Below, piece after piece: positions 1 through 64,000 of a DNA stretch of 64,000 nt (its first letter is position 1; every line of letters starts with the position of its first letter). The DNA comes from Caldilineaceae bacterium. Its GTDB lineage: Bacteria; Chloroflexota; Anaerolineae; Caldilineales; Caldilineaceae. Position numbers and translations under genes: made by a program. Under the pieces are notes generated by a model. The model saw nothing but the letters and a program-made list of their open reading frames with translations. It did no database searches and had not been told where the DNA came from. The stretch is taken from positions 1 to 64,000 of the forward strand of contig JADLFO010000041.1 in assembly GCA_020845455.1 (NCBI GenBank), read 5' to 3'.

Positions 1-50
1 AGGCCCTCATAACTGCCCAGGTAGCTCTCCCACGCCATTGCCTCTGCCAC
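1..50 (-). CDS. 5' end of an unidentified gene running out of the window
   Basis: A GTG at position 50 on the minus strand follows a strong AGGAGG site (about 54-60) and opens a frame to the window edge, giving MAEAMAWESYLGSYEGL. It lies 146 bp downstream of the relA/spoT stop in the same direction and may share its transcript. Seventeen residues are too few to assign a family. The start rests on the ribosome-binding site and the open frame only. Confidence 0.55.
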   Translation of the reverse strand, partial: MAEAMAWESYLGSYEG

Positions 51-196
51 GGTTCCTCCTTCCTGCGCCTACCCACAACCTGATCCGCCCTTATTCTACC
101 TCCATCTCTTTATGTCCGGATGTCAAAGCGATATGTTTGAAAAACCGTTCAACAGCTGGTATGACCCATGCTCATGTACCCAGCGAGCGAACCCAG

Positions 197-2914
197 CTAG
201 TGCAGCCGCCGCCGCGCGTCCACGACATTGGGCAGCCGGTCGATCTTGGTCAAGATGCGCGTCAGTTGGGAGGCGTTTTGGATCTCCAGCGTGGCGTTAA
301 TGATGGCAAGGTTGTCTTTCTGGCCGGTGATCGCCTCGACGCTGACCATGTTGATATGCTCATCCGCCACGAGCGCGGCCACGTCGCGCATCAGCCCGGA
401 GCGGTCATAGGCGCTCACCTGAATCTTGACGGGGAAGGTGGCCTCCGGTTTGGCCGCCCACTGCACGTCGACCAGGCGATTTTCTTGGCCCTTGCGCACG
501 ATGTTGGCAATGTTGGGGCAGGTGGCGCGGTGGACGGTGAGGCCGCGCCCGCGCGTGACGTAGCCGATGATCGGGTCGCCGGGCACGGGGTTGCAGCAGC
601 GCCCCAGGTGTGTCAGCAGCCCGTCGACGCCCTGCACCATAAAGCCGTCGCCGCTACTTGTGATGCGGCTGGTCGAGAGCGCGGCTTCGAGCGGGCGCTC
701 CTCCCACATCCGGCGTTCCTGCTCGCGGCGTTCGGCCTCCAGCCAGCGCGTGGCGAGATGTTGCGAGTTGATGTCGCCATAGCCGATGGCTGCCAGAAAA
801 TCCTCCACCTTGTCATAGCTAAAGAGCTTGGCGACGGTCTCAAAGCTCTCGTTGATGGCGAGGCGTTTCATTTCCTTTTCCAGCATTTGCCGCCCGCGGG
901 TGATATTCTCTTCGCGGTTCTGCTTTTTCAGCCAGGTGCGGATCTTGCTGCGGGCGCGCTGGGTGGCGACATATTCGAGGTTGGGGTTGAGCCAGTCGCG
1001 GCTGGGGCCGCCGCGCTTGGCGGCGATGATCGTCACCTGGTCGCCGTTTTGCAGCTTATAGTCGAGCGGGACAAGCCGTCCCTTGATGCTGGCCCCACGG
1101 CAGCGATGGCCTAGCTCGGTGTGGATGGCATAGGCGAAGTCAATCGGCGTCGCGCCGGCGGGCAGGTCGATCACATCGCCCTGGGGTGTGAAGACATAGA
1201 CGCGGTCGTGGAAGACATCGGTCTTCATGCCGTCTACGAATTCGCTGGCGTCGTTTACATCCTGCCGCCACTCCATCAACTGGCGCAGCCAGGCGATCTT
1301 TTCTTGAAAATGGGTGTCGTGGTTGCGCTGCTCTTTATACTGCCAGTGGGCGGCGATGCCCCGTTCGGCGATCTCGTGCATTTCGCGCGTGCGGATCTGG
1401 ATCTCCATGGGCCGCCCGCTGCGTTTGCTCAACACGGCGGTGTGGAGACTGCGGTACATGTTGTCCTTGGGGTTGGCAATGTAATCGTCGAACTCGCCGG
1501 GGATCGGGCGGTAGTTGCTGTGGACGACCCCCAGGGCAGCATAGCAGTTGGCCTCAGCGTCGACGATGATGCGAAAGCCGTGGATGTCGTAGATCTGCTC
1601 GAAGTCCACGTCTTTGCGCTTCATTTTGCGATAGATGCTGTAGATGTGCTTGGGCCGGCCTGTGACCTCTGCCGGGATGCCGGCTTTGGCCAGTTCTTGC
1701 TCCAGCTCATACTTGACGCGTGCCACCCATTTTTCGCGCTCGTCGCGCTTTTGCTGCATGGCGCGCGCCAGGTCGCGATAGGTATTTGGTTCCAGATAGC
1801 GGAAGCTCAAATCCTCCAGCTCCCATTTGATCTGCCAGATGCCCAGCCGGTTGGCGAGCGGGGCAAAGATGTCGAGCGTCTCGCGGGCGATGCGTTTTTG
1901 TTTGTGTTTTTTTTGGGTTCCCAGCGTGCGCATGTTGTGCAGCCGGTCGGCCAGCTTGATGATGACCACGCGCACGTCGTCGACCATGGCAAGGAACATC
2001 TTGCGCAGCGATTCGGCCTTGGCGTCAGCGATGCCCTGCTGGGCGTTGCTCAATTCGTTGATGCGCTTCAACTTGGTCACGCCGTCGACCAGGCTGGTGA
2101 TCCCCGAGCTAAACTGCTCCTGCAGGTAGGCCAGGTCGAAGTCGGTATCTTCGGCGACATCGTGAAGCAGCCCGGCGCAGAGCGTATCGACATCCATGCG
2201 CAGGTCGGCCAGGATGGTGGTGACCGCCAGCGGGTGGAGGACATAGGGTTCGCCGCTTTCGCGCCGCTGGTTGCGGTGGGCATAGCCGGCGACAACATAG
2301 GCGCGCAACAGCCGCTCCCGTTCGCGCGGGCCATAGGCCGCAGGCAGCCGATGCATGAGCAGGTCCAGCCCGCGCAGTTCGTCGACGCTGGGGTCAAACA
2401 CGATGGGGCCGGTGGCGTCGGCGTTGGGGATCGGCTCCAGGCGGGCGACGGCGGCGCGCAGGTCGGCGAAGCTGGGCTGGGCAGGCATGACCGTGACCGG
2501 CGGCGTGGGGTGTTCGTCTTCGGGCGCGTCGGGTGCGGGCTGGGCGTCCACGTCGGGCGCGACGCGGTCGTCGATCTCATCCGCGTTCAGCGCCGGCAGG
2601 CTCTCGTCATAGAGCGCCAGGGGCATCGATGCGTTGAGCTGCTCGACCGGTTTTTTGCTGTAGATGCCCTCTTGATAGGGCAGTTCCAGCAGGGCGGCGT
2701 CGAATTCCGGCTCGGCGGATTTAGGCGGCTCGATCGGCCCCGAGGGTGCGTCTGTGCCACCGGCCCCGTTGGGGGTAGGGGGCGGCGTCTCTTTGGCGGG
2801 GACGTGGGAAGGCTGGGACGGGGGGGTACGGTTTGGGTTGGTCCGCCTGGTCTCTCCGAAGGATAAGGAATCCTGGCCGGATGGATCGAACGGCAATTGG
2901 CTAAAGGCCGGCAT
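197..2914 (-). CDS. relA: Bifunctional (p)ppGpp synthetase/hydrolase (Rsh family)
   Basis: This protein makes and probably degrades the stringent-response alarmone (p)ppGpp in the cytosol. In 905-residue numbering there is a proline-rich leader of about 185 residues, then an HD hydrolase domain with HDVAEDT at 251-257 and RLHNMRTL, a synthetase domain (YRSLHTAV), a TGS domain ([20 protein letters not shown]), a Cys-rich segment (CCNPVPGD) and a C-terminal ACT domain. The intact HD motif argues for hydrolase activity as well. The frame extends upstream to 3031, but ATG 2914 is preferred because GAGG lies about 11 bases before it and the extra 39 residues look non-coding. Usual Rsh length is about 720-760 residues; the excess is the N-terminal extension. 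Confidence 0.93.
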
Positions 2915-3043
2915 GGCGTCTAGGTCCTCAAGAAGAAAGGCAGATGTCTTTCTTCCAACTTTCTGACAACAGGTGCAGTTCGACGCTATTATACCCGCGC
3001 GACGCGGGGGTGGCAACGGCAAAAAATACACCCGGTTTTTGAT

Positions 3044-3081
3044 CCGCCGCGCGCCAGGGGGCCAAGCCGGGCGCGCGGCGG
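3044..3081. terminator. 12-bp perfect GC hairpin between two reverse-strand genes
   Basis: CCGCCGCGCGCC (3044-3055) pairs perfectly with GGCGCGCGGCGG (3070-3081) across a 14-nt loop. It lies just after the stop of the decayed BNR-type frame at 3098, as a terminator would. No T-run follows the stem on either strand, so Rho-independent function is uncertain. Confidence 0.5.
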
Positions 3082-3097
3082 CGTGGGATCGGAACGG

Positions 3098-3810
3098 CTA
3101 CGGCGCAGCCGGGGCGTGATCGCCGGCGCTGACCGGGGCGAGGTCGCGCTCACGGATCAGCCGGTTGAACGCGGCGATATCTTGGTCGATCACGTTCTGT
3201 AATTGGGCCAAGTGGGCGTCGACCTGGCTGCTGTAGTAGGTCACCAGTTCGGCCGCGCCCGCCGTGGGTTTGGCATCGGCAGCGGCGATGTTGCTGATCA
3301 ACGAGGCCAAGGCGCTGTTGAGCCGCGGGCGCTGCACCAGCGCATAGACATTCTTTTGGTCGCCGGGCAAGATCAGGGCATCTTCGATCACTTCCAACTT
3401 GCTGAGGATGGCATCCGCCGCCTGGGTGAGCGCGCTGTCGCCCGGAGTGCGGGCGCGCCAAGACTGCACCTGGCCGCGCAGGTCGCGCAGCCGGTTGACG
3501 CCGCGGTGGGCGTCGCCGATCTTGTCGCGAATGCGCAGCAGCATGGTCTGCTGGGCTTCTAAATCGGCCAAGGAGGTCTGGACGCGCGGGTCGTTGGCCA
3601 CCTGGAAGGGCTGCGTCTGCTGGTGGTCGCCCACGCTCAGCCGTGCTTGATAGAGGCCCGGTACAACCAACGGCCCGCGCAGGCTCTCCCCCGCGGTCTT
3701 GTTGCCGGGCACGCGGGTCGCGCCCGCATGGCGCAAGTCCCAGACAAAGCGGTTGATGCCGGGCTTGACGAGCAGCCAGGGGCCGCTGTCGAGCGACTTC
3801 TGTTTGTCAT
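3098..3810 (-). pseudogene. C-terminal remnant of a BNR/VPS10-type repeat glycosyl-hydrolase-like protein
   Basis: The frame from about 3810 to 3098 reads PGINRFVWDLRHAGAT, then a coiled segment (LEAQQTMLLRIRDKIGDAHRGVNRLRDLRGQ) and YYSSQVDAHLAQLQNVIDQDIAAFNRLI. This is the typical C-terminus of large secreted WD40/YVTN/BNR-like proteins, which usually exceed 900 residues. The propeller-forming N-terminal part is absent: upstream of about 3810 the frame only runs antisense through the UbiA-family gene. No credible start or ribosome-binding site is seen at the break. It is interpreted as a 5'-deleted relic; the exact breakpoint is approximate. Confidence 0.7.
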
Positions 3811-3976
3811 GGGAAGCCGGCCTCCGTTTTAGGTGGGCAGTGAATGAGCCGGGTTGCGCTAAGGCTGCAATCCGGTTATTTTGCTGACTGTACCGGCATC
3901 GCCTGCGCAAGTCAAATCGCTTGTCTTGCTCGCCCAGGCGAGGGCGCTTGACCGCTATACAGAGACGGAACAGACT

Positions 3977-5608
3977 ATGCTGGCAGAGAAGGGGCTGCTG
4001 CGCCGCTTTGCGGTCTATCAGGCGGAGCGTTTTCCACTGGGCGTTTATGCGCTGCTGATGGCCGTGCTGGCCGCGGGTGCGGTGGGCTGGACTCAGGCGG
4101 CGCGCGCCGCGGCGAAGCCGTATCCGTGGGCGGCGCTGGGCGTGGCGTTTGTGGCGCTGCTGGGTTTCTTTTTTCAACTGCGCGTGGCCGACGAATACAA
4201 GGATTTTGAGACGGATCGGGCGCATCGCCCCTACCGGCCTGTGCCGCGCGGGCTGATCCGCCTGCGTGAACTGGCGTGGATGGCGGCGGCGGCGGGGGGG
4301 ATACAGGCGCTGCTCACGCTCTGGCTGGCCCCCGCGCTGCTGTGGGCGCTGGCGGCGGTCTGGGGTTATATGGCGCTGATGCGCTGGGAGTTCGGCGTGG
4401 GGGGCCGGCTGCATAGGCAGCCGCTGCTCTATATGCTCAGCCATATGCCCGTGCTGCCGCTGATCTTTGTCTATGCCACGGCGTGCGTCTGGCTGGCAGC
4501 GGGGGAGCACGCGCCTGGGGGCTTGGGGTGGCTGCTGGCGACGGCCTACGCCAATGGCGTGGTCTTTGAGGTAGGTCGCAAGCTGCGCGCCCCGGCGGAT
4601 GAAGAGCCGGGGGTGGAGACCTACAGCAGCCTGTGGGGCATCCGGCGCGCCACGGCGGTGTGGTGGGTCGCGCTGGCGCTGGCGGGGGGCTGCGCCACGT
4701 TGGCGGGCCGCGCCGCGGGCAGTTGGGAACTGCTGGGGATGGTGGCAAGCGTAGGCGCGGCGGCTGCGGCGATCGTGGGTGTGCGTTTTGTGCGCAGCCC
4801 GTCGTCGCGCGGCAGCGCGCGGCTGGAGCAGCTATCGGCGGGGTGGCTGCTGGCCTGCTATGGCGCGCTGGCGCTGCTGCCGGTCTATCTTCTACTAGTG
4901 GTGGCTGAGGTCGACATTGTGCAGCCGGTTCTGCACCACGCGTTGTTCCAGCCCAGGGGCGATGAACTTGTCGTTGGCGTCCCAGCCGACCAGTGGGTGG
5001 GGGGCGGTGCTGCCGTCGCGGCGGAAGAGCCGGTGTACCATCGCCACGACCGCGCTGATGTAGACCAGGCTGCCAAAGACCCAGACGATGGCCCCGCCGG
5101 TCACCTGGTCGGTGATCGCGGTGAGCGGCAACAGGGCGCGGCCCTGGGCGTGGAGCGTGGCGTAATAGGTATAGAGGGGCGCGCTGGAGAAGGCGATGGT
5201 GACCCCCGCTATCATGTTGGGGATCTCCACGGAGATCACATAGACGATGAGCACCCAGGCGGGCAGGCGCGTGTGGAGGCGCGGGCCGGTGTCGACGACG
5301 TGCCACCAGAAGAGCAGGGCCGCGCCGAGCAGCAGCCAAGGTGCGACAAAGTGAAACCAGCGAGCGCCTACCATAAAGGGCACGGCCTGTGGATCATGCC
5401 AGAAGAGAAACGCGCCCAGAAAGGCAAACCAGCAGAACAAAGGCCGTGTGAGGGCGCGCGCGCTGCGCGACAGCGGGTCGTGGCCCCGGTGCAGGGCTAC
5501 CAAGGCGCGCCGCGCCGGGCCGCGCAGCCCCCAAGCGATGATCTGCACCGGGCAGCTCAGCCAGAGCAGCGGCGCGGCCACCATGGCGATCAGCACCTTT
5601 TGCAGTGA
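3977..5608 (+). CDS. UbiA-family prenyltransferase with an anomalous open C-terminal extension
   Basis: From ATG 3977 (MLAEKGLLRRFAVYQAERF) the protein is an integral membrane UbiA-type enzyme. Its Asp-rich loop DEYKDFETDRAHRPYRPVPRG, preceded by membrane helices, resembles the prenyl-diphosphate-binding motif of ubiquinone/menaquinone/heme O prenyltransferases. Family-like sequence ends near 4905 (ALLPVYLLLVV), at about 310 residues, the normal family size. The frame then stays open to 5608, reading hydrophilic antisense of ctaG, which is unlikely to be genuine protein. Stops lie just past the expected end in the other two frames (TAG 4896, TGA 4906), so a one-base indel or lost stop is likely. 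A start at 3881 is possible but lacks support. The substrate is unknown. Confidence 0.7.
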   Translation: MLAEKGLLRRFAVYQAERFPLGVYALLMAVLAAGAVGWTQAARAAAKPYPWAALGVAFVALLGFFFQLRVADEYKDFETDRAHRPYRPVPRGLIRLRELAWMAAAAGGIQALLTLWLAPALLWALAAVWGYMALMRWEFGVGGRLHRQPLLYMLSHMPVLPLIFVYATACVWLAAGEHAPGGLGWLLATAYANGVVFEVGRKLRAPADEEPGVETYSSLWGIRRATAVWWVALALAGGCATLAGRAAGSWELLGMVASVGAAAAAIVGVRFVRSPSSRGSARLEQLSAGWLLACYGALALLPVYLLLVVAEVDIVQPVLHHALFQPRGDELVVGVPADQWVGGGAAVAAEEPVYHRHDRADVDQAAKDPDDGPAGHLVGDRGERQQGAALGVERGVIGIEGRAGEGDGDPRYHVGDLHGDHIDDEHPGGQARVEARAGVDDVPPEEQGRAEQQPRCDKVKPASAYHKGHGLWIMPEEKRAQKGKPAEQRPCEGARAARQRVVAPVQGYQGAPRRAAQPPSDDLHRAAQPEQRRGHHGDQHLLQ

Positions 5609-5824
5609 GCGCAGCGTGAGCAGGTAGTTGCTCCAGATGGGCAGCGGCCAGACCAGGGCCAACGCCAGGGCGAGCAGCGCGCCGCCCAGCGCCACCAAAC
5701 GCGCCCCAGTCGCCAAGGTGGGCAAGGCGCGGTGTAGACGCCGCCAGCCTCGCCCGTAGAGCGCAGCGAACAGCAGCAGCGCCGCCGCCGCGCTCGCCTG
5801 CCAGATGGTGAACTGTGCAGTCAC
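4895..5824 (-). CDS. ctaG: Cytochrome c oxidase assembly factor CtaG (Caa3-type)
   Basis: This polytopic membrane protein of 309 residues has about seven hydrophobic segments and the family-like stretch DQVTGGAIVWVFGSLVYI near the C-terminus. Caa3_CtaG proteins assist copper/heme maturation of cytochrome c oxidase. Conserved-looking features include LFCWFAFLGAFLFWHDP and the loop VEIPNMIAGV. No oxidase subunits are in the window, so the pathway link comes from family knowledge. Its 3' end lies beneath the over-long UbiA frame; the CtaG reading is the more protein-like of the two there. Confidence 0.85.
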   Translation of the reverse strand: MTAQFTIWQASAAAALLLFAALYGRGWRRLHRALPTLATGARLVALGGALLALALALVWPLPIWSNYLLTLRSLQKVLIAMVAAPLLWLSCPVQIIAWGLRGPARRALVALHRGHDPLSRSARALTRPLFCWFAFLGAFLFWHDPQAVPFMVGARWFHFVAPWLLLGAALLFWWHVVDTGPRLHTRLPAWVLIVYVISVEIPNMIAGVTIAFSSAPLYTYYATLHAQGRALLPLTAITDQVTGGAIVWVFGSLVYISAVVAMVHRLFRRDGSTAPHPLVGWDANDKFIAPGLEQRVVQNRLHNVDLSHH

Positions 5825-5984
5825 AGCGGATTGGTTCCTCTCTCCGGGCAGGTGCGTGGATACCTGCGGCCGATCGGTCTTTCACTCTAAGGGGTGCGAC
5901 CGCCCGTGTCAAGTAGGCCGCGTTCCGCAAAAGTGAACCAAGCCGCTGAGAAAATTCAGGCCGGCAGCGCATGGGGTGGGGCGA

Positions 5985-6656
5985 TTAGGATTGCTCTGCC
6001 TCCTCTTCGGGCGTTACATAGCCGTGACCATAGAGCAGGGCCTCAGCTAGATCCGACTCGACGTGGGCTTTTTCGAAGTAGATTTCAAAGCTGCGCGCCC
6101 ACATACGATGGGTTTCCTCGGTGTAGGGGGTGTCGAATGCTTGCGGGCTGAGCGCGATAAAAAGCAATGCCTCGTCGTTTACGCCCAGCGCCTCAAATGA
6201 GACGTCGGCAGTCGGCGTGCCCGCCTCATAGTCAATCGCGGCTTCGTTGCGCCAGCCCGGCGCGGTAAAGAGCAGTTGTTGAATCGGTGCGGTGGTGGTC
6301 ACCTCTAGGGCCAGGCTGTTGGCCGAACGTTCGCCGACATTGCGTATGACAAGCGTCATCCACAGATAGTCGGCTGGTTCGAGCGCAGGCATCTCTGCCG
6401 CGTTGTCGCCTGCCTGCTCAACCCTCGCTTCCAACGCATCTTCGAACTGGCTGCTAAAGCGGACCGGGCCGCCAGGCACCATGGTCATCTGGTAGATGGG
6501 GGTCTGCACCAGCTCGGCGTTAGATTGAGCAAGGGAACGCGCTTCGGTGGCGATGGTGAACAGCCAGATCGCGACGGCGATGATCGCGACATAAAACAGA
6601 AAGCGCTTGGCGCCGTCCCAGAAGCTTGGTTGCGCATCGTGCTGATAAGCGGACAT
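5985..6656 (-). CDS. Membrane-anchored protein of unknown function
   Basis: The 223-residue protein has a short cytoplasmic N-terminus, one transmembrane helix at about residues 19-36 (FLFYVAIIAVAIWLFTI) and an extracytoplasmic domain rich in beta-type sequence (DYLWMTLVIRNVGERSANSLALEVTT), ending in an acidic tail. A strong GGAAGGAGG lies four bases before ATG 6656. The NVGERSANSLALEV stretch suggests an immunoglobulin-like fold, but no family is recognised. It may share a transcript with ctaG 160 bp downstream. Confidence 0.75.
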   Translation of the reverse strand: MSAYQHDAQPSFWDGAKRFLFYVAIIAVAIWLFTIATEARSLAQSNAELVQTPIYQMTMVPGGPVRFSSQFEDALEARVEQAGDNAAEMPALEPADYLWMTLVIRNVGERSANSLALEVTTTAPIQQLLFTAPGWRNEAAIDYEAGTPTADVSFEALGVNDEALLFIALSPQAFDTPYTEETHRMWARSFEIYFEKAHVESDLAEALLYGHGYVTPEEEAEQS

Positions 6657-6893
6657 CGATCCTCCTTCCGCGGTCTGTCACGGGCGCGCCGCGGCTTGCC
6701 GGTAGGCAATGCCGCCACACACAGGCAGACCGCCTCTATATGATTGTTATACGGAAATCAGTCGGTAGCTATACGATGTTCTCACGCGCGGCGGTGCAAT
6801 TCCGTGAGCTACGCTACGGTCTTCGGAAAGTGAAATTGCGAGCAGCGTAGGGCAGATATAGGCCCGTCTGCCCGGTTCGGCTAGAATTATGCC

Positions 6894-9578
6894 ATGACAA
6901 CTGTGCCATTTTCCTTCCCTGCTGTTTCTATTCCTGCCGGGCAGTCTGCCGGCCCAGAGGCGCCCGCCCCGCCGGTGATCGGCCTGGACGACGCGCTGCC
7001 TGCGATCGCCCAGGCCGGGGGCAAGGCGGCGACGCTGGCGTGCCTGGCTGCCGAGGGGCTGCCTGTACCCGGCTGGTGTGTGGTGACGCCCGCGGCCTTT
7101 GCCGCCGGCCTGGAGCCTGCGGCAAAGGCCGCGCTGGCGCAGGCCGCCACCCCCGACGCCGCGGCCGCGGCATTGGCGGGGCTGGCGCTTGCGCCCCAGG
7201 TTGCGGCCGCGCTGCAAACTGCGCTGGGCGGGGTGGCCGCGGACGGCGCGGCGCTGGCGGTGCGTTCTTCGGCGGTGGAGGAAGACAGCGCGGGCCATTC
7301 GTTCGCCGGGCAGTTGGAAAGCTATCTGGAGGTCGCGCCGGAGGACGTAGCGCGGCGGGTGGTGGACGTGTGGCGGTCGGGTTTTGCGCCGCGCGTCTAT
7401 GCCTATCGCGCCGAGCGCGGGCTGGCGGGGCCGCCGAGTGCGCCCGCGGTCTTGGTCCAGCGCATGGTTCCGGCGGCGGCGGCGGGGGTGGCTTTTTCCG
7501 CCGACGCCGTGAGCGGGCGGCGCGGGGTGGCGGTGGTGGCCGCGGTGACCGGTCGCGGCGATGCGCTGGTAAGCGGCGCGCAGAGCGGCGATAGCTGGCA
7601 GGTGGATCGGAGCGGCATGATCACGGCGCGCACGCTGCATGACCCGGCGCGGCCGGTGTTGGACGATGCTCAGGTGCAGGCCGTGGCGGCGCTGGCGCGG
7701 CGCTGCGCCGCGCTGCTGGGCAGGCCGCAGGATATCGAATGGGCCTGGGCGGACGACCGTCTTTATTTGCTTCAGTCGCGGCCGATCACGACGCTGGCCG
7801 ATCTGCCCGACCCGGACGGGGTGCGGACGCTGTGGGACAACAGCAACATCATCGAAAGCTATGGCGGCACAACCACGCCCTTGACCTATTCGTTTGCACG
7901 CCGCGCCTATGAGGAGGTCTACCAGGAGTTCTGCCGCATTTTGGGCGTGCCGCGGGCTGTCATCCAGGCGCACCAGCCGGTCTTTGCCAATATGATCGGG
8001 CTGATCCGCGGGCGTATCTATTACAACCTGCTCAACTGGTATCGAGTGCTGGCGCTGCTGCCGGGCTTTAAGGCCAACCGCGGTTTTATGGAGCAGATGA
8101 TGGGCGTGAAGGAGCCGCTGCCCGACAGCGTGGCCGCGGGGCTGGCGCAGACGACCTGGCAGCAGCGGCTGGCCGACCGTCTTTATCTGGCGCGCACGGT
8201 GTTGGGGCTGGTTGTCAGCTTTGCGCGGCTGGATGCGACCAAACGGCGCTTCTATGCCCGGCTGGACGCGGCCCTGGGCCAAGGGCGGCCCGACCTGAGC
8301 GATCGGCGCGCCGACGAACTGGTCGCCTACTATCACGCGCTGGACAGCCAACTGCTGCATCATTGGGATGCGCCGCTGCTCAACGATTTCTTTGCCATGA
8401 TCTTCTACGGCGTACTCGCCAGGCTGACCGCGGCCTGGTGCGGCGATGCGGAAGCGACGCTGCAAAACGACCTGCTCAGCGGCGAAGGGGGGATGATCAG
8501 CGCCGAGCCGGCGGCGCGTGTGCGCGCCCTGGCAGAGATGGCCGCGCGCGCCGAGACGGGCCAGCCGGGGCTGGTGGCGCTGTTGGAGACGGGCAGCCGC
8601 CGCGCCGTCGAGACGGCGCTGGCGGCGCTGCCCGCCTTGGCCGCGGGCTACCAGGACTATCTGCAACGTTTTGGCGAGCGCTGCCTGAATGAACTGAAGC
8701 TGGAGAGCGCCACGCTGCACGACGACCCGCTGCCGCTGCTGCGCGCCGTGGGCAGGCTGGCGCGCCAGCAACTGCTCGACCCTGCGGCGCTGCCCGCCGC
8801 CGAGCGCCAGCCGCAGCTGCGCGCAAAGGCCGAAGCGCGGGTGGCCGCGGCGCTGGCCGGCCAACCGCTGCGGCGCCGGCTCTTTGGCTGGGTGCTCGCC
8901 AACGCCCGCCGCCACGTGCGCGACCGCGAAAACCTGCGATTTGAGCGCACGCGCGTCTTTGGCCGCGCCCGGCAGATCTTTCGAGAGTTAGGGCTGCGCT
9001 TCTATGCCGCCGGCCTCTTGGATGACCCGGCGGAGGTCTTTTATCTGGAGGTAGACGAGGTGTGCGGCGTCGTCGAAGGCACGGCGACCTGCGCCGATCT
9101 GCGCGGGCTGGCCGCGCTGCGCCGGGCGGAGTGGGCGCGCTATGCGGCGCTGCCCGCGCCGGCAGCGCGCTTTGCCACGCTGGGCATGGTCCATCAGGGC
9201 AACCGTTTCCAGGCCGAGCGCCCGGCTGCGCCCACGGATATAGAAGCTCCTGGCGAGTGGCGGGTGGGGTTGGGGTGTTCGCCGGGCCGCGTGCGGGGGC
9301 GGGCGCGCGTGGTTCGCAACCCCCTGGATGCCGACCTAGCCGCAGGCGACATTGTGGTGGCCGAGCACACCGACCCAAGCTGGATTCTGATCCTGCCGCT
9401 GGCCGCGGGGCTGGTCGTCGAACGCGGCAGCCTGCTTTCGCACGCGGCGATTGTGGCGCGCGAACTGGGCATCCCGGCGGTGGTCGGGTTGGCCGGTGCG
9501 CCGGGGTGGATTGAGGACGGGGAAACGGTAGAGATTGACGGCAGCAGCGGGGTGGTACGCAAACTATCCGCGGCCTGA
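6894..9578 (+). CDS. PEP-synthase/rifampicin-phosphotransferase-like enzyme
   Basis: The protein has an N-terminal ATP-grasp (PPDK_N) domain with GGKAATL (about 42-48), AVRSSAVEEDSAG (about 121) and LLQSRPI (about 292-298), a long helical middle region and a C-terminal swivelling phosphohistidine domain with SLLSHAAIVARELGIP, catalytic His about 850. This ATP-grasp/middle/His order and the length (894) fit rifampicin phosphotransferase-type proteins better than canonical PEP synthase, which has a PEP-binding TIM barrel. The true substrate cannot be read. No Shine-Dalgarno precedes ATG 6894. A TAGAAT box at 6882-6887 would place the transcription start at about the ATG, so a leaderless mRNA is possible. 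Confidence 0.82.
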   Translation: MTTVPFSFPAVSIPAGQSAGPEAPAPPVIGLDDALPAIAQAGGKAATLACLAAEGLPVPGWCVVTPAAFAAGLEPAAKAALAQAATPDAAAAALAGLALAPQVAAALQTALGGVAADGAALAVRSSAVEEDSAGHSFAGQLESYLEVAPEDVARRVVDVWRSGFAPRVYAYRAERGLAGPPSAPAVLVQRMVPAAAAGVAFSADAVSGRRGVAVVAAVTGRGDALVSGAQSGDSWQVDRSGMITARTLHDPARPVLDDAQVQAVAALARRCAALLGRPQDIEWAWADDRLYLLQSRPITTLADLPDPDGVRTLWDNSNIIESYGGTTTPLTYSFARRAYEEVYQEFCRILGVPRAVIQAHQPVFANMIGLIRGRIYYNLLNWYRVLALLPGFKANRGFMEQMMGVKEPLPDSVAAGLAQTTWQQRLADRLYLARTVLGLVVSFARLDATKRRFYARLDAALGQGRPDLSDRRADELVAYYHALDSQLLHHWDAPLLNDFFAMIFYGVLARLTAAWCGDAEATLQNDLLSGEGGMISAEPAARVRALAEMAARAETGQPGLVALLETGSRRAVETALAALPALAAGYQDYLQRFGERCLNELKLESATLHDDPLPLLRAVGRLARQQLLDPAALPAAERQPQLRAKAEARVAAALAGQPLRRRLFGWVLANARRHVRDRENLRFERTRVFGRARQIFRELGLRFYAAGLLDDPAEVFYLEVDEVCGVVEGTATCADLRGLAALRRAEWARYAALPAPAARFATLGMVHQGNRFQAERPAAPTDIEAPGEWRVGLGCSPGRVRGRARVVRNPLDADLAAGDIVVAEHTDPSWILILPLAAGLVVERGSLLSHAAIVARELGIPAVVGLAGAPGWIEDGETVEIDGSSGVVRKLSAA

Positions 9579-9622
9579 TACGCGCCGCCGGACGGCCTGC
9601 CCATCCGGCAAGGGCAGCAAAC

Positions 9623-9649
9623 GGGGGCGCGCCGCTGGGACGCGCCCCC
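9623..9649. terminator. Shared hairpin between convergent genes
   Basis: GGGGGCGCG (9623-9631) and CGCGCCCCC (9641-9649) form a 9-bp perfect stem with a 9-nt loop between the converging stops at 9578 and 9688. Its position suits a bidirectional terminator. No T-run is present. Confidence 0.6.
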
Positions 9650-9687
9650 TCGCTATACCAAACTCTTGACTGTGGGGCGAACTTGGT

Positions 9688-11091
9688 CTAGCCGCCGGCC
9701 ACCATAGGGATAAAGAGCGGGAACGGATCGTTGGTTATCACCAGGTCGGCGTCAAGCTCTGCTTGCGCCAGCAGGGAGGCCACGCGTGTTTCGATCTGCT
9801 CGACATCCTCCTGCGTGGCGGCTTCCTGGTGGATCGTGATCTGGCCGCCGCCCAACGCGACTAGCGCGCCGCTGTCATAGACGAGAGTCTCGACGCCGCC
9901 CTCGAGCGAATAGATCTGCAGCCGAACTTGGTCGGGGTTGCCGGCGACGATCTCCAGGCGGAAGCGGGCCGGTTGCTCTTTGGGGCCGCCGCTGGGCTTG
10001 CCGGCAGTTTTGATGGTCCCCTCACCCTCGATCTGCGCTGTGCCCGCCGCCGGGTCCACGACCAGCAGGGTAATGGTGTCGGCGTGAAGCTTTAGCTTGG
10101 TCGTGTGGATATTGGCCTGCAAGCTGCCGTGAAAGTCGGGGCTGCCGGGCAGTTGCATGGCGTTGAAGCCAAAGGTCACCTTGGGGTTCTTGGCCCCTGC
10201 GGGCGCGTTGGGGTCGATAAACCAGCCACCGCCGGTGACAAAACCCGCGCTTGGTTCGGGCGCGCTCGGCTCGAAGTCATAGACGGTGGTGTTGCCGCTG
10301 AAGCCCAGGCGCACATAGTCGACAAAGCTGAGATAGGAACCGGTCCAGCCGGAGCCGAGGCCGACTTCCAGGCCTACGACCAAGGTGTTCGGGCCAAGAC
10401 CCCAATCGTCCAGCCCGCGATCAAAGACGAAGCAGGCGGTGGGGTCGGCAGGGTCGTTGACGCCATCCACGCAGGCGCTGATGCCCATGAAGGTCCCGTC
10501 GATAAACTGGGGAACGCGCCAGAAATTACCGGCCGGTACGTTTTGAGTCACCCAGGTGTCGACCGGCACGGCAGGGCCGTTGGACGGGTAGCCGTTGTAG
10601 ACGCCTTCCCAGACCAGCAGATAGCTGTCGTTGGCGTCGGGGTCATAGACCAGCACGCGCAGCGCCGGGGTCAGGTGGCCGGGGGCGATGCTGCTGCTGT
10701 CGCGATACCAGTCGAAGCCCAGCGCGTCCAGTTGGGCGAGCAAGCCAAACCCGGCCTGCTGGACGATCTGGAAGTCGGTCTTGGGCGAGTAGCCCGCCGT
10801 CTTGGGCGGAGGACTCGCGGGGTCGGGAAGCGACTGTTCAAGCGAGCCTGCGCCGCCGTATGGGTCGGGCTGGGTCGCGGTGATCTGGCTGAGGCCGCCG
10901 TCGCGCTGATTGGCCACATGCCATTGGCCGTCTCCCGTGCCGAGGTCGGCAGGTGTGACTATCTGCACTGTATCGGCGGCCAAGGCGAGATTGCTTGTGA
11001 GCAGCAACAGCGCAAAGCCACAGACCAGGGTCAGTGTCCATCGGGTGCTATATTGGGCGGTATGCCGGATGCTAGCAAATGTCTTTCTCAT
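9688..11091 (-). CDS. Secreted protein with a post-COAP-1-like domain
   Basis: The 467-residue precursor has a signal peptide (basic MRKTFASIRHTAQYS..., hydrophobic LTLVCGFALLLLTSNLALA, likely cleavage after ALAADT). A middle region of about residues 40-280 is Trp/Asp-rich and beta-like. FVTGGGWFIDPNAPAG then opens a domain resembling the post-COAP-1 type found in secreted bacterial proteins. The C-terminus ends in PLFIPMVAGG, similar to short hydrophobic tails of other Chloroflexota exoproteins; a sorting role is speculative. GAGAGGA precedes ATG 11091. No enzymatic motif is visible. Confidence 0.78.
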   Translation of the reverse strand: MRKTFASIRHTAQYSTRWTLTLVCGFALLLLTSNLALAADTVQIVTPADLGTGDGQWHVANQRDGGLSQITATQPDPYGGAGSLEQSLPDPASPPPKTAGYSPKTDFQIVQQAGFGLLAQLDALGFDWYRDSSSIAPGHLTPALRVLVYDPDANDSYLLVWEGVYNGYPSNGPAVPVDTWVTQNVPAGNFWRVPQFIDGTFMGISACVDGVNDPADPTACFVFDRGLDDWGLGPNTLVVGLEVGLGSGWTGSYLSFVDYVRLGFSGNTTVYDFEPSAPEPSAGFVTGGGWFIDPNAPAGAKNPKVTFGFNAMQLPGSPDFHGSLQANIHTTKLKLHADTITLLVVDPAAGTAQIEGEGTIKTAGKPSGGPKEQPARFRLEIVAGNPDQVRLQIYSLEGGVETLVYDSGALVALGGGQITIHQEAATQEDVEQIETRVASLLAQAELDADLVITNDPFPLFIPMVAGG

Positions 11092-11489
11092 GCTGTCCTC
11101 TCATCGGTTGAGCGTCGTTTGCCTGTCGGCGGCTCTGCACTGCGCCGGCTGCGCTACATGCGCCAGTAGGGGAGGCAACGGCGGTTGGAGGGCGTGCAGT
11201 GGTGGGGCTGGGGACAAACGGCGCTGCAACAAAGCGACTGGGTATCGGCATCTCCGTAGACCGGTCATACAGAACCGGGTGTGAGACGCCGCACGATGAA
11301 ACGGCACGCTCCCTGTCTCGGGCGCATCCAGCGCCGAGTCAGGCAAGCGGCATAAGGAACGTTTCCACGATAGAAGGTTTTGGCGCGGAAACAATGACGC
11401 TCGATATACGAGCCGGGTACAGCGCGGGATCGATCGGTCTACTGTAGGCGCGTAGGCAAATGGTCTTGCGCCGGTCCGTTTGCCTACGC
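11092..11489. other. Non-coding gap
   Basis: This 398-bp gap lies between the start of the secreted-protein gene and the end of the class II aldolase gene. It presumably holds the secreted-protein promoter. Short frames across it have no ribosome-binding site or recognisable sequence. Apart from the hairpin at its right end nothing distinctive is seen. Confidence 0.6.
11450..11489 (-). terminator. 11-bp inverted repeat directly after the aldolase stop
   Basis: GCGTAGGCAAA (11450-11460) and TTTGCCTACGC (11479-11489) form a perfect stem with an 18-nt loop, abutting the minus-strand stop at 11490-11492. The location suggests transcript termination or 3'-end protection. No clear T-run follows. 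Confidence 0.55.
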
Positions 11490-12134
11490 TCAACCGGCGT
11501 GCGCCATCGTCCAGGCGGCCAGCAGGGCATCGCCGGCGGCGGAGGTGGTTGGCCCAAAGGCGATGATGCCGTCTTCGTGCCCGCCCATGGCAAAGACACG
11601 GCGCTCTGCGACTTCGGTCTCTGCGAAGAGGCGGCGGACTTCGGCGGCCATCTCTGGGCTGCCATAGGGGACGGCGGGGTCAGTGATGGGCAGGTTGAGC
11701 CGTGCGGCCTGCTGCCAGAGTTCGGGTGAGTGGACATGCAGCACACAGCGCAGGGCGGCATCCACGGCATAGACCGCGCCATGGGTCAACGACTCGGACG
11801 AGGGGCGGATGGGGCCGGTGGCGACGACGCGGTTGTACTCCGGCTCGCAAGCCAAGACCAGCGCATAGTGTTGGGGGGTCAGCGCGGCCAGGTGGCCGGT
11901 CTGCGTGCCGCTGATGGCAAAACGGCGTGCGTTGGGCGGCGCATCGAAGGGAGCCAGACGGCAGCTCAGGTTGCCATAGCCATAGCCGCCGTAGCGCGCC
12001 GGGTCTTGGCCGATGAGCCGCCGCGTATAAAGCGTGTCGCGCCAGCCGTTCAACTCGGCGAGGACCTCGGCGGGCAGCGCCGGGCCAGGTGTATAGACCA
12101 GGTCGAATTTGATGACGCCTTCTTGTTTTGCCAT
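11490..12134 (-). CDS. Class II aldolase/adducin-family protein
   Basis: The 214-residue protein has the zinc-dependent class II aldolase fold: GYGNLSCRL, an ISGTQTG phosphate-loop-like segment, PSSESLTHGAVY and the metal-binding HVHSPELW. Relatives act on sugar phosphates such as fuculose-1-P or methylthioribulose-1-P, or are structural. The substrate cannot be deduced. It stands alone on its strand and diverges from the MBL hydrolase gene. Confidence 0.82.
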   Translation of the reverse strand: MAKQEGVIKFDLVYTPGPALPAEVLAELNGWRDTLYTRRLIGQDPARYGGYGYGNLSCRLAPFDAPPNARRFAISGTQTGHLAALTPQHYALVLACEPEYNRVVATGPIRPSSESLTHGAVYAVDAALRCVLHVHSPELWQQAARLNLPITDPAVPYGSPEMAAEVRRLFAETEVAERRVFAMGGHEDGIIAFGPTTSAAGDALLAAWTMAHAG

Positions 12135-12233
12135 AATGGGTTGAGCCTTGGTTGCGCCCTACATGTTTGACCCGCTTGACCCTACCGTCTAGCCAAGAAT
12201 TAGTCTAGCCAAGAAGTTGCAAGGAGCAAAGAA

Positions 12234-13028
12234 ATGCATTCGTTTAACGCGTTGTCCGTGCCTGCCGGCGCGGTAGGCATCCACTGGTTTGGACAAAGCT
12301 CGTTTGCGTTGAAGGACGCAGTGGGCACAGTGGTCCAGGTGGACCCCTATTTTCCCAGCGAACGGCCCGCCGACCGTTTTATCCACGCGCAGCCGCCGCT
12401 GGACGAGACGACGCTGCCCACGGACTATGTGTTGTTGACGCACAACCACCGCGACCATACCTGGCCGGAATCGCTGCTCAAGATCCACCAGGCGTTTGGC
12501 GGCTGCCGTTTTGTGGGGCCGGTGGAGAGCATCGACAACCTGCGTGAGCACGGCATCCCCGACGACCGTTTGATGACGGTGAATGCCGGAGACACTGTGA
12601 AGCTGGGTGCGGTGACGGTGCATGTGGTGTGGGCCAAGCCGCCGCAGGGCGCGCCGCAAGACGGCATCAAGCCGCCCGATGTGCAGCATTTTGGCTTTGT
12701 GGTGGAGATCGGCGGGGTGCGCGTCTATATTTCGGGCGACCCGATCAACACCTTTGCCGAGCATGATGAACTGACGCAGCCCATCGCCAACCTGCGCCCC
12801 GACATCGGTCTGCTGACCACGCACCCCAGCGAAGGTGAGTTCCCCTTCTTCGATGGTTCGGCCAAGATGGCGCAGAAGATCGGGCTAAAGGCCGCGGTCC
12901 CGGCGCATTACCAGTGCTTTGTCAAGCGCAACTATGACCCGCAGGCGTGGGTGGCGGTTTTTCCGCAAGATGGGCCGGAGTTGATCCTGATCCCCTATAA
13001 CCGCGCCGTGGTCTATCGGGCGAGCTAG
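12234..13028 (+). CDS. Metallo-beta-lactamase-fold hydrolase (UlaG-like)
   Basis: The 264-residue protein carries the metal motif THNHRDHT (HxHxDH) after LPTDYVLL, an ISGDP motif and a later THPSEG/VPAHYQCF region with candidate metal-ligand histidines. This matches the UlaG-like branch of the MBL superfamily, which includes L-ascorbate-6-phosphate lactonase and many unassigned hydrolases. AAGGAG lies eight bases before ATG 12234. The substrate is unknown and no sugar-PTS genes are adjacent. Confidence 0.85.
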   Translation: MHSFNALSVPAGAVGIHWFGQSSFALKDAVGTVVQVDPYFPSERPADRFIHAQPPLDETTLPTDYVLLTHNHRDHTWPESLLKIHQAFGGCRFVGPVESIDNLREHGIPDDRLMTVNAGDTVKLGAVTVHVVWAKPPQGAPQDGIKPPDVQHFGFVVEIGGVRVYISGDPINTFAEHDELTQPIANLRPDIGLLTTHPSEGEFPFFDGSAKMAQKIGLKAAVPAHYQCFVKRNYDPQAWVAVFPQDGPELILIPYNRAVVYRAS

Positions 13029-13084
13029 GGAGTAGGGGCAGAGAATTTCACCGCAAAGGCCAGAGGGGAAGTGGTCAGTGATCG

Positions 13085-13112
13085 GTACGGACACGGTATA
13101 CCGTGTCCGTAC
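13085..13112. repeat. 28-bp perfect palindrome between convergent genes
   Basis: The 14-base arm GTACGGACACGGTA at 13085-13098 is followed directly by its exact reverse complement to 13112. It sits between the MBL hydrolase stop (13028) and the glycosidase-like stop (13176). Flanking TCAGTGATC and CTGATCACTGGCTACT fragments resemble intergenic repeat motifs. It could terminate transcription both ways or be a protein-binding or dispersed repeat. Confidence 0.7.
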
Positions 13113-13175
13113 GTCAGTAGCCAGAGCAGCAGAGACAGAAGAGCGTGAGCATTCATGCGCATAGTCCGCCTCTGA

Positions 13176-14225
13176 TCACTGGCTACTTTCTTCTGCCCCA
13201 CTGCCCACCTGCCTTCTCCCTGTAATCTCCTGGGCGAGCGCGAAGAACGCCTGTTTGCGCGGGGTCGATAGCTGCCAGTTGACCGGGACGGACTGATAGC
13301 CGTCCCGGTAGTTGTTTGCGCCGGGGTCAAAATAGCCCCAGGAAGCATAGCGCGACAGCGCGGCCAGGAAGTTGTTGTGGGGCCGGTCGAAGTCGAAGTG
13401 ATCGTCCTCGTTGAAGAGGATCGGCATGGGGCGATAGGCGGGCAGGGCGCGGGTCTGGTCCACCATTTCGGCGATGCGGTTGGGGTCGCGCACGCCGTTG
13501 CCGTGGAGGAGCAGGAAGTCGGAGAGGGCCGCCACGTTTTCGGTGGGGATGGCGTTGCCGCGGAAGCTGGCGCCTACCAAGAGCCGCTGCCCGTCCTGGG
13601 TCAATGTCTGGGCGTGGGCGATCAATTCGTGGACGCGCGGCGGGGTTAGGATCGGGTGTTCATAGCGTGCGACATCGCATTCGTTGTTGACCTCCAGAAG
13701 CACATGGCGATAGCCGCGACCCAAGACCCAGCGCACGACGTTTTCCAGGGCGTGGACCACCGCGGCCTCATCTGCCAACCGTTCGTCTTGGCCGAAGTAG
13801 AAGACGCCAAGGATGGCGACCATGCCCAACTCGTCCATGCGGTCGAGCACGCCCTGCATGCGCGCCAGGTAGGCTGGTTTGATCTCGCCTTGGGATGTGA
13901 AGGCGTTGTTTTCCCAAGGCTGGTCTTGGCTGTAGCCTTCGGGGCTGCCGCCCTGGAAGTTGAGGGTGAGGGCCAGCACGCCGTGGGCGCGATAGACGGG
14001 CAGCGCGTCGATGAATTCGCGCACATTGCGTTCCGGGTCCCAGACGCCGCTGTCAGGGTAGGCCCAGCGGAGACGTGTGGCGGGGTTTTCGTCGTCGAAG
14101 GTGGCCTGCACCATGCGGCTGTTGATCAACAGCCCTTCGATGGACATGCCGCGATAGCTGCGTCCTGGGTAGGTGGGCGCGCCGTCTAGATGAAAGCGCT
14201 CGCCGTGGATCGTAACGTGGGTCAT
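13176..14225 (-). CDS. Glycoside-hydrolase-like (TIM-barrel cellulase-type) protein
   Basis: From ATG 14225 (MTHVTIHGERFHLDGAPTYPG) the protein has about 349 residues and opens with the beta-rich edge common in glycosidases. The barrel-like body includes LLEVNNECD, whose NE pair matches the acid/base position of clan GH-A enzymes, and ILFNEDDHFD, a possible second acidic strand. GAGG lies about nine bases upstream of this start; an alternative start at 14258 lacks this support. Substrate and subfamily are not assignable. Confidence 0.7.
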   Translation of the reverse strand: MTHVTIHGERFHLDGAPTYPGRSYRGMSIEGLLINSRMVQATFDDENPATRLRWAYPDSGVWDPERNVREFIDALPVYRAHGVLALTLNFQGGSPEGYSQDQPWENNAFTSQGEIKPAYLARMQGVLDRMDELGMVAILGVFYFGQDERLADEAAVVHALENVVRWVLGRGYRHVLLEVNNECDVARYEHPILTPPRVHELIAHAQTLTQDGQRLLVGASFRGNAIPTENVAALSDFLLLHGNGVRDPNRIAEMVDQTRALPAYRPMPILFNEDDHFDFDRPHNNFLAALSRYASWGYFDPGANNYRDGYQSVPVNWQLSTPRKQAFFALAQEITGRRQVGSGAEESSQ

Positions 14226-14276
14226 GTTTCTGTGCCTCATTAAGGGGCTGTAGCGCAATGTCGCCGGGCAACGGCG

Positions 14277-15080
14277 CTAGGCGCGCAGGCCGCGCACCGC
14301 CCAAGCGCGCGCCACAAGCGGGATGGAGCCGTCGAGCGCAAAGGGCAATCCTGCGCAGATGCGCTCGCGCAGGGCCGCGCGGCGTTCTTCACTCAACGAG
14401 TTTACATAGCTGGGCGCAGGACCTTGACCCCCTAGAAACGGCGACCAGTAATCGTCAAAGTCTTGAAAATCGGTCGCAATATCAATGGGCCGGACTTCGA
14501 CGGCCGTCAGACCTGCGTCTTGGAACACCTGTGTCAGGGGTGCGGGTTGGCAGAGCGGAAAGCGCCGTCCTTCGTCAAGCGCGTAGGCCGCAGGGTCAAG
14601 CGCCGCGGCCGCATTCCAGAAGTGGCGCATCAGTTGCATTTTGCCGGCATAGTCCCAGACATAGACAGCGACCATGCCGCCGGCTTTGGCGGCGCGCGCC
14701 ATTTCTGCCACGGCCTGCCGCGGCTGCGAGACAAAGTTGAGCATGAGACCAGAGACCACCGCGTCATAGCTGCCGCTCTCTACCGGCAGCGCTTGCGCGT
14801 CGCCGACGTCAAACTGCGCCCGCGCATCGTGGATGCGGGCTTGGGCGAATGCGCTGTACTCCGCCGAACGGTCGATGCCTTTGACCAGGCTGGGCGCGGC
14901 GTGGCGGAGGATGGTTGCGCTGAGTGCGCCTGTGCCACAACCCACGTCCAGCCACCGGCCGCCGGGCGGCAGCGCGAGCCAGGCAAGAAACGGACGGGCG
15001 ACCAGACGGCTCCAGCGCCCCACATAGGGTTCGTAGTCGTCGCCGCTGGCCCATGCATCTTGCGGTTGGGTAGGATTCAT
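14277..15080 (-). CDS. Class I SAM-dependent methyltransferase
   Basis: The 267-residue protein has motif I LDVGCGTGALSA, motif II region GIDRSAEY, the acidic VGDAQALPVESGSYDAVVS and a C-terminal substrate-binding half. It belongs to the Methyltransf_11-type small-molecule methyltransferases. It lies 51 bp downstream of the glycosidase-like gene start on the same strand without obvious functional link. The acceptor substrate is unknown. Confidence 0.85.
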   Translation of the reverse strand: MNPTQPQDAWASGDDYEPYVGRWSRLVARPFLAWLALPPGGRWLDVGCGTGALSATILRHAAPSLVKGIDRSAEYSAFAQARIHDARAQFDVGDAQALPVESGSYDAVVSGLMLNFVSQPRQAVAEMARAAKAGGMVAVYVWDYAGKMQLMRHFWNAAAALDPAAYALDEGRRFPLCQPAPLTQVFQDAGLTAVEVRPIDIATDFQDFDDYWSPFLGGQGPAPSYVNSLSEERRAALRERICAGLPFALDGSIPLVARAWAVRGLRA

Positions 15081-15190
15081 GACGGGCGTTCCTTTGGGGG
15101 AGAACTCTGTGTCGCGCTACGAGCGCCACGGTTAGGATGCTATTATAGCACCGTTTCGATGCGCGCTTTGCCGGTCTGCCGCAACCGCGG

Positions 15191-15219
15191 TTGGCAGGCC
15201 GCGACGCGGACGGTATAAT
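15191..15219 (+). promoter_or_regulatory. Sigma70-type promoter for the DUF456 gene
   Basis: TTGGCA (15191-15196), a 17-bp spacer and a perfect TATAAT (15214-15219) lie about 85 bp upstream of the DUF456 start. No other gene intervenes. Confidence 0.7.
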
Positions 15220-15302
15220 GGCAAAGCCCTGGTTCAGCGGCCGCGACTGCGGCCGGTTGTGGACAACAGGGCAAGCGCACCGGTGACGCAAGGATGGTGA
15301 CG

Positions 15303-15821
15303 ATGACGATAGACGGACAAGCGCTGTGGGCCACGTTGGCGATGATTTTGGTCTTTATCGGGCTGGCCGGGTCGGTGATCCCGGTGCTGCCCGGCCCGTT
15401 TTTGATCTGGCTGGGCGCGTTTATCTGGGCGTGGGCCGACGGCTTTTCGCGGCTGGGCTGGGGCACGCTGACGGTGCTCGGCGTGCTGGCGCTGGTGGCG
15501 TGGGGGTCGGACCTGTTTCTGAGCACGGTGATGAGCCGCCGCGCCGGGGCCAGTTGGAAGTCGATTGTGGGCGCGATTGTGGGCGGGCTGTTCGGCGCGC
15601 TGGCGCTGGGCTGGGTTCCGCTGTTGGGCAGCATCCTGGGCGCGATCTTGGGGGCGATGGCCGGGATGTGGCTGGTCGAATATCGTGACAAGGGCAACAA
15701 CGCCCAAGCGGCGACGGCGGCGGTGCAGGCCTATATCAGCAGCATGATAGTAGCGGCGATCCTGGAGATGACGATCGCGCTGGCGATGGTCGGTATCTTC
15801 ATCTACAATGCGTATCTTTAG
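15303..15821 (+). CDS. DUF456 family membrane protein
   Basis: This small polytopic membrane protein (172 residues from ATG 15303) is composed of hydrophobic segments with the Gly-rich signature LAGSVIPVLPGPFLIWLGAF and ALGWVPLLGSILGAILGAMAG. These are diagnostic of DUF456, a widespread family of unknown function. ATG 15303 is chosen over 15294 because AAGGA is eight bases upstream of it and would abut the earlier ATG. Confidence 0.85.
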   Translation: MTIDGQALWATLAMILVFIGLAGSVIPVLPGPFLIWLGAFIWAWADGFSRLGWGTLTVLGVLALVAWGSDLFLSTVMSRRAGASWKSIVGAIVGGLFGALALGWVPLLGSILGAILGAMAGMWLVEYRDKGNNAQAATAAVQAYISSMIVAAILEMTIALAMVGIFIYNAYL

Positions 15822-15907
15822 ACGCTTGGGGCAGTCATTCCTGTTGGAGCGCTTCTGCCAAGCCCAACCCCCAACCTGCAAGCAGTTTTGCACGCATCAT
15901 AGATGTG

Positions 15908-15925
15908 CTAGAATCTATGTTCTAG
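15908..15925. promoter_or_regulatory. Palindrome overlapping the methyltransferase promoter and SD region
   Basis: CTAGAA (15908-15913) and TTCTAG (15920-15925) are inverted around six bases. The first arm overlaps a TAGAAT box (15909-15914) and the second runs into the AGGAGG at 15924-15929. This placement suits an operator or autoregulatory site for the DNA methyltransferase. No controller-protein gene is adjacent. Confidence 0.45.
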
Positions 15926-15940
15926 GAGGTGGAATCGGAT

Positions 15941-16915
15941 ATGGAACTCTATGATGCGATTGTGCTCGGCGATTGCGAGGAAGTATTGCGGTCTTGCCCG
16001 GATGACAGCGTTGATCTGATCTTCACCTCGCCACCCTATGCAGACCAGCGCCGGCATACCTATGGAGGCGTCAAGCCCAGCGAATATGTGGAGTGGTTTA
16101 CTCCCAAGGCCGAACAGTTCCTTAGAATCCTGAAGCCGACAGGTACGTTTATTCTCAATATCAAGGAACGAGTAGTAGATGGTGAGCGCCATACTTACGT
16201 TCTTGAGTTGATTATGAGAATGCGAGAATTAGGTTGGCTGTGGACGGAAGAATTTATTTGGCACAAGAAGAATTCATATCCAGGAAAATGGCCTAATCGT
16301 TTTCGCGATTCTTGGGAACGATTGTTGCAGTTCAATAAGCAACGCAATTTCTATATGAATCAAGAAGCGGTCATGGTTCCGGTTGGAGACTGGTCGAAGA
16401 GTCGCTTGAGCAGGTTGAGCGACACCGACCGGATCCGAGACGAGTCAAAAGTTGCAAGCGGTTTTGGTAAGAACGTCTCCAACTGGCTGGGCAGGAGCAA
16501 GGTTTATCCGACCAATGTGATCCATATGGCGACAGAGTGCGGTAATCGCAACCACAGTGCGGCTTTTCCGGTTGATCTTCCTGCCTGGTTTATCAAACTC
16601 TTTACCCAGGAAGAAGCTCTGGTGCTTGATCCATTTGTCGGTTCAGGAACGACAGCCGTTGCTGCTCGGGATTTAAATAGGCATTTTCTTGGCATCGATC
16701 TTGACCCCAAGTACTGTGCTATGGCGCGGGAACGATTAGGGCTAGTGCATTCAGGTGAAACTGCTTCTGATGGAGATGGGGAAGATTATACGTCTGTTGA
16801 AGTTCCGCCAATGGACATGCTGCGGCCAAGACTGTTAGAGGAAAAAGCTGAATACATGAATGGAAGCGAATCACGGGTGATTTCGTTCGCGACTTTTGTG
16901 CTCCCTCTGGTGTGA
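15941..16915 (+). CDS. Type II-style DNA methyltransferase (beta class, N4-cytosine or N6-adenine)
   Basis: The catalytic motif IV TSPPY comes first (after DDSVDLIF) and the SAM-binding motif LDPFVGSGTTAVAA comes near the C-terminus, followed by FLGIDLDPKYC. That is the order of beta-class modification enzymes. The TSPPY form is commoner in N4-cytosine enzymes, but the base cannot be fixed. AGGAGG precedes ATG 15941 by 11 bases. The gene is clearly AT-richer than its surroundings, a sign of transfer. The last 20 or so residues run over what looks like the start of a restriction-enzyme relic in another frame. The recognition sequence is unknown. Confidence 0.85.
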   Translation: MELYDAIVLGDCEEVLRSCPDDSVDLIFTSPPYADQRRHTYGGVKPSEYVEWFTPKAEQFLRILKPTGTFILNIKERVVDGERHTYVLELIMRMRELGWLWTEEFIWHKKNSYPGKWPNRFRDSWERLLQFNKQRNFYMNQEAVMVPVGDWSKSRLSRLSDTDRIRDESKVASGFGKNVSNWLGRSKVYPTNVIHMATECGNRNHSAAFPVDLPAWFIKLFTQEEALVLDPFVGSGTTAVAARDLNRHFLGIDLDPKYCAMARERLGLVHSGETASDGDGEDYTSVEVPPMDMLRPRLLEEKAEYMNGSESRVISFATFVLPLV

Positions 16916-16986
16916 TTGACTGGCATGGTGTGGTGAAGTTCAACAGCCGGAATTTCGACCTGGATCAACTCGGCGTTTCTTCATAA
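16852..16986 (+). pseudogene. Possible remnant of the cognate restriction endonuclease
   Basis: In the third plus frame the bases after the methyltransferase body encode HEWKRITGDFVRDFCAPSGV followed by [20 protein letters not shown] and a TAA at 16984. This is well-formed, protein-like sequence with no in-frame ATG, while ATG 16856 lies in the methyltransferase frame. A frameshifted, truncated N-terminus of a type II restriction enzyme is the likeliest reading, given the position directly after a modification gene. No homology search was possible. Confidence 0.35.
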
Positions 16987-17018
16987 AAACCTATCAAAGA
17001 ACTGATAGAAGGCTTCCT

Positions 17019-17684
17019 GTGCGCGCAGTGGTGTTTGTCAACGGCTTGATCCAAGACTATGCCGCGCTGCGGCCCTGGCTGCATGACGGCGATCATCTGG
17101 TCGCCGCCGACGGCGGCACGCGCCATGCGCTGGCGCTGGGCGTGCGCCCACATGTGATCGTGGGCGACCTCGACAGCCTGGACGCGGCGATTGCGGCGGA
17201 GTTGGCAGCCCAAGGCACGCAGATCGAGCGCCACCCCACGGGCAAAAATGCCACGGACCTGGAGTTAGCCATCGAGCGCGCCATCCGCGACGGCGCGCGA
17301 GAGGTTGTGGTGGTGGGCGCGTTGGGCGGGCGGCTCGATCAAACGTTGGCAAACGTGCTGATCCTGGCGCAGCGGGTCTGGCCCGCGCTGATCTCGTTGG
17401 TGGAGGGGGACCAGGTGGCGACGTTGATCCGCGGCGGCGAGACGCTGCGGCTGGGCGGCGCGCCGGGGACGACCGTGAGCCTGCTGCCGCTCACGCCGGA
17501 GGTGACCGGCATCACCTATCACGGTCTGCTCTATCCGCTGGCCGATGCGACGCTGCGGCTGGGCAGCACGCGCGCCATCAGCAACGAGGTGGCCGAGCAG
17601 CCCGCCACGGTCCACATCGACAGCGGGCTGGCGCTGGTGGTGCAGATGTTGGCGTCTACCGAGGCGCTTCCTGCGGCGCAGTAG
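17019..17684 (+). CDS. Thiamine pyrophosphokinase
   Basis: The enzyme transfers pyrophosphate from ATP to thiamine to form thiamine diphosphate. The 221-residue protein has the TPK catalytic-domain pattern: [27 protein letters not shown] and [14 protein letters not shown], followed by a C-terminal thiamine-binding beta domain ([20 protein letters not shown]). It starts at GTG 17019 with GAAGG upstream. Its 3' end overlaps the convergent Lgt-like gene by 29 bp. No thi genes are adjacent. Confidence 0.92.
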
Positions 17685-18435
17685 ACGCGGGTTCTTCCTG
17701 CGACTCAGGGGCCGCGCGAGGGGATGCGCTGCGCCGAGCCAGGGCGAAGCTGGCAGCCAGCGCCACGGCCAGCGCCACGATCTGGCTGCGGCGAAACGCG
17801 CCGATCAGTTCCACATTGTCGACAAAGCTGTCGGTGACCAAGCGCAGCAGGCTGTAGCCCAGAACTGCCATCAGCGTCACGCGCCCGGGCCGGGTGGTAT
17901 CACCCACGATCCACAACCCAATCGATAAGAACGCCAGACCGACCATCTGATAGAGGCCGGCAGGGTGGCGCATCTCGCCGAAATAGGCCAGCGCCCAGGG
18001 GACATCGGTCTTTGTGCCCAGGATCGCGCCGGTGGCATGGCCGGAAGCGGCGAGCAACATACCGCCCGCCAACCCACCCACTGCCAAGGCTGCGGCCACG
18101 CGCATGGGGTCGAGGGCACGGTAGATTAGATAGGCATAGCCTGCCAGCACCGCCGCCACCAGCCCCGGCCAGAATTCAAAGCCGCTGGGGCGGATGCTGA
18201 AGATCAGGATCGGTTCAGCTTGATAGATAGGCCAAAACTGGAAAACATTCCAGAGTCGGGCTACAATCAGACCCGCAGCCAGAGCAATCAGCCCGACATT
18301 CCAGAGGTCGTCGGGGTGGATGCCCAAGCGCCGCGCATAGCGTCCCCCGACATCCAGCGCCAGCATCACGGCAAAGATGGCAAGGATCGGGGCGGTGGGC
18401 AGTTGTAGAGGACCAAACGGCAGCGTGGGATACAT
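17656..18435 (-). CDS. Prolipoprotein diacylglyceryl transferase-like membrane protein
   Basis: From ATG 18435 ([12 protein letters not shown]) this is a 259-residue polytopic protein resembling Lgt in layout, with a [10 protein letters not shown] segment similar to the RHPxQLYE motif of Lgt. The Lgt signature GRxGNFxNxE is absent: the corresponding region reads [15 protein letters not shown]. The bona fide lgt of this genome is at 50380. This copy may be a divergent paralogue of another function. The frame is open to 18696, but the added residues overlap the divergent epimerase gene. Confidence 0.72.
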
Positions 18436-18480
18436 GGTGGCCCACTTTCGACAAACACGGAACGGAAAGGACTGGCAGCA

Positions 18481-19434
18481 ATGCGAATACTTGTGACGGG
18501 CGGCGCCGGTTTCCTGGGCAGCCATTTGGTTGACCGCTTGTTGGCGGAAGGCCATGAAGTGATCGCGATGGACAATTTGCTCACCGGCGCGACCGACAAC
18601 ATCGCGCATCTGGCCGGCAACCGCAACTTCTCGTTCATCCATCATAATGTCACGAACTATATATACCTCAAAGGGCCGCTGGATGCCATTTTGCACTTCG
18701 CCAGTCCCGCCAGCCCGGTCGATTATCTGGAGCTACCGATCCAGACGTTGAAAGTGGGCAGCCTGGGCACGCACAATGCGCTGGGGCTGGCGATGGCCAA
18801 GGGCGCGCGCTTTTTGCTGGCGAGCACCAGCGAGGTCTATGGCGACCCGATGGTGCATCCACAGCCGGAGAGCTATTGGGGGCATGTGAACCCGATCGGG
18901 CCGCGCGGCGTTTATGATGAGGCCAAGCGCTTTGCCGAGGCGATGACGATGGCCTATCACCGCGCCCATGGCGTGGAGACGCGCATTGTGCGCATCTTTA
19001 ACACTTACGGCCCGCGCATGCGTCTAAAAGATGGGCGCGTGGTGCCCAATTTTATCAGCCAGGCACTGGCCGGGGAGCCGTTGACGGTCTATGGCGACGG
19101 CCACCAGACGCGCAGTTTCTGCTTTGTGGCGGATTTGATCGAAGGGATTTACCGGCTGCTGTTGAGCGATGAGGTGGAGCCGGTTAATATCGGCAACCCG
19201 GCGGAGATCACGATCCTGGAGTTTGCCGAGCGCATCAACGCCATCACCGGCAACCAAGGCGGCATTCGCTTTGAGCCGCTGCCCGAAGACGACCCGCGCC
19301 AGCGCCAGCCGGATATTGCCAAGGCGCAGCGCATCTTGGGTTGGGAGCCACAGGTGCCGCTGGCCGAGGGGCTGGAGCGCACGGTGAGTTGGTTCGCCGC
19401 ACGGCTTCCAAAGGCAGCAGTCAGTGGCCGGTAG
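18481..19434 (+). CDS. UDP-glucuronate decarboxylase / NAD-dependent sugar epimerase
   Basis: The extended-SDR protein of 317 residues has a Rossmann [10 protein letters not shown] (7-16), the [10 protein letters not shown] segment and the YDEAKR (YxxxK) catalytic pair. Stretches such as [20 protein letters not shown] and [18 protein letters not shown] are characteristic of UDP-xylose synthases, which convert UDP-glucuronate to UDP-xylose for polysaccharides. It diverges from the Lgt-like gene across 45 bp. A dTDP-glucose dehydratase-like role is less likely. Confidence 0.85.
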
Positions 19435-19513
19435 ACAGTTTGCCGCGGCGGTTCTGGTATGATAGAGTGCGTAAGATTGGCGCGGCGCATGATTTTAAGA
19501 ACCTTAGAGACAC

Positions 19514-21313
19514 ATGAATCTGGACCATATCCGCAATATCTCGATTATCGCCCATATTGACCACGGCAAAAGTACCTTGGCCGACCGTCTGATCCAGATG
19601 ACGGGGACGGTGACGGCGCGCGAGATGCGCGAACAGGTGCTGGACTCGATGGACCTGGAGCGCGAAAAGGGCGTGACCATCAAGGCCAGCGCCGTGCGTA
19701 TGATCTACAAACAGGGCGACCAGGAGTATGAGATCAACCTGATCGATACGCCCGGCCATGTGGACTTCAGCTATGAGGTCAGCCGCGCCTTGCAGGCGTG
19801 CGAAGGCGCGATCCTGGTGGTGGATGCGTCGCAAGGCATCCAGGCCCAGACCATGGCGCACCTCTTTGCCGCCCTGGAACACGACCTGACCATTGTGCCG
19901 GTGATCAACAAGATCGACCTGCCGGGGGCCATGCCCGACGATGTGGCGGAGGAGATCGAAGAACTGCTGGCCGTGCCGGGCGAAGACATCGCCCGCATCA
20001 GCGCCAAGGCGGGGCTGAATGTCGAAGAAGTGCTGCGTCAGGTCGTCGAGCAGGTGCCGCCGCCCAAGGGCGACCCGGAGGCCCCAGCGCGAGCCTTGGT
20101 CTTTGACTGCTTCTATGACCCCTATAAAGGGGTGATTGCCTATGTGCGGGTGGTCGATGGTTATATCGACGGCACGCGCCCGCTGCTGGCGATGGTCAGC
20201 GGCAAGGTGATGGAGCCGCTCGAACTGGGCGTCTTGACCCCGGCGATGCTGGCGACCAACCAATTGCAGGCGGGCGAGGTGGGCTATATCGCCACCGGCC
20301 TCAAGAGTGTGCAGGATTTGGACGTGGGCGACACGATCACCGTGGCGGCGCGGCCGGCCACGGAACTGCTGCCCGGCTACCAGCCGTTGAAGCCGATGGT
20401 CTTTGCCGGGGCCTATCCCTCCAGCCCAGAGGACTATGGCGAACTGCGCGATGCTTTGGAAAAATTGCAGCTTAACGACGCCTCGCTGGTCTATCAGGCC
20501 GAGACGAGCCAAGCCTTGGGTTTTGGCTTCCGTTTGGGCTTTCTGGGGCTGTTCCATATGGAGATCATCCAGGAGCGGTTGGAGCGCGAATATGACCTGG
20601 ACATCATCTTCACCGCGCCCTCGGTGGAGTATCGGGTGACCAAGACCGACGGCACGCAGATGGTGATCGACAGCCCGGCGGAACTGCCGGAGCCGACCGA
20701 GATCGACCATCTCGAAGAACCGTGGTGCGATCTGCGCGTCTTTACGCCGGCGGAATATATCGGCGCGATCATGGATCTGGTGACCAAACGCCGCGGCGAA
20801 CTTAAGAACCAGAGCTGGCTGGATACCAAGCGCGTTGAACTGGCCTGCAAGATCCCGCTGTCGGAGTTGATTGTCGATTTCTACAATGAACTCAAGGCGC
20901 GCACGCGCGGCTATGCCAGCATGGACTATACGCTGGACGAATATCGGCCATCGGATATGGTCAAGCTGGACGTGCTGGTGAACAGCATGCCGGTCGACGC
21001 GCTGAGCGTGATCGTGCATCGCGACGATGCCTATCGCAAGGGGCAGCGGCTGGTGAGCAAGATGAAGGAGATCATCCCGCGCCAGATGTTCACCGTGCCG
21101 ATCCAGGCGGCGGTGGGCACGAAGATCATCAGCCGCGCCAATGTGCAGGCGATGCGCAAAGATGTCCTTGCCAAATGCTATGGCGGTGATATTACCCGCA
21201 AGCGCAAGCTGCTGGAAAAGCAAAAAGAAGGCAAGAAGCGCATGAAGATGGTGGGGGCGGTGGAGATCCCCCAGGAGGCCTTCATGTCGGTCTTGAAGCT
21301 GGAGGATGAATAG
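19514..21313 (+). CDS. lepA: Elongation factor 4 (LepA)
   Basis: This is a translational GTPase of standard LepA length (599) acting on stalled ribosomes by back-translocation. It has the G1 loop AHIDHGKST, IDTPGHVDF (G3), NKIDLPGA (G4), EF-G-like domains II, III and V, and the LepA-specific C-terminal domain (RANVQAMRKDVLAKCYGGD, then KRKLLEKQKEGKKRMK). No strong Shine-Dalgarno precedes ATG 19514. It heads a forward run with rsmA. Confidence 0.97.
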   Translation: MNLDHIRNISIIAHIDHGKSTLADRLIQMTGTVTAREMREQVLDSMDLEREKGVTIKASAVRMIYKQGDQEYEINLIDTPGHVDFSYEVSRALQACEGAILVVDASQGIQAQTMAHLFAALEHDLTIVPVINKIDLPGAMPDDVAEEIEELLAVPGEDIARISAKAGLNVEEVLRQVVEQVPPPKGDPEAPARALVFDCFYDPYKGVIAYVRVVDGYIDGTRPLLAMVSGKVMEPLELGVLTPAMLATNQLQAGEVGYIATGLKSVQDLDVGDTITVAARPATELLPGYQPLKPMVFAGAYPSSPEDYGELRDALEKLQLNDASLVYQAETSQALGFGFRLGFLGLFHMEIIQERLEREYDLDIIFTAPSVEYRVTKTDGTQMVIDSPAELPEPTEIDHLEEPWCDLRVFTPAEYIGAIMDLVTKRRGELKNQSWLDTKRVELACKIPLSELIVDFYNELKARTRGYASMDYTLDEYRPSDMVKLDVLVNSMPVDALSVIVHRDDAYRKGQRLVSKMKEIIPRQMFTVPIQAAVGTKIISRANVQAMRKDVLAKCYGGDITRKRKLLEKQKEGKKRMKMVGAVEIPQEAFMSVLKLEDE

Positions 21314-21358
21314 AGCGCACGGCAGCCCACCCCAAGTGCGCGGGCCGTGGCGTCTCCT

Positions 21359-22234
21359 ATGAGCCATGTCATGGAACTGGTCCGGCGCTATCGTATCGAC
21401 CCCAAGCGGTCGTTGGGCCAAAACTTTCTGGTGGATGAAACACATCTCGACCGGATCGCGGCCGCGGCGGATCTGTCGCCTGCGGATGTGGTTCTAGAGA
21501 TCGGCCCCGGCCTGGGAACGCTGACCGAACGGTTGGCGGCTCAGGCCGGTTTTGTGGTGGCCGTTGAACTCGACGACCGGCTGATCGAACTGCTGCGCGG
21601 GCGGTTTGCAGATCAGCCGCATGTGCGGATCGTCCACGGCGATATTCTGGAGCTTGCGCCCGCGCACCTGGTCTTTGCGCCGAACCATCCTGCCGGCCCG
21701 TTCGACGATAGACAGTTCGACGATCAGTTTGACTACAAAAACTATAAAGTCGTAGCGAACCTGCCCTATTACATCACGAGCGCGGCGCTGCGCCATCTAT
21801 TAGAGGCGGAGGTGCGGCCGACGCTGGCCGTGGTGATGGTGCAAAAGGAGGTCGCCGAGCGCATCTGCGCCCAACCCGGGGAGATGTCGCTGCTGGCGGT
21901 AAGTGTCCAGTTCTATGCGGCCCCGCGCATTGTGCAGCGTGTGCCTGCAGGGGCCTTTTATCCGCCGCCCAAGGTAGACAGCGCGGTGCTGCGGCTGGAT
22001 GTCTATCCGCAGCCGGCGGTGAGCGATGTGCCTCCGGCGCGTTTCTTCCAGGTGGTGCGTGCCGGGTTTGGCCAAAAGCGCAAGCAACTGGCGAACAGCC
22101 TGAGCGCAGGGTTGGCGCGCCCTAAGCCGGAGATCGCCGCGGCGTTAGCGGCGGCGGGGATCGACCCGGCGCGGCGCGCCGAAACGCTCTCTTTGGCAGA
22201 ATGGCGGCTGGCGGCGCTGGCGTTGGATGCCTAG
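21359..22234 (+). CDS. rsmA: 16S rRNA dimethyladenosine transferase (KsgA/RsmA)
   Basis: This enzyme dimethylates two adjacent adenosines in the 3' hairpin of 16S rRNA during small-subunit assembly. Motifs are SLGQNFLVDE near the start, VLEIGPGLGTLTERL (SAM motif I), VANLPYYITSA (catalytic NLPY) and the YPPPKVDSAV segment. A short insert of about 20 residues (HPAGPFDDRQFDDQ) precedes the NLPY strand. ATG 21359 is taken as start; GTG 21347 and ATG 21371 are alternatives and none has a convincing ribosome-binding site. Confidence 0.94.
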   Translation: MSHVMELVRRYRIDPKRSLGQNFLVDETHLDRIAAAADLSPADVVLEIGPGLGTLTERLAAQAGFVVAVELDDRLIELLRGRFADQPHVRIVHGDILELAPAHLVFAPNHPAGPFDDRQFDDQFDYKNYKVVANLPYYITSAALRHLLEAEVRPTLAVVMVQKEVAERICAQPGEMSLLAVSVQFYAAPRIVQRVPAGAFYPPPKVDSAVLRLDVYPQPAVSDVPPARFFQVVRAGFGQKRKQLANSLSAGLARPKPEIAAALAAAGIDPARRAETLSLAEWRLAALALDA

Positions 22235-22337
22235 CCGCTGCACTCGGTTCATGGCTGCGGATTGGCCCGGCCGGCTTCCGGTCTGCTGCCCCTGAGCGAT
22301 CTGACGATTTTCCTGACGACTTTTCGATCCCTTGTCT

Positions 22338-23762
22338 ATGGCTGCGGAGACGCATCACGGCGAGCTGAACAGCCCGCCGCAGCAACTGCCGATCGACAAC
22401 CCCCTGAGCGAGCGTGAGATGGAGGTCTCGCGCCTGTTGGTGACGGGCGCGACCAACAGCGAAATTGCGCGCGCTTTGGTGATCAGCCCGCAGACGGTCA
22501 AGGTCCATCTGCGCAACGTGTTTGAAAAGTTGCAGGTGAGCAGCCGTACGGAAGCCTCGATGGTGCTGCTGCAGCGCGGCTGGCTGACGATGCCTGGGGT
22601 GCAGGTTGCCGCCGGCGCGCCCGCTGCCGCGCTCGAGGCGTCGCCTGCCGGGCCGCAGCCGCTGGCCGATCTGCCGGAAGTGCCGCAGCTCTGGCAATTG
22701 GGGGTGCTGGCGGGCGCGCTGCTGGTCTGTGTGATGGCGCTGCTGCTGCCCGGCCTGCTGGGGCGCGCCAAGTCGCCGGTCGGGCTGTTGAGCGACAGCG
22801 GGCAGACCGTCATCGGAAAACCGGCGGTGGAGATTTTGCCGCGCTGGGAGACGCATGCGGCGCTGCCGTCGGCGCGCAGCCGCTTGGCCGTCGCCCAGGT
22901 GGGCCATGCGATCTATGCGCTGGGCGGCGAAGGCAGCGGCGGGCAGACGCTGGATCGCGTGGAGGTCTATCCCCTGGGCGAAGGGAAGTGGCACAGTGGA
23001 CCGCCGCTGCCCAAGCCGTTGGCTAATGCCGCGGCTGCGGTCGTGGGCAACCAGATTGTGCTGGCGGGGGGCAGCGCCGTCACCGGGGATGACGGGGCAG
23101 CGGTCAGCGTGAGCGACGACCTCTATCTGTTTGACACGGCGAGCGAGCGTTGGCAGACCGGCGGCGTGCTGCCGTCGCCGCTGGCCGGGGCCGCGCTGGT
23201 CGTCTATGAGGATCGGCTCTATCTGATCGGCGGGTGGGACGGCGCGACCATGCACGATATGATCTGGCAACTGCCGGCGGCAAAGCTGGGCAGCGCCACT
23301 GCCGCCGATTGGACGGGCGTCACGCGGCTGCACACGGCTGCGGCCTTTCTAGGCGCGACCTTGGTCGACGGCGAGATCGTGGTGGCAGGCGGCTATGACG
23401 GCAAACGCGAACTGTCCGACGCGGCCGCCTATGCCATCCGCTTCAACATTTGGCGGCGGCTGCCGCCGATGCAGACCCCGCGCAGCGGGCTGGCGGTGGT
23501 CTACGACGGCATGGCCGTGCTGGCTTTGGGCGGCGGCTGGGCCCGCACCATCGCCGGGCATGAACGCTTCGACCCACTGACCAACCAATGGAGCCCGTTG
23601 GCGTCGCCGGTGCGCGGTGAATGGCGGCATTTGGGCGCGGTCTTCAACGAGGGCAGCGTCTATCTGATCGGCGGGTGGAGCGGGGACTATCTCGACAGCA
23701 TGCTGCAATATCAGAGCACCTTCCGCGCCCTGCTGCCTGCTATCCAGAACATCACGAAGTAG
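22338..23762 (+). CDS. LuxR-type HTH, single TM helix and Kelch beta-propeller fusion
   Basis: The 474-residue protein begins with a LuxR/GerE helix-turn-helix ([20 protein letters not shown], then [20 protein letters not shown]) at about residues 22-75. A Pro/Ala linker leads to one transmembrane helix ([20 protein letters not shown], about 118-142). The rest is a Kelch-repeat propeller with repeated [32 protein letters not shown] and VYLIGGWSG blades. Topology predicts an intracellular DNA-binding head and an extracytoplasmic sensor propeller, a one-component transmembrane regulator. No receiver domain is present. TTG 22332 is an alternative start. It converges on the recombinase homologue with an 11-bp overlap. 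Confidence 0.85.
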
Positions 23763-24732
23763 CCGGCGCCGGCCCGTGTGAGCGGCCCAGCGGCCCGGTC
23801 AGGCGGAATATCTTCTCGCGCGTCTCGCGCCAGGAGATTTTGCTCAACCCCATTTTTTCGCGCAGCCTCTCTTCGGGCATACCTGTGCGATAGTCGCGCA
23901 CGGCGGATGTCCAGCGCAGTGTCTCGAACCCCACCTGGGTGCTGTGGATGCCCGCGGCTTTGCCCACCTCGTCCAAGACATATTCCAAGTTGCGCGGCGT
24001 GCAGTCAAAGAGATAGGCCGCGGGCTGGTATTGGCGCAGATATTCCTGCAGCGGATGCACAACGCTGGGGTGGAGGGCGAGCCGCCGGTTCTTGTGGGCG
24101 TGGCGTTCGTCGGCATAGCGGATGGCGACGGCAGGCGCGTAGGCATCGCTCACGTCCACGTCGTCGATCAAGATGTTGGCGCACTCGGCCTTTTTGATGC
24201 CGGTCTGCAGGAGCAGGCTGACCAAGAGATAGGGCCGGGCGTCGGGTTTCTTGACGTCGAAGAGATAGTTTTGGGCGGCGCGCAGCAGGTGGTTGACCTC
24301 TTCGTCGCGCAGGATGGTGGGCAGCGGCGTGCGCGCCGGCTGCTGCAAGACGGGTTCTGCCGGGTCGTTCGCCAAGACGCCGATGCCGTGCAGCCAGCCA
24401 AAAAAGACCTTGAGGCTGGTGATGCGCCGCGCCAGGGTCTTGGCGCTGCAGCTCTTGCCGCGGCGGTGCTGCATCCAGTCGAGATATTCTTCGAGGCGGC
24501 GCGTGGTGATCTCATACAGCCGTGCTGCGCCGTCCATAAACCCGGCCAAGATTTTAAGGTCATTGCGAAAGGCTTTGATCGTGTTGTCGCTGAAGCCTTT
24601 ACGCAGCATATAGTCGTCGAAGGCGGCGACGGCGTCGGCGAGTGCGCTGTCGGCGCGCAGCGGCGGGGGCAGGGCGGCCTCGTCGCCGGCGGGGGCGAGT
24701 TTGGGCTGGAGCGGGGCGGGTTCGCTGGTCAT
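23752..24732 (-). CDS. Tyrosine-recombinase homologue lacking the catalytic residues
   Basis: The 326-residue protein has the two-domain lambda-integrase layout: an N-terminal SAM-like core-binding domain (DNTIKAFRNDLKILAGFMDG) and a C-terminal catalytic-fold domain. In the latter, TGIKKAE replaces the usual TGLRxSE (Arg to Lys), and FETLRWTSA replaces HxLRHTFA with both histidines lost. The GLSKISW region lacks the GH motif and no nucleophilic Tyr follows. HKNRRLAL keeps the beta-hairpin lysine. Recombination is therefore unlikely and a DNA-binding or regulatory role is possible. GGAG lies five bases before ATG 24732. No att sites or phage genes are nearby. Confidence 0.82.
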   Translation of the reverse strand: MTSEPAPLQPKLAPAGDEAALPPPLRADSALADAVAAFDDYMLRKGFSDNTIKAFRNDLKILAGFMDGAARLYEITTRRLEEYLDWMQHRRGKSCSAKTLARRITSLKVFFGWLHGIGVLANDPAEPVLQQPARTPLPTILRDEEVNHLLRAAQNYLFDVKKPDARPYLLVSLLLQTGIKKAECANILIDDVDVSDAYAPAVAIRYADERHAHKNRRLALHPSVVHPLQEYLRQYQPAAYLFDCTPRNLEYVLDEVGKAAGIHSTQVGFETLRWTSAVRDYRTGMPEERLREKMGLSKISWRETREKIFRLTGPLGRSHGPAPATS

Positions 24733-24781
24733 GGCATCTCCATCATGGGAGAGTGGCAGCAGGAGCCGGTGTCCTGCTGCT

Positions 24782-24809
24782 TTCGTATAGCTATGTTCGT
24801 ATAGCTGTG
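24782..24809. repeat. Two tandem 14-bp units upstream of the recombinase homologue
   Basis: TTCGTATAGCTATG (24782-24795) is followed directly by TTCGTATAGCTGTG (24796-24809), one mismatch apart, 50-77 bp upstream of ATG 24732. AT-rich TATA-like cores inside each unit could be -10 elements or binding sites for the reverse-strand gene. Confidence 0.5.
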
Positions 24810-24927
24810 AAGTATAGGAGAGGAAAGGGTCGTTGTCAAGCCCTAGATCGGACACGCCCGCTCCATCCGACCGCGCAGGGCAGACAGAGGAGCGGGCGTG
24901 AGGCCTGCGCTTTCGTGGACTATGACC

Positions 24928-26976
<2,049 letters not shown>

Positions 26977-27003
26977 CGTGGTTTCTCCTTGATCCTGTGC
27001 GAT

Positions 27004-27042
27004 AAAAAAGCCTCTGCCGAAATGATTCGGAAGACCAGAGGC
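27004..27042 (-). terminator. Intrinsic terminator directly before the hppA ribosome-binding site
   Basis: On the minus strand GCCTCTG (27042-27036), a GTCTT bulge, CCGAA, a TCAT loop, TTCGG and CAGAGGC (27016-27010) form a 12-bp stem followed by six T residues (27009-27004). The AAGGAG of hppA begins only about a dozen bases further on, leaving no room for a promoter in between. Confidence 0.82.
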
Positions 27043-27250
27043 GTGGGCATCCGGCGCTGTCCAGGCTCGGCCTGATGCTCTGCGCTGTGGCAGTCGCAGA
27101 GGGAAGGGAAGCGTAGATAGCTACCAGGGTAAAGACAGACGCGTCGGGGCGGGTTTCCAGGGGTGATTTCTACAAGGTGGTTTGGCGAACCTGGCGATTG
27201 CGCGTGTACGGTCTGACAGCAAATTTTGCGACATTGTACCGGTTGGCACA
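27004..27250 (-). promoter_or_regulatory. Structured hppA leader, probable riboswitch or attenuator
   Basis: The 330-bp gap from the upstream stop (27307) to TTG 26976 contains no gene. On the minus strand it can form CTCTGCG/CGCAGAG (27101-27095 with 27084-27078), then a GAGCATC/GATGCCC-type stem, then the terminator. The CAGAG of the first stem can instead pair with CTCTG in the terminator's 5' arm, a plausible antiterminator. I could not match it to c-di-AMP (ydaO), fluoride, M-box, cobalamin or Mn2+ riboswitch cores. The 5' boundary is uncertain. Confidence 0.5.
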
Positions 27251-27306
27251 ATCGCCCGTCAAATCGCAGGGGTTCGCAGGAAACAAGCGCCGAGGGAGTA
27301 GGGCGG

Positions 27307-27771
27307 TTATGGCAGGGTCAGGTCGCACCCGACCGCGGCAAGCCGGCGCGGCAGGGAGGCGGGGAAAGGGCTGTGCGGCCCGGCGTGGACGATCCAGCCG
27401 GTGCGGTAGAGCGCATCGGTGCGATAGCCGACATAGAGTACTTGGGCCGGCGGCTCGTCGCCCATGCCGGGCACGGGGGAGTGGAGCAGTACGCAGTAGA
27501 GTTCTTGCGGGGGAGAGGGCAGGCGCTCGATCTGCCACTGCCAAGCATGTGAGACGGATGAACCCATCTCATGTGTGAACCGATCCGGCCGGCGGGCGCG
27601 CGTGATCGTTTGAACTTGCGCCGGCTTTCCGGTCTGGGTATTTTCGGCCAGATAGCGGTTGAGGGTGGTCTGCCAATCCGGCGTGCGCCGGCTTTCGAGC
27701 GCCGCGACCGTGGTCGCCGTGCCCAACAGCACCAGCAGCGGGATCAGAAAGAAGAGCGGGTTGGCTTTCAT
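27307..27771 (-). CDS. Small secreted or membrane-anchored protein of unknown function
   Basis: From ATG 27771 (MKANPLFFLIPLLVLLGTAT) the product has about 154 residues. It has an N-terminal hydrophobic segment that is a signal peptide or anchor, then a compact Trp/Tyr-containing domain (SHAWQWQIERLPSPPQELYC, VLYVGYRTDALYRTGWIVHA). GGGAGG lies nine bases upstream. An in-frame ATG at 27858 is less likely because the added residues look non-coding. No family is recognised. Confidence 0.65.
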   Translation of the reverse strand: MKANPLFFLIPLLVLLGTATTVAALESRRTPDWQTTLNRYLAENTQTGKPAQVQTITRARRPDRFTHEMGSSVSHAWQWQIERLPSPPQELYCVLLHSPVPGMGDEPPAQVLYVGYRTDALYRTGWIVHAGPHSPFPASLPRRLAAVGCDLTLP

Positions 27772-28013
27772 GGGCTGCGGCCTCCCTGTATCCTGAACTC
27801 CGTCGCGATCCCATTGATCCACTGCCATCACTATGGCACGAACCGGCGCGCTTGGCAAGCCCGCCGTTAAGGGGAAGATAGGCTCGTACTGTCGCAGGAG
27901 CTTTGACCGTGCGCCGCGCCGGTGTTAGAATCGCAAGCCGGAGGGCGGTGTGATCGGCCCGAATGATTGGCCTGATGCTGGGCACGGTAGGAAGTAGGGC
28001 GAAAGGAACATCC

Positions 28014-29198
28014 ATGTCAGAAGCGCGGCGCACGATCTATATGGACCATTCGGCGACGACGCCCGTGCGCGCCGAGGTGCTGGAGGCGATGCAGCCTTAT
28101 TTTGCCGAGTTCTACGGCAACCCGTCCAGCATTCACAGCGTGGGCCGCCGCGCCGGGGTGGCGCTGGCACAGGCGCGGCGCACAATCGCCGAGGCAATCG
28201 GGGCCAAGCCGAGCGAGATCATCTTTACCGGCTGCGGCACTGAAGGTGACAACGCCGCGCTGCGCGGCATTGCGCTGGCGCGCCGCCAGGCCACGGGCGC
28301 TAAACGCATCATCACCCTGCCCATCGAACACAAGGCCGTGCTCTACACCGCCCAGGACTTGGCCGAGCATTTTGGTTTTGATCTGACGCTGGTTCCGGTG
28401 GACGGCGAGGGGCTGGTCTCGGTCGAGGCGTTGGCGGAGGCGCTGGGCGGCGGGACGGATGTGGCGGTGGTCAGTGTGATGTACGCCAACAACGAGGTCG
28501 GCGCCGTTCAGCCGGTGGCGGAGATCGGCGCGCTGTGCAAGGCTGCGGGCGTGCCTTTCCACACCGATGCGGTGCAGGCCGCGGGCAAGCTGCCGCTCAA
28601 TGTCGACGACCTCAACGTCGACGCCATGAGCACCAGCGCGCACAAGTTTTATGGGCCGAAGGGCGTCGGCTTTCTCTATTTGCGCGGCGGCACGCCCTAT
28701 CTGCCCTATATGACCGGCGGCAGCCATGAGGGCGGCCGGCGCGCCGGCACCGAAAATGTGCCCTTTATCGTCGGCATGGCGAAGGCGCTGCAATTGGTGG
28801 AGGCGGAGCGCGAGCAGGAGAACGCTCGGCTGCGCGTGCTGCGCGACCAGTTGATCGGGGGCATCCTCGAAAGCGTGGACGGGGCAATGCTGACCGGCAG
28901 CCGCACACAGCGGCTTGCCAGCCACGCCAGCTTTGTGATCCGCGGGGTTGAGGCCGAGGGAGTCTTGATCGCACTGGATTTGGCGGGCATCGCGGCCAGC
29001 AGCGGCAGCGCCTGCACCAGCGGTTCACACCGGCCCAGCCATGTGCTGGAGGCATTGGACGTGCCTGCCGTCGACGCCGTGGGCGGGCTGCGGCTGAGCT
29101 TGGGCCACAGCAACCGCCCGGAGGATGTAGACTATTTGCTGGCGCGTCTGCCGCAGATCGTCGGCCAGATCAAGGGGAGCGTGCCGGTCGAGCTATAG
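28014..29198 (+). CDS. Cysteine desulfurase (NifS/IscS family)
   Basis: This PLP enzyme takes sulfur from cysteine for Fe-S clusters or thio-tRNA, or selenium from selenocysteine. From ATG 28014 (AAAGGA upstream) the 394-residue protein has YMDHSATTPV, FTGCGTEGDNAAL, the PLP-lysine segment STSAHKFYGPKGVG, RRAGTENVPFIVG and the active-site Cys loop SSGSACTSGSHRPSHVLEAL. It is a class V group I enzyme. The NifU/IscU scaffold is not adjacent. selD lies about 2 kb away, so a selenium-supply role is possible but unproven. Confidence 0.93.
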   Translation: MSEARRTIYMDHSATTPVRAEVLEAMQPYFAEFYGNPSSIHSVGRRAGVALAQARRTIAEAIGAKPSEIIFTGCGTEGDNAALRGIALARRQATGAKRIITLPIEHKAVLYTAQDLAEHFGFDLTLVPVDGEGLVSVEALAEALGGGTDVAVVSVMYANNEVGAVQPVAEIGALCKAAGVPFHTDAVQAAGKLPLNVDDLNVDAMSTSAHKFYGPKGVGFLYLRGGTPYLPYMTGGSHEGGRRAGTENVPFIVGMAKALQLVEAEREQENARLRVLRDQLIGGILESVDGAMLTGSRTQRLASHASFVIRGVEAEGVLIALDLAGIAASSGSACTSGSHRPSHVLEALDVPAVDAVGGLRLSLGHSNRPEDVDYLLARLPQIVGQIKGSVPVEL

Positions 29199-29201
29199 GC
29201 C

Positions 29202-29669
29202 CTATTCGCGGTTGCCGGTTTGCTCGCGCGCTTCTTGCCAGGCGGCGGCGATCAGCGCAAAGATATCGGTCTCGGTGACGATGCCGATCAGATGATGGCG
29301 TTTGGGGTAGGTCGCGTCGTGCTCGACCACGGGCACCCCGCCGATCTTGCGCTGGACAAAGATGCTCGCCAGTTCGCCCACGGTGGCATCGGGTCCAACG
29401 GTGATGACCTCGCGCGTCATAATGTCGGCGACGCTGAGCCATCCTTCTTCGACGCCCGGCTCATAGCTGCTGCGCGTGCCGTCTGCGGCCTCTGCTTCCC
29501 GCACATCACCGTCGGTGACAATGCCGACCACGCAGTCATCTTCATCCACCACCGGCAGCCGCCGGATATTATACTCTTCCATCAACTGGGCCGCATCGGC
29601 GGCCAGTTCCTCTGGGTGAATGGTGACCACATTCGTATGCATGATCTGGCGTACGGGAATATGGTGCAT
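29202..29669 (-). CDS. Protein of two CBS domains
   Basis: This 155-residue protein is one CBS pair (Bateman module): the first domain includes MHTNVVTIHPEELAADAAQL and LPVVDEDDCVVGIVTDGDV, the second DIMTREVITVGPDATVGELA and GIVTETDI. Such modules bind adenine nucleotides and regulate partners. GGAGGAAG precedes ATG 29669. It converges with the desulfurase gene, three bases apart. The ligand and partner are unknown. Confidence 0.9.
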   Translation of the reverse strand: MHHIPVRQIMHTNVVTIHPEELAADAAQLMEEYNIRRLPVVDEDDCVVGIVTDGDVREAEAADGTRSSYEPGVEEGWLSVADIMTREVITVGPDATVGELASIFVQRKIGGVPVVEHDATYPKRHHLIGIVTETDIFALIAAAWQEAREQTGNRE

Positions 29670-29841
29670 GGTCTTCCTCCGTCGAAAGTGGAGCCTCTAG
29701 GATGGCGCCCGCTGCGCGCGAACTGTTGAGCACAGGCGATGCAAGAGCGATTATACCACGTTTTGCGGGGAAGGCGCGTTCGGGCTGCGCTGTGGCGCGC
29801 GGGTCGCGGCCGCAAGGGCCGGCCCTGCGGAGCTGCCGCCC

Positions 29842-30324
29842 ATGATGCGCGCCGTGGTCTGGATCGCGCTGGCATTGATGGCAGTGGGGCTGGTGTGCGG
29901 CGCGCTGTTTGCGCTGCTGCCGGCGCTGCTGGGGCGTGATCTCTCCGGCGCGGTGGCCTGGGTCATGACCTTGTATGACAGCCTGGCGGTCTTGCTGCCG
30001 GCTGCGCTGTGGGCTGCGCTCTCCGCCCGCCGCGACAACGCCGAGTATCGTCCGGCCTATGTGACGATGGGGCGCGCGGTCGCCACGGCCTTACAGGGCG
30101 CGATCTTGGGCAGCTTGTTGGGGGCCGGTCCGCTCTTTTTGGGCGCGGCGCGCGTGGTCGCCGCTACGGTCGGGGGGCTGGACCCTGCCGCGTTTGATGC
30201 GCTGCTGCGCGCCCGTGTGCTGTGGTCGGGGCTGCTTTTTGTGGCCGTGGCCGCGATCGGCAGCGCCATCCCCTTGGGGATGTGGACCTATTACACCGGC
30301 CCAGGGCGCGAGGATGAAACCTAG
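29842..30324 (+). CDS. Small integral membrane protein of unknown function
   Basis: The 160-residue protein has four predicted transmembrane helices (VVWIALALMAVGLVCGALFA; SLAVLLPAALWAAL; a third at about 85-105; VLWSGLLFVAVAAIGSAIPL) and short loops. No family signature is recognised. It precedes the acyltransferase gene by 40 bp on the same strand. Coding status is supported by the consistent hydrophobic pattern and lack of any other frame. Confidence 0.6.
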   Translation: MMRAVVWIALALMAVGLVCGALFALLPALLGRDLSGAVAWVMTLYDSLAVLLPAALWAALSARRDNAEYRPAYVTMGRAVATALQGAILGSLLGAGPLFLGAARVVAATVGGLDPAAFDALLRARVLWSGLLFVAVAAIGSAIPLGMWTYYTGPGREDET

Positions 30325-30363
30325 CATGATGAGATCTAGAAACAGGCCGGCAAAGGCGTAGGC

Positions 30364-31155
30364 ATGGTGCAAGTGCGGGCGGGGGTGCGGCTGGCGGGGG
30401 TCGCGGTCATGTTGTTGGCCGGCGCGCTGATTATTTTGCCGGCAGGGCTGCTGCCGGGTCGGGTGGGCGGCGTGCGGCCCGCGCTGTGGCCGGCGCGCGG
30501 GCTGGCGGCTGTGCTGTGCCGCCTCTTGGGGGTGCGGGTACGCTGCGCCGGCTCGGCGCAGTTTCGGCATCCGCGCCTCTTGGTCTTGCCCAACCATTCC
30601 TCGCTGTTGGATGGGCTGGTGCTGCTGGCGGTGACGCCGGTGCGCTTTCTGGCTGCGGCGGAGGTGGCGCGCTATCCGGTGATCGGCCGGCTGGCGCGCG
30701 CCATCGACACCGTCTTTGTGGCGCGCACGGACCAGGCATCGCGCCAACAGGCGCGCACCGCCGTGGCCGCCGCGCTGCAGGCCACGCCCTATCCCCCATT
30801 GGTGATCTTCCCCGAAGGGCGGCTGGGGCCGGGCGACCGGCTCTTCCCCTTTCGCCACGGGGCCTTTGCGGTCGCGGCGGAGCAGGGGATCGGCTTTGTG
30901 CCCTGTGCGCTGCGCTACTGCCCGCGGGCGGTGGCGGTTTGGCGCGGGGGCGAGGGGGAGCCGCTCTGGCGGGCGGCATGGCGCTTGGCGTGCAGCTCAC
31001 AGCCGATAACGGCTGAGATATTGCCGCTGGTGCGAGTGACCCCGGGCGCAGAGGACGATCCCCAGGTCTTGGCCGAGGCGGCACGCCGCGATCTCGCCGC
31101 GGCGCTGGGCATCGACCCTGAAGCGACGGCAGAGGCCGGGCGCGCGGCTCGGTAA
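30364..31155 (+). CDS. plsC: 1-acyl-sn-glycerol-3-phosphate acyltransferase (PlsC family)
   Basis: The enzyme acylates lysophosphatidate to phosphatidate at the membrane. An N-terminal hydrophobic segment is followed by the HX4D motif PNHSSLLDG, the FVARTDQASR region (motif II) and the substrate motif FPEGRLGPGDRL. Length (263) is typical. Its start at ATG 30364 lies 40 bp after the small membrane protein. The lyso-lipid acceptor could differ, as the family is broad. Confidence 0.87.
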   Translation: MVQVRAGVRLAGVAVMLLAGALIILPAGLLPGRVGGVRPALWPARGLAAVLCRLLGVRVRCAGSAQFRHPRLLVLPNHSSLLDGLVLLAVTPVRFLAAAEVARYPVIGRLARAIDTVFVARTDQASRQQARTAVAAALQATPYPPLVIFPEGRLGPGDRLFPFRHGAFAVAAEQGIGFVPCALRYCPRAVAVWRGGEGEPLWRAAWRLACSSQPITAEILPLVRVTPGAEDDPQVLAEAARRDLAAALGIDPEATAEAGRAAR

Positions 31156-31163
31156 GTTTGGGG

Positions 31164-32267
31164 CTAGATCACCTCGATCCCCGGCGTGGGGATGACTTCG
31201 CCGATGGCCCAGACGGGCTGTCCGGCGTCGGCGCAGGCGCTTTCGAAGGTCGTCTCCATGGCCGGGGGCACGGCTATCAACAGCCCGCCGCTGGTTTCCG
31301 CCTCCCACAGCAGGCTGCGCTGGGCGCTGGTCACCTGGGGCGCAAAGCGCACCTGCGCGCCATAGGCTTCGGGGTTGCGGCGGCTGCCCTGGGTCAGATA
31401 GCCGGAGGCGATGTAGTCCCAGACGCCGGGCAGGGCTGGGATATCGGCGGCGCACATGCGGAAGCCTGCTCCGTTTTCGCGTGCCGCAGCCAGCGCCATC
31501 TCGGCGGCGTGGCCGAGCAAGCCGTAGCCGGTGATGTCGGTGGCGCTGCGCACCTGGGCGGTCTGGGCGGCGCGGGCGGCGGCGCGGTTGAGCCGCAGCA
31601 TCGAGGCGATGGCGGCGTCGAGATGGCGCACGTCGAGGTACACTTTGCCTTGGGCGCGGCGCTGGGCTGTGCTCTCCGCCGGGCCGGTCTGTTTGGCTGC
31701 GGTGGTGATGATGCCCGTGCCGAGCGGCTTGGTCAGGTAGAGCCGGTCGCCGGGGCGCGCCCCGCCCTTGCGCAGGATGCGCTGGGGATCGACGACGCCG
31801 GTGACGCTCAATCCGTAGAAGGGTTCGGGGCTGGTGATGGTGTGTCCGCCAGTGATGGGGGCGCCGGCCTCGCGTACCTTGGCTGCGCCGCCCGCAAAGA
31901 TTTGAGCCACGGTCTCGGCAGGGAGGTCGGCGGGGAAACCGGCAATGTTGAGGCAAAACAGGACATCGCCGCCCATGGCATAGACATCGCTCATGGCGTT
32001 GGCCGCGGCCACGGCCCCAAAGGTCCAGGGGTCGTCGACCACCGGCGTGAAGAAATCGGTGGTCTTGATGAGCGCGCGCGTTTCGTCGAGTTGGAAGACG
32101 GCGGCGTCGTCCGGTTCGCCCAACCCAACCAGCACCTCGGGATATTCGGTTGCCGGGAAAAACCCGGCCAGTTGTCGCACGACCTGCGACAGCGTCCCTG
32201 CCGGGAGCTTAGACGCTCAACCGGCGCAGGCGACGCGGGCCGTCAAAGGCAGTGGCTGTTCGCTCAT
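31164..32267 (-). CDS. selD: Selenide, water dikinase with selenocysteine encoded by TGA at codon 17
   Basis: SelD makes selenophosphate from selenide and ATP for selenocysteine synthesis. From ATG 32267, nine bases after AAGGA, the frame reads MSEQPLPLTARVACAG, TGA (32219-32217), then ASKLPAGTLSQVVRQLAGFF and continues to the stop at 31164. The TGA is codon 17 and the following Lys is residue 20, exactly the catalytic Cys/Sec17 and Lys20 of SelD. Downstream motifs include DDAAVF, the metal/ATP segments TTDFFTPVVDDPW and ITGGHTI, and DITGYGLLGHAAEMA. Full length with Sec is 367 residues, normal for the family. A start at GTG 32180 would lose the active site. Confidence 0.93.
32191..32217 (-). 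promoter_or_regulatory. SECIS-like hairpin after the selD TGA
   Basis: Starting at the A of the TGA, AGCGTC pairs with GACGCT and an inner TCCC/GGGA stem closes a GGCA loop; the exact inner pairing alternatives compete. Bacterial SECIS elements sit directly 3' of the UGA in the coding region and are bound by SelB. Position and size fit, but SECIS sequence is poorly conserved. Confidence 0.55.
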
Positions 32268-32270
32268 CGC

Positions 32271-32300
32271 TCTCGATCCTTGATATCTCGATCCTTGATA
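32271..32300. repeat. Tandem 15-bp duplication containing the selD Shine-Dalgarno
   Basis: TCTCGATCCTTGATA occurs twice, 32271-32285 and 32286-32300, with no mismatch. On the minus strand each copy carries AAGGA, so the selD leader has two potential ribosome-binding sites, the nearer being correctly spaced from ATG 32267. Confidence 0.85.
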
Positions 32301-32314
32301 GGTGTGTCGCAAAA

Positions 32315-32495
32315 GGGTGCATTTCACCCTGTTCACGCCGTGGTGCGCAGCACCGGAGCCTGCCCTGAGCCGGGCGAAGGGTCTGCGGTGAAGGGTCTCT
32401 CTGGGGGACGCACCAGAGCAGACGCAGAGAGATGTTTCGCGCCACTTGTGGCGCCGGCTCAGCATGACAATCCGCCCCGAACGTGAAATGCACCC
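32315..32495. mobile_element. MITE-like segment with 13-bp terminal inverted repeats
   Basis: GGGTGCATTTCAC (32315-32327) and its exact complement GTGAAATGCACCC (32483-32495) bound 181 bp without a gene. CGCAAAA directly precedes the left end and recurs two bases after the right end, possibly a target-site duplication. The interior contains GCCTGCCCTGAGCCGGGCGA, reminiscent of dispersed repeats in Chloroflexota genomes. Transposition is inferred from structure only. Confidence 0.5.
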
Positions 32496-32696
32496 GCCGC
32501 AAAATCGACGCGTGACTTTTGGCACGGTTGATGTATGATTGTACTGTCCCCTAGGGTTGTTGTCCAAGATTGCACACACGCGTCTGGTCATCCACTGGTG
32601 GAGGGCAGACGCTTTTTTTTGCGGAACAAGAAGACAGAGACAGACAGCGGGCAAAAGATAACAGACTGACAGTAGGCAGAGTATGGAGATGGAGCA

Positions 32697-33770
32697 ATGC
32701 ATATGGAACCTACAGGCGCCGGGCCGGCGGCCCCGGGCGCTGCGGCGCGGGCTGAGACGGGACCGGTCACCGCAAAAGAGCTAGGCGTGACCAATGAGGA
32801 ATTCCGAAAAGCCATGGCAGAGGTGCGGCGGCGCGTCGACGGCGACGAGTTGCGCGGCGTAATCGTTACCGGTGTGTCGTCGGGCATTGGCTATGCTACG
32901 GCCAAGGAACTGGCAGCCTACGGCTATCGCGTCTTTGGCACTGTGCGCAGCGCCGCGGACGCGGCGCGTGTGCGCTCCGAACTGGGGTATGCCTTGTACC
33001 CGTTGATCCTGGATGTGACGGACGCGGCGAGTATTCAGGCCGCGGTGCAGGAAGTGGGCGAGTTGATGGAAGGCGACTGTCTGGCCGGGCTGATCAACAA
33101 CGCGGGGATTGCGGTGGCGGGGCCGCTGATGCATGTGGATTTGGCAGAGATGCGGCGGCAGTTTGAAGTCAATGTAATGGGGATGATGGCGGTGACGCAG
33201 GCATTCTTGCCGCTCTTGGGCGCGCGGGCCGGTTCTCCCGAAAGACCGGGGCGCATCATCAACCTGGGGTCGGTGAGCGGATATACGACCTATCCGTTTT
33301 TGGCTCCCTATGCGGCGTCGAAACATGCGGTCGAGGCGCTGTCGGATGGGCTGCGCCGCGAGCTGATGCTCTATGGCATCGACGTGATCGTGATGGTCTT
33401 GGGCGCAGTGCAGACCCCGATCTGGGAAAAAGCCGAGCAGCAGGCGCTGCTTGAACGCTATACCCAAACCCACTATGCGGCGAGCGCAGCGCAGATGCAT
33501 CAGATGGCTATCCGCCTGGGGCGCGAAGGAATGCCCGTGGCGCGTGTGGCGCGCGCCATCCGCCTGGCGTTGGAGGCTTCGAATCCGAAGGCGCGCTATG
33601 TCATAGCCAACAATTGGTTGTTGGGCTGGTGGCTGCCGCGCCGGCTGCCCACACGTTGGATGGACTGGGTGATCGCCAAACAATTGGGCCTGACACGCCA
33701 AGCCGCGCTCGCAGAGGAGGCAAAGAGGGATGTACTCTCAGACGATATGAGCAGTGACGGGGAGGGGTGA
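32697..33770 (+). CDS. Short-chain dehydrogenase/reductase
   Basis: The 357-residue classical SDR has the cofactor motif TGVSSGIGYATAKELA, LINNAGIAVAG, the catalytic Ser in LGSVSGYTTYP and YAASKHAVEAL (YxxxK). The N-terminal 60 residues are an extra Ala/Pro-rich and helical leader, and the C-terminal 90 residues exceed the core fold, with a hydrophobic Trp-rich patch NWLLGWWLPRRLP that may contact membrane. GGAG lies eight bases before ATG 32697. The substrate is unknown; the nearest relatives in layout are retinol/steroid-type SDRs. Confidence 0.87.
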   Translation: MHMEPTGAGPAAPGAAARAETGPVTAKELGVTNEEFRKAMAEVRRRVDGDELRGVIVTGVSSGIGYATAKELAAYGYRVFGTVRSAADAARVRSELGYALYPLILDVTDAASIQAAVQEVGELMEGDCLAGLINNAGIAVAGPLMHVDLAEMRRQFEVNVMGMMAVTQAFLPLLGARAGSPERPGRIINLGSVSGYTTYPFLAPYAASKHAVEALSDGLRRELMLYGIDVIVMVLGAVQTPIWEKAEQQALLERYTQTHYAASAAQMHQMAIRLGREGMPVARVARAIRLALEASNPKARYVIANNWLLGWWLPRRLPTRWMDWVIAKQLGLTRQAALAEEAKRDVLSDDMSSDGEG

Positions 33771-33946
33771 TGCCGCCAAGCTGAGAGATTTCTCATCTAG
33801 TCTTCTGCGAAAAATAACCGCAGCGGTTCAAGTATTGTGGGTGAAGGCGCAGGAGAGCGTATCAAAGACGTTTGCGGGGTTGTGGGGCGATGCAGTATGA
33901 TTGGAACCCCCCACCCCGCACCCTTCTGCATTCCAGAGGAACTCTC

Positions 33947-34633
33947 ATGCCTGAAGAACCGCGCATCAAGGTGACCGAGAATGGCCCATACTCCGTCACC
34001 GGCAACGTGCCGATCCGTGTGCAGATTATCGCCACGGATGCTGAGGGCGAACCGAGCGCATGGGTCGAGGGTGAAATGCTTGAAGCCCCGGCGCGCTATC
34101 TGCTCTGCCGCTGTGGGAACTCCGGGAATAAGCCGTTCTGTGATGGGACCCATGCCAAGGTGCAGTTTGACGGCGCCGAAATTGCCAGCCGCGCCCCCTA
34201 TGCCCAACAGTCGCAGCTGATCGACGGGCCGGCCCTGGCTCTGAGCGACGCGCAGCCCCTGTGCGCCGCCGCCCGTTTCTGCCACCTCTATGGGACCGTG
34301 TGGCGGCAGGTGCGCCACACCGATGACCCGGCGGTGGCGGCGCAGTTCATACGCCAGGTCGGCGACTGTCCGTCGGGCAGGCTGGTGGCTTGGGACAAAC
34401 AGACCGGCCGGCCGCTCGAACCTGTCTTGCCCCAGTCGATTGGCTTGGTGCAGGACCCGACCAAGGGCGTGAGCGGGCCGCTGTGGGTGCGCGGGGGCAT
34501 TACGGTCGAGGCCGCCGACGGCACGGTGTATGAGGTACGCAACCGCCAGACCTTATGCCGCTGCGGCGCATCGCGCAACAAGCCGTTTTGTGACGGCAGC
34601 CATATCACCGTCGGGTTTCGGGACGGCCGCTAG
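33947..34633 (+). CDS. Double CDGSH iron-sulfur protein
   Basis: From ATG 33947 (AGAGGA upstream) the 228-residue protein has an N-terminal CDGSH domain (C54-R-C56, C65-D-G-T-H69) and a C-terminal one (C204-R-C206, C215-D-G-S-H219). Each has the CxC...CDGxH ligands of a 3Cys-1His [2Fe-2S] cluster. Between them Cys106, Cys112 and Cys141 lie in a segment resembling the Fe-S/divergent ferredoxin-like domain often linked to CDGSH modules. A role in redox or cluster transfer is likely; the partner is unknown. It is 78 bp upstream of the globin-Rieske gene, probably co-transcribed. Confidence 0.9.
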   Translation: MPEEPRIKVTENGPYSVTGNVPIRVQIIATDAEGEPSAWVEGEMLEAPARYLLCRCGNSGNKPFCDGTHAKVQFDGAEIASRAPYAQQSQLIDGPALALSDAQPLCAAARFCHLYGTVWRQVRHTDDPAVAAQFIRQVGDCPSGRLVAWDKQTGRPLEPVLPQSIGLVQDPTKGVSGPLWVRGGITVEAADGTVYEVRNRQTLCRCGASRNKPFCDGSHITVGFRDGR

Positions 34634-34711
34634 CCGGCTCGCTGCTGCGCCGCGGCGTGCAGCGATAGGTCCGGGGGCCGGTTTGCTTTTTCTCCAGGGA
34701 AGGGGGACGGT

Positions 34712-36079
34712 GTGAACGCATCCGAAAGCCATCACCCGACCGCAGGCCCGGTTCAGCCAGAGCCGGATCAGGATAAAGCGGCGCGTGAGGCGGAGGCGGG
34801 CAGCTTTTTTCGCTATATGGCGGAGTATGTCGGCTTCACCCCTGCCGACGCCGCGCTGATCCGCCAGACCCAGCCGATCCTCGCCAAATACCTGCCGGAG
34901 ATCGTCGGCGACTTCTATACTCATCTCCTGCGCTACCCGCTCACGCGCCGTCTCTTCTTGCTGCCCGACGGCACGCTCAACGAGGCCTATCTGACGTTGC
35001 GCATGCGCCATCTCTCCAATTTCTGGCTGCGGACGGCGGAGGGCGTCTATGACGATGCCTATGCCGGCTATGTCGACTATGTGGGGCGGGCGCATACATC
35101 GCGCGGGGCCGACCCGACTATCTATGTGCCGGAGCGCTATGTGATCGGCCAGGTGGGGATGATTCAACATGCCATCAGCCGGGCGGTCAGCAACGAGCTG
35201 CGCGACCAGGACGACGAGTTGGAATTCCGCGCGGTCGAGGCGTGGGACAAGCTGATGATGGTGCTGCTGGAGATGTTGGCGCGCGCCTATGGGCATGAGC
35301 GCGAACCGGAGGCGGATGGCGCGCCTGTGCCGGTGGATGCCGATTGGGTGCATGCGCTGGCAGACCAAGCGATCACCTTAGAACATGGCGCTGCAGAACA
35401 TGGCGCTGCCCCGGCGCAGCCGCCGCGCCGGGTGGCTGTCGCTACGGCCGGGGAGATCCCCGACGGGCAGCGCAAGATCGTCGCGGTCGACGGCCTGTCG
35501 ATCGGCGTGTTCCACCACCAGGGGGAGTGGGTCGCGCTGCGCAACAGTTGCGTACACCAAGGCGGCCCGGTCGCAACCGGCGCGCTGGCCGGCGAGGTGC
35601 TGACCTGTCCCTGGCACGGCTATCAATACGACCTGCGTTCCGGTCGCTGCCTGACCGACCCGCACGCCGAGCTAGACCGGTATGCGGTGACGGTGGCGGG
35701 CGATACCGTCTTTGTGGATGTGCCACGGGGCGGCCCTGTGGCGGCCATTCAAGCGCAGGACGCGCCGGCGGCCCTTCAGTCGAATGAGTTCCGCGCCGCC
35801 GACTTGGCCGCGGGGCAGATGCTACCCCTGACCGTCGATGGGCGGAGCATCTTGGTCTACAACGTGGGCGGCACGTTTTACGCCACGGACGAGACCTGCA
35901 CCCATGCCCAGGGGCCGTTGAGCATAGGTCATCTGGACGGGAAGGTCATCACCTGCTTGCTGCACGGCTCCTGCTTTGACGTCACCACCGGCGCGGTAGT
36001 GTGCGCGCCGGCCACGCAACCGCTCAAGACCTACCCTGTGACCCTCGACGGCGACATCGGGCGAGTGACGATCGCGTAG
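34712..36079 (+). CDS. Protoglobin-Rieske-Rieske fusion protein
   Basis: The 455-residue soluble protein has three modules. Residues about 30-195 are a protoglobin-type heme domain: YVGRAHTSRGADP places the proximal His at 128, and the helices FFRYMAEYVGFTPADAALI and FRAVEAWDKLMMVLLEMLAR fit the fold. Residues about 240-338 are a Rieske domain with C280-x-H282 and C299-P-W-H302. Residues about 357-455 are a second Rieske with C396-x-H398 and C415-x-x-H418. All eight cluster ligands are present. No oxygenase catalytic domain follows. The design suggests electron transfer between [2Fe-2S] centres and a heme that binds O2, NO or CO. It starts at GTG 34712, shortly after AGGGAAGGGG. Confidence 0.88.
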   Translation: MNASESHHPTAGPVQPEPDQDKAAREAEAGSFFRYMAEYVGFTPADAALIRQTQPILAKYLPEIVGDFYTHLLRYPLTRRLFLLPDGTLNEAYLTLRMRHLSNFWLRTAEGVYDDAYAGYVDYVGRAHTSRGADPTIYVPERYVIGQVGMIQHAISRAVSNELRDQDDELEFRAVEAWDKLMMVLLEMLARAYGHEREPEADGAPVPVDADWVHALADQAITLEHGAAEHGAAPAQPPRRVAVATAGEIPDGQRKIVAVDGLSIGVFHHQGEWVALRNSCVHQGGPVATGALAGEVLTCPWHGYQYDLRSGRCLTDPHAELDRYAVTVAGDTVFVDVPRGGPVAAIQAQDAPAALQSNEFRAADLAAGQMLPLTVDGRSILVYNVGGTFYATDETCTHAQGPLSIGHLDGKVITCLLHGSCFDVTTGAVVCAPATQPLKTYPVTLDGDIGRVTIA

Positions 36080-36231
36080 CCTTCCCCGCCGCATCTGTCT
36101 TCTGCGCCGGCTCCCCTCCACCGGTCCCCAGCGTACGGTACGCCCTTAGCGCGGCCCTGTGGTATGCTATCGGTATGTCGTCCTTAACGACGTGAATCCC
36201 TCAGCATCCTCAACCGCGTGAAGGAGGCCCT

Positions 36232-38133
36232 ATGCCCACGCTGTTGGCGCGTCTTGCGCCGATTCCACAACGGGTTCAGATGACCGATGAGCGCTTCTCG
36301 CTGGATCAGCCGCTGGCTATTGTCTTGAGTTCCTTGGGCGCGCAGCCCGCGTCGCTGATGCCGGCTGCGGCCAAATTGCAGGCGACGCTGGCCGCCACAG
36401 GCCGCGAGGCGTCGATCACTGCCGGGCCGGTGGACGGTCCGGCGCTGCGCCTGGCGAGCGACCCGGCGCAGTTGGGACGTCCGCAAAGCTATAAGCTGCT
36501 GGTCGAAACCGGCGGCGTGACGGTGATCGGCGCGGACGCGGCGGGCGCTTTTTACGGCGTCTGTACGCTCTGTCAGTTGATCGACCTGGCGGCGCAGCAG
36601 GGCGAGCCGGCGCTGCCGGGGGTGCATATCCTCGACTGGCCTGACATCGCCAACCGCGGCGTGATGTTCGACGTGACGCGCGACCGCGTTCCCACGCCGG
36701 CGACGCTGTTTGATTTGGTCGATCTGCTGGCCGGGCTGAAGATCAACCAGCTTCAACTCTATACCGAACATACCTTCGCCTATCGCGGCCATGAGCAGGT
36801 CTGGCAAGACGCCGGCGCGATCACGCCTGAAGACATCCTGCGCTTGGACGCCTATTGCCGTGAGCGCTATATCGAACTGGTGCCCAACCAGAACAGCTTC
36901 GGCCACATGCATCGCTGGCTCAAGTTCGACGCCTACCGCCATTTGGCCGAGGCGCCGGAGGGCGTCGACCATCCCTTTACCAACGTGCGTGAGCCGTTTA
37001 GCCTCTGCCCGCTCGACCCGGGCAGCGTGGCGCTGCTGGCCGATCTCTATGACCAACTGCTGCCCAACTTCACCAGCCGCCAGTTCAACGTGGGGCTGGA
37101 CGAAACCTTTGACCTGGGGCAAGGCCGTTCGAAGGCGGAATGCGAAGCCAGGGGAACGGGCCGTGTCTATTTGGACTTCTTGCTCAAGGTCTATGATCTG
37201 GTGACGACGCGCGGCCATACGATGCAGTTCTGGAGCGACATCATCGTGCGCGACCAGCCCGACCTGGTGGCCGAACTGCCGCGCGATCTGATCGCGCTGG
37301 AGTGGGGCTATGACGCCGAATACCCCTTTGACAAAAACGCCGCGCTGGTGGCCGCGTCGGGGCGCAGCTTCTATGTCTGCCCCGGCACCAGTTCATGGAA
37401 CACGCTGGGCGGGCGCACGGCCAACGCCATCCGCAATTTGCAGAATGCGGCGCAGAACGGCTTTAAGCACGGGGCGATCGGCTATCTAAACACCGATTGG
37501 GGCGACAACGGCCATCCGCAGCCGCTGCCGGTGAGCTATCTGGGCTATCTGGTAGGCGCGGCCTTCTCTTGGAACGTGGCGAGCGCCGCCGCACCCGATG
37601 CGCTGGATATTGCGGGGATGCTGGACGCACATCTCTTCCGCGACCGTGCCGGGGTGATGGGGCGGCTGGCCTATGACCTGGGCAACGCCTATCTGCAGCC
37701 GGGCGTCGAAATAGGCAACAGTTCTCCGCTCTTCTGGCTGCTGATGCTGCCCGGCGGGCTGCCGGTGCGCCGCCAGGGCAAAGGCACGTTGACCCCAGAT
37801 GCGCTGGAAAAGACGCTCGACTATCTAGATACGACGATGGCCCCCTTGACGCAGGCGCAGATGCAGCGCGTCGACGCCCAACTGGTGCAGGATGAGTTCC
37901 GCCAAGTGGGCGACCTGTTAAGCTTTGCGGCGAAGCTGGGGCTGGAACGTGTGGCGCTGGGCCAAGACCGCCCGGTACAGGAACTGCCACAGGCGGCGCG
38001 CAGCCGTCTGGCGCAGGAGCTGCGCCCGCTGATCGCCGAGCAGCGCCGCCTGTGGTTGGCGCGCAGCCGCGCCGGCGGGCTGGACGACTCGATCGGCCGT
38101 TTTGAGGCGATGTTGGCTGCGCTGGAGGCGTAG
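36232..38133 (+). CDS. Glycoside hydrolase family 20 (beta-N-acetylhexosaminidase-like)
   Basis: The 633-residue protein has a GH20 N-terminal alpha/beta domain (SYKLLVETGGVTVIGADAAG, about 89-108) and a TIM barrel beginning at DWPDIANRGVMFDVTRDR. The catalytic Asp-Glu pair of substrate-assisted GH20 enzymes is at D290-E291 in FNVGLDETFD. No signal peptide is visible, so it may act inside the cell on imported N-acetyl sugars. The C-terminal 130 residues are a helical extension. AAGGAGG is four bases before ATG 36232. Confidence 0.87.
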   Translation: MPTLLARLAPIPQRVQMTDERFSLDQPLAIVLSSLGAQPASLMPAAAKLQATLAATGREASITAGPVDGPALRLASDPAQLGRPQSYKLLVETGGVTVIGADAAGAFYGVCTLCQLIDLAAQQGEPALPGVHILDWPDIANRGVMFDVTRDRVPTPATLFDLVDLLAGLKINQLQLYTEHTFAYRGHEQVWQDAGAITPEDILRLDAYCRERYIELVPNQNSFGHMHRWLKFDAYRHLAEAPEGVDHPFTNVREPFSLCPLDPGSVALLADLYDQLLPNFTSRQFNVGLDETFDLGQGRSKAECEARGTGRVYLDFLLKVYDLVTTRGHTMQFWSDIIVRDQPDLVAELPRDLIALEWGYDAEYPFDKNAALVAASGRSFYVCPGTSSWNTLGGRTANAIRNLQNAAQNGFKHGAIGYLNTDWGDNGHPQPLPVSYLGYLVGAAFSWNVASAAAPDALDIAGMLDAHLFRDRAGVMGRLAYDLGNAYLQPGVEIGNSSPLFWLLMLPGGLPVRRQGKGTLTPDALEKTLDYLDTTMAPLTQAQMQRVDAQLVQDEFRQVGDLLSFAAKLGLERVALGQDRPVQELPQAARSRLAQELRPLIAEQRRLWLARSRAGGLDDSIGRFEAMLAALEA

Positions 38134-38148
38134 CCGCTGCTGGGCGGG

Positions 38149-38703
38149 TTATTCGAGTGAGATGATCAGCATGCCTTGCTCCAGGACAATGGCCCCCGCC
38201 GCGCGGCCGGCCCGGTCTTGGAGCAGGGTGGCAATGGCCTGGTTGAGCAGGTGCAGCGCGTCCGTTGGAGCTAAGGGGATTACGCCTAACCCGACTTGGT
38301 TGACCTTGACCTGGAGCTTGCCGTCTACTGTGGCTAGCTGACCGGCCAGGTTGATCGCCGCGTCGCTGGGGATGCCGGGTATGGCCCCTTGGCGGAGCAG
38401 CACCTTGATGTAGGCACGGTCAGGCTCGAAGAGGACACGGACATCTCGGATCGCGCCGTCCGGCGTGGCGTTCCAGGCTTGGCGCAGCAGATGAGTTGCC
38501 TGGGCTTCGGTCAAAGTGACTTGATGGGTGAGCAGGCCGCCCATCAGGGCACGCGCGGCGTCGACGGCTTGGTCCGGCTGCGCCGCAATCTGCCGGTGGG
38601 GTGTCCACATCAGGTCGCCGCTGAATAGACCGCCAGGTGAACAGGCCGCCGTCAATAAGGTGGCCGGCAATACAATGAACAGGTTGACAAAGCGTTTGAC
38701 CAT
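38149..38703 (-). CDS. Lipoprotein of unknown function
   Basis: The 184-residue precursor has a type II signal peptide with hydrophobic LFIVLPATLLTAAC and a lipobox LTAAC, so the mature protein is a lipid-anchored extracytoplasmic domain. The remainder shows a repeated alpha/beta pattern (LPLT-like strands, then DALHLLNQAIATLLQDRAG) without a known signature. A TATACT box on the minus strand at about 38744-38750 may be its promoter. The family is not recognised. Confidence 0.72.
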   Translation of the reverse strand: MVKRFVNLFIVLPATLLTAACSPGGLFSGDLMWTPHRQIAAQPDQAVDAARALMGGLLTHQVTLTEAQATHLLRQAWNATPDGAIRDVRVLFEPDRAYIKVLLRQGAIPGIPSDAAINLAGQLATVDGKLQVKVNQVGLGVIPLAPTDALHLLNQAIATLLQDRAGRAAGAIVLEQGMLIISLE

Positions 38704-38892
38704 GCGGCTGCTCCTATGTGCGAAGGCGGCGTGCGATATGCTCTAGTATAGCGCAGCCGGCCTGTGGCTGCCGATTGACACTGACGATTGACACTGCCGC
38801 CAAGCTGGGGCAGGATCAGCACATTTCCTGATGAGATGCCGTATGCGCGGGCTTTCGCGCCCAATATACGCCAAATATAGGAGCCGTGCTCC

Positions 38893-40359
38893 ATGAGTGT
38901 GCAGGTCCCTGAATGGGTGAAACATGCTGTCTTCTATCAGATCTTTCCCGACCGCTTTGCGCGCAGCCCGCGCAATCGACTGCCACGCGGGATCCAGCTC
39001 CAGCCGTGGGGCACGCCGCCGGAGGAACAGGGCTTTCAAGGCGGTGATCTGTACGGCATAGTCGATAAGCTGGACTATCTGCAGGAACTGGGCGTGACGG
39101 CGCTCTATCTGACCCCGGTCTTCGCTTCGGCTTCCAACCATCGCTATCACACCTATGATTATTGTGAGGTGGACCCGCTGCTGGGGGGCAACGCCGCGCT
39201 GCGCGAATTGATCGACGCCCTCCATGATCGGGACATGCGCATTGTGCTGGACGGCGTCTTTAATCATGCCGGCCGGGGCTTTTGGCCGTTTCATCATGTC
39301 TTGGAAAACGGCGGCGATTCGCCCTATGTCGATTGGTTTTATATCAACGGCTGGCCGCTGGCGCCCTACCCGCCCGATGGCGAGACGCCCACCAATTACG
39401 AGGCGTGGTGGGGGTTGGCGGCGCTGCCCAAGCTCAACGTCGCCAACCCCGGCGTGCGTGACTATTTGCTCGACGTGGCGGCCCACTGGATCAACTTTGG
39501 CGCGGATGGCTGGCGGCTGGATGTGCCGGAGGAGATCGACGACCAGGCTTTTTGGAAGTCGTTCCGCCGTGTGGTGAAGCAAGCCAACCCCGAAGCATAT
39601 ATCGTGGGTGAGATCTGGCACGAAGCGCCGGGGTGGTTGGCGGGCGACCGCTTCGACGCAGTGATGAATTATGTCTTTGCGCGCGCCGCCGCCGGCTTTT
39701 TTGGGGCGCGCACGCTGCGCACAGACTATCGGCCTGGGAACTATGTGCTGACGGCGCTGCGCGCCAAGGCATTTGCGCGCACCGTGGACTATATGGTGAC
39801 GCTCTATGACTGGCAGGTCGTCCAGGCGCAGTTGAACTTGTTGGACAGCCACGACACGGCGCGCGCCCTGTGGATGATGGGCGGCGACGAGAGCGCGCTG
39901 CGGCTCAGCGTGCTGTTCCAGATGACCATGCCGGGCGTACCGTGTATCTATTATGGCGACGAGGTCGGCATGACAGGCGCGACCGACCCGTACAACCGAG
40001 CGGCGTTTCCTTGGCATGACGAGCAAGGTTGGAATGCGGCGCTGCTGGACTTTTATCGGCGGGCCATCGCGCTGCGCCGTGAGTATCGCGTGCTGCGCAC
40101 CGGCTCGCTGAAAACACTCTACGCCGGCAATGGGGTCTATGCCTGTCTGCGCCAGGAGGGCGAGGCGCGCGCGGTGGTGATCTACAACGCGCGCAAATCG
40201 ACCATGCGCATCGACCTCGACAAGCTGGGCGCACCGGAGGGGACGGTCTTCCAGGGTGTATGGAACGGCGACGCCCTCGCCGTGCAGGACGGCGGCCTGA
40301 AGCGCATCAGCGTCCCCGCGCGCGATGCGGTTGTGCTTATCCAATCGACGGCCCGGTAG
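38893..40359 (+). CDS. Glycoside hydrolase family 13 (alpha-amylase/neopullulanase type)
   Basis: This alpha-glucan-active enzyme has 488 residues and no signal peptide. It opens with HAVFYQIFPDRFARS, and family regions are LDGVFNHAG (I), GWRLDVPEE with nucleophile D210 (II), GEIW with acid/base E240 (III) and LLDSHD with D321 (IV). PDRF and the later PGVPCIYYGDEVGM are typical of cyclomaltodextrinase, neopullulanase or maltogenic amylase members. A C-terminal beta domain follows at about 400. It is followed after nine bases by the lipid kinase gene. Confidence 0.92.
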   Translation: MSVQVPEWVKHAVFYQIFPDRFARSPRNRLPRGIQLQPWGTPPEEQGFQGGDLYGIVDKLDYLQELGVTALYLTPVFASASNHRYHTYDYCEVDPLLGGNAALRELIDALHDRDMRIVLDGVFNHAGRGFWPFHHVLENGGDSPYVDWFYINGWPLAPYPPDGETPTNYEAWWGLAALPKLNVANPGVRDYLLDVAAHWINFGADGWRLDVPEEIDDQAFWKSFRRVVKQANPEAYIVGEIWHEAPGWLAGDRFDAVMNYVFARAAAGFFGARTLRTDYRPGNYVLTALRAKAFARTVDYMVTLYDWQVVQAQLNLLDSHDTARALWMMGGDESALRLSVLFQMTMPGVPCIYYGDEVGMTGATDPYNRAAFPWHDEQGWNAALLDFYRRAIALRREYRVLRTGSLKTLYAGNGVYACLRQEGEARAVVIYNARKSTMRIDLDKLGAPEGTVFQGVWNGDALAVQDGGLKRISVPARDAVVLIQSTAR

Positions 40360-40368
40360 GAGGCGCGT

Positions 40369-41301
40369 ATGGGGCGCGTGCGGGTCATTTTGAACCCCTA
40401 TGCCGGGCGCGGGACGGCAGGCAAGCTGCGTGAGAAGCTGGCCGCGGCCTTGACGCAGGCGGGTGTGGATTTTGAACTGGTGGCGACGCGCGGGCCGGGC
40501 GAGGCGACGGGGTTGGCGGCGGCGGCGCGCCGCGCCGGGGTCGAGACAGTGGTGGCGGCAGGCGGCGACGGCACTGTCAACGAGGTGCTGAATGGGCTGG
40601 CCGAGTCCACACCGGAGGACGAAACGATCGGCAAGCTGGCGATCCTGCCGATTGGGTCGGGCAATGACCTGGCGGACATGCTTGGCTGCCCGCGTGATAT
40701 TACCCAGGCGGCGGCGCGCGTCGCCGTGGGCCGCACGCGCCGCATCGATATAGGCAAGACCCGGCTGATCTCGCCGTCGCGCCATGTGGTGCGCTATTTT
40801 GACAACAACATGGGGCTGGGCTTCGAGGCGCAGGTGACGATGGAGAGTTACCGCATTCACTGGGGGGCCAGCGCGCTGCGCTATGTGATGGCGGCGCTGC
40901 GCTCGCTGCGCCGCTTTCATGCGCCCCATGTGGAGATACGCTGGGAGACGGCGGATGGGCAGATCGAGGAGCGCCGGCAGCGCTCGCTGCTGGTGAGTGT
41001 GGGCAATTCGCCGCGCACAGGCGGGGTCTTTTTTCTGACGCCGGACGCTGTATTGGACGACGGGCTGTTTGACTTGGGCGTGGTGCGCGAGGTCTCGCGC
41101 GCACGCATCCTGCTCTTGCTGCCCAAGACGCTGCGCGGCGCGCATCGCCATGAGCCGGTGATCGAACTGACGCGCTGCCGGCGGTTGTGGTTTCATTGCG
41201 CCGAGGGCGTGCCGGTGCATTTGGACGGCGAGGTCGTGATGGCGGATGTGCAGACGGCAGAGGTGGAGATGCAGCCGGGACGGCTCGAAATCGTCGTCTA
41301 G
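40369..41301 (+). CDS. Diacylglycerol-kinase-family lipid kinase
   Basis: The 310-residue protein has the DAGK catalytic domain: NPYAGRGTAG, the nucleotide loop GGDGTVNEVLNGL and PIGSGNDLADMLG, with a C-terminal beta-sandwich ending HLDGEVVMADVQT. YegS/DgkB-type enzymes phosphorylate diacylglycerol or related lipids and recycle lipid intermediates. The reaction is likely but the lipid acceptor is unproved. It sits nine bases after the GH13 stop, and a terminator follows. Confidence 0.92.
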   Translation: MGRVRVILNPYAGRGTAGKLREKLAAALTQAGVDFELVATRGPGEATGLAAAARRAGVETVVAAGGDGTVNEVLNGLAESTPEDETIGKLAILPIGSGNDLADMLGCPRDITQAAARVAVGRTRRIDIGKTRLISPSRHVVRYFDNNMGLGFEAQVTMESYRIHWGASALRYVMAALRSLRRFHAPHVEIRWETADGQIEERRQRSLLVSVGNSPRTGGVFFLTPDAVLDDGLFDLGVVREVSRARILLLLPKTLRGAHRHEPVIELTRCRRLWFHCAEGVPVHLDGEVVMADVQTAEVEMQPGRLEIVV

Positions 41302-41347
41302 TTTCTCCTCTGGGCGAAATTCTGTTATACTTTTTAGGGGGTAGGGA

Positions 41348-41384
41348 CCCATGCGAGCGGCGGTGACCTCGCGTGGGTTTTTTT
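41348..41384 (+). terminator. Intrinsic terminator after the lipid kinase gene
   Basis: CCCATGCGAG (41348-41357) pairs with CTCGCGTGGG (41368-41377), one U-G wobble, loop of ten, followed by seven T residues (41378-41384). A TATACT box at 41326-41331 just upstream raises the alternative of a short attenuated leader for the next gene. The ATG at 41351 lies inside the stem, so it is not used as a gene start. Confidence 0.85.
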
Positions 41385-41452
41385 CGCTTCTCTTGGCCGG
41401 CGGGATCGACGGGAAAGATCGACGAGGGGGAGCGGCGAGGAGGGTTGGTCTG

Positions 41453-42421
41453 TTGGCAAGCCAGAACCCGGCGCGTGACCGCCGTTTGGGGGCACGCGTG
41501 GGACGCTATGTGCGGTGGAGCCAGGTGCGCCCGGCGCTGCAGGCGGTGATGCCGCCGGTGGCGCAGCAGGAGATGCTGCTGAGCGGCAGCGCCACGCTCA
41601 ACGCGCAGATATGGTTCAGCCAGTTCCCGCTGCGCCCGACATCGGGCTGGGCGGTGATCGCCGCGCTGTTGGCGTCGGGCTTTTTGATCCGGCCTCTGGC
41701 GTTGGATTGGCGCGATGTGGCGCTGTTGCTGCTGCTGGCCGACCCGCTGTGGGGCAGCATGTGGCGGCTGGCGGCGGGCCGTCTGGAGATGCTGCCGCTG
41801 CACGAGCCGGACACGCGGCCGCAGGTCTGGCTGCCCTATCTGGAGCCGAAGTCGCCCGCGGCGCGCTTGTTGGGGCGCGACGACCACGGCGTGCTGCACT
41901 TGGTGATGCGCGTGGTCTTTCCCACGGTGGCGCTGGCGCTGGCCGTGGCGCTGGTGTTGGGGCAGCAGGCCGTACTGCTCACCCTGCTCGTAGCCGGGCT
42001 GAGCGTCGGCGGCTGGATCGCCCGGCACAGCGTGCAGCATGTGCCGGCGCTGTTTCACAGCGCGGTGACCGTGGCGTTCCCCTGGCTGTTGGCGCTCCAC
42101 CAGGCGGGCGTCACCCCGGCGCATGAACGCTGGCCCGCGTATGTGGCGCTGATTACGCTCTGGTTTTTGCATAACTGGGGCGAAGGGCGCTGTCTGCGTC
42201 GCACAGGGGATCGGCTGGGGGTCGGGCTGCTGGCGGTCGCCGATGTGGGGATGGCGCTGTTGTTGATCGTGGCGCGCGCGCCTTTGTGGTTGGCGTTGAT
42301 GAGTGTGCTCTGGTTGCCGACCTGGCTGCTGGTCTATCAGCGGCGGCCCTTGCAGCGGCTGAATTTCTGGTGGCTGGCGGCGATGCTGGTGAGCGGCGTG
42401 GCTTTGGGTCAAAGCGGCTAG
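41453..42421 (+). CDS. Polytopic membrane protein of unknown function
   Basis: From TTG 41453, eight bases after GAGGAGGG, the protein has 322 residues. Several predicted transmembrane helices lie in the N-terminal half (AVIAALLASGFLIRPLAL, VALLLLLADPLWGSMW) and C-terminal half (FPTVALALAVALVLGQQAV, LLAVADVGMALLLIVARAPL). The Trp-rich HERWPAYVALITLWFLHNWG loop recalls UbiA-like or putative prenyltransferase membrane proteins, but no DxxxD motif is seen. The earlier ATG 41351 is rejected because it lies in a terminator. Confidence 0.7.
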   Translation: MASQNPARDRRLGARVGRYVRWSQVRPALQAVMPPVAQQEMLLSGSATLNAQIWFSQFPLRPTSGWAVIAALLASGFLIRPLALDWRDVALLLLLADPLWGSMWRLAAGRLEMLPLHEPDTRPQVWLPYLEPKSPAARLLGRDDHGVLHLVMRVVFPTVALALAVALVLGQQAVLLTLLVAGLSVGGWIARHSVQHVPALFHSAVTVAFPWLLALHQAGVTPAHERWPAYVALITLWFLHNWGEGRCLRRTGDRLGVGLLAVADVGMALLLIVARAPLWLALMSVLWLPTWLLVYQRRPLQRLNFWWLAAMLVSGVALGQSG

Positions 42422-42451
42422 AAGCGTCTCGGATTTGTTGGGTGAAAGTGA

Positions 42452-43240
42452 GTGTGTTTTGTGAGCCGTTCGACCGGGAATCGCATACATGGGGCGAGCG
42501 CAGAGCAAAGGGCGGCAGAGTTGCAGGCGCGCGGCAACCACAATGCGGCGGCGCAGGCTGGGCATGGGGCGGCGGGCGGCGTGGTGACCATCGAGCATGT
42601 GCGCCGCGACCCGGAGGTGGTGGCCTTTTTGCAGGCCGCCAATGATACGCTGCGCAGCCTGGGCTATACCGAGCATGGGCAGCGCCACGCCGGGCTGGTG
42701 GGGCATATCGCCGAGAATGTATTGGAGCGGTTGGGGTTTGCGACGCGCACCCACCAGTTGGCGAATATCGCCGGCTATCTGCACGACATCGGCAACGATA
42801 TCCACCGCGAGAACCACGCGCTCAGCGGCAGCCTGATGGCGTGGCAGATCTTGCGCCGCTTGGGGATGCCGCCGGAGGAATACGCGGTGGTCATGAACGC
42901 CATCGGCAACCATGAGGAAGAGCGCGGCATGGTCAACAACGCGGTGGCGGCGGCGCTGATCATCGCCGATAAGGCCGATGTCCACCGCAGCCGTGTGCAG
43001 AACCCGGACATGGCGAGCTTTGACATCCACGACCGGGTGAACTATGCCACCACGCGCAGCTTTGTGCGCGTGCGCGCCGAAGAGAAGGTGATCGCGCTGG
43101 AGCTGGAGATCGACACGACCTACGCCCAAGTGATCGAGTATTTTGAGATCTTTCTGGAGCGGATGACCATGGTGCGCCGGGCAATTGAGTTTTTGGGCTG
43201 TACGTTTCAGTTGATCATCAACGACGTGCGCGTTTCATGA
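42452..43240 (+). CDS. HD-domain phosphohydrolase-like protein
   Basis: The protein has an HD fold with [39 protein letters not shown] (HD pair) and [10 protein letters not shown], plus a later [10 protein letters not shown]. This metal-binding pattern suits phosphohydrolases of nucleotides or cyclic dinucleotides. The first 43 residues from GTG 42452 look non-native; a start at GTG 42581 ([16 protein letters not shown]) would give about 219 residues and resembles relatives better, though neither has a strong ribosome-binding site. Its stop lies inside the first copy of a 33-bp tandem repeat. Confidence 0.8.
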
Positions 43241-43332
43241 CGCGCACATGATTTGACACTGCGCGTTTCATGACGCGCACATGATCTGACACTGCGCGTT
43301 TCATGACGCGCACATGATCTGACACTGCGCGT
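43227..43332. repeat. 33-bp tandem repeat, three copies plus a partial
   Basis: Units begin at 43227, 43260 and 43293, and a 7-base partial follows at 43326. Each unit holds the inverted repeat TGCGCGT-TTCATG-ACGCGCA (7-bp arms) and a CATGATCTGACAC tail; unit 1 differs by one base (ATTTG for ATCTG). The first copy spans the HD gene's stop codon at 43238. The hairpins could act as terminators for the HD transcript. Confidence 0.9.
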
Positions 43333-43398
43333 GTTAGGATTTCCCCTTTGTGCTGCGCTGTAGGCACTCTTGACGCTTGTGACCAGATAGGAACTAGG

Positions 43399-44211
43399 AT
43401 GCGCTTTGTACGATATGTGGAGCGGCACAGTGGTTTGGATGCTGCCTGGTTTACCCCGTTGTGGGGGTTGATGAAAGAGGGGCTTGTCTATCCGCTGACG
43501 CGCGCGCCCTATCTGGGCGGGCAGACGGAGGAGGAGGCGAGGCCGGTGGAGGAGGTGGAGTTGGTGGCCCCGGTGGCGCCGAGCAAGCTGGTCTGTGTGG
43601 GGCGCAACTATGCGGAACATGCTGCCGAACTGGGCAACGAGGCGCCGCCCGAACCGCTGATCTTTCTCAAACCGCCGTCTGCGCTCATCGGCCCGGATGC
43701 GCCGGTGGTCTATCCGGCGATCAGCACGCGCGTGGACCACGAAGGCGAGTTGGCGCTGGTGATTGGCCGCCGCGTGCGCAATCTGCGCGAGGAGGATGCG
43801 GCGAGCGCCATCTTTGGCTACACGGTCGCCAACGACGTGACCGCGCGCGACTTGCAGCGCGCCGATGGGCAGTGGACGCGCGGCAAGGGCTTCGACACCT
43901 TTGCGCCGGTAGGGCCGTGGGTCGAGACGGACTATAGCCCGGCCAACCGCCAAGTGCGCTGTCTGGTCAACGGCGTGGCGCGCCAAGACGGCAACACGGC
44001 GCTGTTCATCTATTCGATTGGCCGCGTGTTGGCGCATGTGACGCGCTTTATGACGCTGGAACCAGGCGACCTGGTGCTGACCGGCACGCCGGCGGGCGTG
44101 GGCGCGGTGCAGCCGGGCGACGTGATGACCGTCGAGGTCGAAGGGTTGGGGACGCTCTCGAACCCGGTGATCGACGAGGACGAGGCCAGGCGGCGCGGTC
44201 TGCTGGTCTAG
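43399..44211 (+). CDS. Fumarylacetoacetate hydrolase-family protein
   Basis: From ATG 43399 the protein has 270 residues. It has the FAH fold with [27 protein letters not shown], the metal ligands in [16 protein letters not shown] and NDVTARDLQ, and the loop LTGTPAGVG. Family members hydrolyse C-C bonds or decarboxylate/isomerise in aromatic degradation, or are acylpyruvases and oxaloacetate decarboxylases. The substrate cannot be assigned. It has no functional link to flanking genes. Confidence 0.88.
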
Positions 44212-44278
44212 CGGCGCGCTGCGGGCGCAGCCGCCTACTTTTTATCAGCCAATCCAACGTGTTGCAGGAGCAGCTTCT

Positions 44279-45211
44279 ATGGCGATCCCCGCCTTGCCCC
44301 ATTTTCTTGATATCGAATCGATGAGCGCGGAACAGTTTGGGGGGCTGCTGCGCTTGGCCGAGGAACTAAAGCACGCGCGCGCCCGTTTGGGACGGAATGC
44401 GCCGATCTTGTCGGGCAAATCGTTGGCAATGATCTTTGAGAAGCCCAGCCTGCGCACGCGCGTCAGCTTTGAGATGGGCATGCAGCAGCTTGGCGGGCAC
44501 GCGCTCTATATCTCGCCCCAGGAAGTGGGGTTGGGCAGTCGTGAAAGCGCGCCGGATGTGGCGCGCGTCCTCAGCGGCTATGTCGACGGCATCATGGCGC
44601 GTGTCTTTGACCACCACCATCTGCTGGATATGGCCGCCTGGGGCACGGTTCCGGTGATCAACGGCCTGAGCGACTTCAGCCACCCCTGCCAGGCGCTGGC
44701 CGACCTGTTGACGATCTGGGAGCAGATCGGGCAGTTGGCCGGGTTGACGCTGGTCTATGTGGGCGACGGCAGCAACAACGTGGCGACGAGCCTCTTGATG
44801 GCCGCGGGCAAGGTGGGGATGTCGATGCGCGTGATAGCGCCGCGCGGCTATCAGCCCGAACCGGCGTTGCTGGCGGGTACCGACGCCGACGTGATTGTCA
44901 CCGACGACCTGGACGGCGTGGTGGGGGCCGATGTGCTCTATACTGATGTGTGGACGAGCATGGGGCAGGAGGCGGAGCGCGAGGCGCGGTTGGGCGTCTT
45001 TCCGCCCTATCAACTCAACCAGGCGCTGGTGGCGCGCACGCGCAACCCTGGCGTGCGTGTGATGCACTGTCTGCCCGCGCACCGCGGCGAAGAGATCACC
45101 GACGATGTGGCCGATGGCAGCCAGAGCCTGTTGTTCCCACAGGCGCACAACCGCCTGCACGCGCAAAAGGCGATCTTGGCGCATCTGTTAGGGGGTGTGC
45201 CGCTGGCCTGA
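44279..45211 (+). CDS. argF: Ornithine carbamoyltransferase
   Basis: This arginine-biosynthesis enzyme joins carbamoyl phosphate and ornithine into citrulline. The 310-residue protein has the carbamoyl-phosphate motif [24 protein letters not shown] and the ornithine/catalytic motif [17 protein letters not shown] is upstream of ATG 44279. It is the first gene of a tightly spaced forward run that continues with cdaA one base after its stop; no other arg genes are close. Confidence 0.95.
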
Positions 45212-45212
45212 G

Positions 45213-45983
45213 ATGACCGATATCCTTGTCTCGCTCAGCCGTCTGCAAGACTGGCGCAATCTGTTGGATGTGGCGCTGGTCTCACTGATCTTTTATGGCC
45301 TGCTGATGCTTTTTCGGGGGACGCAGGCCATTCAGTTGGTGCGCGGTCTGGTGGTGCTGGCCTTGGCCGCCGCGCTGGTGAACCAGACGGTGCAGTTGAC
45401 CGCCTTTACCTGGCTGATCAGCAACAGCGCCGCCGTGGTCTTGGTGGCGATCCCGGTGATCTTCCAGCCGGAGCTGCGGCGGGCGCTGGAGCGTGTGGGC
45501 CGCACCGCGCCGCTGCTGGTGCGGCGCAACGGCAACACGACGATCCAGCGGGTGATCAACGAGGTGATCAAGGCGGTCGAGCAGATGTCGGAGCGCAACA
45601 CCGGCGCGCTGATCGTGTTTGAGGGCGCGACCGGGCTGGCCGATTATATCGACCGCGGGGTCGCGGTGGACGCTGAGGTCTCTTCGGAACTGCTGACTAC
45701 GATCTTCTTTCCCAATACTGCGCTGCACGATGGTGCGGTGATTGTGACCCAAGATCGGATCGCGGCGGCAAGCTGTGTGCTGCCGCTGACCCAGCGTGAA
45801 CTGGGGGACAGCCAGTTGGGCACGCGCCACCGCGCCGCCATCGGCGTGACCGAGCAGGCCGATGCGCTGTCGGTGGTCGTCTCGGAAGAGACCGGCATGA
45901 TCTCCGTGGCGCGCAATGGCCGCATCCTGCGCATCGACAGCGGGCGGCTGCGTACGCTTCTCAGCGATTTCTATCGACCGTGA
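45213..45983 (+). CDS. cdaA: Diadenylate cyclase CdaA
   Basis: This membrane enzyme makes cyclic di-AMP from two ATP. The 256-residue protein has three N-terminal transmembrane helices ([29 protein letters not shown]; a third at about 62-80) and a DAC (DisA_N) domain with the catalytic DGA at 173-175 and GTRHR at 203-207. It lies one base after argF, probably translationally coupled, and is followed six bases later by its regulator cdaR, the standard cdaAR order. c-di-AMP typically controls K+ and osmolyte transport. Confidence 0.95.
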
Positions 45984-45989
45984 CCGGGG

Positions 45990-47417
45990 TTGGATTTGGA
46001 AACGTTTGCACATCGCATTGCGCGGACAAGATGGCGTCGCTTTGCGGAACAACTGAACACCATCGCGCTGTCGGTGCTTTTGGGGTTGATCGTCTGGCTG
46101 CTCGCGATCAACCAAGAGAACCCTATTCTGCAGGCCAAGTTCGACGAGCGGCTGCCGGTGACAGTGCGCGGGCTGGCCGATACCTTGCAGCCGGTGCAGG
46201 ATTTGAGCCGTGAGACCGTGCAGGTGACGCTGCAAGCGCCGAAGTCCTCTTGGGACAATCTCGACATCAGCGACTTTACGGCCTATATCGACCTGTCGGG
46301 GCTGGACGCGGGCGTGCATGATGTCGACGTGCAGGTGGATGTGGTAGACCCCAAGGTGACGATCGTCGACATCCAGCGCCCGGAGCTGCGGGTGCAGCTC
46401 GACGGGGTGATCTCGAAAACAGTGCCGGTGCGGGTGGATATTATGGACAGCACCGCCTTTGGCTATGACTGGCAGCCGCCGCTCATGGACCCGGCCACAG
46501 TGCTGATCTCCGGCCCTAAGACCCAGGTGGACCAGGTGAGCGTCGTCAAGGCCGAGGTCTATCTGCGTAATGCCAAAAACCAGGTAGAGCGCAGCCAGCC
46601 GGTCATCCCGCAGAATTCGCAGGGGCAGCCGGTGGCGCGTGTGACGGCTGACCCGGCGGTGGTGCGGGTCGTGGTGCCGGTGGAGCAGTGGCCGGGGCGC
46701 AAGGAGGTAGCTGTGCGCGTCAACCTGGTAGGCCAGCCCGCGGCAGGTTACCGGCTGAGTTCGGTGCGCGTCAACCCCTCCACGGTGGTGTTGTTGGGCA
46801 GCACCGACGTGTTGGCGAGCGTGCCGGGCTTTGTCGAGACTGAGCCGGTCTCGTTGACCGACGCCACGGGCGAGATTCAGCGGCGGCTGCAACTGCTGAT
46901 CCCGGAGAACGCCACGGTTTTGGAGGGAAACACCGTGGACATGACCGCCACGATCACCCCGATTGAGGGCGGGACAACCGTGCGCCAGGAGCCGGTGATC
47001 CAAGGGCTGGGGCCGGGGTTGGCGGCGGATGTGGCGCTCGATCGGGTCGACGTGATCTTGAGCGGGCCGCTGCCGCTGCTCGAATCGCTTGGCCCTGACG
47101 ATATCTTTGTGATCTTGGATCTGACCGGTCTGCTGCCCGGCAACCATGTGGTAACCCCGCGTGTGGTGGTGCCGACCGGCATCCGCGCCGAAGCGGTGCT
47201 GCCGGAGACGGTAGAGGTGGTGATCCAGCCGGCGGCGGATGTGTCGCCCTTGCTGCCGCCCGGCCAATTTCCTACGCGCGCCGCGACCCCTGCCGGGACT
47301 CCCACAGGGTCGCCGGTTGCGCCGCCGGCGGCGACCCTGACCGCCACCGTGTCGCCCGCCACCGTGCCGCCCGCGGCGTCTGAAGCGCCGGCCGCAGGGG
47401 CGACGGATGGACCTTAG
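45990..47417 (+). CDS. cdaR: CdaA regulatory protein CdaR (YbbR domains)
   Basis: The 475-residue protein starts at TTG 45990 and has an N-terminal transmembrane helix (IALSVLLGLIVWLLAINQEN), then several YbbR-type extracytoplasmic beta domains (residues about 45-430; e.g. LPVTVRGLADTLQ, VLISGPKTQVDQV). A Pro/Thr/Ala-rich C-terminal tail (about 430-475) is typical of cell-wall-facing linkers. CdaR family proteins bind and modulate CdaA. The number of repeats (about four) is within the normal range. Confidence 0.9.
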   Translation: MDLETFAHRIARTRWRRFAEQLNTIALSVLLGLIVWLLAINQENPILQAKFDERLPVTVRGLADTLQPVQDLSRETVQVTLQAPKSSWDNLDISDFTAYIDLSGLDAGVHDVDVQVDVVDPKVTIVDIQRPELRVQLDGVISKTVPVRVDIMDSTAFGYDWQPPLMDPATVLISGPKTQVDQVSVVKAEVYLRNAKNQVERSQPVIPQNSQGQPVARVTADPAVVRVVVPVEQWPGRKEVAVRVNLVGQPAAGYRLSSVRVNPSTVVLLGSTDVLASVPGFVETEPVSLTDATGEIQRRLQLLIPENATVLEGNTVDMTATITPIEGGTTVRQEPVIQGLGPGLAADVALDRVDVILSGPLPLLESLGPDDIFVILDLTGLLPGNHVVTPRVVVPTGIRAEAVLPETVEVVIQPAADVSPLLPPGQFPTRAATPAGTPTGSPVAPPAATLTATVSPATVPPAASEAPAAGATDGP

Positions 47418-47458
47418 TGGCCGCGCCGGCAAATCGGCGCGGTGTAAAGAGAGCATGA

Positions 47459-48853
47459 ATGAAACAACGAAAACCTGTGGTGGCTCTGGTGGGCCGCCCG
47501 AATGTGGGAAAATCGACGCTGTTTAACCGGCTGGTGGGCAAGCGCACGGCGATTGTCGAAGACCTGCCGGGCACGACGCGCGACCGCATCTATGGCGACA
47601 GCGATTGGAACGGCGTGGGCTTTATCGTGATCGATACGGGCGGGCTGGAGGCGCAGGCGGATTGGCGCACGGCGCGCGCCGCGCCTACCCCAGCCGCTGC
47701 ACCCTTGGCCGCTGACTCGGCCCAGTTCGTGGAGCAGGTTCACAACCAGGCCAATCTCGCGCTGGAGGAGGCGGACGTCATCATCTTTGTGGTGGACGGC
47801 AAAGAGGGGCTGACCGCCGCCGATGAAGATGTCGCTGAGGTGCTGCGCCAAACCCAAAAGCCGATCTTTTTGGCGGTCAACAAGGCGGAAAGCCCGCAGC
47901 GCCGCTTGGATGCGGTCGAGTTCTGGAATTTAGGGCTGGGAGAGCCGCGCCCTATCAGCGCCTATCACGGTGAGGGTGTGGGCGACCTGCTCGACGAGGT
48001 GGTCGCCGTGCTGCCCCCCTATCCTTTTGACCTGGAGGAAGACGAGGGCGTTCGTATCGCCATTGTGGGCCGACCTAATGTGGGCAAGAGCAGCCTGCTC
48101 AACGCGCTGATCGGGTCGGAACGCTCGATTGTGAGCGATGTGCCCGGCACGACGCGCGACCCGATCGACATGCAGTTGGTCTATAACGGCCAACTGATCA
48201 CCTTGATCGACACGGCGGGCATCCGCCGCCGCGGTAAGGTCGAGCCGGGGATCGAGAAATACAGCGTGCTGCGCGCCATGCGCAGCGTGGACCGCGCCGA
48301 CGTGGCGCTGCTCTTGATCGACGGGGTGGACGGGGTGACGGCGCAAGACGCCCATGTGGCGGGCTATGTGCTGGAGAAGATGAAGGGCGTGGTCGTGGTG
48401 GTCAATAAGTGGGATGCGGTGGAAAAAGATTCGCAGACCATGGTGGAATATACCAAGCGCATCCGCAGCGAGCTAAAATTCTTGGACTATGTGCCGGTGA
48501 TCTACATCAGCGCCAAGACGACGCAGCGTGTACACAGCGTGCTGCCCACCGCGCTGGAGGTGGCTGAGGCGCGTAAGTACCGCCTGGGGACAAGCGAACT
48601 CAACCACCTGATCCGTGAGGCCTATGACCGGGTCCCCGCACCGAGCCGCAGCGGTCGTCCGCTGCGTATCTTCTATGCGACGCAGGCGGAGGCCGAACCG
48701 CCTACCTTCGTGCTCTTTGTCAACGACCCGGAGATTGTGCATTTCTCCTATGAGCGCTATCTGGAGAATCAGATCCGGGCCTATTACCCTTTTGTGGGGA
48801 CGCCGATCCGTATTCTTTTCCGCAGGCGGAGCGGCGACCGTGACAAGGCATAG
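47459..48853 (+). CDS. der: Ribosome-assembly GTPase Der (EngA)
   Basis: Der acts in 50S subunit maturation. The 464-residue protein has two tandem G domains: GRPNVGKSTLFNRLVG...DTGG...NKAE and GRPNVGKSSLLNALIG...DTAGIRRRGKVE...NKWDAVEK, then the C-terminal KH-like domain. The first domain contains an Ala/Pro/Thr-rich insert of about 25 residues after DTGGLEAQ (RAAPTPAAAPLAADS). Its start at ATG 47459 has no classic Shine-Dalgarno. Confidence 0.96.
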   Translation: MKQRKPVVALVGRPNVGKSTLFNRLVGKRTAIVEDLPGTTRDRIYGDSDWNGVGFIVIDTGGLEAQADWRTARAAPTPAAAPLAADSAQFVEQVHNQANLALEEADVIIFVVDGKEGLTAADEDVAEVLRQTQKPIFLAVNKAESPQRRLDAVEFWNLGLGEPRPISAYHGEGVGDLLDEVVAVLPPYPFDLEEDEGVRIAIVGRPNVGKSSLLNALIGSERSIVSDVPGTTRDPIDMQLVYNGQLITLIDTAGIRRRGKVEPGIEKYSVLRAMRSVDRADVALLLIDGVDGVTAQDAHVAGYVLEKMKGVVVVVNKWDAVEKDSQTMVEYTKRIRSELKFLDYVPVIYISAKTTQRVHSVLPTALEVAEARKYRLGTSELNHLIREAYDRVPAPSRSGRPLRIFYATQAEAEPPTFVLFVNDPEIVHFSYERYLENQIRAYYPFVGTPIRILFRRRSGDRDKA

Positions 48854-48874
48854 CGCGGCAGCAGGAAAGGCAGG

Positions 48875-49822
48875 ATGAGCCGGTTGCGCCTATATACCAT
48901 CGAACTGACTTTGGTGGTGGTGCTGGCCGCGGCGGTGGGCTATTTCGGCTATTTAGGCTATGGGCTGCTGACGCCCAAGTTTGTGGCCGAGCCTTTCTCC
49001 GGCGAGCGCGCCTATCAATATGCCGCACGCCAAATGGAGTTTGGCGACCGCTCGGCGGGGAGCGAGAGCAGTATCCGCATGGGCGATTGGTTGGTGGAGG
49101 AACTGCGTATCCTGGGCTGGGACGTGGTGATCCAGCCGTTTAGCGCGCTCGACGGAACCTCGGCGCGCAACATTATCGCCATCCGCAGCGCCAACCCGGC
49201 CCCTTCGCAGTCGGCCATTTTGATGACCCATTACGACACGCGGCTCTTCGCCGACCGCGACCCCGACCCTGCCAACCAGATTCAGCCCGCGCCGGGCGCC
49301 AACGCCGGCGCGTCGGGGACGGCAGTGCTGTTGGAGCTGGCGCGCACATTGGATGTAGAGGCCACGGGCCACACGGTCTGTCTGGTCTTTTTGGACGGCG
49401 AGGAGAACGGCGGGCTGGAAGGTTGGGAGGACGCCGCGGGCAGCGCGCAGTTTGTCCAACGGTTAGAAAACGATCTGCCCCGCTGCCGCGCGCCGCGCTT
49501 TGCCGCTTATCTCGACCTGGTGGGCGGCGGCAGCCAGCGCTTCTATGCCGAGAGCACCGGGGCGACCGCCCTGACCACGGCGATCTGGAAGGTCGCCGCC
49601 GAGTTGGGCTATGGCGGCGTCTTTATCGACGAGCCGACCTGGTCGGCGACCGATGCCCACAGCCGTTTCAGCGCGCTGAGGATCCCCGCCATCACCCTGG
49701 CGGACTATGCCTACCCCTATCGCGACACGCTGGCGGATGTCATGGAGCAGTTGAACGCCGACAGCTTGGGCCGCGTGGGGGTTACGTTCAAGACCTGGCT
49801 AGAGCGCGGCGCGCCCTTTTAG
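48875..49822 (+). CDS. Membrane-anchored M28-family zinc peptidase-like protein
   Basis: The 315-residue protein has an N-terminal helix (LTLVVVLAAAVGYFGYLGY) that anchors it outside the cytoplasm. The body is M28/glutaminyl-cyclase-like: ILMTHYDTR (ligand His/Asp), GANAGASGTAVLLELAR, LDGEENGG (Glu-Glu) and a late DAHSRFSALRIPAITLADY. Metal ligands resemble aminopeptidases, but YDTRLF with GANAGASG is also the pattern of bacterial glutaminyl-peptide cyclotransferases. The activity is not resolved. It follows der after 21 bp. Confidence 0.85.
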   Translation: MSRLRLYTIELTLVVVLAAAVGYFGYLGYGLLTPKFVAEPFSGERAYQYAARQMEFGDRSAGSESSIRMGDWLVEELRILGWDVVIQPFSALDGTSARNIIAIRSANPAPSQSAILMTHYDTRLFADRDPDPANQIQPAPGANAGASGTAVLLELARTLDVEATGHTVCLVFLDGEENGGLEGWEDAAGSAQFVQRLENDLPRCRAPRFAAYLDLVGGGSQRFYAESTGATALTTAIWKVAAELGYGGVFIDEPTWSATDAHSRFSALRIPAITLADYAYPYRDTLADVMEQLNADSLGRVGVTFKTWLERGAPF

Positions 49823-49829
49823 CTATCGG

Positions 49830-50321
49830 CTAGTTATAGGTAAGCTCCAGCAGCCACCAGCGCCCGTCGCGTTGGGTAAAGCGCCAGCGGTCGCCATTGC
49901 GGACGAGCGTAGCCTGGTCGCCCTCCAGGTGGACGGTAGCTGTCTGAAGGTCGTTTGCGCCCAGGGGAGGCGGCGGGCTGGGAAAGACGGCCAGCCGGTA
50001 GCGGTCCAGGATGGCGGCGCGGCCCGTCCAAACATAGTCGTCGGCAGAGTCGGACGTGCCGCGCCCGTCGACGATGCGGGCGTCTGCGGCCCAGAGCTGG
50101 GCCAGGATGGCTAGATCGCCGGTCGCCGCGGCTTGGCGCTCGGCGATGACCAGGGCCGGGAGCGCCTGAACGGCGGGCGCGGCGGCAAAGGCGGGGGTCG
50201 GGGGTATGGGGGTAGGCGTGGGCAGGGCGCGCAGCGGCGCGCTGCACCCGGCCAGCCACAGCCCGCCCAGGAAGCAGATCGCCGCCAGCCTGCGCCCTTG
50301 GCGATTCCGCCTTTTCGCCAC
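49830..50321 (-). CDS. Lipoprotein with SnoaL/DUF4440-like domain
   Basis: From GTG 50321 (VAKRRNRQGRRLAAICFLGG) the protein has 163 residues. A basic N-terminus, hydrophobic stretch and lipobox LWLAGCS mark a lipoprotein. A TPTPIPPTP linker leads to a compact domain (AERQAAATGDLAILAQLWAA, DYVWTGRAAILDRYRLAVF, WRFTQRDGRWWLLELTYN) like SnoaL/NTF2-type folds. The start overlaps an AT-rich promoter for the divergent lgt, so the mRNA may be leaderless. ORF extension to 50438 would overlap lgt and is unlikely. Confidence 0.7.
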   Translation of the reverse strand: MAKRRNRQGRRLAAICFLGGLWLAGCSAPLRALPTPTPIPPTPAFAAAPAVQALPALVIAERQAAATGDLAILAQLWAADARIVDGRGTSDSADDYVWTGRAAILDRYRLAVFPSPPPPLGANDLQTATVHLEGDQATLVRNGDRWRFTQRDGRWWLLELTYN

Positions 50322-50327
50322 TATACT
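50298..50327 (+). promoter_or_regulatory. Promoter of lgt
   Basis: TTGGCG (50298-50303), an 18-bp spacer and TATACT (50322-50327) lie about 50 bp upstream of lgt ATG 50380. The -10 box overlaps the likely start region of the divergent lipoprotein gene. Confidence 0.65.
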
Positions 50328-50379
50328 AGAGCGCGTCTTGGGCTGCACACACAGCACTGCGCACAGAAGGAGTGATGGT

Positions 50380-51339
50380 ATGAACCCGGTCATTTTTGAG
50401 ATTGGACCTTTCTCGCTGCACTGGTACGGCGTTTTCATCGTGGGCGGGGCGGTGCTGGCGGCTTGGGTCGCCAGCCTCTACGCCGCCCGCGCCGGGGATA
50501 ACCCGGACCATATCTGGAATATCCTGGCCTGGTCGTTGATCGGCGGGATCATTGGGGCGCGGCTCTACCATGTCTTTAGCTCGCCCGCCGATGGGCTGGG
50601 CTGGGCCTATTATCGCGAAAACCCGCTGGATATCATCAATTTCTGGAACGGGGGCTTCCGCGGGCTGGGCATCTACGGCGGGCTGGCAGGCGGCACGCTG
50701 GCGATCGCCATCTACTGCTGGTTCAACAAGCTCAACCCGCTGCGCTATCTGGACTATATCGCGCCCAATGTGTTGGTGGCGCAGGCGTTGGGGCGCATGG
50801 GCAATTTCGTCAACCAGGAGCTGTATGGCCCGCCCAGCGATGCGCCCTGGGCCTTTCACATCAACCCGCGCTTTCCCTGTCAACTGCCGCCCAACCTGCC
50901 CGCCGACATCCAGCCGTGCGGCTACCCCGACCCGACGACCGAAACGATCAACTGGTATGCCACACATGGCTTTCACCCCACTTTCTTTTATGAGGCGCTG
51001 TGGAATCTGGTGATGTTTGGCGTGCTGGCCTTTGTGCTGTGGCGCTTTGGCGAACGGCTGCGCCGCGGCGACGGGCTGCTGCTCTATTTGATCGCCTATC
51101 CGTTGGGGCGCTTTTGGGTGGAGATGTTTCGGCCCGATGCGTGGGTGATCGGCCAGATGGCGACGGCGCAGTGGATCGCGATCATCAGCGTGGTGGCCAG
51201 CGTGGTGGTGTTGGTGGCGCGCCATGTGGGCTGGTCGTGGCGCGATCACCCGGAGGAATCGCTGGCGCATATGAGCCGGCTGGCGGGTGAGACGGCTGAC
51301 GATATCGTGGACACGCCGGGCAGCCCGCAGACGACCTAG
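50380..51339 (+). CDS. lgt: Prolipoprotein diacylglyceryl transferase
   Basis: Lgt transfers diacylglycerol from phosphatidylglycerol to the lipobox cysteine of prolipoproteins, the first step of lipoprotein maturation at the membrane. From ATG 50380 (AAGGAG upstream) the 319-residue polytopic protein has SLHWYGVFIVGG, the conserved loop GRMGNFVNQELYG (GRxGNFxNxE) and HPTFFYEALWNL. The divergent gene encodes a lipoprotein, as does 38149-38703. A terminator follows. Confidence 0.95.
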   Translation: MNPVIFEIGPFSLHWYGVFIVGGAVLAAWVASLYAARAGDNPDHIWNILAWSLIGGIIGARLYHVFSSPADGLGWAYYRENPLDIINFWNGGFRGLGIYGGLAGGTLAIAIYCWFNKLNPLRYLDYIAPNVLVAQALGRMGNFVNQELYGPPSDAPWAFHINPRFPCQLPPNLPADIQPCGYPDPTTETINWYATHGFHPTFFYEALWNLVMFGVLAFVLWRFGERLRRGDGLLLYLIAYPLGRFWVEMFRPDAWVIGQMATAQWIAIISVVASVVVLVARHVGWSWRDHPEESLAHMSRLAGETADDIVDTPGSPQTT

Positions 51340-51397
51340 CGCATGGGTTGCCTGACCGCAAGGCTGGGTGCTCGGCAGCGCCCGCTCTGTGACAAGA

Positions 51398-51428
51398 CCC
51401 CCGCGCCCCCGGCGCGGGGGCGCTTTTT
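51398..51428 (+). terminator. Intrinsic terminator of lgt
   Basis: CCCCCGCGCC (51398-51407) and GGCGCGGGGG (51411-51420) form a 10-bp perfect stem with a 3-base loop, followed by CGC and five T residues. It separates lgt from the convergent acetyltransferase gene. Confidence 0.85.
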
Positions 51429-51437
51429 ATGCTTGGC

Positions 51438-52739
51438 TCACCTGTCTTCGCTTATTTCGTCTTGGCTCACACGGCCCAGATGCTCCCAGAGCGCGTCGTC
51501 GACCTGCTGGCCGATCAGAAAGCGGTGGTCGCCGTCGATGCCAACGCCGGTGATCACATATTGGCCCGGCTGTATGCCGACATAATGGGCGAAGAGACGG
51601 TCGCTCACGGCGCGCCATTCCAGCGCTTCTTCCACAGACCGCTGCTGCAACCCCGTCCAATCTGCCGGAATTTCGATGGCGATGAAGGGCTGGTCGGCGG
51701 CGTAGCTGACCCCTTGTAGCCCGTCGTTGACCCGCTGGATGTCGGCCTGGCGTGCCAGGTCGAGGATCAGCGAGCGTGAACCGGTGAGCGGGATATTGCG
51801 CACGCGGTCGCTGCCCACCAGCCAGGTTAACCCGAAGCGCGAGGCCGGCACGCGGTTGAGGTCGTTGCGGAAAGGGTAGAGGTCGGGATAGTGGTGGAAA
51901 GCGAGGGCGCGCAGCAAGCCGAAGTTGAGCGCGGCGTTGGGAAACTGCAGCGGGTCTGCCGTCCAGTGGACGATGCCGATGCCGTGCTGCCAGGCATATT
52001 CGGCCTGGACACGCTTGAGCAGGTTGCCGACGCGCATGCCGCGATAGTCGGGCAGCACACCCATGACCTGTGATTCGAGGCGCAGCGCGCCCTGAAAGCG
52101 CCCTGTCCAGTCGGCGGGCAGCGGCGGGCCGTCGAACTTGTAGAAGCCAAAGAGAAAGGCAGCAAGCCGGCCTTCGACGCGCGCCACCAGCCCGGTTCCG
52201 GCGCAGAACTCGGCGCTGTAGATGTCGGCGGGGTAGAGAAATTCGGGCGGGCTGCCCCAGATGCGCCGGTGCAGCTCGCGCGTCTGCTCGGCTTCGGCGG
52301 CGCTGGGCCGGCCAATGTTGACTGCGCCGACCGCTTCGTCGCTGGGCGAGAACCGGTGGGGGCTGTCAGGGTCATAGTAGATGACGGCGGTGTCGGGCAG
52401 TTGTGACTGGACGGCCTGGACGATCTGCTGGATTTGACCGGGCGACGACGGTTGGCCCAGCGTGTGATAGCGCAGCGTGTATTCGTGCAGATAGGCGGGC
52501 CACGCGGCGCCATTGGCGTTGGCGGCGTCTTTTAGCCCGCGCGGGAAGAGAAAGCCTACGCCCGCCGGGGCCGCGCCTTGATCCAGCCAGACGATGCGCC
52601 CGCCCAGTCTGGGCAGCACAACTTGCAGGAAATGATAGGGGAAGAGTGATGGGTTCTCGCCTGCATGGAGCAGCGCGCCAATTCGGTCGATCGCTGCGCT
52701 CCACGCAGGGCCGTGAGGATCGATCAAGCGGGCGTTCAT
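51438..52739 (-). CDS. GNAT-superfamily acetyltransferase-like protein
   Basis: From ATG 52739 (MNARLIDPHGPAWSAAIDRI) the protein has 433 residues, longer than single GNAT domains. The N-terminal 130 residues have no recognised family. The middle includes RLESQVMGVLPDYRGMRVGN, a GNAT acetyl-CoA-binding pattern (V-x-P-x-x-R-G), with GIGIVHWTADPLQFPNAALN after it, typical of the COG3375-type predicted acetyltransferases. The start lies four bases past the rlmB stop, so translational coupling is likely. The acceptor is unknown. Confidence 0.75.
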   Translation of the reverse strand: MNARLIDPHGPAWSAAIDRIGALLHAGENPSLFPYHFLQVVLPRLGGRIVWLDQGAAPAGVGFLFPRGLKDAANANGAAWPAYLHEYTLRYHTLGQPSSPGQIQQIVQAVQSQLPDTAVIYYDPDSPHRFSPSDEAVGAVNIGRPSAAEAEQTRELHRRIWGSPPEFLYPADIYSAEFCAGTGLVARVEGRLAAFLFGFYKFDGPPLPADWTGRFQGALRLESQVMGVLPDYRGMRVGNLLKRVQAEYAWQHGIGIVHWTADPLQFPNAALNFGLLRALAFHHYPDLYPFRNDLNRVPASRFGLTWLVGSDRVRNIPLTGSRSLILDLARQADIQRVNDGLQGVSYAADQPFIAIEIPADWTGLQQRSVEEALEWRAVSDRLFAHYVGIQPGQYVITGVGIDGDHRFLIGQQVDDALWEHLGRVSQDEISEDR

Positions 52740-52743
52740 GGCG

Positions 52744-53517
52744 TCAAGTGTGAGAACTTGCGCCAGGCCCGTTGCGTGCCTGGCGCGCCAGATAGAGCAC
52801 AATGCTGCCCGCCACGGCGGCATTGAGGCTCTCGACTGCGCCGACTGTGTGCAGCCGTATCAGAAAGTCGCACCGTTCGCGCGTCAGGCGGCTGAGGCCG
52901 CCGCCCTCGCTGCCTACGACCAGGGCCAGCGCCCCGCCCAAGGTCTTGGGGTCGACCAGCGGCGCGGCGGGGTCATTTTCAAGACCGGCCACCCAGATGT
53001 TGCGCTGCTTGAGTTCCTCGATCGTGCGGTTGAGGTTGGTCACCTGCGCCACGCGCATCCGCTCTACTGCGCCCGAACTGCTGTTGCTAACCGCGGGGGT
53101 GATGCGCGCCGCGCGGCGGTCGGGCAGAATGATGCCATGAACGCCCATGGCTTCGGCGGTGCGGATCAACGTGCCCAGGTTCTGGGGGTCCTGCACATGG
53201 TCGAGGATGAGCAGGAAGGGCGCGTCGCTCTGCTTGCGTGCCTGGGCCAAGATGGCATCCACCTCGACATAGGGGTAGTCGTCCACTTCCAGCGCCACGC
53301 CCTGGGGGTTGGCCTGCTGCTGGGCCAGCCGGTCGAACAGCCCCCCTTTGATCGTGCGCACCGGCAAGTTGGCGGCCTGGGCCGCGGCCGCGATCTCCGC
53401 CATGATGCCGCTGGGGGTAGACTGGGGATCGCCTTCGAGCCAGAGACGGTAGATGCGCCGCCGCCCGGCGCGCAGCGTCTCTAGGACGGCGTGGCGGCCA
53501 TAGATCAGTTCACTCAT
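52744..53517 (-). CDS. rlmB: 23S rRNA 2'-O-methyltransferase of the TrmH/RlmB family
   Basis: This SPOUT methyltransferase probably methylates a 23S rRNA guanosine ribose in the peptidyl-transferase region. The 257-residue protein starts with the substrate-binding domain ([20 protein letters not shown]). The SPOUT core has [32 protein letters not shown] and [13 protein letters not shown], with the [18 protein letters not shown] knot loop. It lies in a compact reverse-strand run cysS-rlmB-GNAT. TrmH tRNA specificity is the main alternative. Confidence 0.88.
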
Positions 53518-53537
53518 GGATCAATGCGCTCATGGGA

Positions 53538-54947
53538 TCACTGTTCTTGGTAGCGCCACTGCGTTCCGTCCGGGCCATCTTCCAGGGCGACGCCAAGTTC
53601 CTTGAGGCCGTCACGCACTTTGTCCGCCAGCGCCCACTGTTTGGCGGCGCGCAGGTCGCCGCGCACCTGGACGAGCAGGGCGACAAAGGGGCGCGCGGCC
53701 AGGTCGTTGCCGTTTTCGGCGGCAGGTTCGCTGAGGGCTATCCCCAGCACGCCCGCCAACTGCTGGAGTGTGCGCTGCGCAGCCTGGTAGAAGGGACCGC
53801 TGACGCCCGCATCGCGCCCGGTGTTGATGGCGCGCACCAGTTCAAAGAGCGCGGCCAGGGCGCTGCTGGTGTTGAAGTCGGCGTTCATGGCTTCGATAAA
53901 GGCGGCGCGGGCGTTTTCGGCGGCTTGGCGCAGGCTGTCGGCTTCGGGGCCGGTGGTCTTGCCGCCCGTGGAGGGGCGCAGCCCGCTGCGCAGGCGGCTC
54001 AGGGCGCGCTCGGCCCCGGCCAGGGTCTCGTCGTTGAAGACGATCGGCTTGCGATAGTGGCCGGTGAAGATCAACATGCGCAGCACGTCGGGGCTGTGCT
54101 TGCTGAGGAAGTCGTCGATCGTGACCAGGTTGCCGAGCGACTTGCTCATCTTTTCGCCGCCAAACTGCAACATGCCGTTGTGCATCCAATAGCGGGCGAG
54201 CGGTTTGCCGGTCAGGCTTTCGCTCTGGGCGATCTCGTTTTCGTGGTGGGGGAAGATCAGGTCGTTGCCGCCGCCGTGGATGTCGATCGTCTCGCCCAGG
54301 TGGTGCAGACACATGGCCGAGCATTCGATGTGCCAGCCGGGGCGACCGGGTCCCCAGGGGCTGTCCCAGGCCGGTTCGCCCGGTTTGGCCGATTTCCAGA
54401 GCGCAAAGTCGGCCACGTTTTCCTTGCGTGCGTCCTCGGCGACGCGTGTGCCGCTCATGGCTTCTTGCAGGCTGCGCCCGCTGAGACGGCCATAGTCGGG
54501 GTCTTTGGTGACGCGGAAGTAGACGTCGCCGTCCAACGTATAGGCATAGCCCGCTTCGCCCAGGTCTTGGATAAAACGGATGATCTCCGGGATTTCGCCG
54601 CTGACGCGTGGGTAGATGTCGGCGGGCATGACGTTGAGATCGCCCAGGTGGCGCAGATATTCTTCGGCGTAGTGGTCAGCGAGCGCGATCGGGTCCTCGC
54701 CGCGTTCGTTGGCACGGCGGATGATCTTGTCGTCGACGTCGGTGAAGTTGGTGGCATATTGCACGGCGTAGCCGCGAAAGAGCAGATAGCGCCGCACCAT
54801 GTCAAAGACAATGGCTGCCATGGCATGGCCCACATGGGCATCTGAATAGACCGTGGGTCCGCAGACATACATGCGGACCTTACCCTCTTCCAGGGGGATA
54901 AACTCTTCTTCGGCCCGGGTGAGGGTGTTATAGATACGCAGCCCCAT
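53538..54947 (-). CDS. cysS: Cysteinyl-tRNA synthetase
   Basis: The enzyme charges tRNA-Cys. The 469-residue class I synthetase has the [16 protein letters not shown] segment (HIGH-like AHVGHA), zinc-site residues, WHIECSAM, and the KMSKS loop [11 protein letters not shown]. The C-terminal DALR helical domain is followed by the usual tail. AGGAG precedes ATG 54947. It is ahead of rlmB by 20 bp; the YacL-type gene is directly upstream. Confidence 0.96.
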
Positions 54948-54959
54948 GAATCGCTCCTG

Positions 54960-56024
54960 TTACCGTTGCTCTGCTTCTGTTTCGGGGACGGCAAAGACCA
55001 GCCGTCCGGCGTTGGTCTGCAAGACTTTGGTCACCTGGACAATGACTTCCTGGTTGAGAAATTGGCGACCGTTTTCGACCACGACCATGGTGCCGTCTTC
55101 CAGATAGCCGACGCCTTGGCCGATCTCTTTGCCGACCTGGATGATCTTAATCGGCATGCCTTCGCCGGGCAAAAAGACCGACTTGACGGCGTTGGCCAGT
55201 TCGTTGATGTTGAGTACCTTGACGCCTTGCAGCCGCGCCACGCGGTTGAGATTATAGTCGTTGGTGATGATGGCCCCGCCCAGGTCGCGCGCCAGGCTGA
55301 TCAGTTTGTCGTCGACCTGTTGGGCGTCTTGGGGGTCGATGTCGATAAATTCGATGTGGACGTCGGGGTTCTGCTGCAGCCGGTCGAGCATCTCCAGCCC
55401 GCGGCGGCCGCGGTTGCGGCGCAGGGTCTCGGAGGAATCAGCGATATATTGCAGTTCGTTGAGCACAAAGCGCGGTACGGCCAGATGGCCCAATAAAAAG
55501 CCGGTGTCGGCCACGTCGGCAATGCGCCCGTCGATGATCACGCTGGTATCGAGCAGCAGGGTGGGCTGCTCCGCCAGAGGTGGGGCGGCTGCAGGCGGCG
55601 CAGGCCGCGACCGGATCAGCCCCATGAAGTCCTCTTTGCGCAGCACCATGATGGTCGCGCCCAGATAGCCAAAGAGGATCACGGCGACAAAGGGCAGGAT
55701 GGGGCCAAAGGGCGAGGGCAGCCGTGAGAGCGGATAGGCCAGCAGCGCGGCGATCAGCAGCCCCAAGCAGAGACCCGTAGTCCCTGCGATCAGGTCTTCC
55801 ATGGGCACGCTGCGCAGGCTGTTGCGTGCGGCGCGCGCCGGGGCGATCAGAATCCAGGGCGCGAGCAGATAGCCCAGCAGCGCGCCCGCAAACATCGACC
55901 CCCAGATGGTGGGCGCGGTCCAGGTGGTTAATTCATAGGTGCCGGCCAGGGCAACGCCCAGATAGTAGCCGACAAAGCCATACAATAGGGCGCCAAGCAC
56001 TCGCAGCACAGGGCCGAGGCGCAT
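54960..56024 (-). CDS. PIN/TRAM-domain membrane protein (YacL family)
   Basis: From ATG 56024, ten bases after GAGGAG, the 354-residue protein has four N-terminal transmembrane helices, a linker, a PIN RNase-like domain with acidic residues ([33 protein letters not shown]) and a C-terminal TRAM domain ([20 protein letters not shown]). Neighbouring cysS matches the YacL context in other bacteria. Possible function is an RNA nuclease or binder at the membrane; unproved. GTG 56042 lies in the ribosome-binding site and is not used. Confidence 0.9.
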
Positions 56025-56185
56025 ACGGGTTGCTCTCCTCACGGAAATGAGACGGAATCAGACGGTCCAATAGCCGGCAGTTTGTCAATGATGACGCCGG
56101 TGCGGCCATTTTCATACGCCTGTCATTATCTATGTATCATACCCGAAAAGCAGCGTGAGAGCAATCGTTTTACCTCTGGCAGCGC

Positions 56186-57325
56186 TTAATGTTCCTGCTG
56201 GAGTTCGGTGTAGAGTTCGAGCAGACGGCGGGCGTTGTTTTCGACCGAGAGGCCGCGGCTGTGTTCGACGGCCTGGCGGCTCATGATCTGGCGCAGCGGC
56301 GCGTCTTGGGCAAGGCGCAGGAAGCGCAGGCCAAAGCTGAGGTCGTTGTTCTCGGCGATAAAGCCGGTCTGTCCGTCGACGATGATATCGGTGACGCCGG
56401 GAGAGCGGATGCCCAGGGCGGGCAGACCGGCCGCGCCGGCCTCGATAAAGGTGAGGGGGTGGACTTCGCTGACACTGGCGGAGACGAAGAAGTCTGCCAT
56501 GGTCATATAGGCAGGGATTTTCTCGTAGCTAACGCCGCCGGTGAAGTGGACACGCGCACCGAGGTTCAGCGCGCGCGCCATCTCGCGTAGCTGGTCCAGA
56601 TCCGGCCCATCGCCGACGAGCACCAGATGGACAGGCTCGTATTCGGCGGCGACATAGGCAAAGAGCTGGAGCAAACGGTCGATGCTCTTTTCGCCGCTCA
56701 TGCGGCCCACATACATCGCCACGACGGCGTCGTCGGGCAGGCCGAGGTCGGCATGGGTGATGCAGCGGTTCGGATGGGTAAAGCGCGCCACGTCGACGCC
56801 GTTGGGGATGACGACGATTTTGCCCTGCACCCCCCATTCACGCATGATCTCGGCGACGCTCTCGCTGGGCGCGACCAGGGCGCTGCAGCGTTGGCTGAAG
56901 GAGTGAAAGTAGGTCTGCAGCGCTGTTTCCGAGACGGCCGCGGGCAGGATTTTGAGATACTGCTTGACGTAGAGATCGTAGCGCGTGTGGTTGGTAAAGA
57001 CCATCGGGACGTTGTAGCGGTTGGCGCAGTACAGCCCAAAGCTGCCGCTGACAAATGGATGGTGGACGTGCAGCACGTCCATATGGCTGAGCAGCTTGCG
57101 GCTGCGGCTGTTGAGCATCACGCTCACATGATAGCCGGTGTCGGCCAAGGGGATGCCGGGGATACGAACCACATTTGGCTCGTCGTCTTCATAGTCTTTG
57201 CCGCTGGGCACAAACAGCCACACCTCTTCGCCCCACTGTTCGAGGCAGCGTTTGAGCATGGCGATGTGGTGGACGACGCCATTGGTGGAAGGTTTATAGA
57301 TGTCGGTCAGGAGAGCGATTCGCAT
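56186..57325 (-). CDS. Glycosyltransferase family 4
   Basis: The 379-residue GT-B enzyme opens with MRIALLTDIYKPSTNGVVHH, continues with the HVHHPF motif of GT4 glycolipid or mannosyl transferases, and has the acceptor-loop TNHTRYDLY. The donor domain is typical: VPNGVD-like VIPNGVDVARF, VGRMSGEKSIDRLL, and the C-terminal EVHPLTFIEAGAAGLPALG (EX7E). The sequence resembles 1,2-diacylglycerol glucosyltransferases and PimB-like enzymes. The substrate is not assigned. The ORF extends to 57619, but its upstream part overlaps the serS leader. Confidence 0.9.
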   Translation of the reverse strand: MRIALLTDIYKPSTNGVVHHIAMLKRCLEQWGEEVWLFVPSGKDYEDDEPNVVRIPGIPLADTGYHVSVMLNSRSRKLLSHMDVLHVHHPFVSGSFGLYCANRYNVPMVFTNHTRYDLYVKQYLKILPAAVSETALQTYFHSFSQRCSALVAPSESVAEIMREWGVQGKIVVIPNGVDVARFTHPNRCITHADLGLPDDAVVAMYVGRMSGEKSIDRLLQLFAYVAAEYEPVHLVLVGDGPDLDQLREMARALNLGARVHFTGGVSYEKIPAYMTMADFFVSASVSEVHPLTFIEAGAAGLPALGIRSPGVTDIIVDGQTGFIAENNDLSFGLRFLRLAQDAPLRQIMSRQAVEHSRGLSVENNARRLLELYTELQQEH

Positions 57326-57469
57326 ATAGTTCCGTTTAATTGAGTACGTGGAACATGGACAATCGTCGCGATGGGACGGCTCTGTTCCGCCTCTATTGGT
57401 TGATCTTAGCATCAGCCGCGCGCTGTGACAACTTGGCGAATGGATAGGCAAGCGCGCTAGCGCGCCGCG

Positions 57470-57498
57470 TTGACAGGGGCGGGCTGCTGTGCTATCCT
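57470..57498 (+). promoter_or_regulatory. Promoter of the serS T-box leader
   Basis: TTGACA (57470-57475), a 17-bp spacer and TATCCT (57493-57498) form a strong promoter; transcription would start near 57505. Confidence 0.8.
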
Positions 57499-57504
57499 CG
57501 CACA

Positions 57505-57753
57505 CAATAGCTTGATCATGCGTTTGATACTGACGATGACAAAGGCCACGGCGCGCGGGGCTGTCCGTCCAGAGAGTTGCCGGCCGGTGCAAGGCAACCG
57601 GGCAGTGCGTTGCCAGCACCTTTCGAGTTCCCGGCAGGCAATGGCCGGGCGGCTGACCTCCGTTATCGGGGAATGAGGCGTCGCCGCGGGCGGCGCAAAA
57701 TCAGGTGGCACCACGAAGTCCCTTCGTCCTGGTCAACAGGCGGGGGCTTTTTT
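57505..57753 (+). promoter_or_regulatory. T-box riboswitch controlling serS
   Basis: The leader holds GATGACAAAGG and CCAGAGAGTTGCC with a GGTGCAAGGCAAC apical loop, as in T-box stem I, then the T-box sequence AGGTGGCACCACG (57703-57715; the usual form is AGGGTGGNACCGCG). A terminator follows: CGTCCTG/CAGGCGGG-type stem, then TTTTTT at 57748-57753. Uncharged tRNA-Ser binding would favour the antiterminator and raise serS. I could not decide which Ser triplet (UCG, AGU, UCC all occur) is the specifier. Confidence 0.88.
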
Positions 57754-57824
57754 ATTGGCCTGCGCAGGCAGGAGCTATCTTTTGCCGCGATGCGGCAGGA
57801 TTTCATCATCAGAAGGAGAGCGCT

Positions 57825-59102
57825 ATGTTGGATATTCGCTGGATGCGAGAGCACCGCGCCGCCTTGGCCGAGGCCATGGCGAAACTGAATGCGACCGATG
57901 CCCCTTGGGAGCGCGCCCTTGACCTGGACGAGCGCCGCCGCCATCTGCTGACCCAGGTGGAGAAGCTGCGCGCCGAGCGCAACGCCGGCTCTAAGCAAGT
58001 GGGGCAGTTGATGCGCGACAAACAGACCGAGGCCGCCAACGTGCTGAAGGAGCGTATGGGCCAGATCGGCGGCGAGATCGAGATGTTGGACGCCGAACTG
58101 CGTACGGTCGAGGCGGAGTTCGAGGATGCCATGCTGCGTATTCCCAACCCGCCGGAGCCGGATGTGCCGGTTGCGCCCGACGAATCGGGCAATACGGTGG
58201 TGCAGCAGCACGGCGAACTGCCCGCCTTTGACTTTACGCCGCTGCCGCATTGGGATCTGGGCGAGAAGCTCGACATCATCGACATCGAGGCGGGGGCCAA
58301 GCTGGCGGGCAGCCGATTCTATGTGCTCAAGGGGGCCGGCGCGCGGCTGCAGCGCGCCCTGATCAACTGGTTCCTCGACGTGCATACCCAGGAACATGGC
58401 TATGAGGAGGTCTATCCGCCCTTTTTGGTGCGCCGCGACTGCCTGGTGGGGACGGGCAACTTGCCCAAGTTTGGCGATGTGCTCTTCCACGACGCCGAGG
58501 AAGATTACTGGATGATCCCAACGGCGGAGGTGCCGGTGACGAACCTGCACCGTGAGGAGATTTTGGAGGCGGGCCGGCTGCCGCTCTACTATGCGGCGCA
58601 CACGCCCTGCTTCCGGCGTGAGAAGGTGTCGGCGGGCAAGGACGTGCGCGGCATCAAGCGTGTGCTCCAGTTCGAGAAGGTGGAGTTGGTCAAGTTCGTG
58701 GAGCCGCACACCGGCCGCGCTGAGTTGGAATCGCTGACCGCCAACGCCGAGGCGCTGGCGGCGCGGCTGGGGCTGCCCTATCGCCGTGTGATGATCGCGA
58801 CCGGCGATCTATCCTTTGTCGCGGCCATCAAATACGATATTGAGGTGTGGGCCGCGGGCTGCGGCGAGTGGCTGGAGGTTAGCTCCTGCTCCTATTTCCG
58901 CGATTTTCAGGCGCGCCGCGCCAATATCCGCTATCGCACGGAAGAGGGCAAGGTCGAGTTTGTGCATACGCTCAACGGGTCGGGGCTGGCGCTGCCGCGC
59001 ATCGTGATCGCCATTTTGGAGAACTATCAGCAGGCCGACGGGTCGGTGGTCGTGCCGGAGGTGCTGCGCCCCTATATGGGCGGGCAAGCGGTGATCCGGT
59101 AG
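57825..59102 (+). CDS. serS: Seryl-tRNA synthetase
   Basis: This class II synthetase charges tRNA-Ser (and tRNA-Sec in selenoprotein users). The 425-residue protein has an N-terminal antiparallel coiled-coil arm (LDERRRHLLTQVEKLRAERN) and the catalytic core with motif 1 region, FRREKVSAGKDVRG (motif 2) and HTLNGSGLALPRI (motif 3). AAGGAG is seven bases before ATG 57825. The T-box leader lies upstream and two tRNA-Ser genes lie 0.6 kb downstream. Confidence 0.96.
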   Translation: MLDIRWMREHRAALAEAMAKLNATDAPWERALDLDERRRHLLTQVEKLRAERNAGSKQVGQLMRDKQTEAANVLKERMGQIGGEIEMLDAELRTVEAEFEDAMLRIPNPPEPDVPVAPDESGNTVVQQHGELPAFDFTPLPHWDLGEKLDIIDIEAGAKLAGSRFYVLKGAGARLQRALINWFLDVHTQEHGYEEVYPPFLVRRDCLVGTGNLPKFGDVLFHDAEEDYWMIPTAEVPVTNLHREEILEAGRLPLYYAAHTPCFRREKVSAGKDVRGIKRVLQFEKVELVKFVEPHTGRAELESLTANAEALAARLGLPYRRVMIATGDLSFVAAIKYDIEVWAAGCGEWLEVSSCSYFRDFQARRANIRYRTEEGKVEFVHTLNGSGLALPRIVIAILENYQQADGSVVVPEVLRPYMGGQAVIR

Positions 59103-59147
59103 CTCCCGGTAGCGCCATGTGGGTGAAAAGTCGGTGAAAATTGGGGA

Positions 59148-59175
59148 TTGACAGCCGCGTACACAAGTATACAAT
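59148..59175 (+). promoter_or_regulatory. Promoter of the DUF3303-like gene
   Basis: TTGACA (59148-59153), a 16-bp spacer and TACAAT (59170-59175) precede ATG 59221 by 45 bp. The promoter sits just after the serS stop. Confidence 0.75.
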
Positions 59176-59220
59176 GGGTTCCTCCGCATGTTGTGTTTCC
59201 CGTTCGTCAAGGAGGAACCG

Positions 59221-59517
59221 ATGCTGTTCGTCATCCAACTTCGCTTCCATTCGCATTTGTCTAGGGAGCAGCGGGACGGCGCGCTGATGCGGCGCGCCCA
59301 GTGGCAGTATCCGAACAACCTAAAGGTGCTGGGGGAGTATTGGCCGGCCAGCAACGATCCGGCTGTGCTGGCGATCGTCGAAACGTCGGATTATAAGCCG
59401 CTGATGGAGATTTCGCTTACCTGGAGCGACCTGTTCGAGGTTCAGGTGACACCGGCCACCGAGCCTGAAGCCGGGGCGCAGATGGGCGCGGCCATCCTCC
59501 AGCGCCGCCAAAGCTGA
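59221..59517 (+). CDS. DUF3303-like small protein
   Basis: The 98-residue protein (MLFVIQLRFHSHLSREQRDG) has an excellent AAGGAGG six bases before ATG 59221 and its own promoter. Sequence such as LKVLGEYWPASNDPAVLAIV and WSDLFEVQVTPA fits the small ferredoxin-like DUF3303 family of unknown function. An in-frame ATG at 59188 adds eleven unsupported residues. Confidence 0.75.
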   Translation: MLFVIQLRFHSHLSREQRDGALMRRAQWQYPNNLKVLGEYWPASNDPAVLAIVETSDYKPLMEISLTWSDLFEVQVTPATEPEAGAQMGAAILQRRQS

Positions 59518-59528
59518 CGTTCAGAAAA

Positions 59529-59577
59529 ACACCTGAGTTGGGACCAACCGACCCCACGCCGGCCCTGGCTCAGGTGT
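59529..59577. terminator. Inverted repeat after the DUF3303-like gene
   Basis: ACACCTGAG (59529-59537) and CTCAGGTGT (59569-59577) are 9-bp perfect arms with a 31-nt loop. AAAAA precedes it, giving TTTTT after the stem on the minus strand; on the plus strand no T-run follows. It may isolate the gene from the tRNA cluster. Confidence 0.5.
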
Positions 59578-59601
59578 ATCGGGCAAAAGGGGCAGGGGTA
59601 T

Positions 59602-59630
59602 TTGACAGAACGGGGGACGCTGAGTATACT
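59602..59630 (+). promoter_or_regulatory. Promoter of the tRNA cluster
   Basis: TTGACA (59602-59607), a 17-bp spacer and TATACT (59625-59630) sit about 90 bp upstream of the first tRNA gene. Confidence 0.8.
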
Positions 59631-59720
59631 GTGCATGGTTAGCGGGTAGACTTTGCTGGGCTTCCTGCTGTCACTTGTCGGCCACGTCTGCGCTGCCATG
59701 TTAGGCGGGTGCGGACACAA

Positions 59721-59813
<93 letters not shown>

Positions 59814-59838
59814 GAAGATCAAAGTCTGCTGCGGATGT

Positions 59839-59935
<97 letters not shown>

Positions 59936-59957
59936 TGTTTTACCAAGGGCATATTGT

Positions 59958-60030
59958 GTCCCAGTAGCTCAGTGGATAGAGCGCTACCCTGCGGAGGTAG
60001 AGGTCAGAGGTTCAAGTCCTCTCTGGGATG
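59958..60030 (+). tRNA. tRNA-Arg(GCG)
   Basis: The 73-nt gene has acceptor arms GTCCCAG/CTGGGAT with a terminal G-U, D-arm AGCTCAGTGGATAGAGC, and CTACC/GGTAG around CTGCGGA, giving anticodon GCG. The T-arm AGAGG-TTCAAGT-CCTCT is intact. Anticodon GCG (unmodified G34) is less usual than ACG for Arg. CCA is not encoded. Confidence 0.93.
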
Positions 60031-60037
60031 CCTGCAG

Positions 60038-60069
60038 CGGCCCGGACGTGTTCACGTCCGGGCCGTTTT
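60038..60069 (+). terminator. Intrinsic terminator of the tRNA cluster
   Basis: CGGCCCGGACGTG (60038-60050) and CACGTCCGGGCCG (60053-60065) form a 13-bp perfect stem with a 2-base gap, followed by TTTT. It follows tRNA-Arg by eight bases. Confidence 0.88.
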
Positions 60070-60104
60070 GTATGTCCTCTTGTATGTCCTCTTGTATGTC
60101 CTCC
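60069..60104. repeat. 12-bp tandem repeat, three units
   Basis: TGTATGTCCTCT occurs at 60069-60080 and 60081-60092, then TGTATGTCCTCC at 60093-60104. It lies between the tRNA terminator and the stop of the RraA-like gene, probably replication slippage. Confidence 0.85.
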
Positions 60105-60109
60105 AGGGT

Positions 60110-60820
60110 TCACAGCACGCGGTATTTGTCATACACCTCGCGCAGGGTTTTGCCCGCCAGCAGCTCCTGGCGCGCCTGGTTCTCTTTGCCTATCTTCTCC
60201 TGCGCCATCGCCAGCGCCTGGCTGATCACGGCTTGCGGGATCACGACCACGCCGTCGAAGTCGGCGACCACCAGATCGTGGGGGTGGACTAGGACGTCGC
60301 CGCAGCGCACGGGGACATCATAGGCCATGACGCGCGCCCGCCCTTTCGAGTCCAGCGGGCGGATGCCGGTGTAGTAGACAGGGAAGCCCATCTCGATGAT
60401 CTGTACGGCGTCACGGATCTGGCTGTCGCAGACGCAGCCCACCGCGCCGTTGCGTCGGGCGATGGTGGTCATCAACTCGCCCCAAGGCGCGTTGGTGCCG
60501 CTGGGGTCGCTGGAATGGATCACGACCTCGCCGGGCAGCAGGCTGTCCATAAAGTCCAACTCCAGCCCGTAGGGGTCCTCTTCGACAATGTAATCCGTCT
60601 CCATCCAGCGCAGGGTGCGAGCGCGCCCGACAAAGCCACAGGCGCGGATATCGGGCAGCAGGGGGCGCAAACGCTGATGCATGGCCTGGTGGCGGTAGCC
60701 CAGTTCGTCCAGGACATCACAAATGGCGGCGACATGCAGGCCGCGCGCCATCGCCATGACCTGCCGTGTGCCCAGATCGGGCGGCTGGGGTGACAGCGAG
60801 GTGTTCGTAGTAATGTTCAT
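60110..60820 (-). CDS. RraA-family (HMG aldolase-like) protein
   Basis: From ATG 60820 (MNITTNTSLSPQPPDLGTRQ) the 236-residue protein has the RraA/dimethylmenaquinone-methyltransferase-like fold: CDVLDELGYR, APWGELMTTIARRNGAVGCV, and the GDVLVHPHDLVVADFDGVVV loop that holds the Asp/Arg of the HMG aldolases. Such proteins are aldolases or decarboxylases of sugar-acid catabolism or RNase E inhibitors. Its ATG overlaps the stop of the enolase-superfamily gene, so the two are translationally coupled; a sugar-acid role fits better than an RNase inhibitor one. Confidence 0.85.
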   Translation of the reverse strand: MNITTNTSLSPQPPDLGTRQVMAMARGLHVAAICDVLDELGYRHQAMHQRLRPLLPDIRACGFVGRARTLRWMETDYIVEEDPYGLELDFMDSLLPGEVVIHSSDPSGTNAPWGELMTTIARRNGAVGCVCDSQIRDAVQIIEMGFPVYYTGIRPLDSKGRARVMAYDVPVRCGDVLVHPHDLVVADFDGVVVIPQAVISQALAMAQEKIGKENQARQELLAGKTLREVYDKYRVL

Positions 60821-61986
60821 AGCACTCGAAATCTTTCGATGATCTGTTCGTCTACCTCGACGCCAAGACCCGGGCCGCTGGGGACAGGGACATAGCCGTC
60901 TACCATGCGAATTGGCGTGAGGCATAGGGTATTGAGCAGGGACGCCGTCGACACATTGTACTCTAGATAGAGCGAGTTCATGGTATAGGCGTTGAGATGC
61001 AGCGACGCGGCCTTGAGCAGATCGGTCAGCCAGGCATGGGGCACGCAGTCGATCTGGCGGCGCGCGGCGAAGTCGGCGATCTGGCGGCCCACGGTCAGCC
61101 CGCCGCAGCGCGAGAGGTCGGGCTGGAGCGTGTGGACCTTGCCCTCGACCGCCAGGCGTTCAAAGGCGTCATAGCCGGCCAACTGCTCGCCGGCGGCCAG
61201 GCGCAGCGTGGTGGTGTGGCCGGCGACGGTCGCAAACCCGGCGAAGTTGTCGGGGTGGAGAAAGTCTTCCAGCCAAAAGACGTCGAGTTCTTCCAGCCCA
61301 TGCACCAAGCGGATCCAGTCCTGCAAGGGACGCGGCTTATAGGGGTTGGCGTGGGTCGTGCCATACCAGCCGGCGTCTACCATCAGTTCGACGCCGGGGC
61401 CGGCCTCTGCACGCGCCGCGGCCACCAAGGCCAGATCCAGTTTGAGGTCATAGCCAAAGACGCCCCAGCCAAACTTGATGGCGCGGAAGCCGTGCGCCAG
61501 GTATTCGGCCACGGCGGCGCGCATGGCATCCGGGGTGGGGCGGAAGAGCGTGGAGGCATAGGCTTTGACGCGGTCGCGATAGCAGGCCCCCAAGAGCTTG
61601 CAGACGGGCTGATCGAGCGCCTTGCCCGCAATATCCCACAGGGCGATATCCGCGCCGGAGATCATCTGGATGCCCGCGCCTTGGCGGCCATAGTAGGCCA
61701 GATAGCGGTTCATCTTCTGCCAGAGCCGTTCATGCTCCAGCGGGTCTTCGCCCAGCAGCGCGGCGCGGATCGACTCAAAGCCCACCACGCCGCCGGAAGG
61801 CGCGTCGACAATCGCCTTGCCCACATGCGGCTGGGTTTCGATGTCGGACCAGCCGGTGATGCCCTCGTCGGTGGTGACCTTGATCAACGACACAAAGCGC
61901 ACACCGTGGGCTTCGGCGACCTCACTGGGGTCAGGATAGTTCTTGCCGGTGTCCAACACCATGGCTTCGACGTCGACGATTTTCAT
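60817..61986 (-). CDS. Mandelate racemase/muconate lactonizing enzyme-family dehydratase
   Basis: The 389-residue enolase-superfamily protein has the capping domain and a (beta/alpha)7 barrel. Metal ligands are in MVDAGWYG, FWLEDFLHP and AAGEQLAGYD. The KxK-position lysine is in RAIKFGWG and the His base in DCVPHAWLTDLL. The pattern matches acid-sugar dehydratases such as galactarate, fuconate or arabinonate dehydratase; the substrate is unknown. It overlaps the RraA-like gene by 4 bp and follows the dehydrogenase gene by 13 bp. Confidence 0.9.
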   Translation of the reverse strand: MKIVDVEAMVLDTGKNYPDPSEVAEAHGVRFVSLIKVTTDEGITGWSDIETQPHVGKAIVDAPSGGVVGFESIRAALLGEDPLEHERLWQKMNRYLAYYGRQGAGIQMISGADIALWDIAGKALDQPVCKLLGACYRDRVKAYASTLFRPTPDAMRAAVAEYLAHGFRAIKFGWGVFGYDLKLDLALVAAARAEAGPGVELMVDAGWYGTTHANPYKPRPLQDWIRLVHGLEELDVFWLEDFLHPDNFAGFATVAGHTTTLRLAAGEQLAGYDAFERLAVEGKVHTLQPDLSRCGGLTVGRQIADFAARRQIDCVPHAWLTDLLKAASLHLNAYTMNSLYLEYNVSTASLLNTLCLTPIRMVDGYVPVPSGPGLGVEVDEQIIERFRVL

Positions 61987-61999
61987 GCCTCACCTGAAT

Positions 62000-63046
62000 T
62001 CATGCCTCACCTACTGTCAGGGCGACCTTGATGGCGCGGTCGTGGGCGTGGGCTGCCAGGTCGAGCGCGGCCTGATAGTCCTCTAGGGGGAGATGGTGGG
62101 TCACCAGGTCGGCTAGATCGGCGCTGTGCGCCGCCAGATAGGCCAAGGCATCGTCCAGACGGTCTTGGTCGTTGCACGCGCCGATCAGTTCCAGTTCCTT
62201 GACATGCGCAGAGAAAAGGTCGACGGGCGTATCGCCCGGCACGGCGGAGAAGAGGACAAGCCGCCCCTTGCGTTGCAGACAGGCAAGCACGGCGTTGACC
62301 GGCGCGCGTGCGGTCGCCAGGATGATGGCGTCATAGCCCCTGCTGTCATGTGCGGCGAGCAGCGTTTGCGTCAGGTCGGCGCTGCCGGCAGTGTTGACGG
62401 TGCGCGCCGTCCCGGCGCGGGCCAGGCGAAAGTCGCGGTGGCCCGCCAGCACCAGGTCGCCCAGCGCCATCTCCTGCGCCAGGCGCGCCATGAGCAGGCC
62501 AAAGGGGCCGTCGCCCAGGATCAGAAGATGGTCGCCGGGGCGCAGCCGCGCTTGGGCCAGCGCTTGCAGACAGACGCAGATCGGCTCGAAGAGCGCGGCC
62601 ACGTCGAAGGGCACGCTGTCGGGCAGCCGCCGGGCGCGGTCCTGGCGCACGACATAGGATTCGGCAAAGACGCCCGGCATGTTGAGGCCGAAATGGCCCA
62701 TCTCCATGCACAGATGGGCTGCGCCGCCGATGCACGCCTCGCAGCGGCCACAGGGGTGGACGGGGTGGGTCGCCACGCGGTCGCCCACGGCAAAGCCGGT
62801 TACGTCCTGGCCCACGGCAACCACCGTGCCTGCGCCTTCATGGCCCATGGTCAGCGGGAGCGCCGCGCCAAAGGGGTTGTGCGCGATGTCTTGCAGGTCG
62901 GAGGTGCAGATGGTGGCCGCGGCGGTGCGCACGAGCAGTTGGTCCGACGCAGGTGTGGGGCGCGGTACATCGGCCAAGACGACGTGATTGAGCGCTTGCA
63001 GGACGACAGCTTTCATTGTGGCGGCTTTCATCGGGGCGGCGTTCAT
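62000..63046 (-). CDS. Zinc-binding alcohol/polyol dehydrogenase (MDR family)
   Basis: From ATG 63046 (MNAAPMKAATMKAVVLQALN) the protein has 348 residues; ATG 63016 would give the compact start MKAVVLQ. It has the N-terminal GroES-like domain with GHEGAGTVVAVG and the structural zinc cysteines in CGRCEACIGGAAHLC, and a Rossmann domain with LILGDGPFGLLMARLA. MDR enzymes oxidise sugar alcohols or uronates with NAD(P). Its ATG overlaps the amidohydrolase stop by 4 bp, so coupling is expected. Confidence 0.88.
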   Translation of the reverse strand: MNAAPMKAATMKAVVLQALNHVVLADVPRPTPASDQLLVRTAAATICTSDLQDIAHNPFGAALPLTMGHEGAGTVVAVGQDVTGFAVGDRVATHPVHPCGRCEACIGGAAHLCMEMGHFGLNMPGVFAESYVVRQDRARRLPDSVPFDVAALFEPICVCLQALAQARLRPGDHLLILGDGPFGLLMARLAQEMALGDLVLAGHRDFRLARAGTARTVNTAGSADLTQTLLAAHDSRGYDAIILATARAPVNAVLACLQRKGRLVLFSAVPGDTPVDLFSAHVKELELIGACNDQDRLDDALAYLAAHSADLADLVTHHLPLEDYQAALDLAAHAHDRAIKVALTVGEA

Positions 63047-63888
63047 AGGCGGATGCCCAGTGTTTGGATGATGTTGCGGTTCAGAATGCTGTCGACGGTC
63101 GCGTCTGTCACTTGGGGCAGGCCGCTGTCGCCCACGATGCGGTTGGCGTTGCGCAGCCCTGCAATGGACTCGGCGGCCTTGGCGAAGGGGTAATCGGTGC
63201 CAAAGAGCAGTTTGTGCGTGACATGGTACTCCTGCGCGGCGATCAGCATGTTGTAGAACTGCCAAGGCCGGTAGAAGAGCGCCGAGATGTCGGCATAGAC
63301 GTGCGGGTGTTTGCGGATCACGACCAGACATTCTTCGCAGAAGGGGTGACCGACATGCGCCAGCACCATACGCAGTTCGGGGTAGCGGAAGCCCAGTTCG
63401 TCAAAGAGCCAGGGGCGGGTATATTCCAGCGGCGCGTTCTGGGCGAAGGTCGTGCCGGTGTGAAAGAGGATGGGCAGGCCATGCTCCTGGCAGTAGGCAT
63501 AGATCGGGTTGCAGCGCGGGTCGCGCGGGTCAAACCCGGCGTACATGGGAGCCATCTTGAGGCCGGCCAGCCCCAACTCTTCGACGCCGTGGCGCAGGTC
63601 GTCCAGCGCCCCGGCTTGGGTGGGGTCGCTGGCGGCAAACCCCACCAGTTTGTCTGGGGCGCGGCCCACGAACTCGGCCACATAGGCGTCGGGAACCCAG
63701 AAGCCGGTGAGCTTGGCCTTCAGCCCAAAGACGACGGTCTTGTCATAGAAGTTGCCTTCTTCGGCCATAAAGCGGTCAAAGTCCACCGAGAGGTCCATAG
63801 GACGGCCGCGCGAGCGGTCGGCTTCGGCACGTGTGGCGGCGCTGATATGGCGTTCGGGGTCCCAGGTGTGGGTATGCACGTTGTCCAT
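63043..63888 (-). CDS. Amidohydrolase-family (TIM-barrel) hydrolase
   Basis: The 281-residue COG2159-like protein begins MDNVHTHTWDP with the HxH metal motif, has ILFHTGTTF and VLAHVGHPF metal histidines and GTDYPF with the catalytic Asp. Family members hydrolyse or decarboxylate lactones and aromatic acids; here a sugar lactonase or decarboxylase role in the operon is plausible. The start has no strong Shine-Dalgarno. It is 12 bp downstream of the truncated oxidoreductase frame. Confidence 0.87.
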   Translation of the reverse strand: MDNVHTHTWDPERHISAATRAEADRSRGRPMDLSVDFDRFMAEEGNFYDKTVVFGLKAKLTGFWVPDAYVAEFVGRAPDKLVGFAASDPTQAGALDDLRHGVEELGLAGLKMAPMYAGFDPRDPRCNPIYAYCQEHGLPILFHTGTTFAQNAPLEYTRPWLFDELGFRYPELRMVLAHVGHPFCEECLVVIRKHPHVYADISALFYRPWQFYNMLIAAQEYHVTHKLLFGTDYPFAKAAESIAGLRNANRIVGDSGLPQVTDATVDSILNRNIIQTLGIRL

Positions 63889-63900
63889 GATCGTTCTTGT

Positions 63901-64000
63901 CTAGAAGGTGCGCGGGTCGGGGATGTCGATGGGCGTGCCGTTGGCGCGCGCCGATTCCAGCGCCAGTGGCCCCGGCAGCGAACAGTCGAGGGCGCGGAAG
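63901..64000 (-). CDS. C-terminal end of a probable Gfo/Idh/MocA-family oxidoreductase
   Basis: The last 33 codons on the minus strand, ending TAG at 63901, read PLALESARANGTPIDIPDPR before TF. This is characteristic of the C-termini of Gfo/Idh/MocA sugar dehydrogenases (ESARxGxxVxIP). The rest lies outside the window. It heads the catabolic operon. Confidence 0.7.
   Translation of the reverse strand, partial: FRALDCSLPGPLALESARANGTPIDIPDPRTF

Follow-up and report, generated by a model that had tools for sequence, protein, structure and literature searches.

The question raised by this locus was whether a reading frame interrupted by a single in-frame TGA constitutes one gene, selD, whose product contains selenocysteine (Sec). 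In the window, that is, the whole stretch of 64,000 nucleotides that was analysed, the frame runs on the minus strand from an ATG at position 32267 through one TGA (32219–32217) to a TAG (31166–31164) and is otherwise open, giving a coding sequence (31164–32267) of 367 residues with a predicted Sec17. The initial annotation had extended the frame upstream of an apparent GTG start at 32180, through the TGA, to this ATG, and both the coordinates and the good AAGGA sequence noted in front of the ATG were found as described, the putative ribosome-binding site being located at 32276–32280 (minus strand), 9 nt upstream of ATG 32267. The predicted protein matched the SelD equivalog TIGR00476 with 344.5 bits (cut-off 125) over residues 8–336, and its alignment with E. 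coli SelD (PDB 3u0o) was end to end (E = 1.4e-66), in agreement with the normal full length that had been proposed. The TGA (32217–32219) is codon 17, the position of the catalytic Cys/Sec, and the AAG at 32208–32210 encodes Lys20, the conserved catalytic lysine of SelD; the assignment of both to the catalytic positions was borne out by the UASK motif and by the aligned homologous loci.

Conservation of codon 17, a comparison that the initial annotation had suggested, was analysed in 109 SelD loci in which this codon could be aligned; since the two source collections have some genomes in common, the number of independent genomes is below 109, and 94 distinct TGA sequences were left after removal of duplicates. 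Codon 17 was TGA in 102 of the 109 loci and a Cys codon in the other seven (TGC in four, TGT in three), with no other codon observed, and the residue three positions downstream was Lys in all aligned loci. A profile search of 61 genomes identified SelD over the cut-off in 53, and in 52 of these the main copy contained exactly one TGA. In each of the eight relatives compared, an ATG precedes the TGA by exactly 48 nt. The nearest named relatives of the selD gene were from metagenome-assembled genomes (MAGs) of Caldilineaceae and other Chloroflexota, and one of these loci, from another MAG (L057), encodes a SelD protein 94% identical to that of the window and has the same TGA at codon 17. Since this locus and the other TGA loci share the TGA, it is not a base-call accident of one assembly.

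Folding of the 50 nt from the UGA onwards predicted two adjacent hairpins, of which the first (32191–32217, minus strand; -11.4 kcal/mol) adjoins the TGA and the second, UGUCGCA-GGUCG-UGCGACA, occupies 32173–32191 (minus strand), with its loop at 32184–32180. Conservation of pairing was compared with a null in which codons were shuffled among sequences having the same amino acid, so that pairing beyond that imposed by the protein was measured; the second hairpin was scored on 32190–32174, to which 32191–32173 adds a seventh pair. Among 94 sequences, and uncorrected for relatedness, the paired fraction of the second hairpin was 0.887 vs 0.809 (sd 0.007) in the codon shuffles, and complete stems were found in 68 sequences vs 38.7 in the shuffles, none of 1000 shuffles reaching 68. 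The first or second base of the loop was a G in 93 of the 94 sequences. The second pair of the stem alternates between T-A (15) and G-C (3) within the family, a covariation in which the Arg codon (CGA or CGC) follows the Ser or Ala codon. At least five of six SECIS pairs were retained in 75 of the 94 TGA versions and in none of the seven Cys versions (Fisher p = 4e-5, uncorrected for relatedness). The first hairpin was rejected as the SECIS because its pairing across relatives was no better than the codon-shuffle null, and a third stem, further downstream, was likewise rejected, showing no pairing above that null. The initial annotation was thus correct that a hairpin follows the TGA, but there are two, and the predicted selD SECIS is the second (32191–32173), not the one adjoining the TGA.

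Scoring of the element, which had also been recommended, was carried out with a published rule for bacterial SECIS elements (PMC13188914), namely a loop of 3–9 nt, a stem of 4–16 bp, a G at loop position 1 or 2, a distance of 16–37 nt from the UGA, and a folding energy of at most -7.5 kcal/mol. The second hairpin agrees with this rule, having a loop of 5 nt with G first, a stem of 7 bp, a UGA-to-loop distance of 32 nt and an energy of -9.5 kcal/mol. Because the same rule finds a SECIS-like hairpin after approximately 13% of all the window's TGA triplets, the hairpin alone is weak evidence, and weight was placed on its conservation. In 19 of the 94 sequences, mostly from Rokubacteria with some from Anaerolineae, pairing was poor in the register of the second hairpin; these sequences may use a shifted hairpin. 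A search of the selD region against Rfam at a permissive threshold returned no SECIS family, only chance matches.

The initial annotation had reasoned that SelA, SelB and tRNA-Sec should be encoded elsewhere in the genome, and all three were found in the source assembly, a 5.74 Mb Caldilineaceae-like (Chloroflexota) MAG with 94.1% completeness and 5.7% estimated contamination. It contains one SelA (558 bits), one SelB (311 bits) and one tRNA-Sec with the anticodon TCA (66.4 bits, gathering threshold 47), so that the Sec-decoding trait, defined as selA, selB and selC in a genome, is represented in full, the three genes lying on separate contigs. The SelB is probably not contamination, because a counterpart in a genome of the same genus is 94% identical. 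A gene for a formate dehydrogenase alpha subunit (FdhA, 724 bits) was identified on contig C125 (L150:1429 onwards, plus strand), with an in-frame active-site TGA at codon 153 (NCSRA-U-HAPTVAGL) and an fdhF-like SECIS hairpin, GGUUGCC-GGUCU-GGCAGCC, with its loop 18 nt after the TGA. The genome would therefore be predicted to encode at least two selenoproteins, SelD and FdhA, with the SECIS loop sequence GGUC common to both. No match over the TIGR03167 cut-off for the selenouridine synthase gene ybbB/selU was found in this 94% complete assembly.

In another genome of the same genus (G003, 99% complete), SelD, SelA and tRNA-Sec were all without a match over the cut-off, as expected if the Sec trait was lost as a unit. 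Some other relative genomes were without one component of the Sec machinery, which may be explained by incompleteness. In eight genomes of one genus of the family (G010, G021, G025, G028, G031, G033, G035 and G036), SelA matched in two pieces, separated by a gap of approximately 70–100 bases near profile position 246 and lying in one frame, which suggests a short insertion in the SelA of that genus.

The TIGR00476 identity, the alternation of Sec and Cys at codon 17, the conserved SECIS, and the presence of SelA, SelB and tRNA-Sec in the assembly indicated that the window gene is almost certainly the selD gene of a Caldilineaceae-like bacterium and that its product is a predicted selenoprotein with Sec17. 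Alternatively, translation could stop at the TGA, or the TGA could reflect a sequencing error or a decaying pseudogene; the cell would then either make a truncated product from GTG 32180 or rely on a Cys-type SelD encoded on contig C168 of the same assembly. The Cys-type gene is indeed present, and a mechanical list of open reading frames does start selD at this GTG (32178–32180, minus strand), inside the SECIS hairpin, with codons 1–29 and the active site missing, as the initial annotation had anticipated of automated annotation. However, that form would be without the catalytic loop, and since the GTG includes the final base of the SECIS loop, within the conserved hairpin, it is not likely to be the start of selD. 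Furthermore, a second, Cys-type SelD was found in only one of the 61 genomes searched, the source assembly, and the TGA is retained, together with the ATG before it and the frame on either side, in Caldilineaceae and in more distant Chloroflexota, a conservation by which, as judged from the aligned loci, an error or a pseudogene is excluded in practice. This alternative as a whole was considered very improbable.

Reassignment of TGA to an ordinary amino acid throughout the genome, or unspecific readthrough, would also account for the open frame, and for that observation only. Codon reassignment was rejected because TGA terminates 11 of the 37 coding-like open reading frames of the window; the residue that replaces Sec is always Cys, and the assembly contains SelA, SelB and tRNA-Sec, leaving reassignment or readthrough the least credible of the readings considered. 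The two observations named by the initial annotation as contrary to a Sec-containing SelD, a genome without selA, selB and tRNA-Sec, or a TGA that is really TGC, were looked for and neither was found, the TGA recurring in the other MAG.

For the Sec-containing SelD, established knowledge of the pathway predicts actual Sec insertion and SelD enzyme activity as follows. Translation would start at ATG 32267, and SelB, attached to the hairpin that follows (loop GGUCG), would bring Sec-tRNA-Sec (anticodon UCA) to the UGA at codon 17, allowing translation to run on to the TAG at 31164. Sec17 and Lys20, the usual catalytic pair of SelD, would then function in the formation of selenophosphate from selenide and ATP, and SelA would use selenophosphate to produce more Sec-tRNA-Sec, both for SelD itself and for the Sec-containing formate dehydrogenase. 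The requirement of SelD for its own product is a self-dependent step already known for the SelD family.

Approximately 19% of the SelD genes in a prokaryote reference set have Sec, always at the codon-17 position (PMC4561486), and Sec-to-Cys conversions with remnant SECIS elements are on record (PMC1794560). The window gene is like the Sec-containing members of the SPS/SelD family in fold family, in the position of Sec, and in having a bacterial SECIS inside the coding sequence, and differs from them in lineage only; this family has long been known. Homology to E. coli SelD is full-length, but the E. coli enzyme has Cys at codon 17 and needs no SECIS, and family-level copies have a short insertion relative to it around residues 195–215. 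The selD SECIS shares with the fdhF-type bacterial SECIS (PMC13188914) a 5-nt loop with G first and a 7-bp stem, and fits the same rule, although its UGA-to-loop spacing of 32 nt is near the far end of the 16–37 range, whereas that of fdhA in the same genome is 18 nt. The analysis adds a well-supported lineage of Sec-containing SelD, comprising Caldilineaceae and relatives, with its SECIS identified. In these MAGs, annotation software that reads every UGA as a stop would drop the first 29 codons, that of the catalytic Sec among them.

The Cys-type SelD on contig C168 (L137:8959–10035, minus strand) comprises 358 residues with the motif GGCAAK. Its G+C content is low, approximately 48–50%, on an otherwise mixed contig, and its neighbours, to judge from their sequences, are an enolase-like gene and probably the transposase gene of an insertion sequence. 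Among 300 Chloroflexota genomes no close relative was found, the best match being 42% identical, and identity to plasmid sequences was below 40% among the matches listed. One partial copy of the adjoining insertion sequence, 89% identical over 331 bases, is present elsewhere in the assembly, which leans towards C168 belonging to the genome. The gene may have been transferred, or the contig may be mis-binned. It appears unlikely that the genome has two selenophosphate synthetases, its lineage's own Sec enzyme plus a Cys enzyme gained by horizontal transfer, which could start Sec synthesis with no prior need of Sec; if true, this genome would be a natural test of how a SelD that depends on itself is started up. 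The Cys-type gene, if real, would bear on how Sec synthesis starts and leaves the reading of the window selD unchanged.

Several other features were observed around selD. A 15-nt tandem duplication at 32271–32300 doubles the AAGGA ribosome-binding sequence. Immediately upstream, at 32315–32495, perfect 13-nt inverted repeats (GTGAAATGCACCC) flank 155 nt, and this segment resembles a small mobile element; neither the window nor the loci retrieved for comparison contained a second copy of it. A NifS-like cysteine desulfurase gene (27963–29198, plus strand) is located approximately 2 kb from selD on the opposite strand; its product matched TIGR03402 with 473 bits, under the cut-off of that model, and could be a putative selenium donor. 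The gene at 34712–36079 (plus strand) encodes a protein that combines, in one chain, a protoglobin domain with two Rieske-type matches.

Follow-up and report, generated by a model that had tools for sequence, protein, structure and literature searches.

What does a protein do that joins a protoglobin to two Rieske domains? The question is raised by positions 33,947 to 36,079 of a 64,000-nucleotide stretch of DNA from a Caldilineaceae bacterium (contig JADLFO010000041.1; the whole stretch is called the window below). The best-studied protoglobin is that of M. acetivorans, and its biological role is described as still unknown (PMC3680402). The fusion in the window offers a concrete handle on protoglobin function. 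Its anatomy, as read from the sequence, points to a heme enzyme (or sensor) with an internal supply of electrons. The conserved joining of a globin to ferredoxin domains implies that at least one protoglobin branch is a redox device, and testable partners can be named for it. The reading that is tentatively preferred here is a protoglobin enzyme supplied with electrons by its own domains and working in NO/O2 chemistry.

The globin-Rieske gene starts with a GTG that follows an RBS-like GGGAAGGGGGAC, and no alternative start codon was found back to the stop at 34631. The HMM search that the original prediction had named as a test of its globin at residues 30-195 was run, and Pfam supported Protoglobin (PF11563) over residues 33-197 (E 2.6e-24, 86 bits against a cut-off of 25). 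The profile was matched over the whole domain, and the predicted proximal His128 was found where it had been placed, aligned with H120 of the M. acetivorans protoglobin. Two later stretches were assigned to Rieske (E 2e-37), and both predicted centres were verified at their exact ligand positions (Table 1). When the protein was searched against PDB sequences, its first part led to the M. acetivorans protoglobin and its last part to the dioxygenase ferredoxins (2qpz). The AlphaFold2 model (mean pLDDT 85.3) shows two Rieske folds joined to a globin by a helical linker; at a pTM of 0.61 the folds are predicted and the relative domain positions are not fixed. Foldseek matched the model to dioxygenase ferredoxins with a TM on target of up to 0.92. 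The second Rieske domain matched 5bok and 2qpz, and 2e4q was likewise among the closest dioxygenase ferredoxins.

Both sites are intact CxH...CxxH ligand sets on a Rieske fold, as in Rieske-type ferredoxins. In sequence, fold and ligand set they resemble the Rieske-type ferredoxins of dioxygenases (NDO ferredoxin 2qpz, BphA3, CarAc), but the latter are stand-alone electron carriers that supply a non-heme iron oxygenase. A Rieske non-heme iron oxygenase was considered for the window protein itself and rejected, because Pfam shows no C-terminal catalytic domain with a mononuclear iron site and every one of the 455 residues is otherwise accounted for. The absence of an oxygenase module had been correctly predicted.

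The original prediction had also described the gene 78 bp upstream as encoding a double CDGSH protein. The gap and the two CDGSH domains (PF09360, E 4.2e-39) stood, and the Fer4_19 domain that separates them (PF06902, residues 93-151, E 1.7e-9) had been overlooked. The order CDGSH-DUF1271/Fer4_19-CDGSH defines subtype CDC of the type-7 CISD proteins (PMC3174974), and the architecture of the upstream protein, which starts with an ATG, is exactly the same. No terminator-like site was found on the + strand of the gap between the two genes, so co-transcription is possible. The occurrence of CDGSH and Rieske domains in one protein has already been recorded in bacteria (PMC5859297); a globin is mentioned neither there nor in the account of the type-7 CISD proteins (PMC3174974).

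Table 1 Coordinates in the window of the CDGSH gene, the globin-Rieske gene and the domains that they encode.
Feature	Position	Strand	Basis
CDGSH - Fer4_19 - CDGSH protein, 228 aa, type-7 CISD subtype CDC	33947..34633	+	Pfam; architecture per PMC3174974
First CDGSH domain, ligands C54, C56, C65, H69 by motif	33983..34159	+	Motif and Pfam
Fer4_19 divergent 4Fe-4S domain, cysteines 106, 112, 141	34223..34399	+	Pfam PF06902, residues 93-151
Second CDGSH domain, ligands C204, C206, C215, H219 by motif	34475..34603	+	Pfam best stretch 177-219
78-bp intergenic gap between the CDGSH and globin-Rieske genes	34634..34711	+	ORF coordinates
Protoglobin-Rieske-Rieske protein, 455 aa, GTG start	34712..36079	+	ORF, Pfam, AlphaFold2
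Protoglobin domain, residues 33-197: His128 (F8), Tyr69 (B10), Phe68 (B9), Arg97 (E7), Leu101 (E11)	34808..35302	+	Pfam E 2.6e-24; alignment to M. acetivorans protoglobin; invariance of F68/Y69/R97/H128 in 26 members
Helical linker from globin to Rieske 1, model helix 210-229	35339..35398	+	AlphaFold2 model
Rieske domain 1, residues 242-335, ligands C280, H282, C299, H302	35435..35716	+	Pfam Rieske/Rieske_2; conserved in every intact member but L053
Rieske domain 2, residues 361-442, ligands C396, H398, C415, H418; ferredoxin type	35792..36037	+	Pfam; PDB sequence and fold matches

The window protein and the proteins of 25 further loci were aligned, and the heme-pocket sites (B9, B10, E7, E11, F8) were named by alignment to the M. 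acetivorans protoglobin. F68 (B9), Y69 (B10), R97 (E7) and H128 (F8) are invariant in all 26 members; E11 varies and is Leu, Gln or Asn. The globin is the same domain as the M. acetivorans protoglobin (PDB 2veb, PF11563), with His F8 (H120 = H128) and Tyr B10 (Y61 = Y69) conserved, but the latter is a single-domain protein and the fusion continues into one to three Rieske domains. Two copies are found in most proteins, one in L025, L042, L044 and L047, and three in L036. Every intact copy of the fusion keeps at least one Rieske domain with all four ligands. The triple-Rieske version (L036:2767-4401) has 545 aa. At L053:1773-3149 Rieske 1 is without its first C-x-H ligand segment and Rieske 2 is intact; L055 runs off the contig edge.

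The fusion recurs in 27 contigs of other assemblies, all Chloroflexota, and the SJ28 copy is 77% identical to that of the window. The contigs were scanned with two short peptide patterns drawn from the clade, which more divergent fusions elsewhere (other phyla) could escape. Eighteen of 396 genomes of the class Anaerolineae carry it, and among the genomes and contigs searched here it was seen only in this class. Chance is thereby excluded as the origin of the fusion, and so is the assembly artefact that the original prediction had considered. The genome searches used an alignment of the globin domains of five members (A2); in a 400-genome sample of the phylum, the window's own genome (5.7 Mb, 94% complete, 5.7% contaminated) was the sole match at E<=1e-25. 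Among named genomes, Chloroflexota/Caldilineaceae MAGs are the nearest to it. Among the plasmid matches listed, only the Rieske part was matched, and none covers 80% of the query. Of the 27 contigs, 26 are Chloroflexota by title; the remaining one, from MAG UCB3, is assigned to the same class by a 616-aa frame identical to that of G113. In the tree, the globin-Rieske proteins form a clade clearly distinct (100/100 support) from the remaining protoglobins of these genomes, and the fusion is patchy, with Caldilineaceae members scattered over several distant positions. These genomes also encode a further protoglobin family, which has a C-terminal ThiS/MoaD-like domain (L002:1426-2343 on C30 of the window's own genome, L075, L080) and forms a separate clade.

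The globin-Rieske fusion was not found in the published open-access literature (5.39 million papers), where "globin domain" and "Rieske domain" nowhere occur together; subscription papers and protein databases lie outside this scope. Protoglobin and Rieske are both mentioned in two of these papers; in one the Rieske passage concerns a gene flanking truncated hemoglobins in Bradyrhizobium, and the other is on gene expression in Nitrosococcus. The fusion is a chimeric globin, which is a known kind, and it may have been annotated earlier outside the open literature.

Because the Rieske domains are of ferredoxin type, vary in copy number and are accompanied by no oxygenase or output domain, we infer that they pass electrons to the heme. 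The range of one to three copies is compatible with an electron relay. A cellular reductase would deliver electrons to the Rieske domains, with the CDGSH/Fer4_19 protein as a further point of entry in the lineages that have it. The heme would be re-reduced by these electrons, which would allow turnover. The likeliest reaction would be NO detoxification, either by O2-dependent dioxygenation of NO to nitrate or by reduction of NO or nitrite at low O2. The iron-sulfur domains would then take the role that the flavin reductase domain has in flavohemoglobin, instead of FAD. With somewhat greater reserve, the fusion could be taken to represent a new class of enzymes, in which a relay of several iron-sulfur clusters (Rieske, CDGSH, Fer4_19) drives a protoglobin as an NO dioxygenase or reductase. 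Such an enzyme would parallel flavohemoglobin on an iron-sulfur basis, and it would be the first protoglobin to carry an electron source of its own.

The mode of action proposed here is by analogy that of flavohemoglobin (Hmp) and of the raphidophyte truncated hemoglobin-nitrate reductase, which are likewise chimeric globins with a built-in electron supply (PMC3820574). These combine PF00042 or truncated globins with a FAD/NAD domain, whereas the fusion has Rieske domains, and there is no whole-protein homology. Pfam finds neither a PF00042 globin nor FAD/NAD-binding domains in the window protein, which is not a flavohemoglobin. Electron bifurcation, which the original prediction had listed as a possible role, is unsupported; neither the protein nor its neighbours in the window include a flavin module.

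NO/O2 chemistry is proposed on four grounds. The M. acetivorans protoglobin acts in vitro as a nitrite reductase and a peroxynitrite isomerase (PMC4020757). Other NO-dioxygenase globins are fed by FNR-type reductases, and globins paired with electron donors are generally NO dioxygenases (PMC3820574). The PF00042 globin, and hence flavohemoglobin, is absent from the window's own genome. A COX1-superfamily subunit (oxidase or NO reductase) is present in 18/18 carriers of the fusion and in 260/378 non-carriers of the class sample (p 0.0014, with genomes counted as independent of phylogeny), which indicates that the fusion goes with cells that use O2 or NO. In human CISD3, reduced CDGSH clusters bind NO (PMC10937110). 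Three observations count against the preferred electron-fed reading. Signalling genes, not reductases, adjoin the fusion gene in several carriers. The BphA4-type ferredoxin reductase (PF14759) is absent from the window's own genome at 94% completeness, and such a reductase was rejected as the partner. The same genome encodes a truncated hemoglobin (L109, C296:2294-2563, PF01152, E 4.6e-17), which could be an alternative remover of NO.

The signalling neighbours raise another option, since the neighbourhoods outside the window's clade hold STAS, RsbW-like ATPase, SpoIIE, class III cyclase and Pyr_redox genes. The fusion would then be a heme gas or redox sensor. The globin would bind O2 or NO or change its redox state, the Rieske domains would set or report redox, and the change would pass, through contact between proteins, to a partner-switching system (STAS antagonist, RsbW-like kinase, SpoIIE phosphatase) or an adjacent kinase or cyclase. 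This is the main rival reading, somewhat less likely than the electron-fed one. Neighbours of these kinds were found in L033, L035, L039 and L048-L051. A STAS gene immediately precedes the fusion in L048 and in L049, where the two overlap by 1 bp and a SpoIIE/GAF gene precedes the STAS gene. In L033, STAS and then an RsbW-like HATPase gene stand directly upstream; in L039 the order is SpoIIE-cyclase-fusion-STAS, with STAS directly downstream. SpoIIE phosphatase genes are near the fusion in L039, L049, L050 and L051 (within 5 kb in L050, together with STAS, and in L051), and class III cyclases in L035, L039 and L050. Upstream of the fusion in L035 is a HisKA/response-regulator/cyclase gene. Pyr_redox_2 flavoprotein genes, which speak for the electron-fed reading, lie 10 bp downstream of the fusion in L037 and two genes upstream in L048, ahead of STAS. 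Eight carrier genomes have a STAS density of about 1.1 per Mb, at which about 0.06 STAS genes would be expected within 1 kb over 25 loci; 4 were observed, and they fall in two independent clades (P 4e-7 counted by locus, about 0.0015 counted by clade). Near the fusion in L049, a second partner-switching cluster (9624-12391, - strand) is a run of genes for a flavoprotein disulfide reductase, an RsbW-like ATPase and two STAS-like proteins.

The globin also belongs to the sensor (S) lineage, and the best fold match of the globin in the model is the AfGcHK sensor domain (TM on target 0.82-0.84 by Foldseek). As in the globin-coupled sensors (AfGcHK, HemAT), the globin is N-terminal and the partner domain C-terminal. 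However, the C-terminal part of those sensors is a kinase, cyclase or chemoreceptor, and that of the fusion consists of electron-transfer domains. Pfam finds Rieske domains alone there, and an output domain (kinase, GGDEF, MCP, STAS) is absent from the window protein. One to three electron-transfer domains would be unusual for a sensor. A signalling neighbour is absent in the window's own clade and in most other loci, and detoxifying enzymes too can adjoin stress-signalling genes. The two readings may also be combined, with the Rieske domains keeping a sensor heme ferrous. If the signalling reading is true, the fusion would be a heme sensor with its own electron-transfer module, tied to partner-switching.

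The anatomy that supports electron-fed NO chemistry would equally serve another heme reaction, such as the reduction of O2 or peroxide or the oxygenation of some substrate, with the Rieske domains as donors. The distal pocket has Phe at B9, the invariant Arg at E7 and Leu, Gln or Asn at E11, as against Trp, Val and Phe in the M. acetivorans protoglobin, so the chemistry may differ. Catabolic or substrate genes do not recur near the fusion at the loci compared, which counts against this alternative, and it is judged improbable.

In the preferred electron-fed reading the CDGSH protein would be one donor, and its linkage to the fusion was followed beyond the window. A CDC-type gene stands directly upstream of the fusion in the window, in G003 (L031, 83% identity) and in G332 (L032, 84%). 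In G001 a contig end truncates the fusion gene, and the CDGSH gene (95%) is on another contig. MAG UCB3 has one ORF for CDGSH-Fer4_19-CDGSH-protoglobin-Rieske (L047:4032-5735, 568 aa from ATG 4032), whose N-terminal part is 49% identical to the CDGSH protein of the window; its predicted fold was poor (pLDDT 64 from 7 sequences) and was left out. UCB3 falls outside the window's clade in the tree, so the link either arose twice or is old and was often lost. A relative of the CDGSH protein at E<=1e-15 is present in 9/18 carriers and 11/188 non-carriers (Fisher p 3e-6, with genomes counted as independent of ancestry; the non-carriers are from a smaller sample, and 188 assumes 11 carriers among its 199 genomes). 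The predicted coupling of the two proteins holds as adjacency in the window's clade and as one polypeptide in UCB3, but most carriers have no linked copy. That the adjacency is functionally meaningless, with the fusion protein acting alone or with unlinked partners, agrees with the few linked copies and with the lack of a relative at E<=1e-10 in 7/19 carriers searched, and is yet quite improbable in view of the conserved adjacent gene in G003 and G332, the independent gene fusion in UCB3 and the co-occurrence above. The CDGSH fusion is a rare functional lead for the type-7 CISD proteins.

A conserved operon past the CDGSH gene was rejected, because the flanking SDR and GH20 genes of the window are non-recurrent. 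Farther upstream, the window holds a selD gene (selenophosphate synthetase, 31164-32249, - strand) whose N-terminal part is severed by an in-frame TGA at 32217-32219. When this TGA is read as selenocysteine, ACAG-U-ASKLP stands at the expected catalytic position, and SelD itself is probably a selenoprotein.
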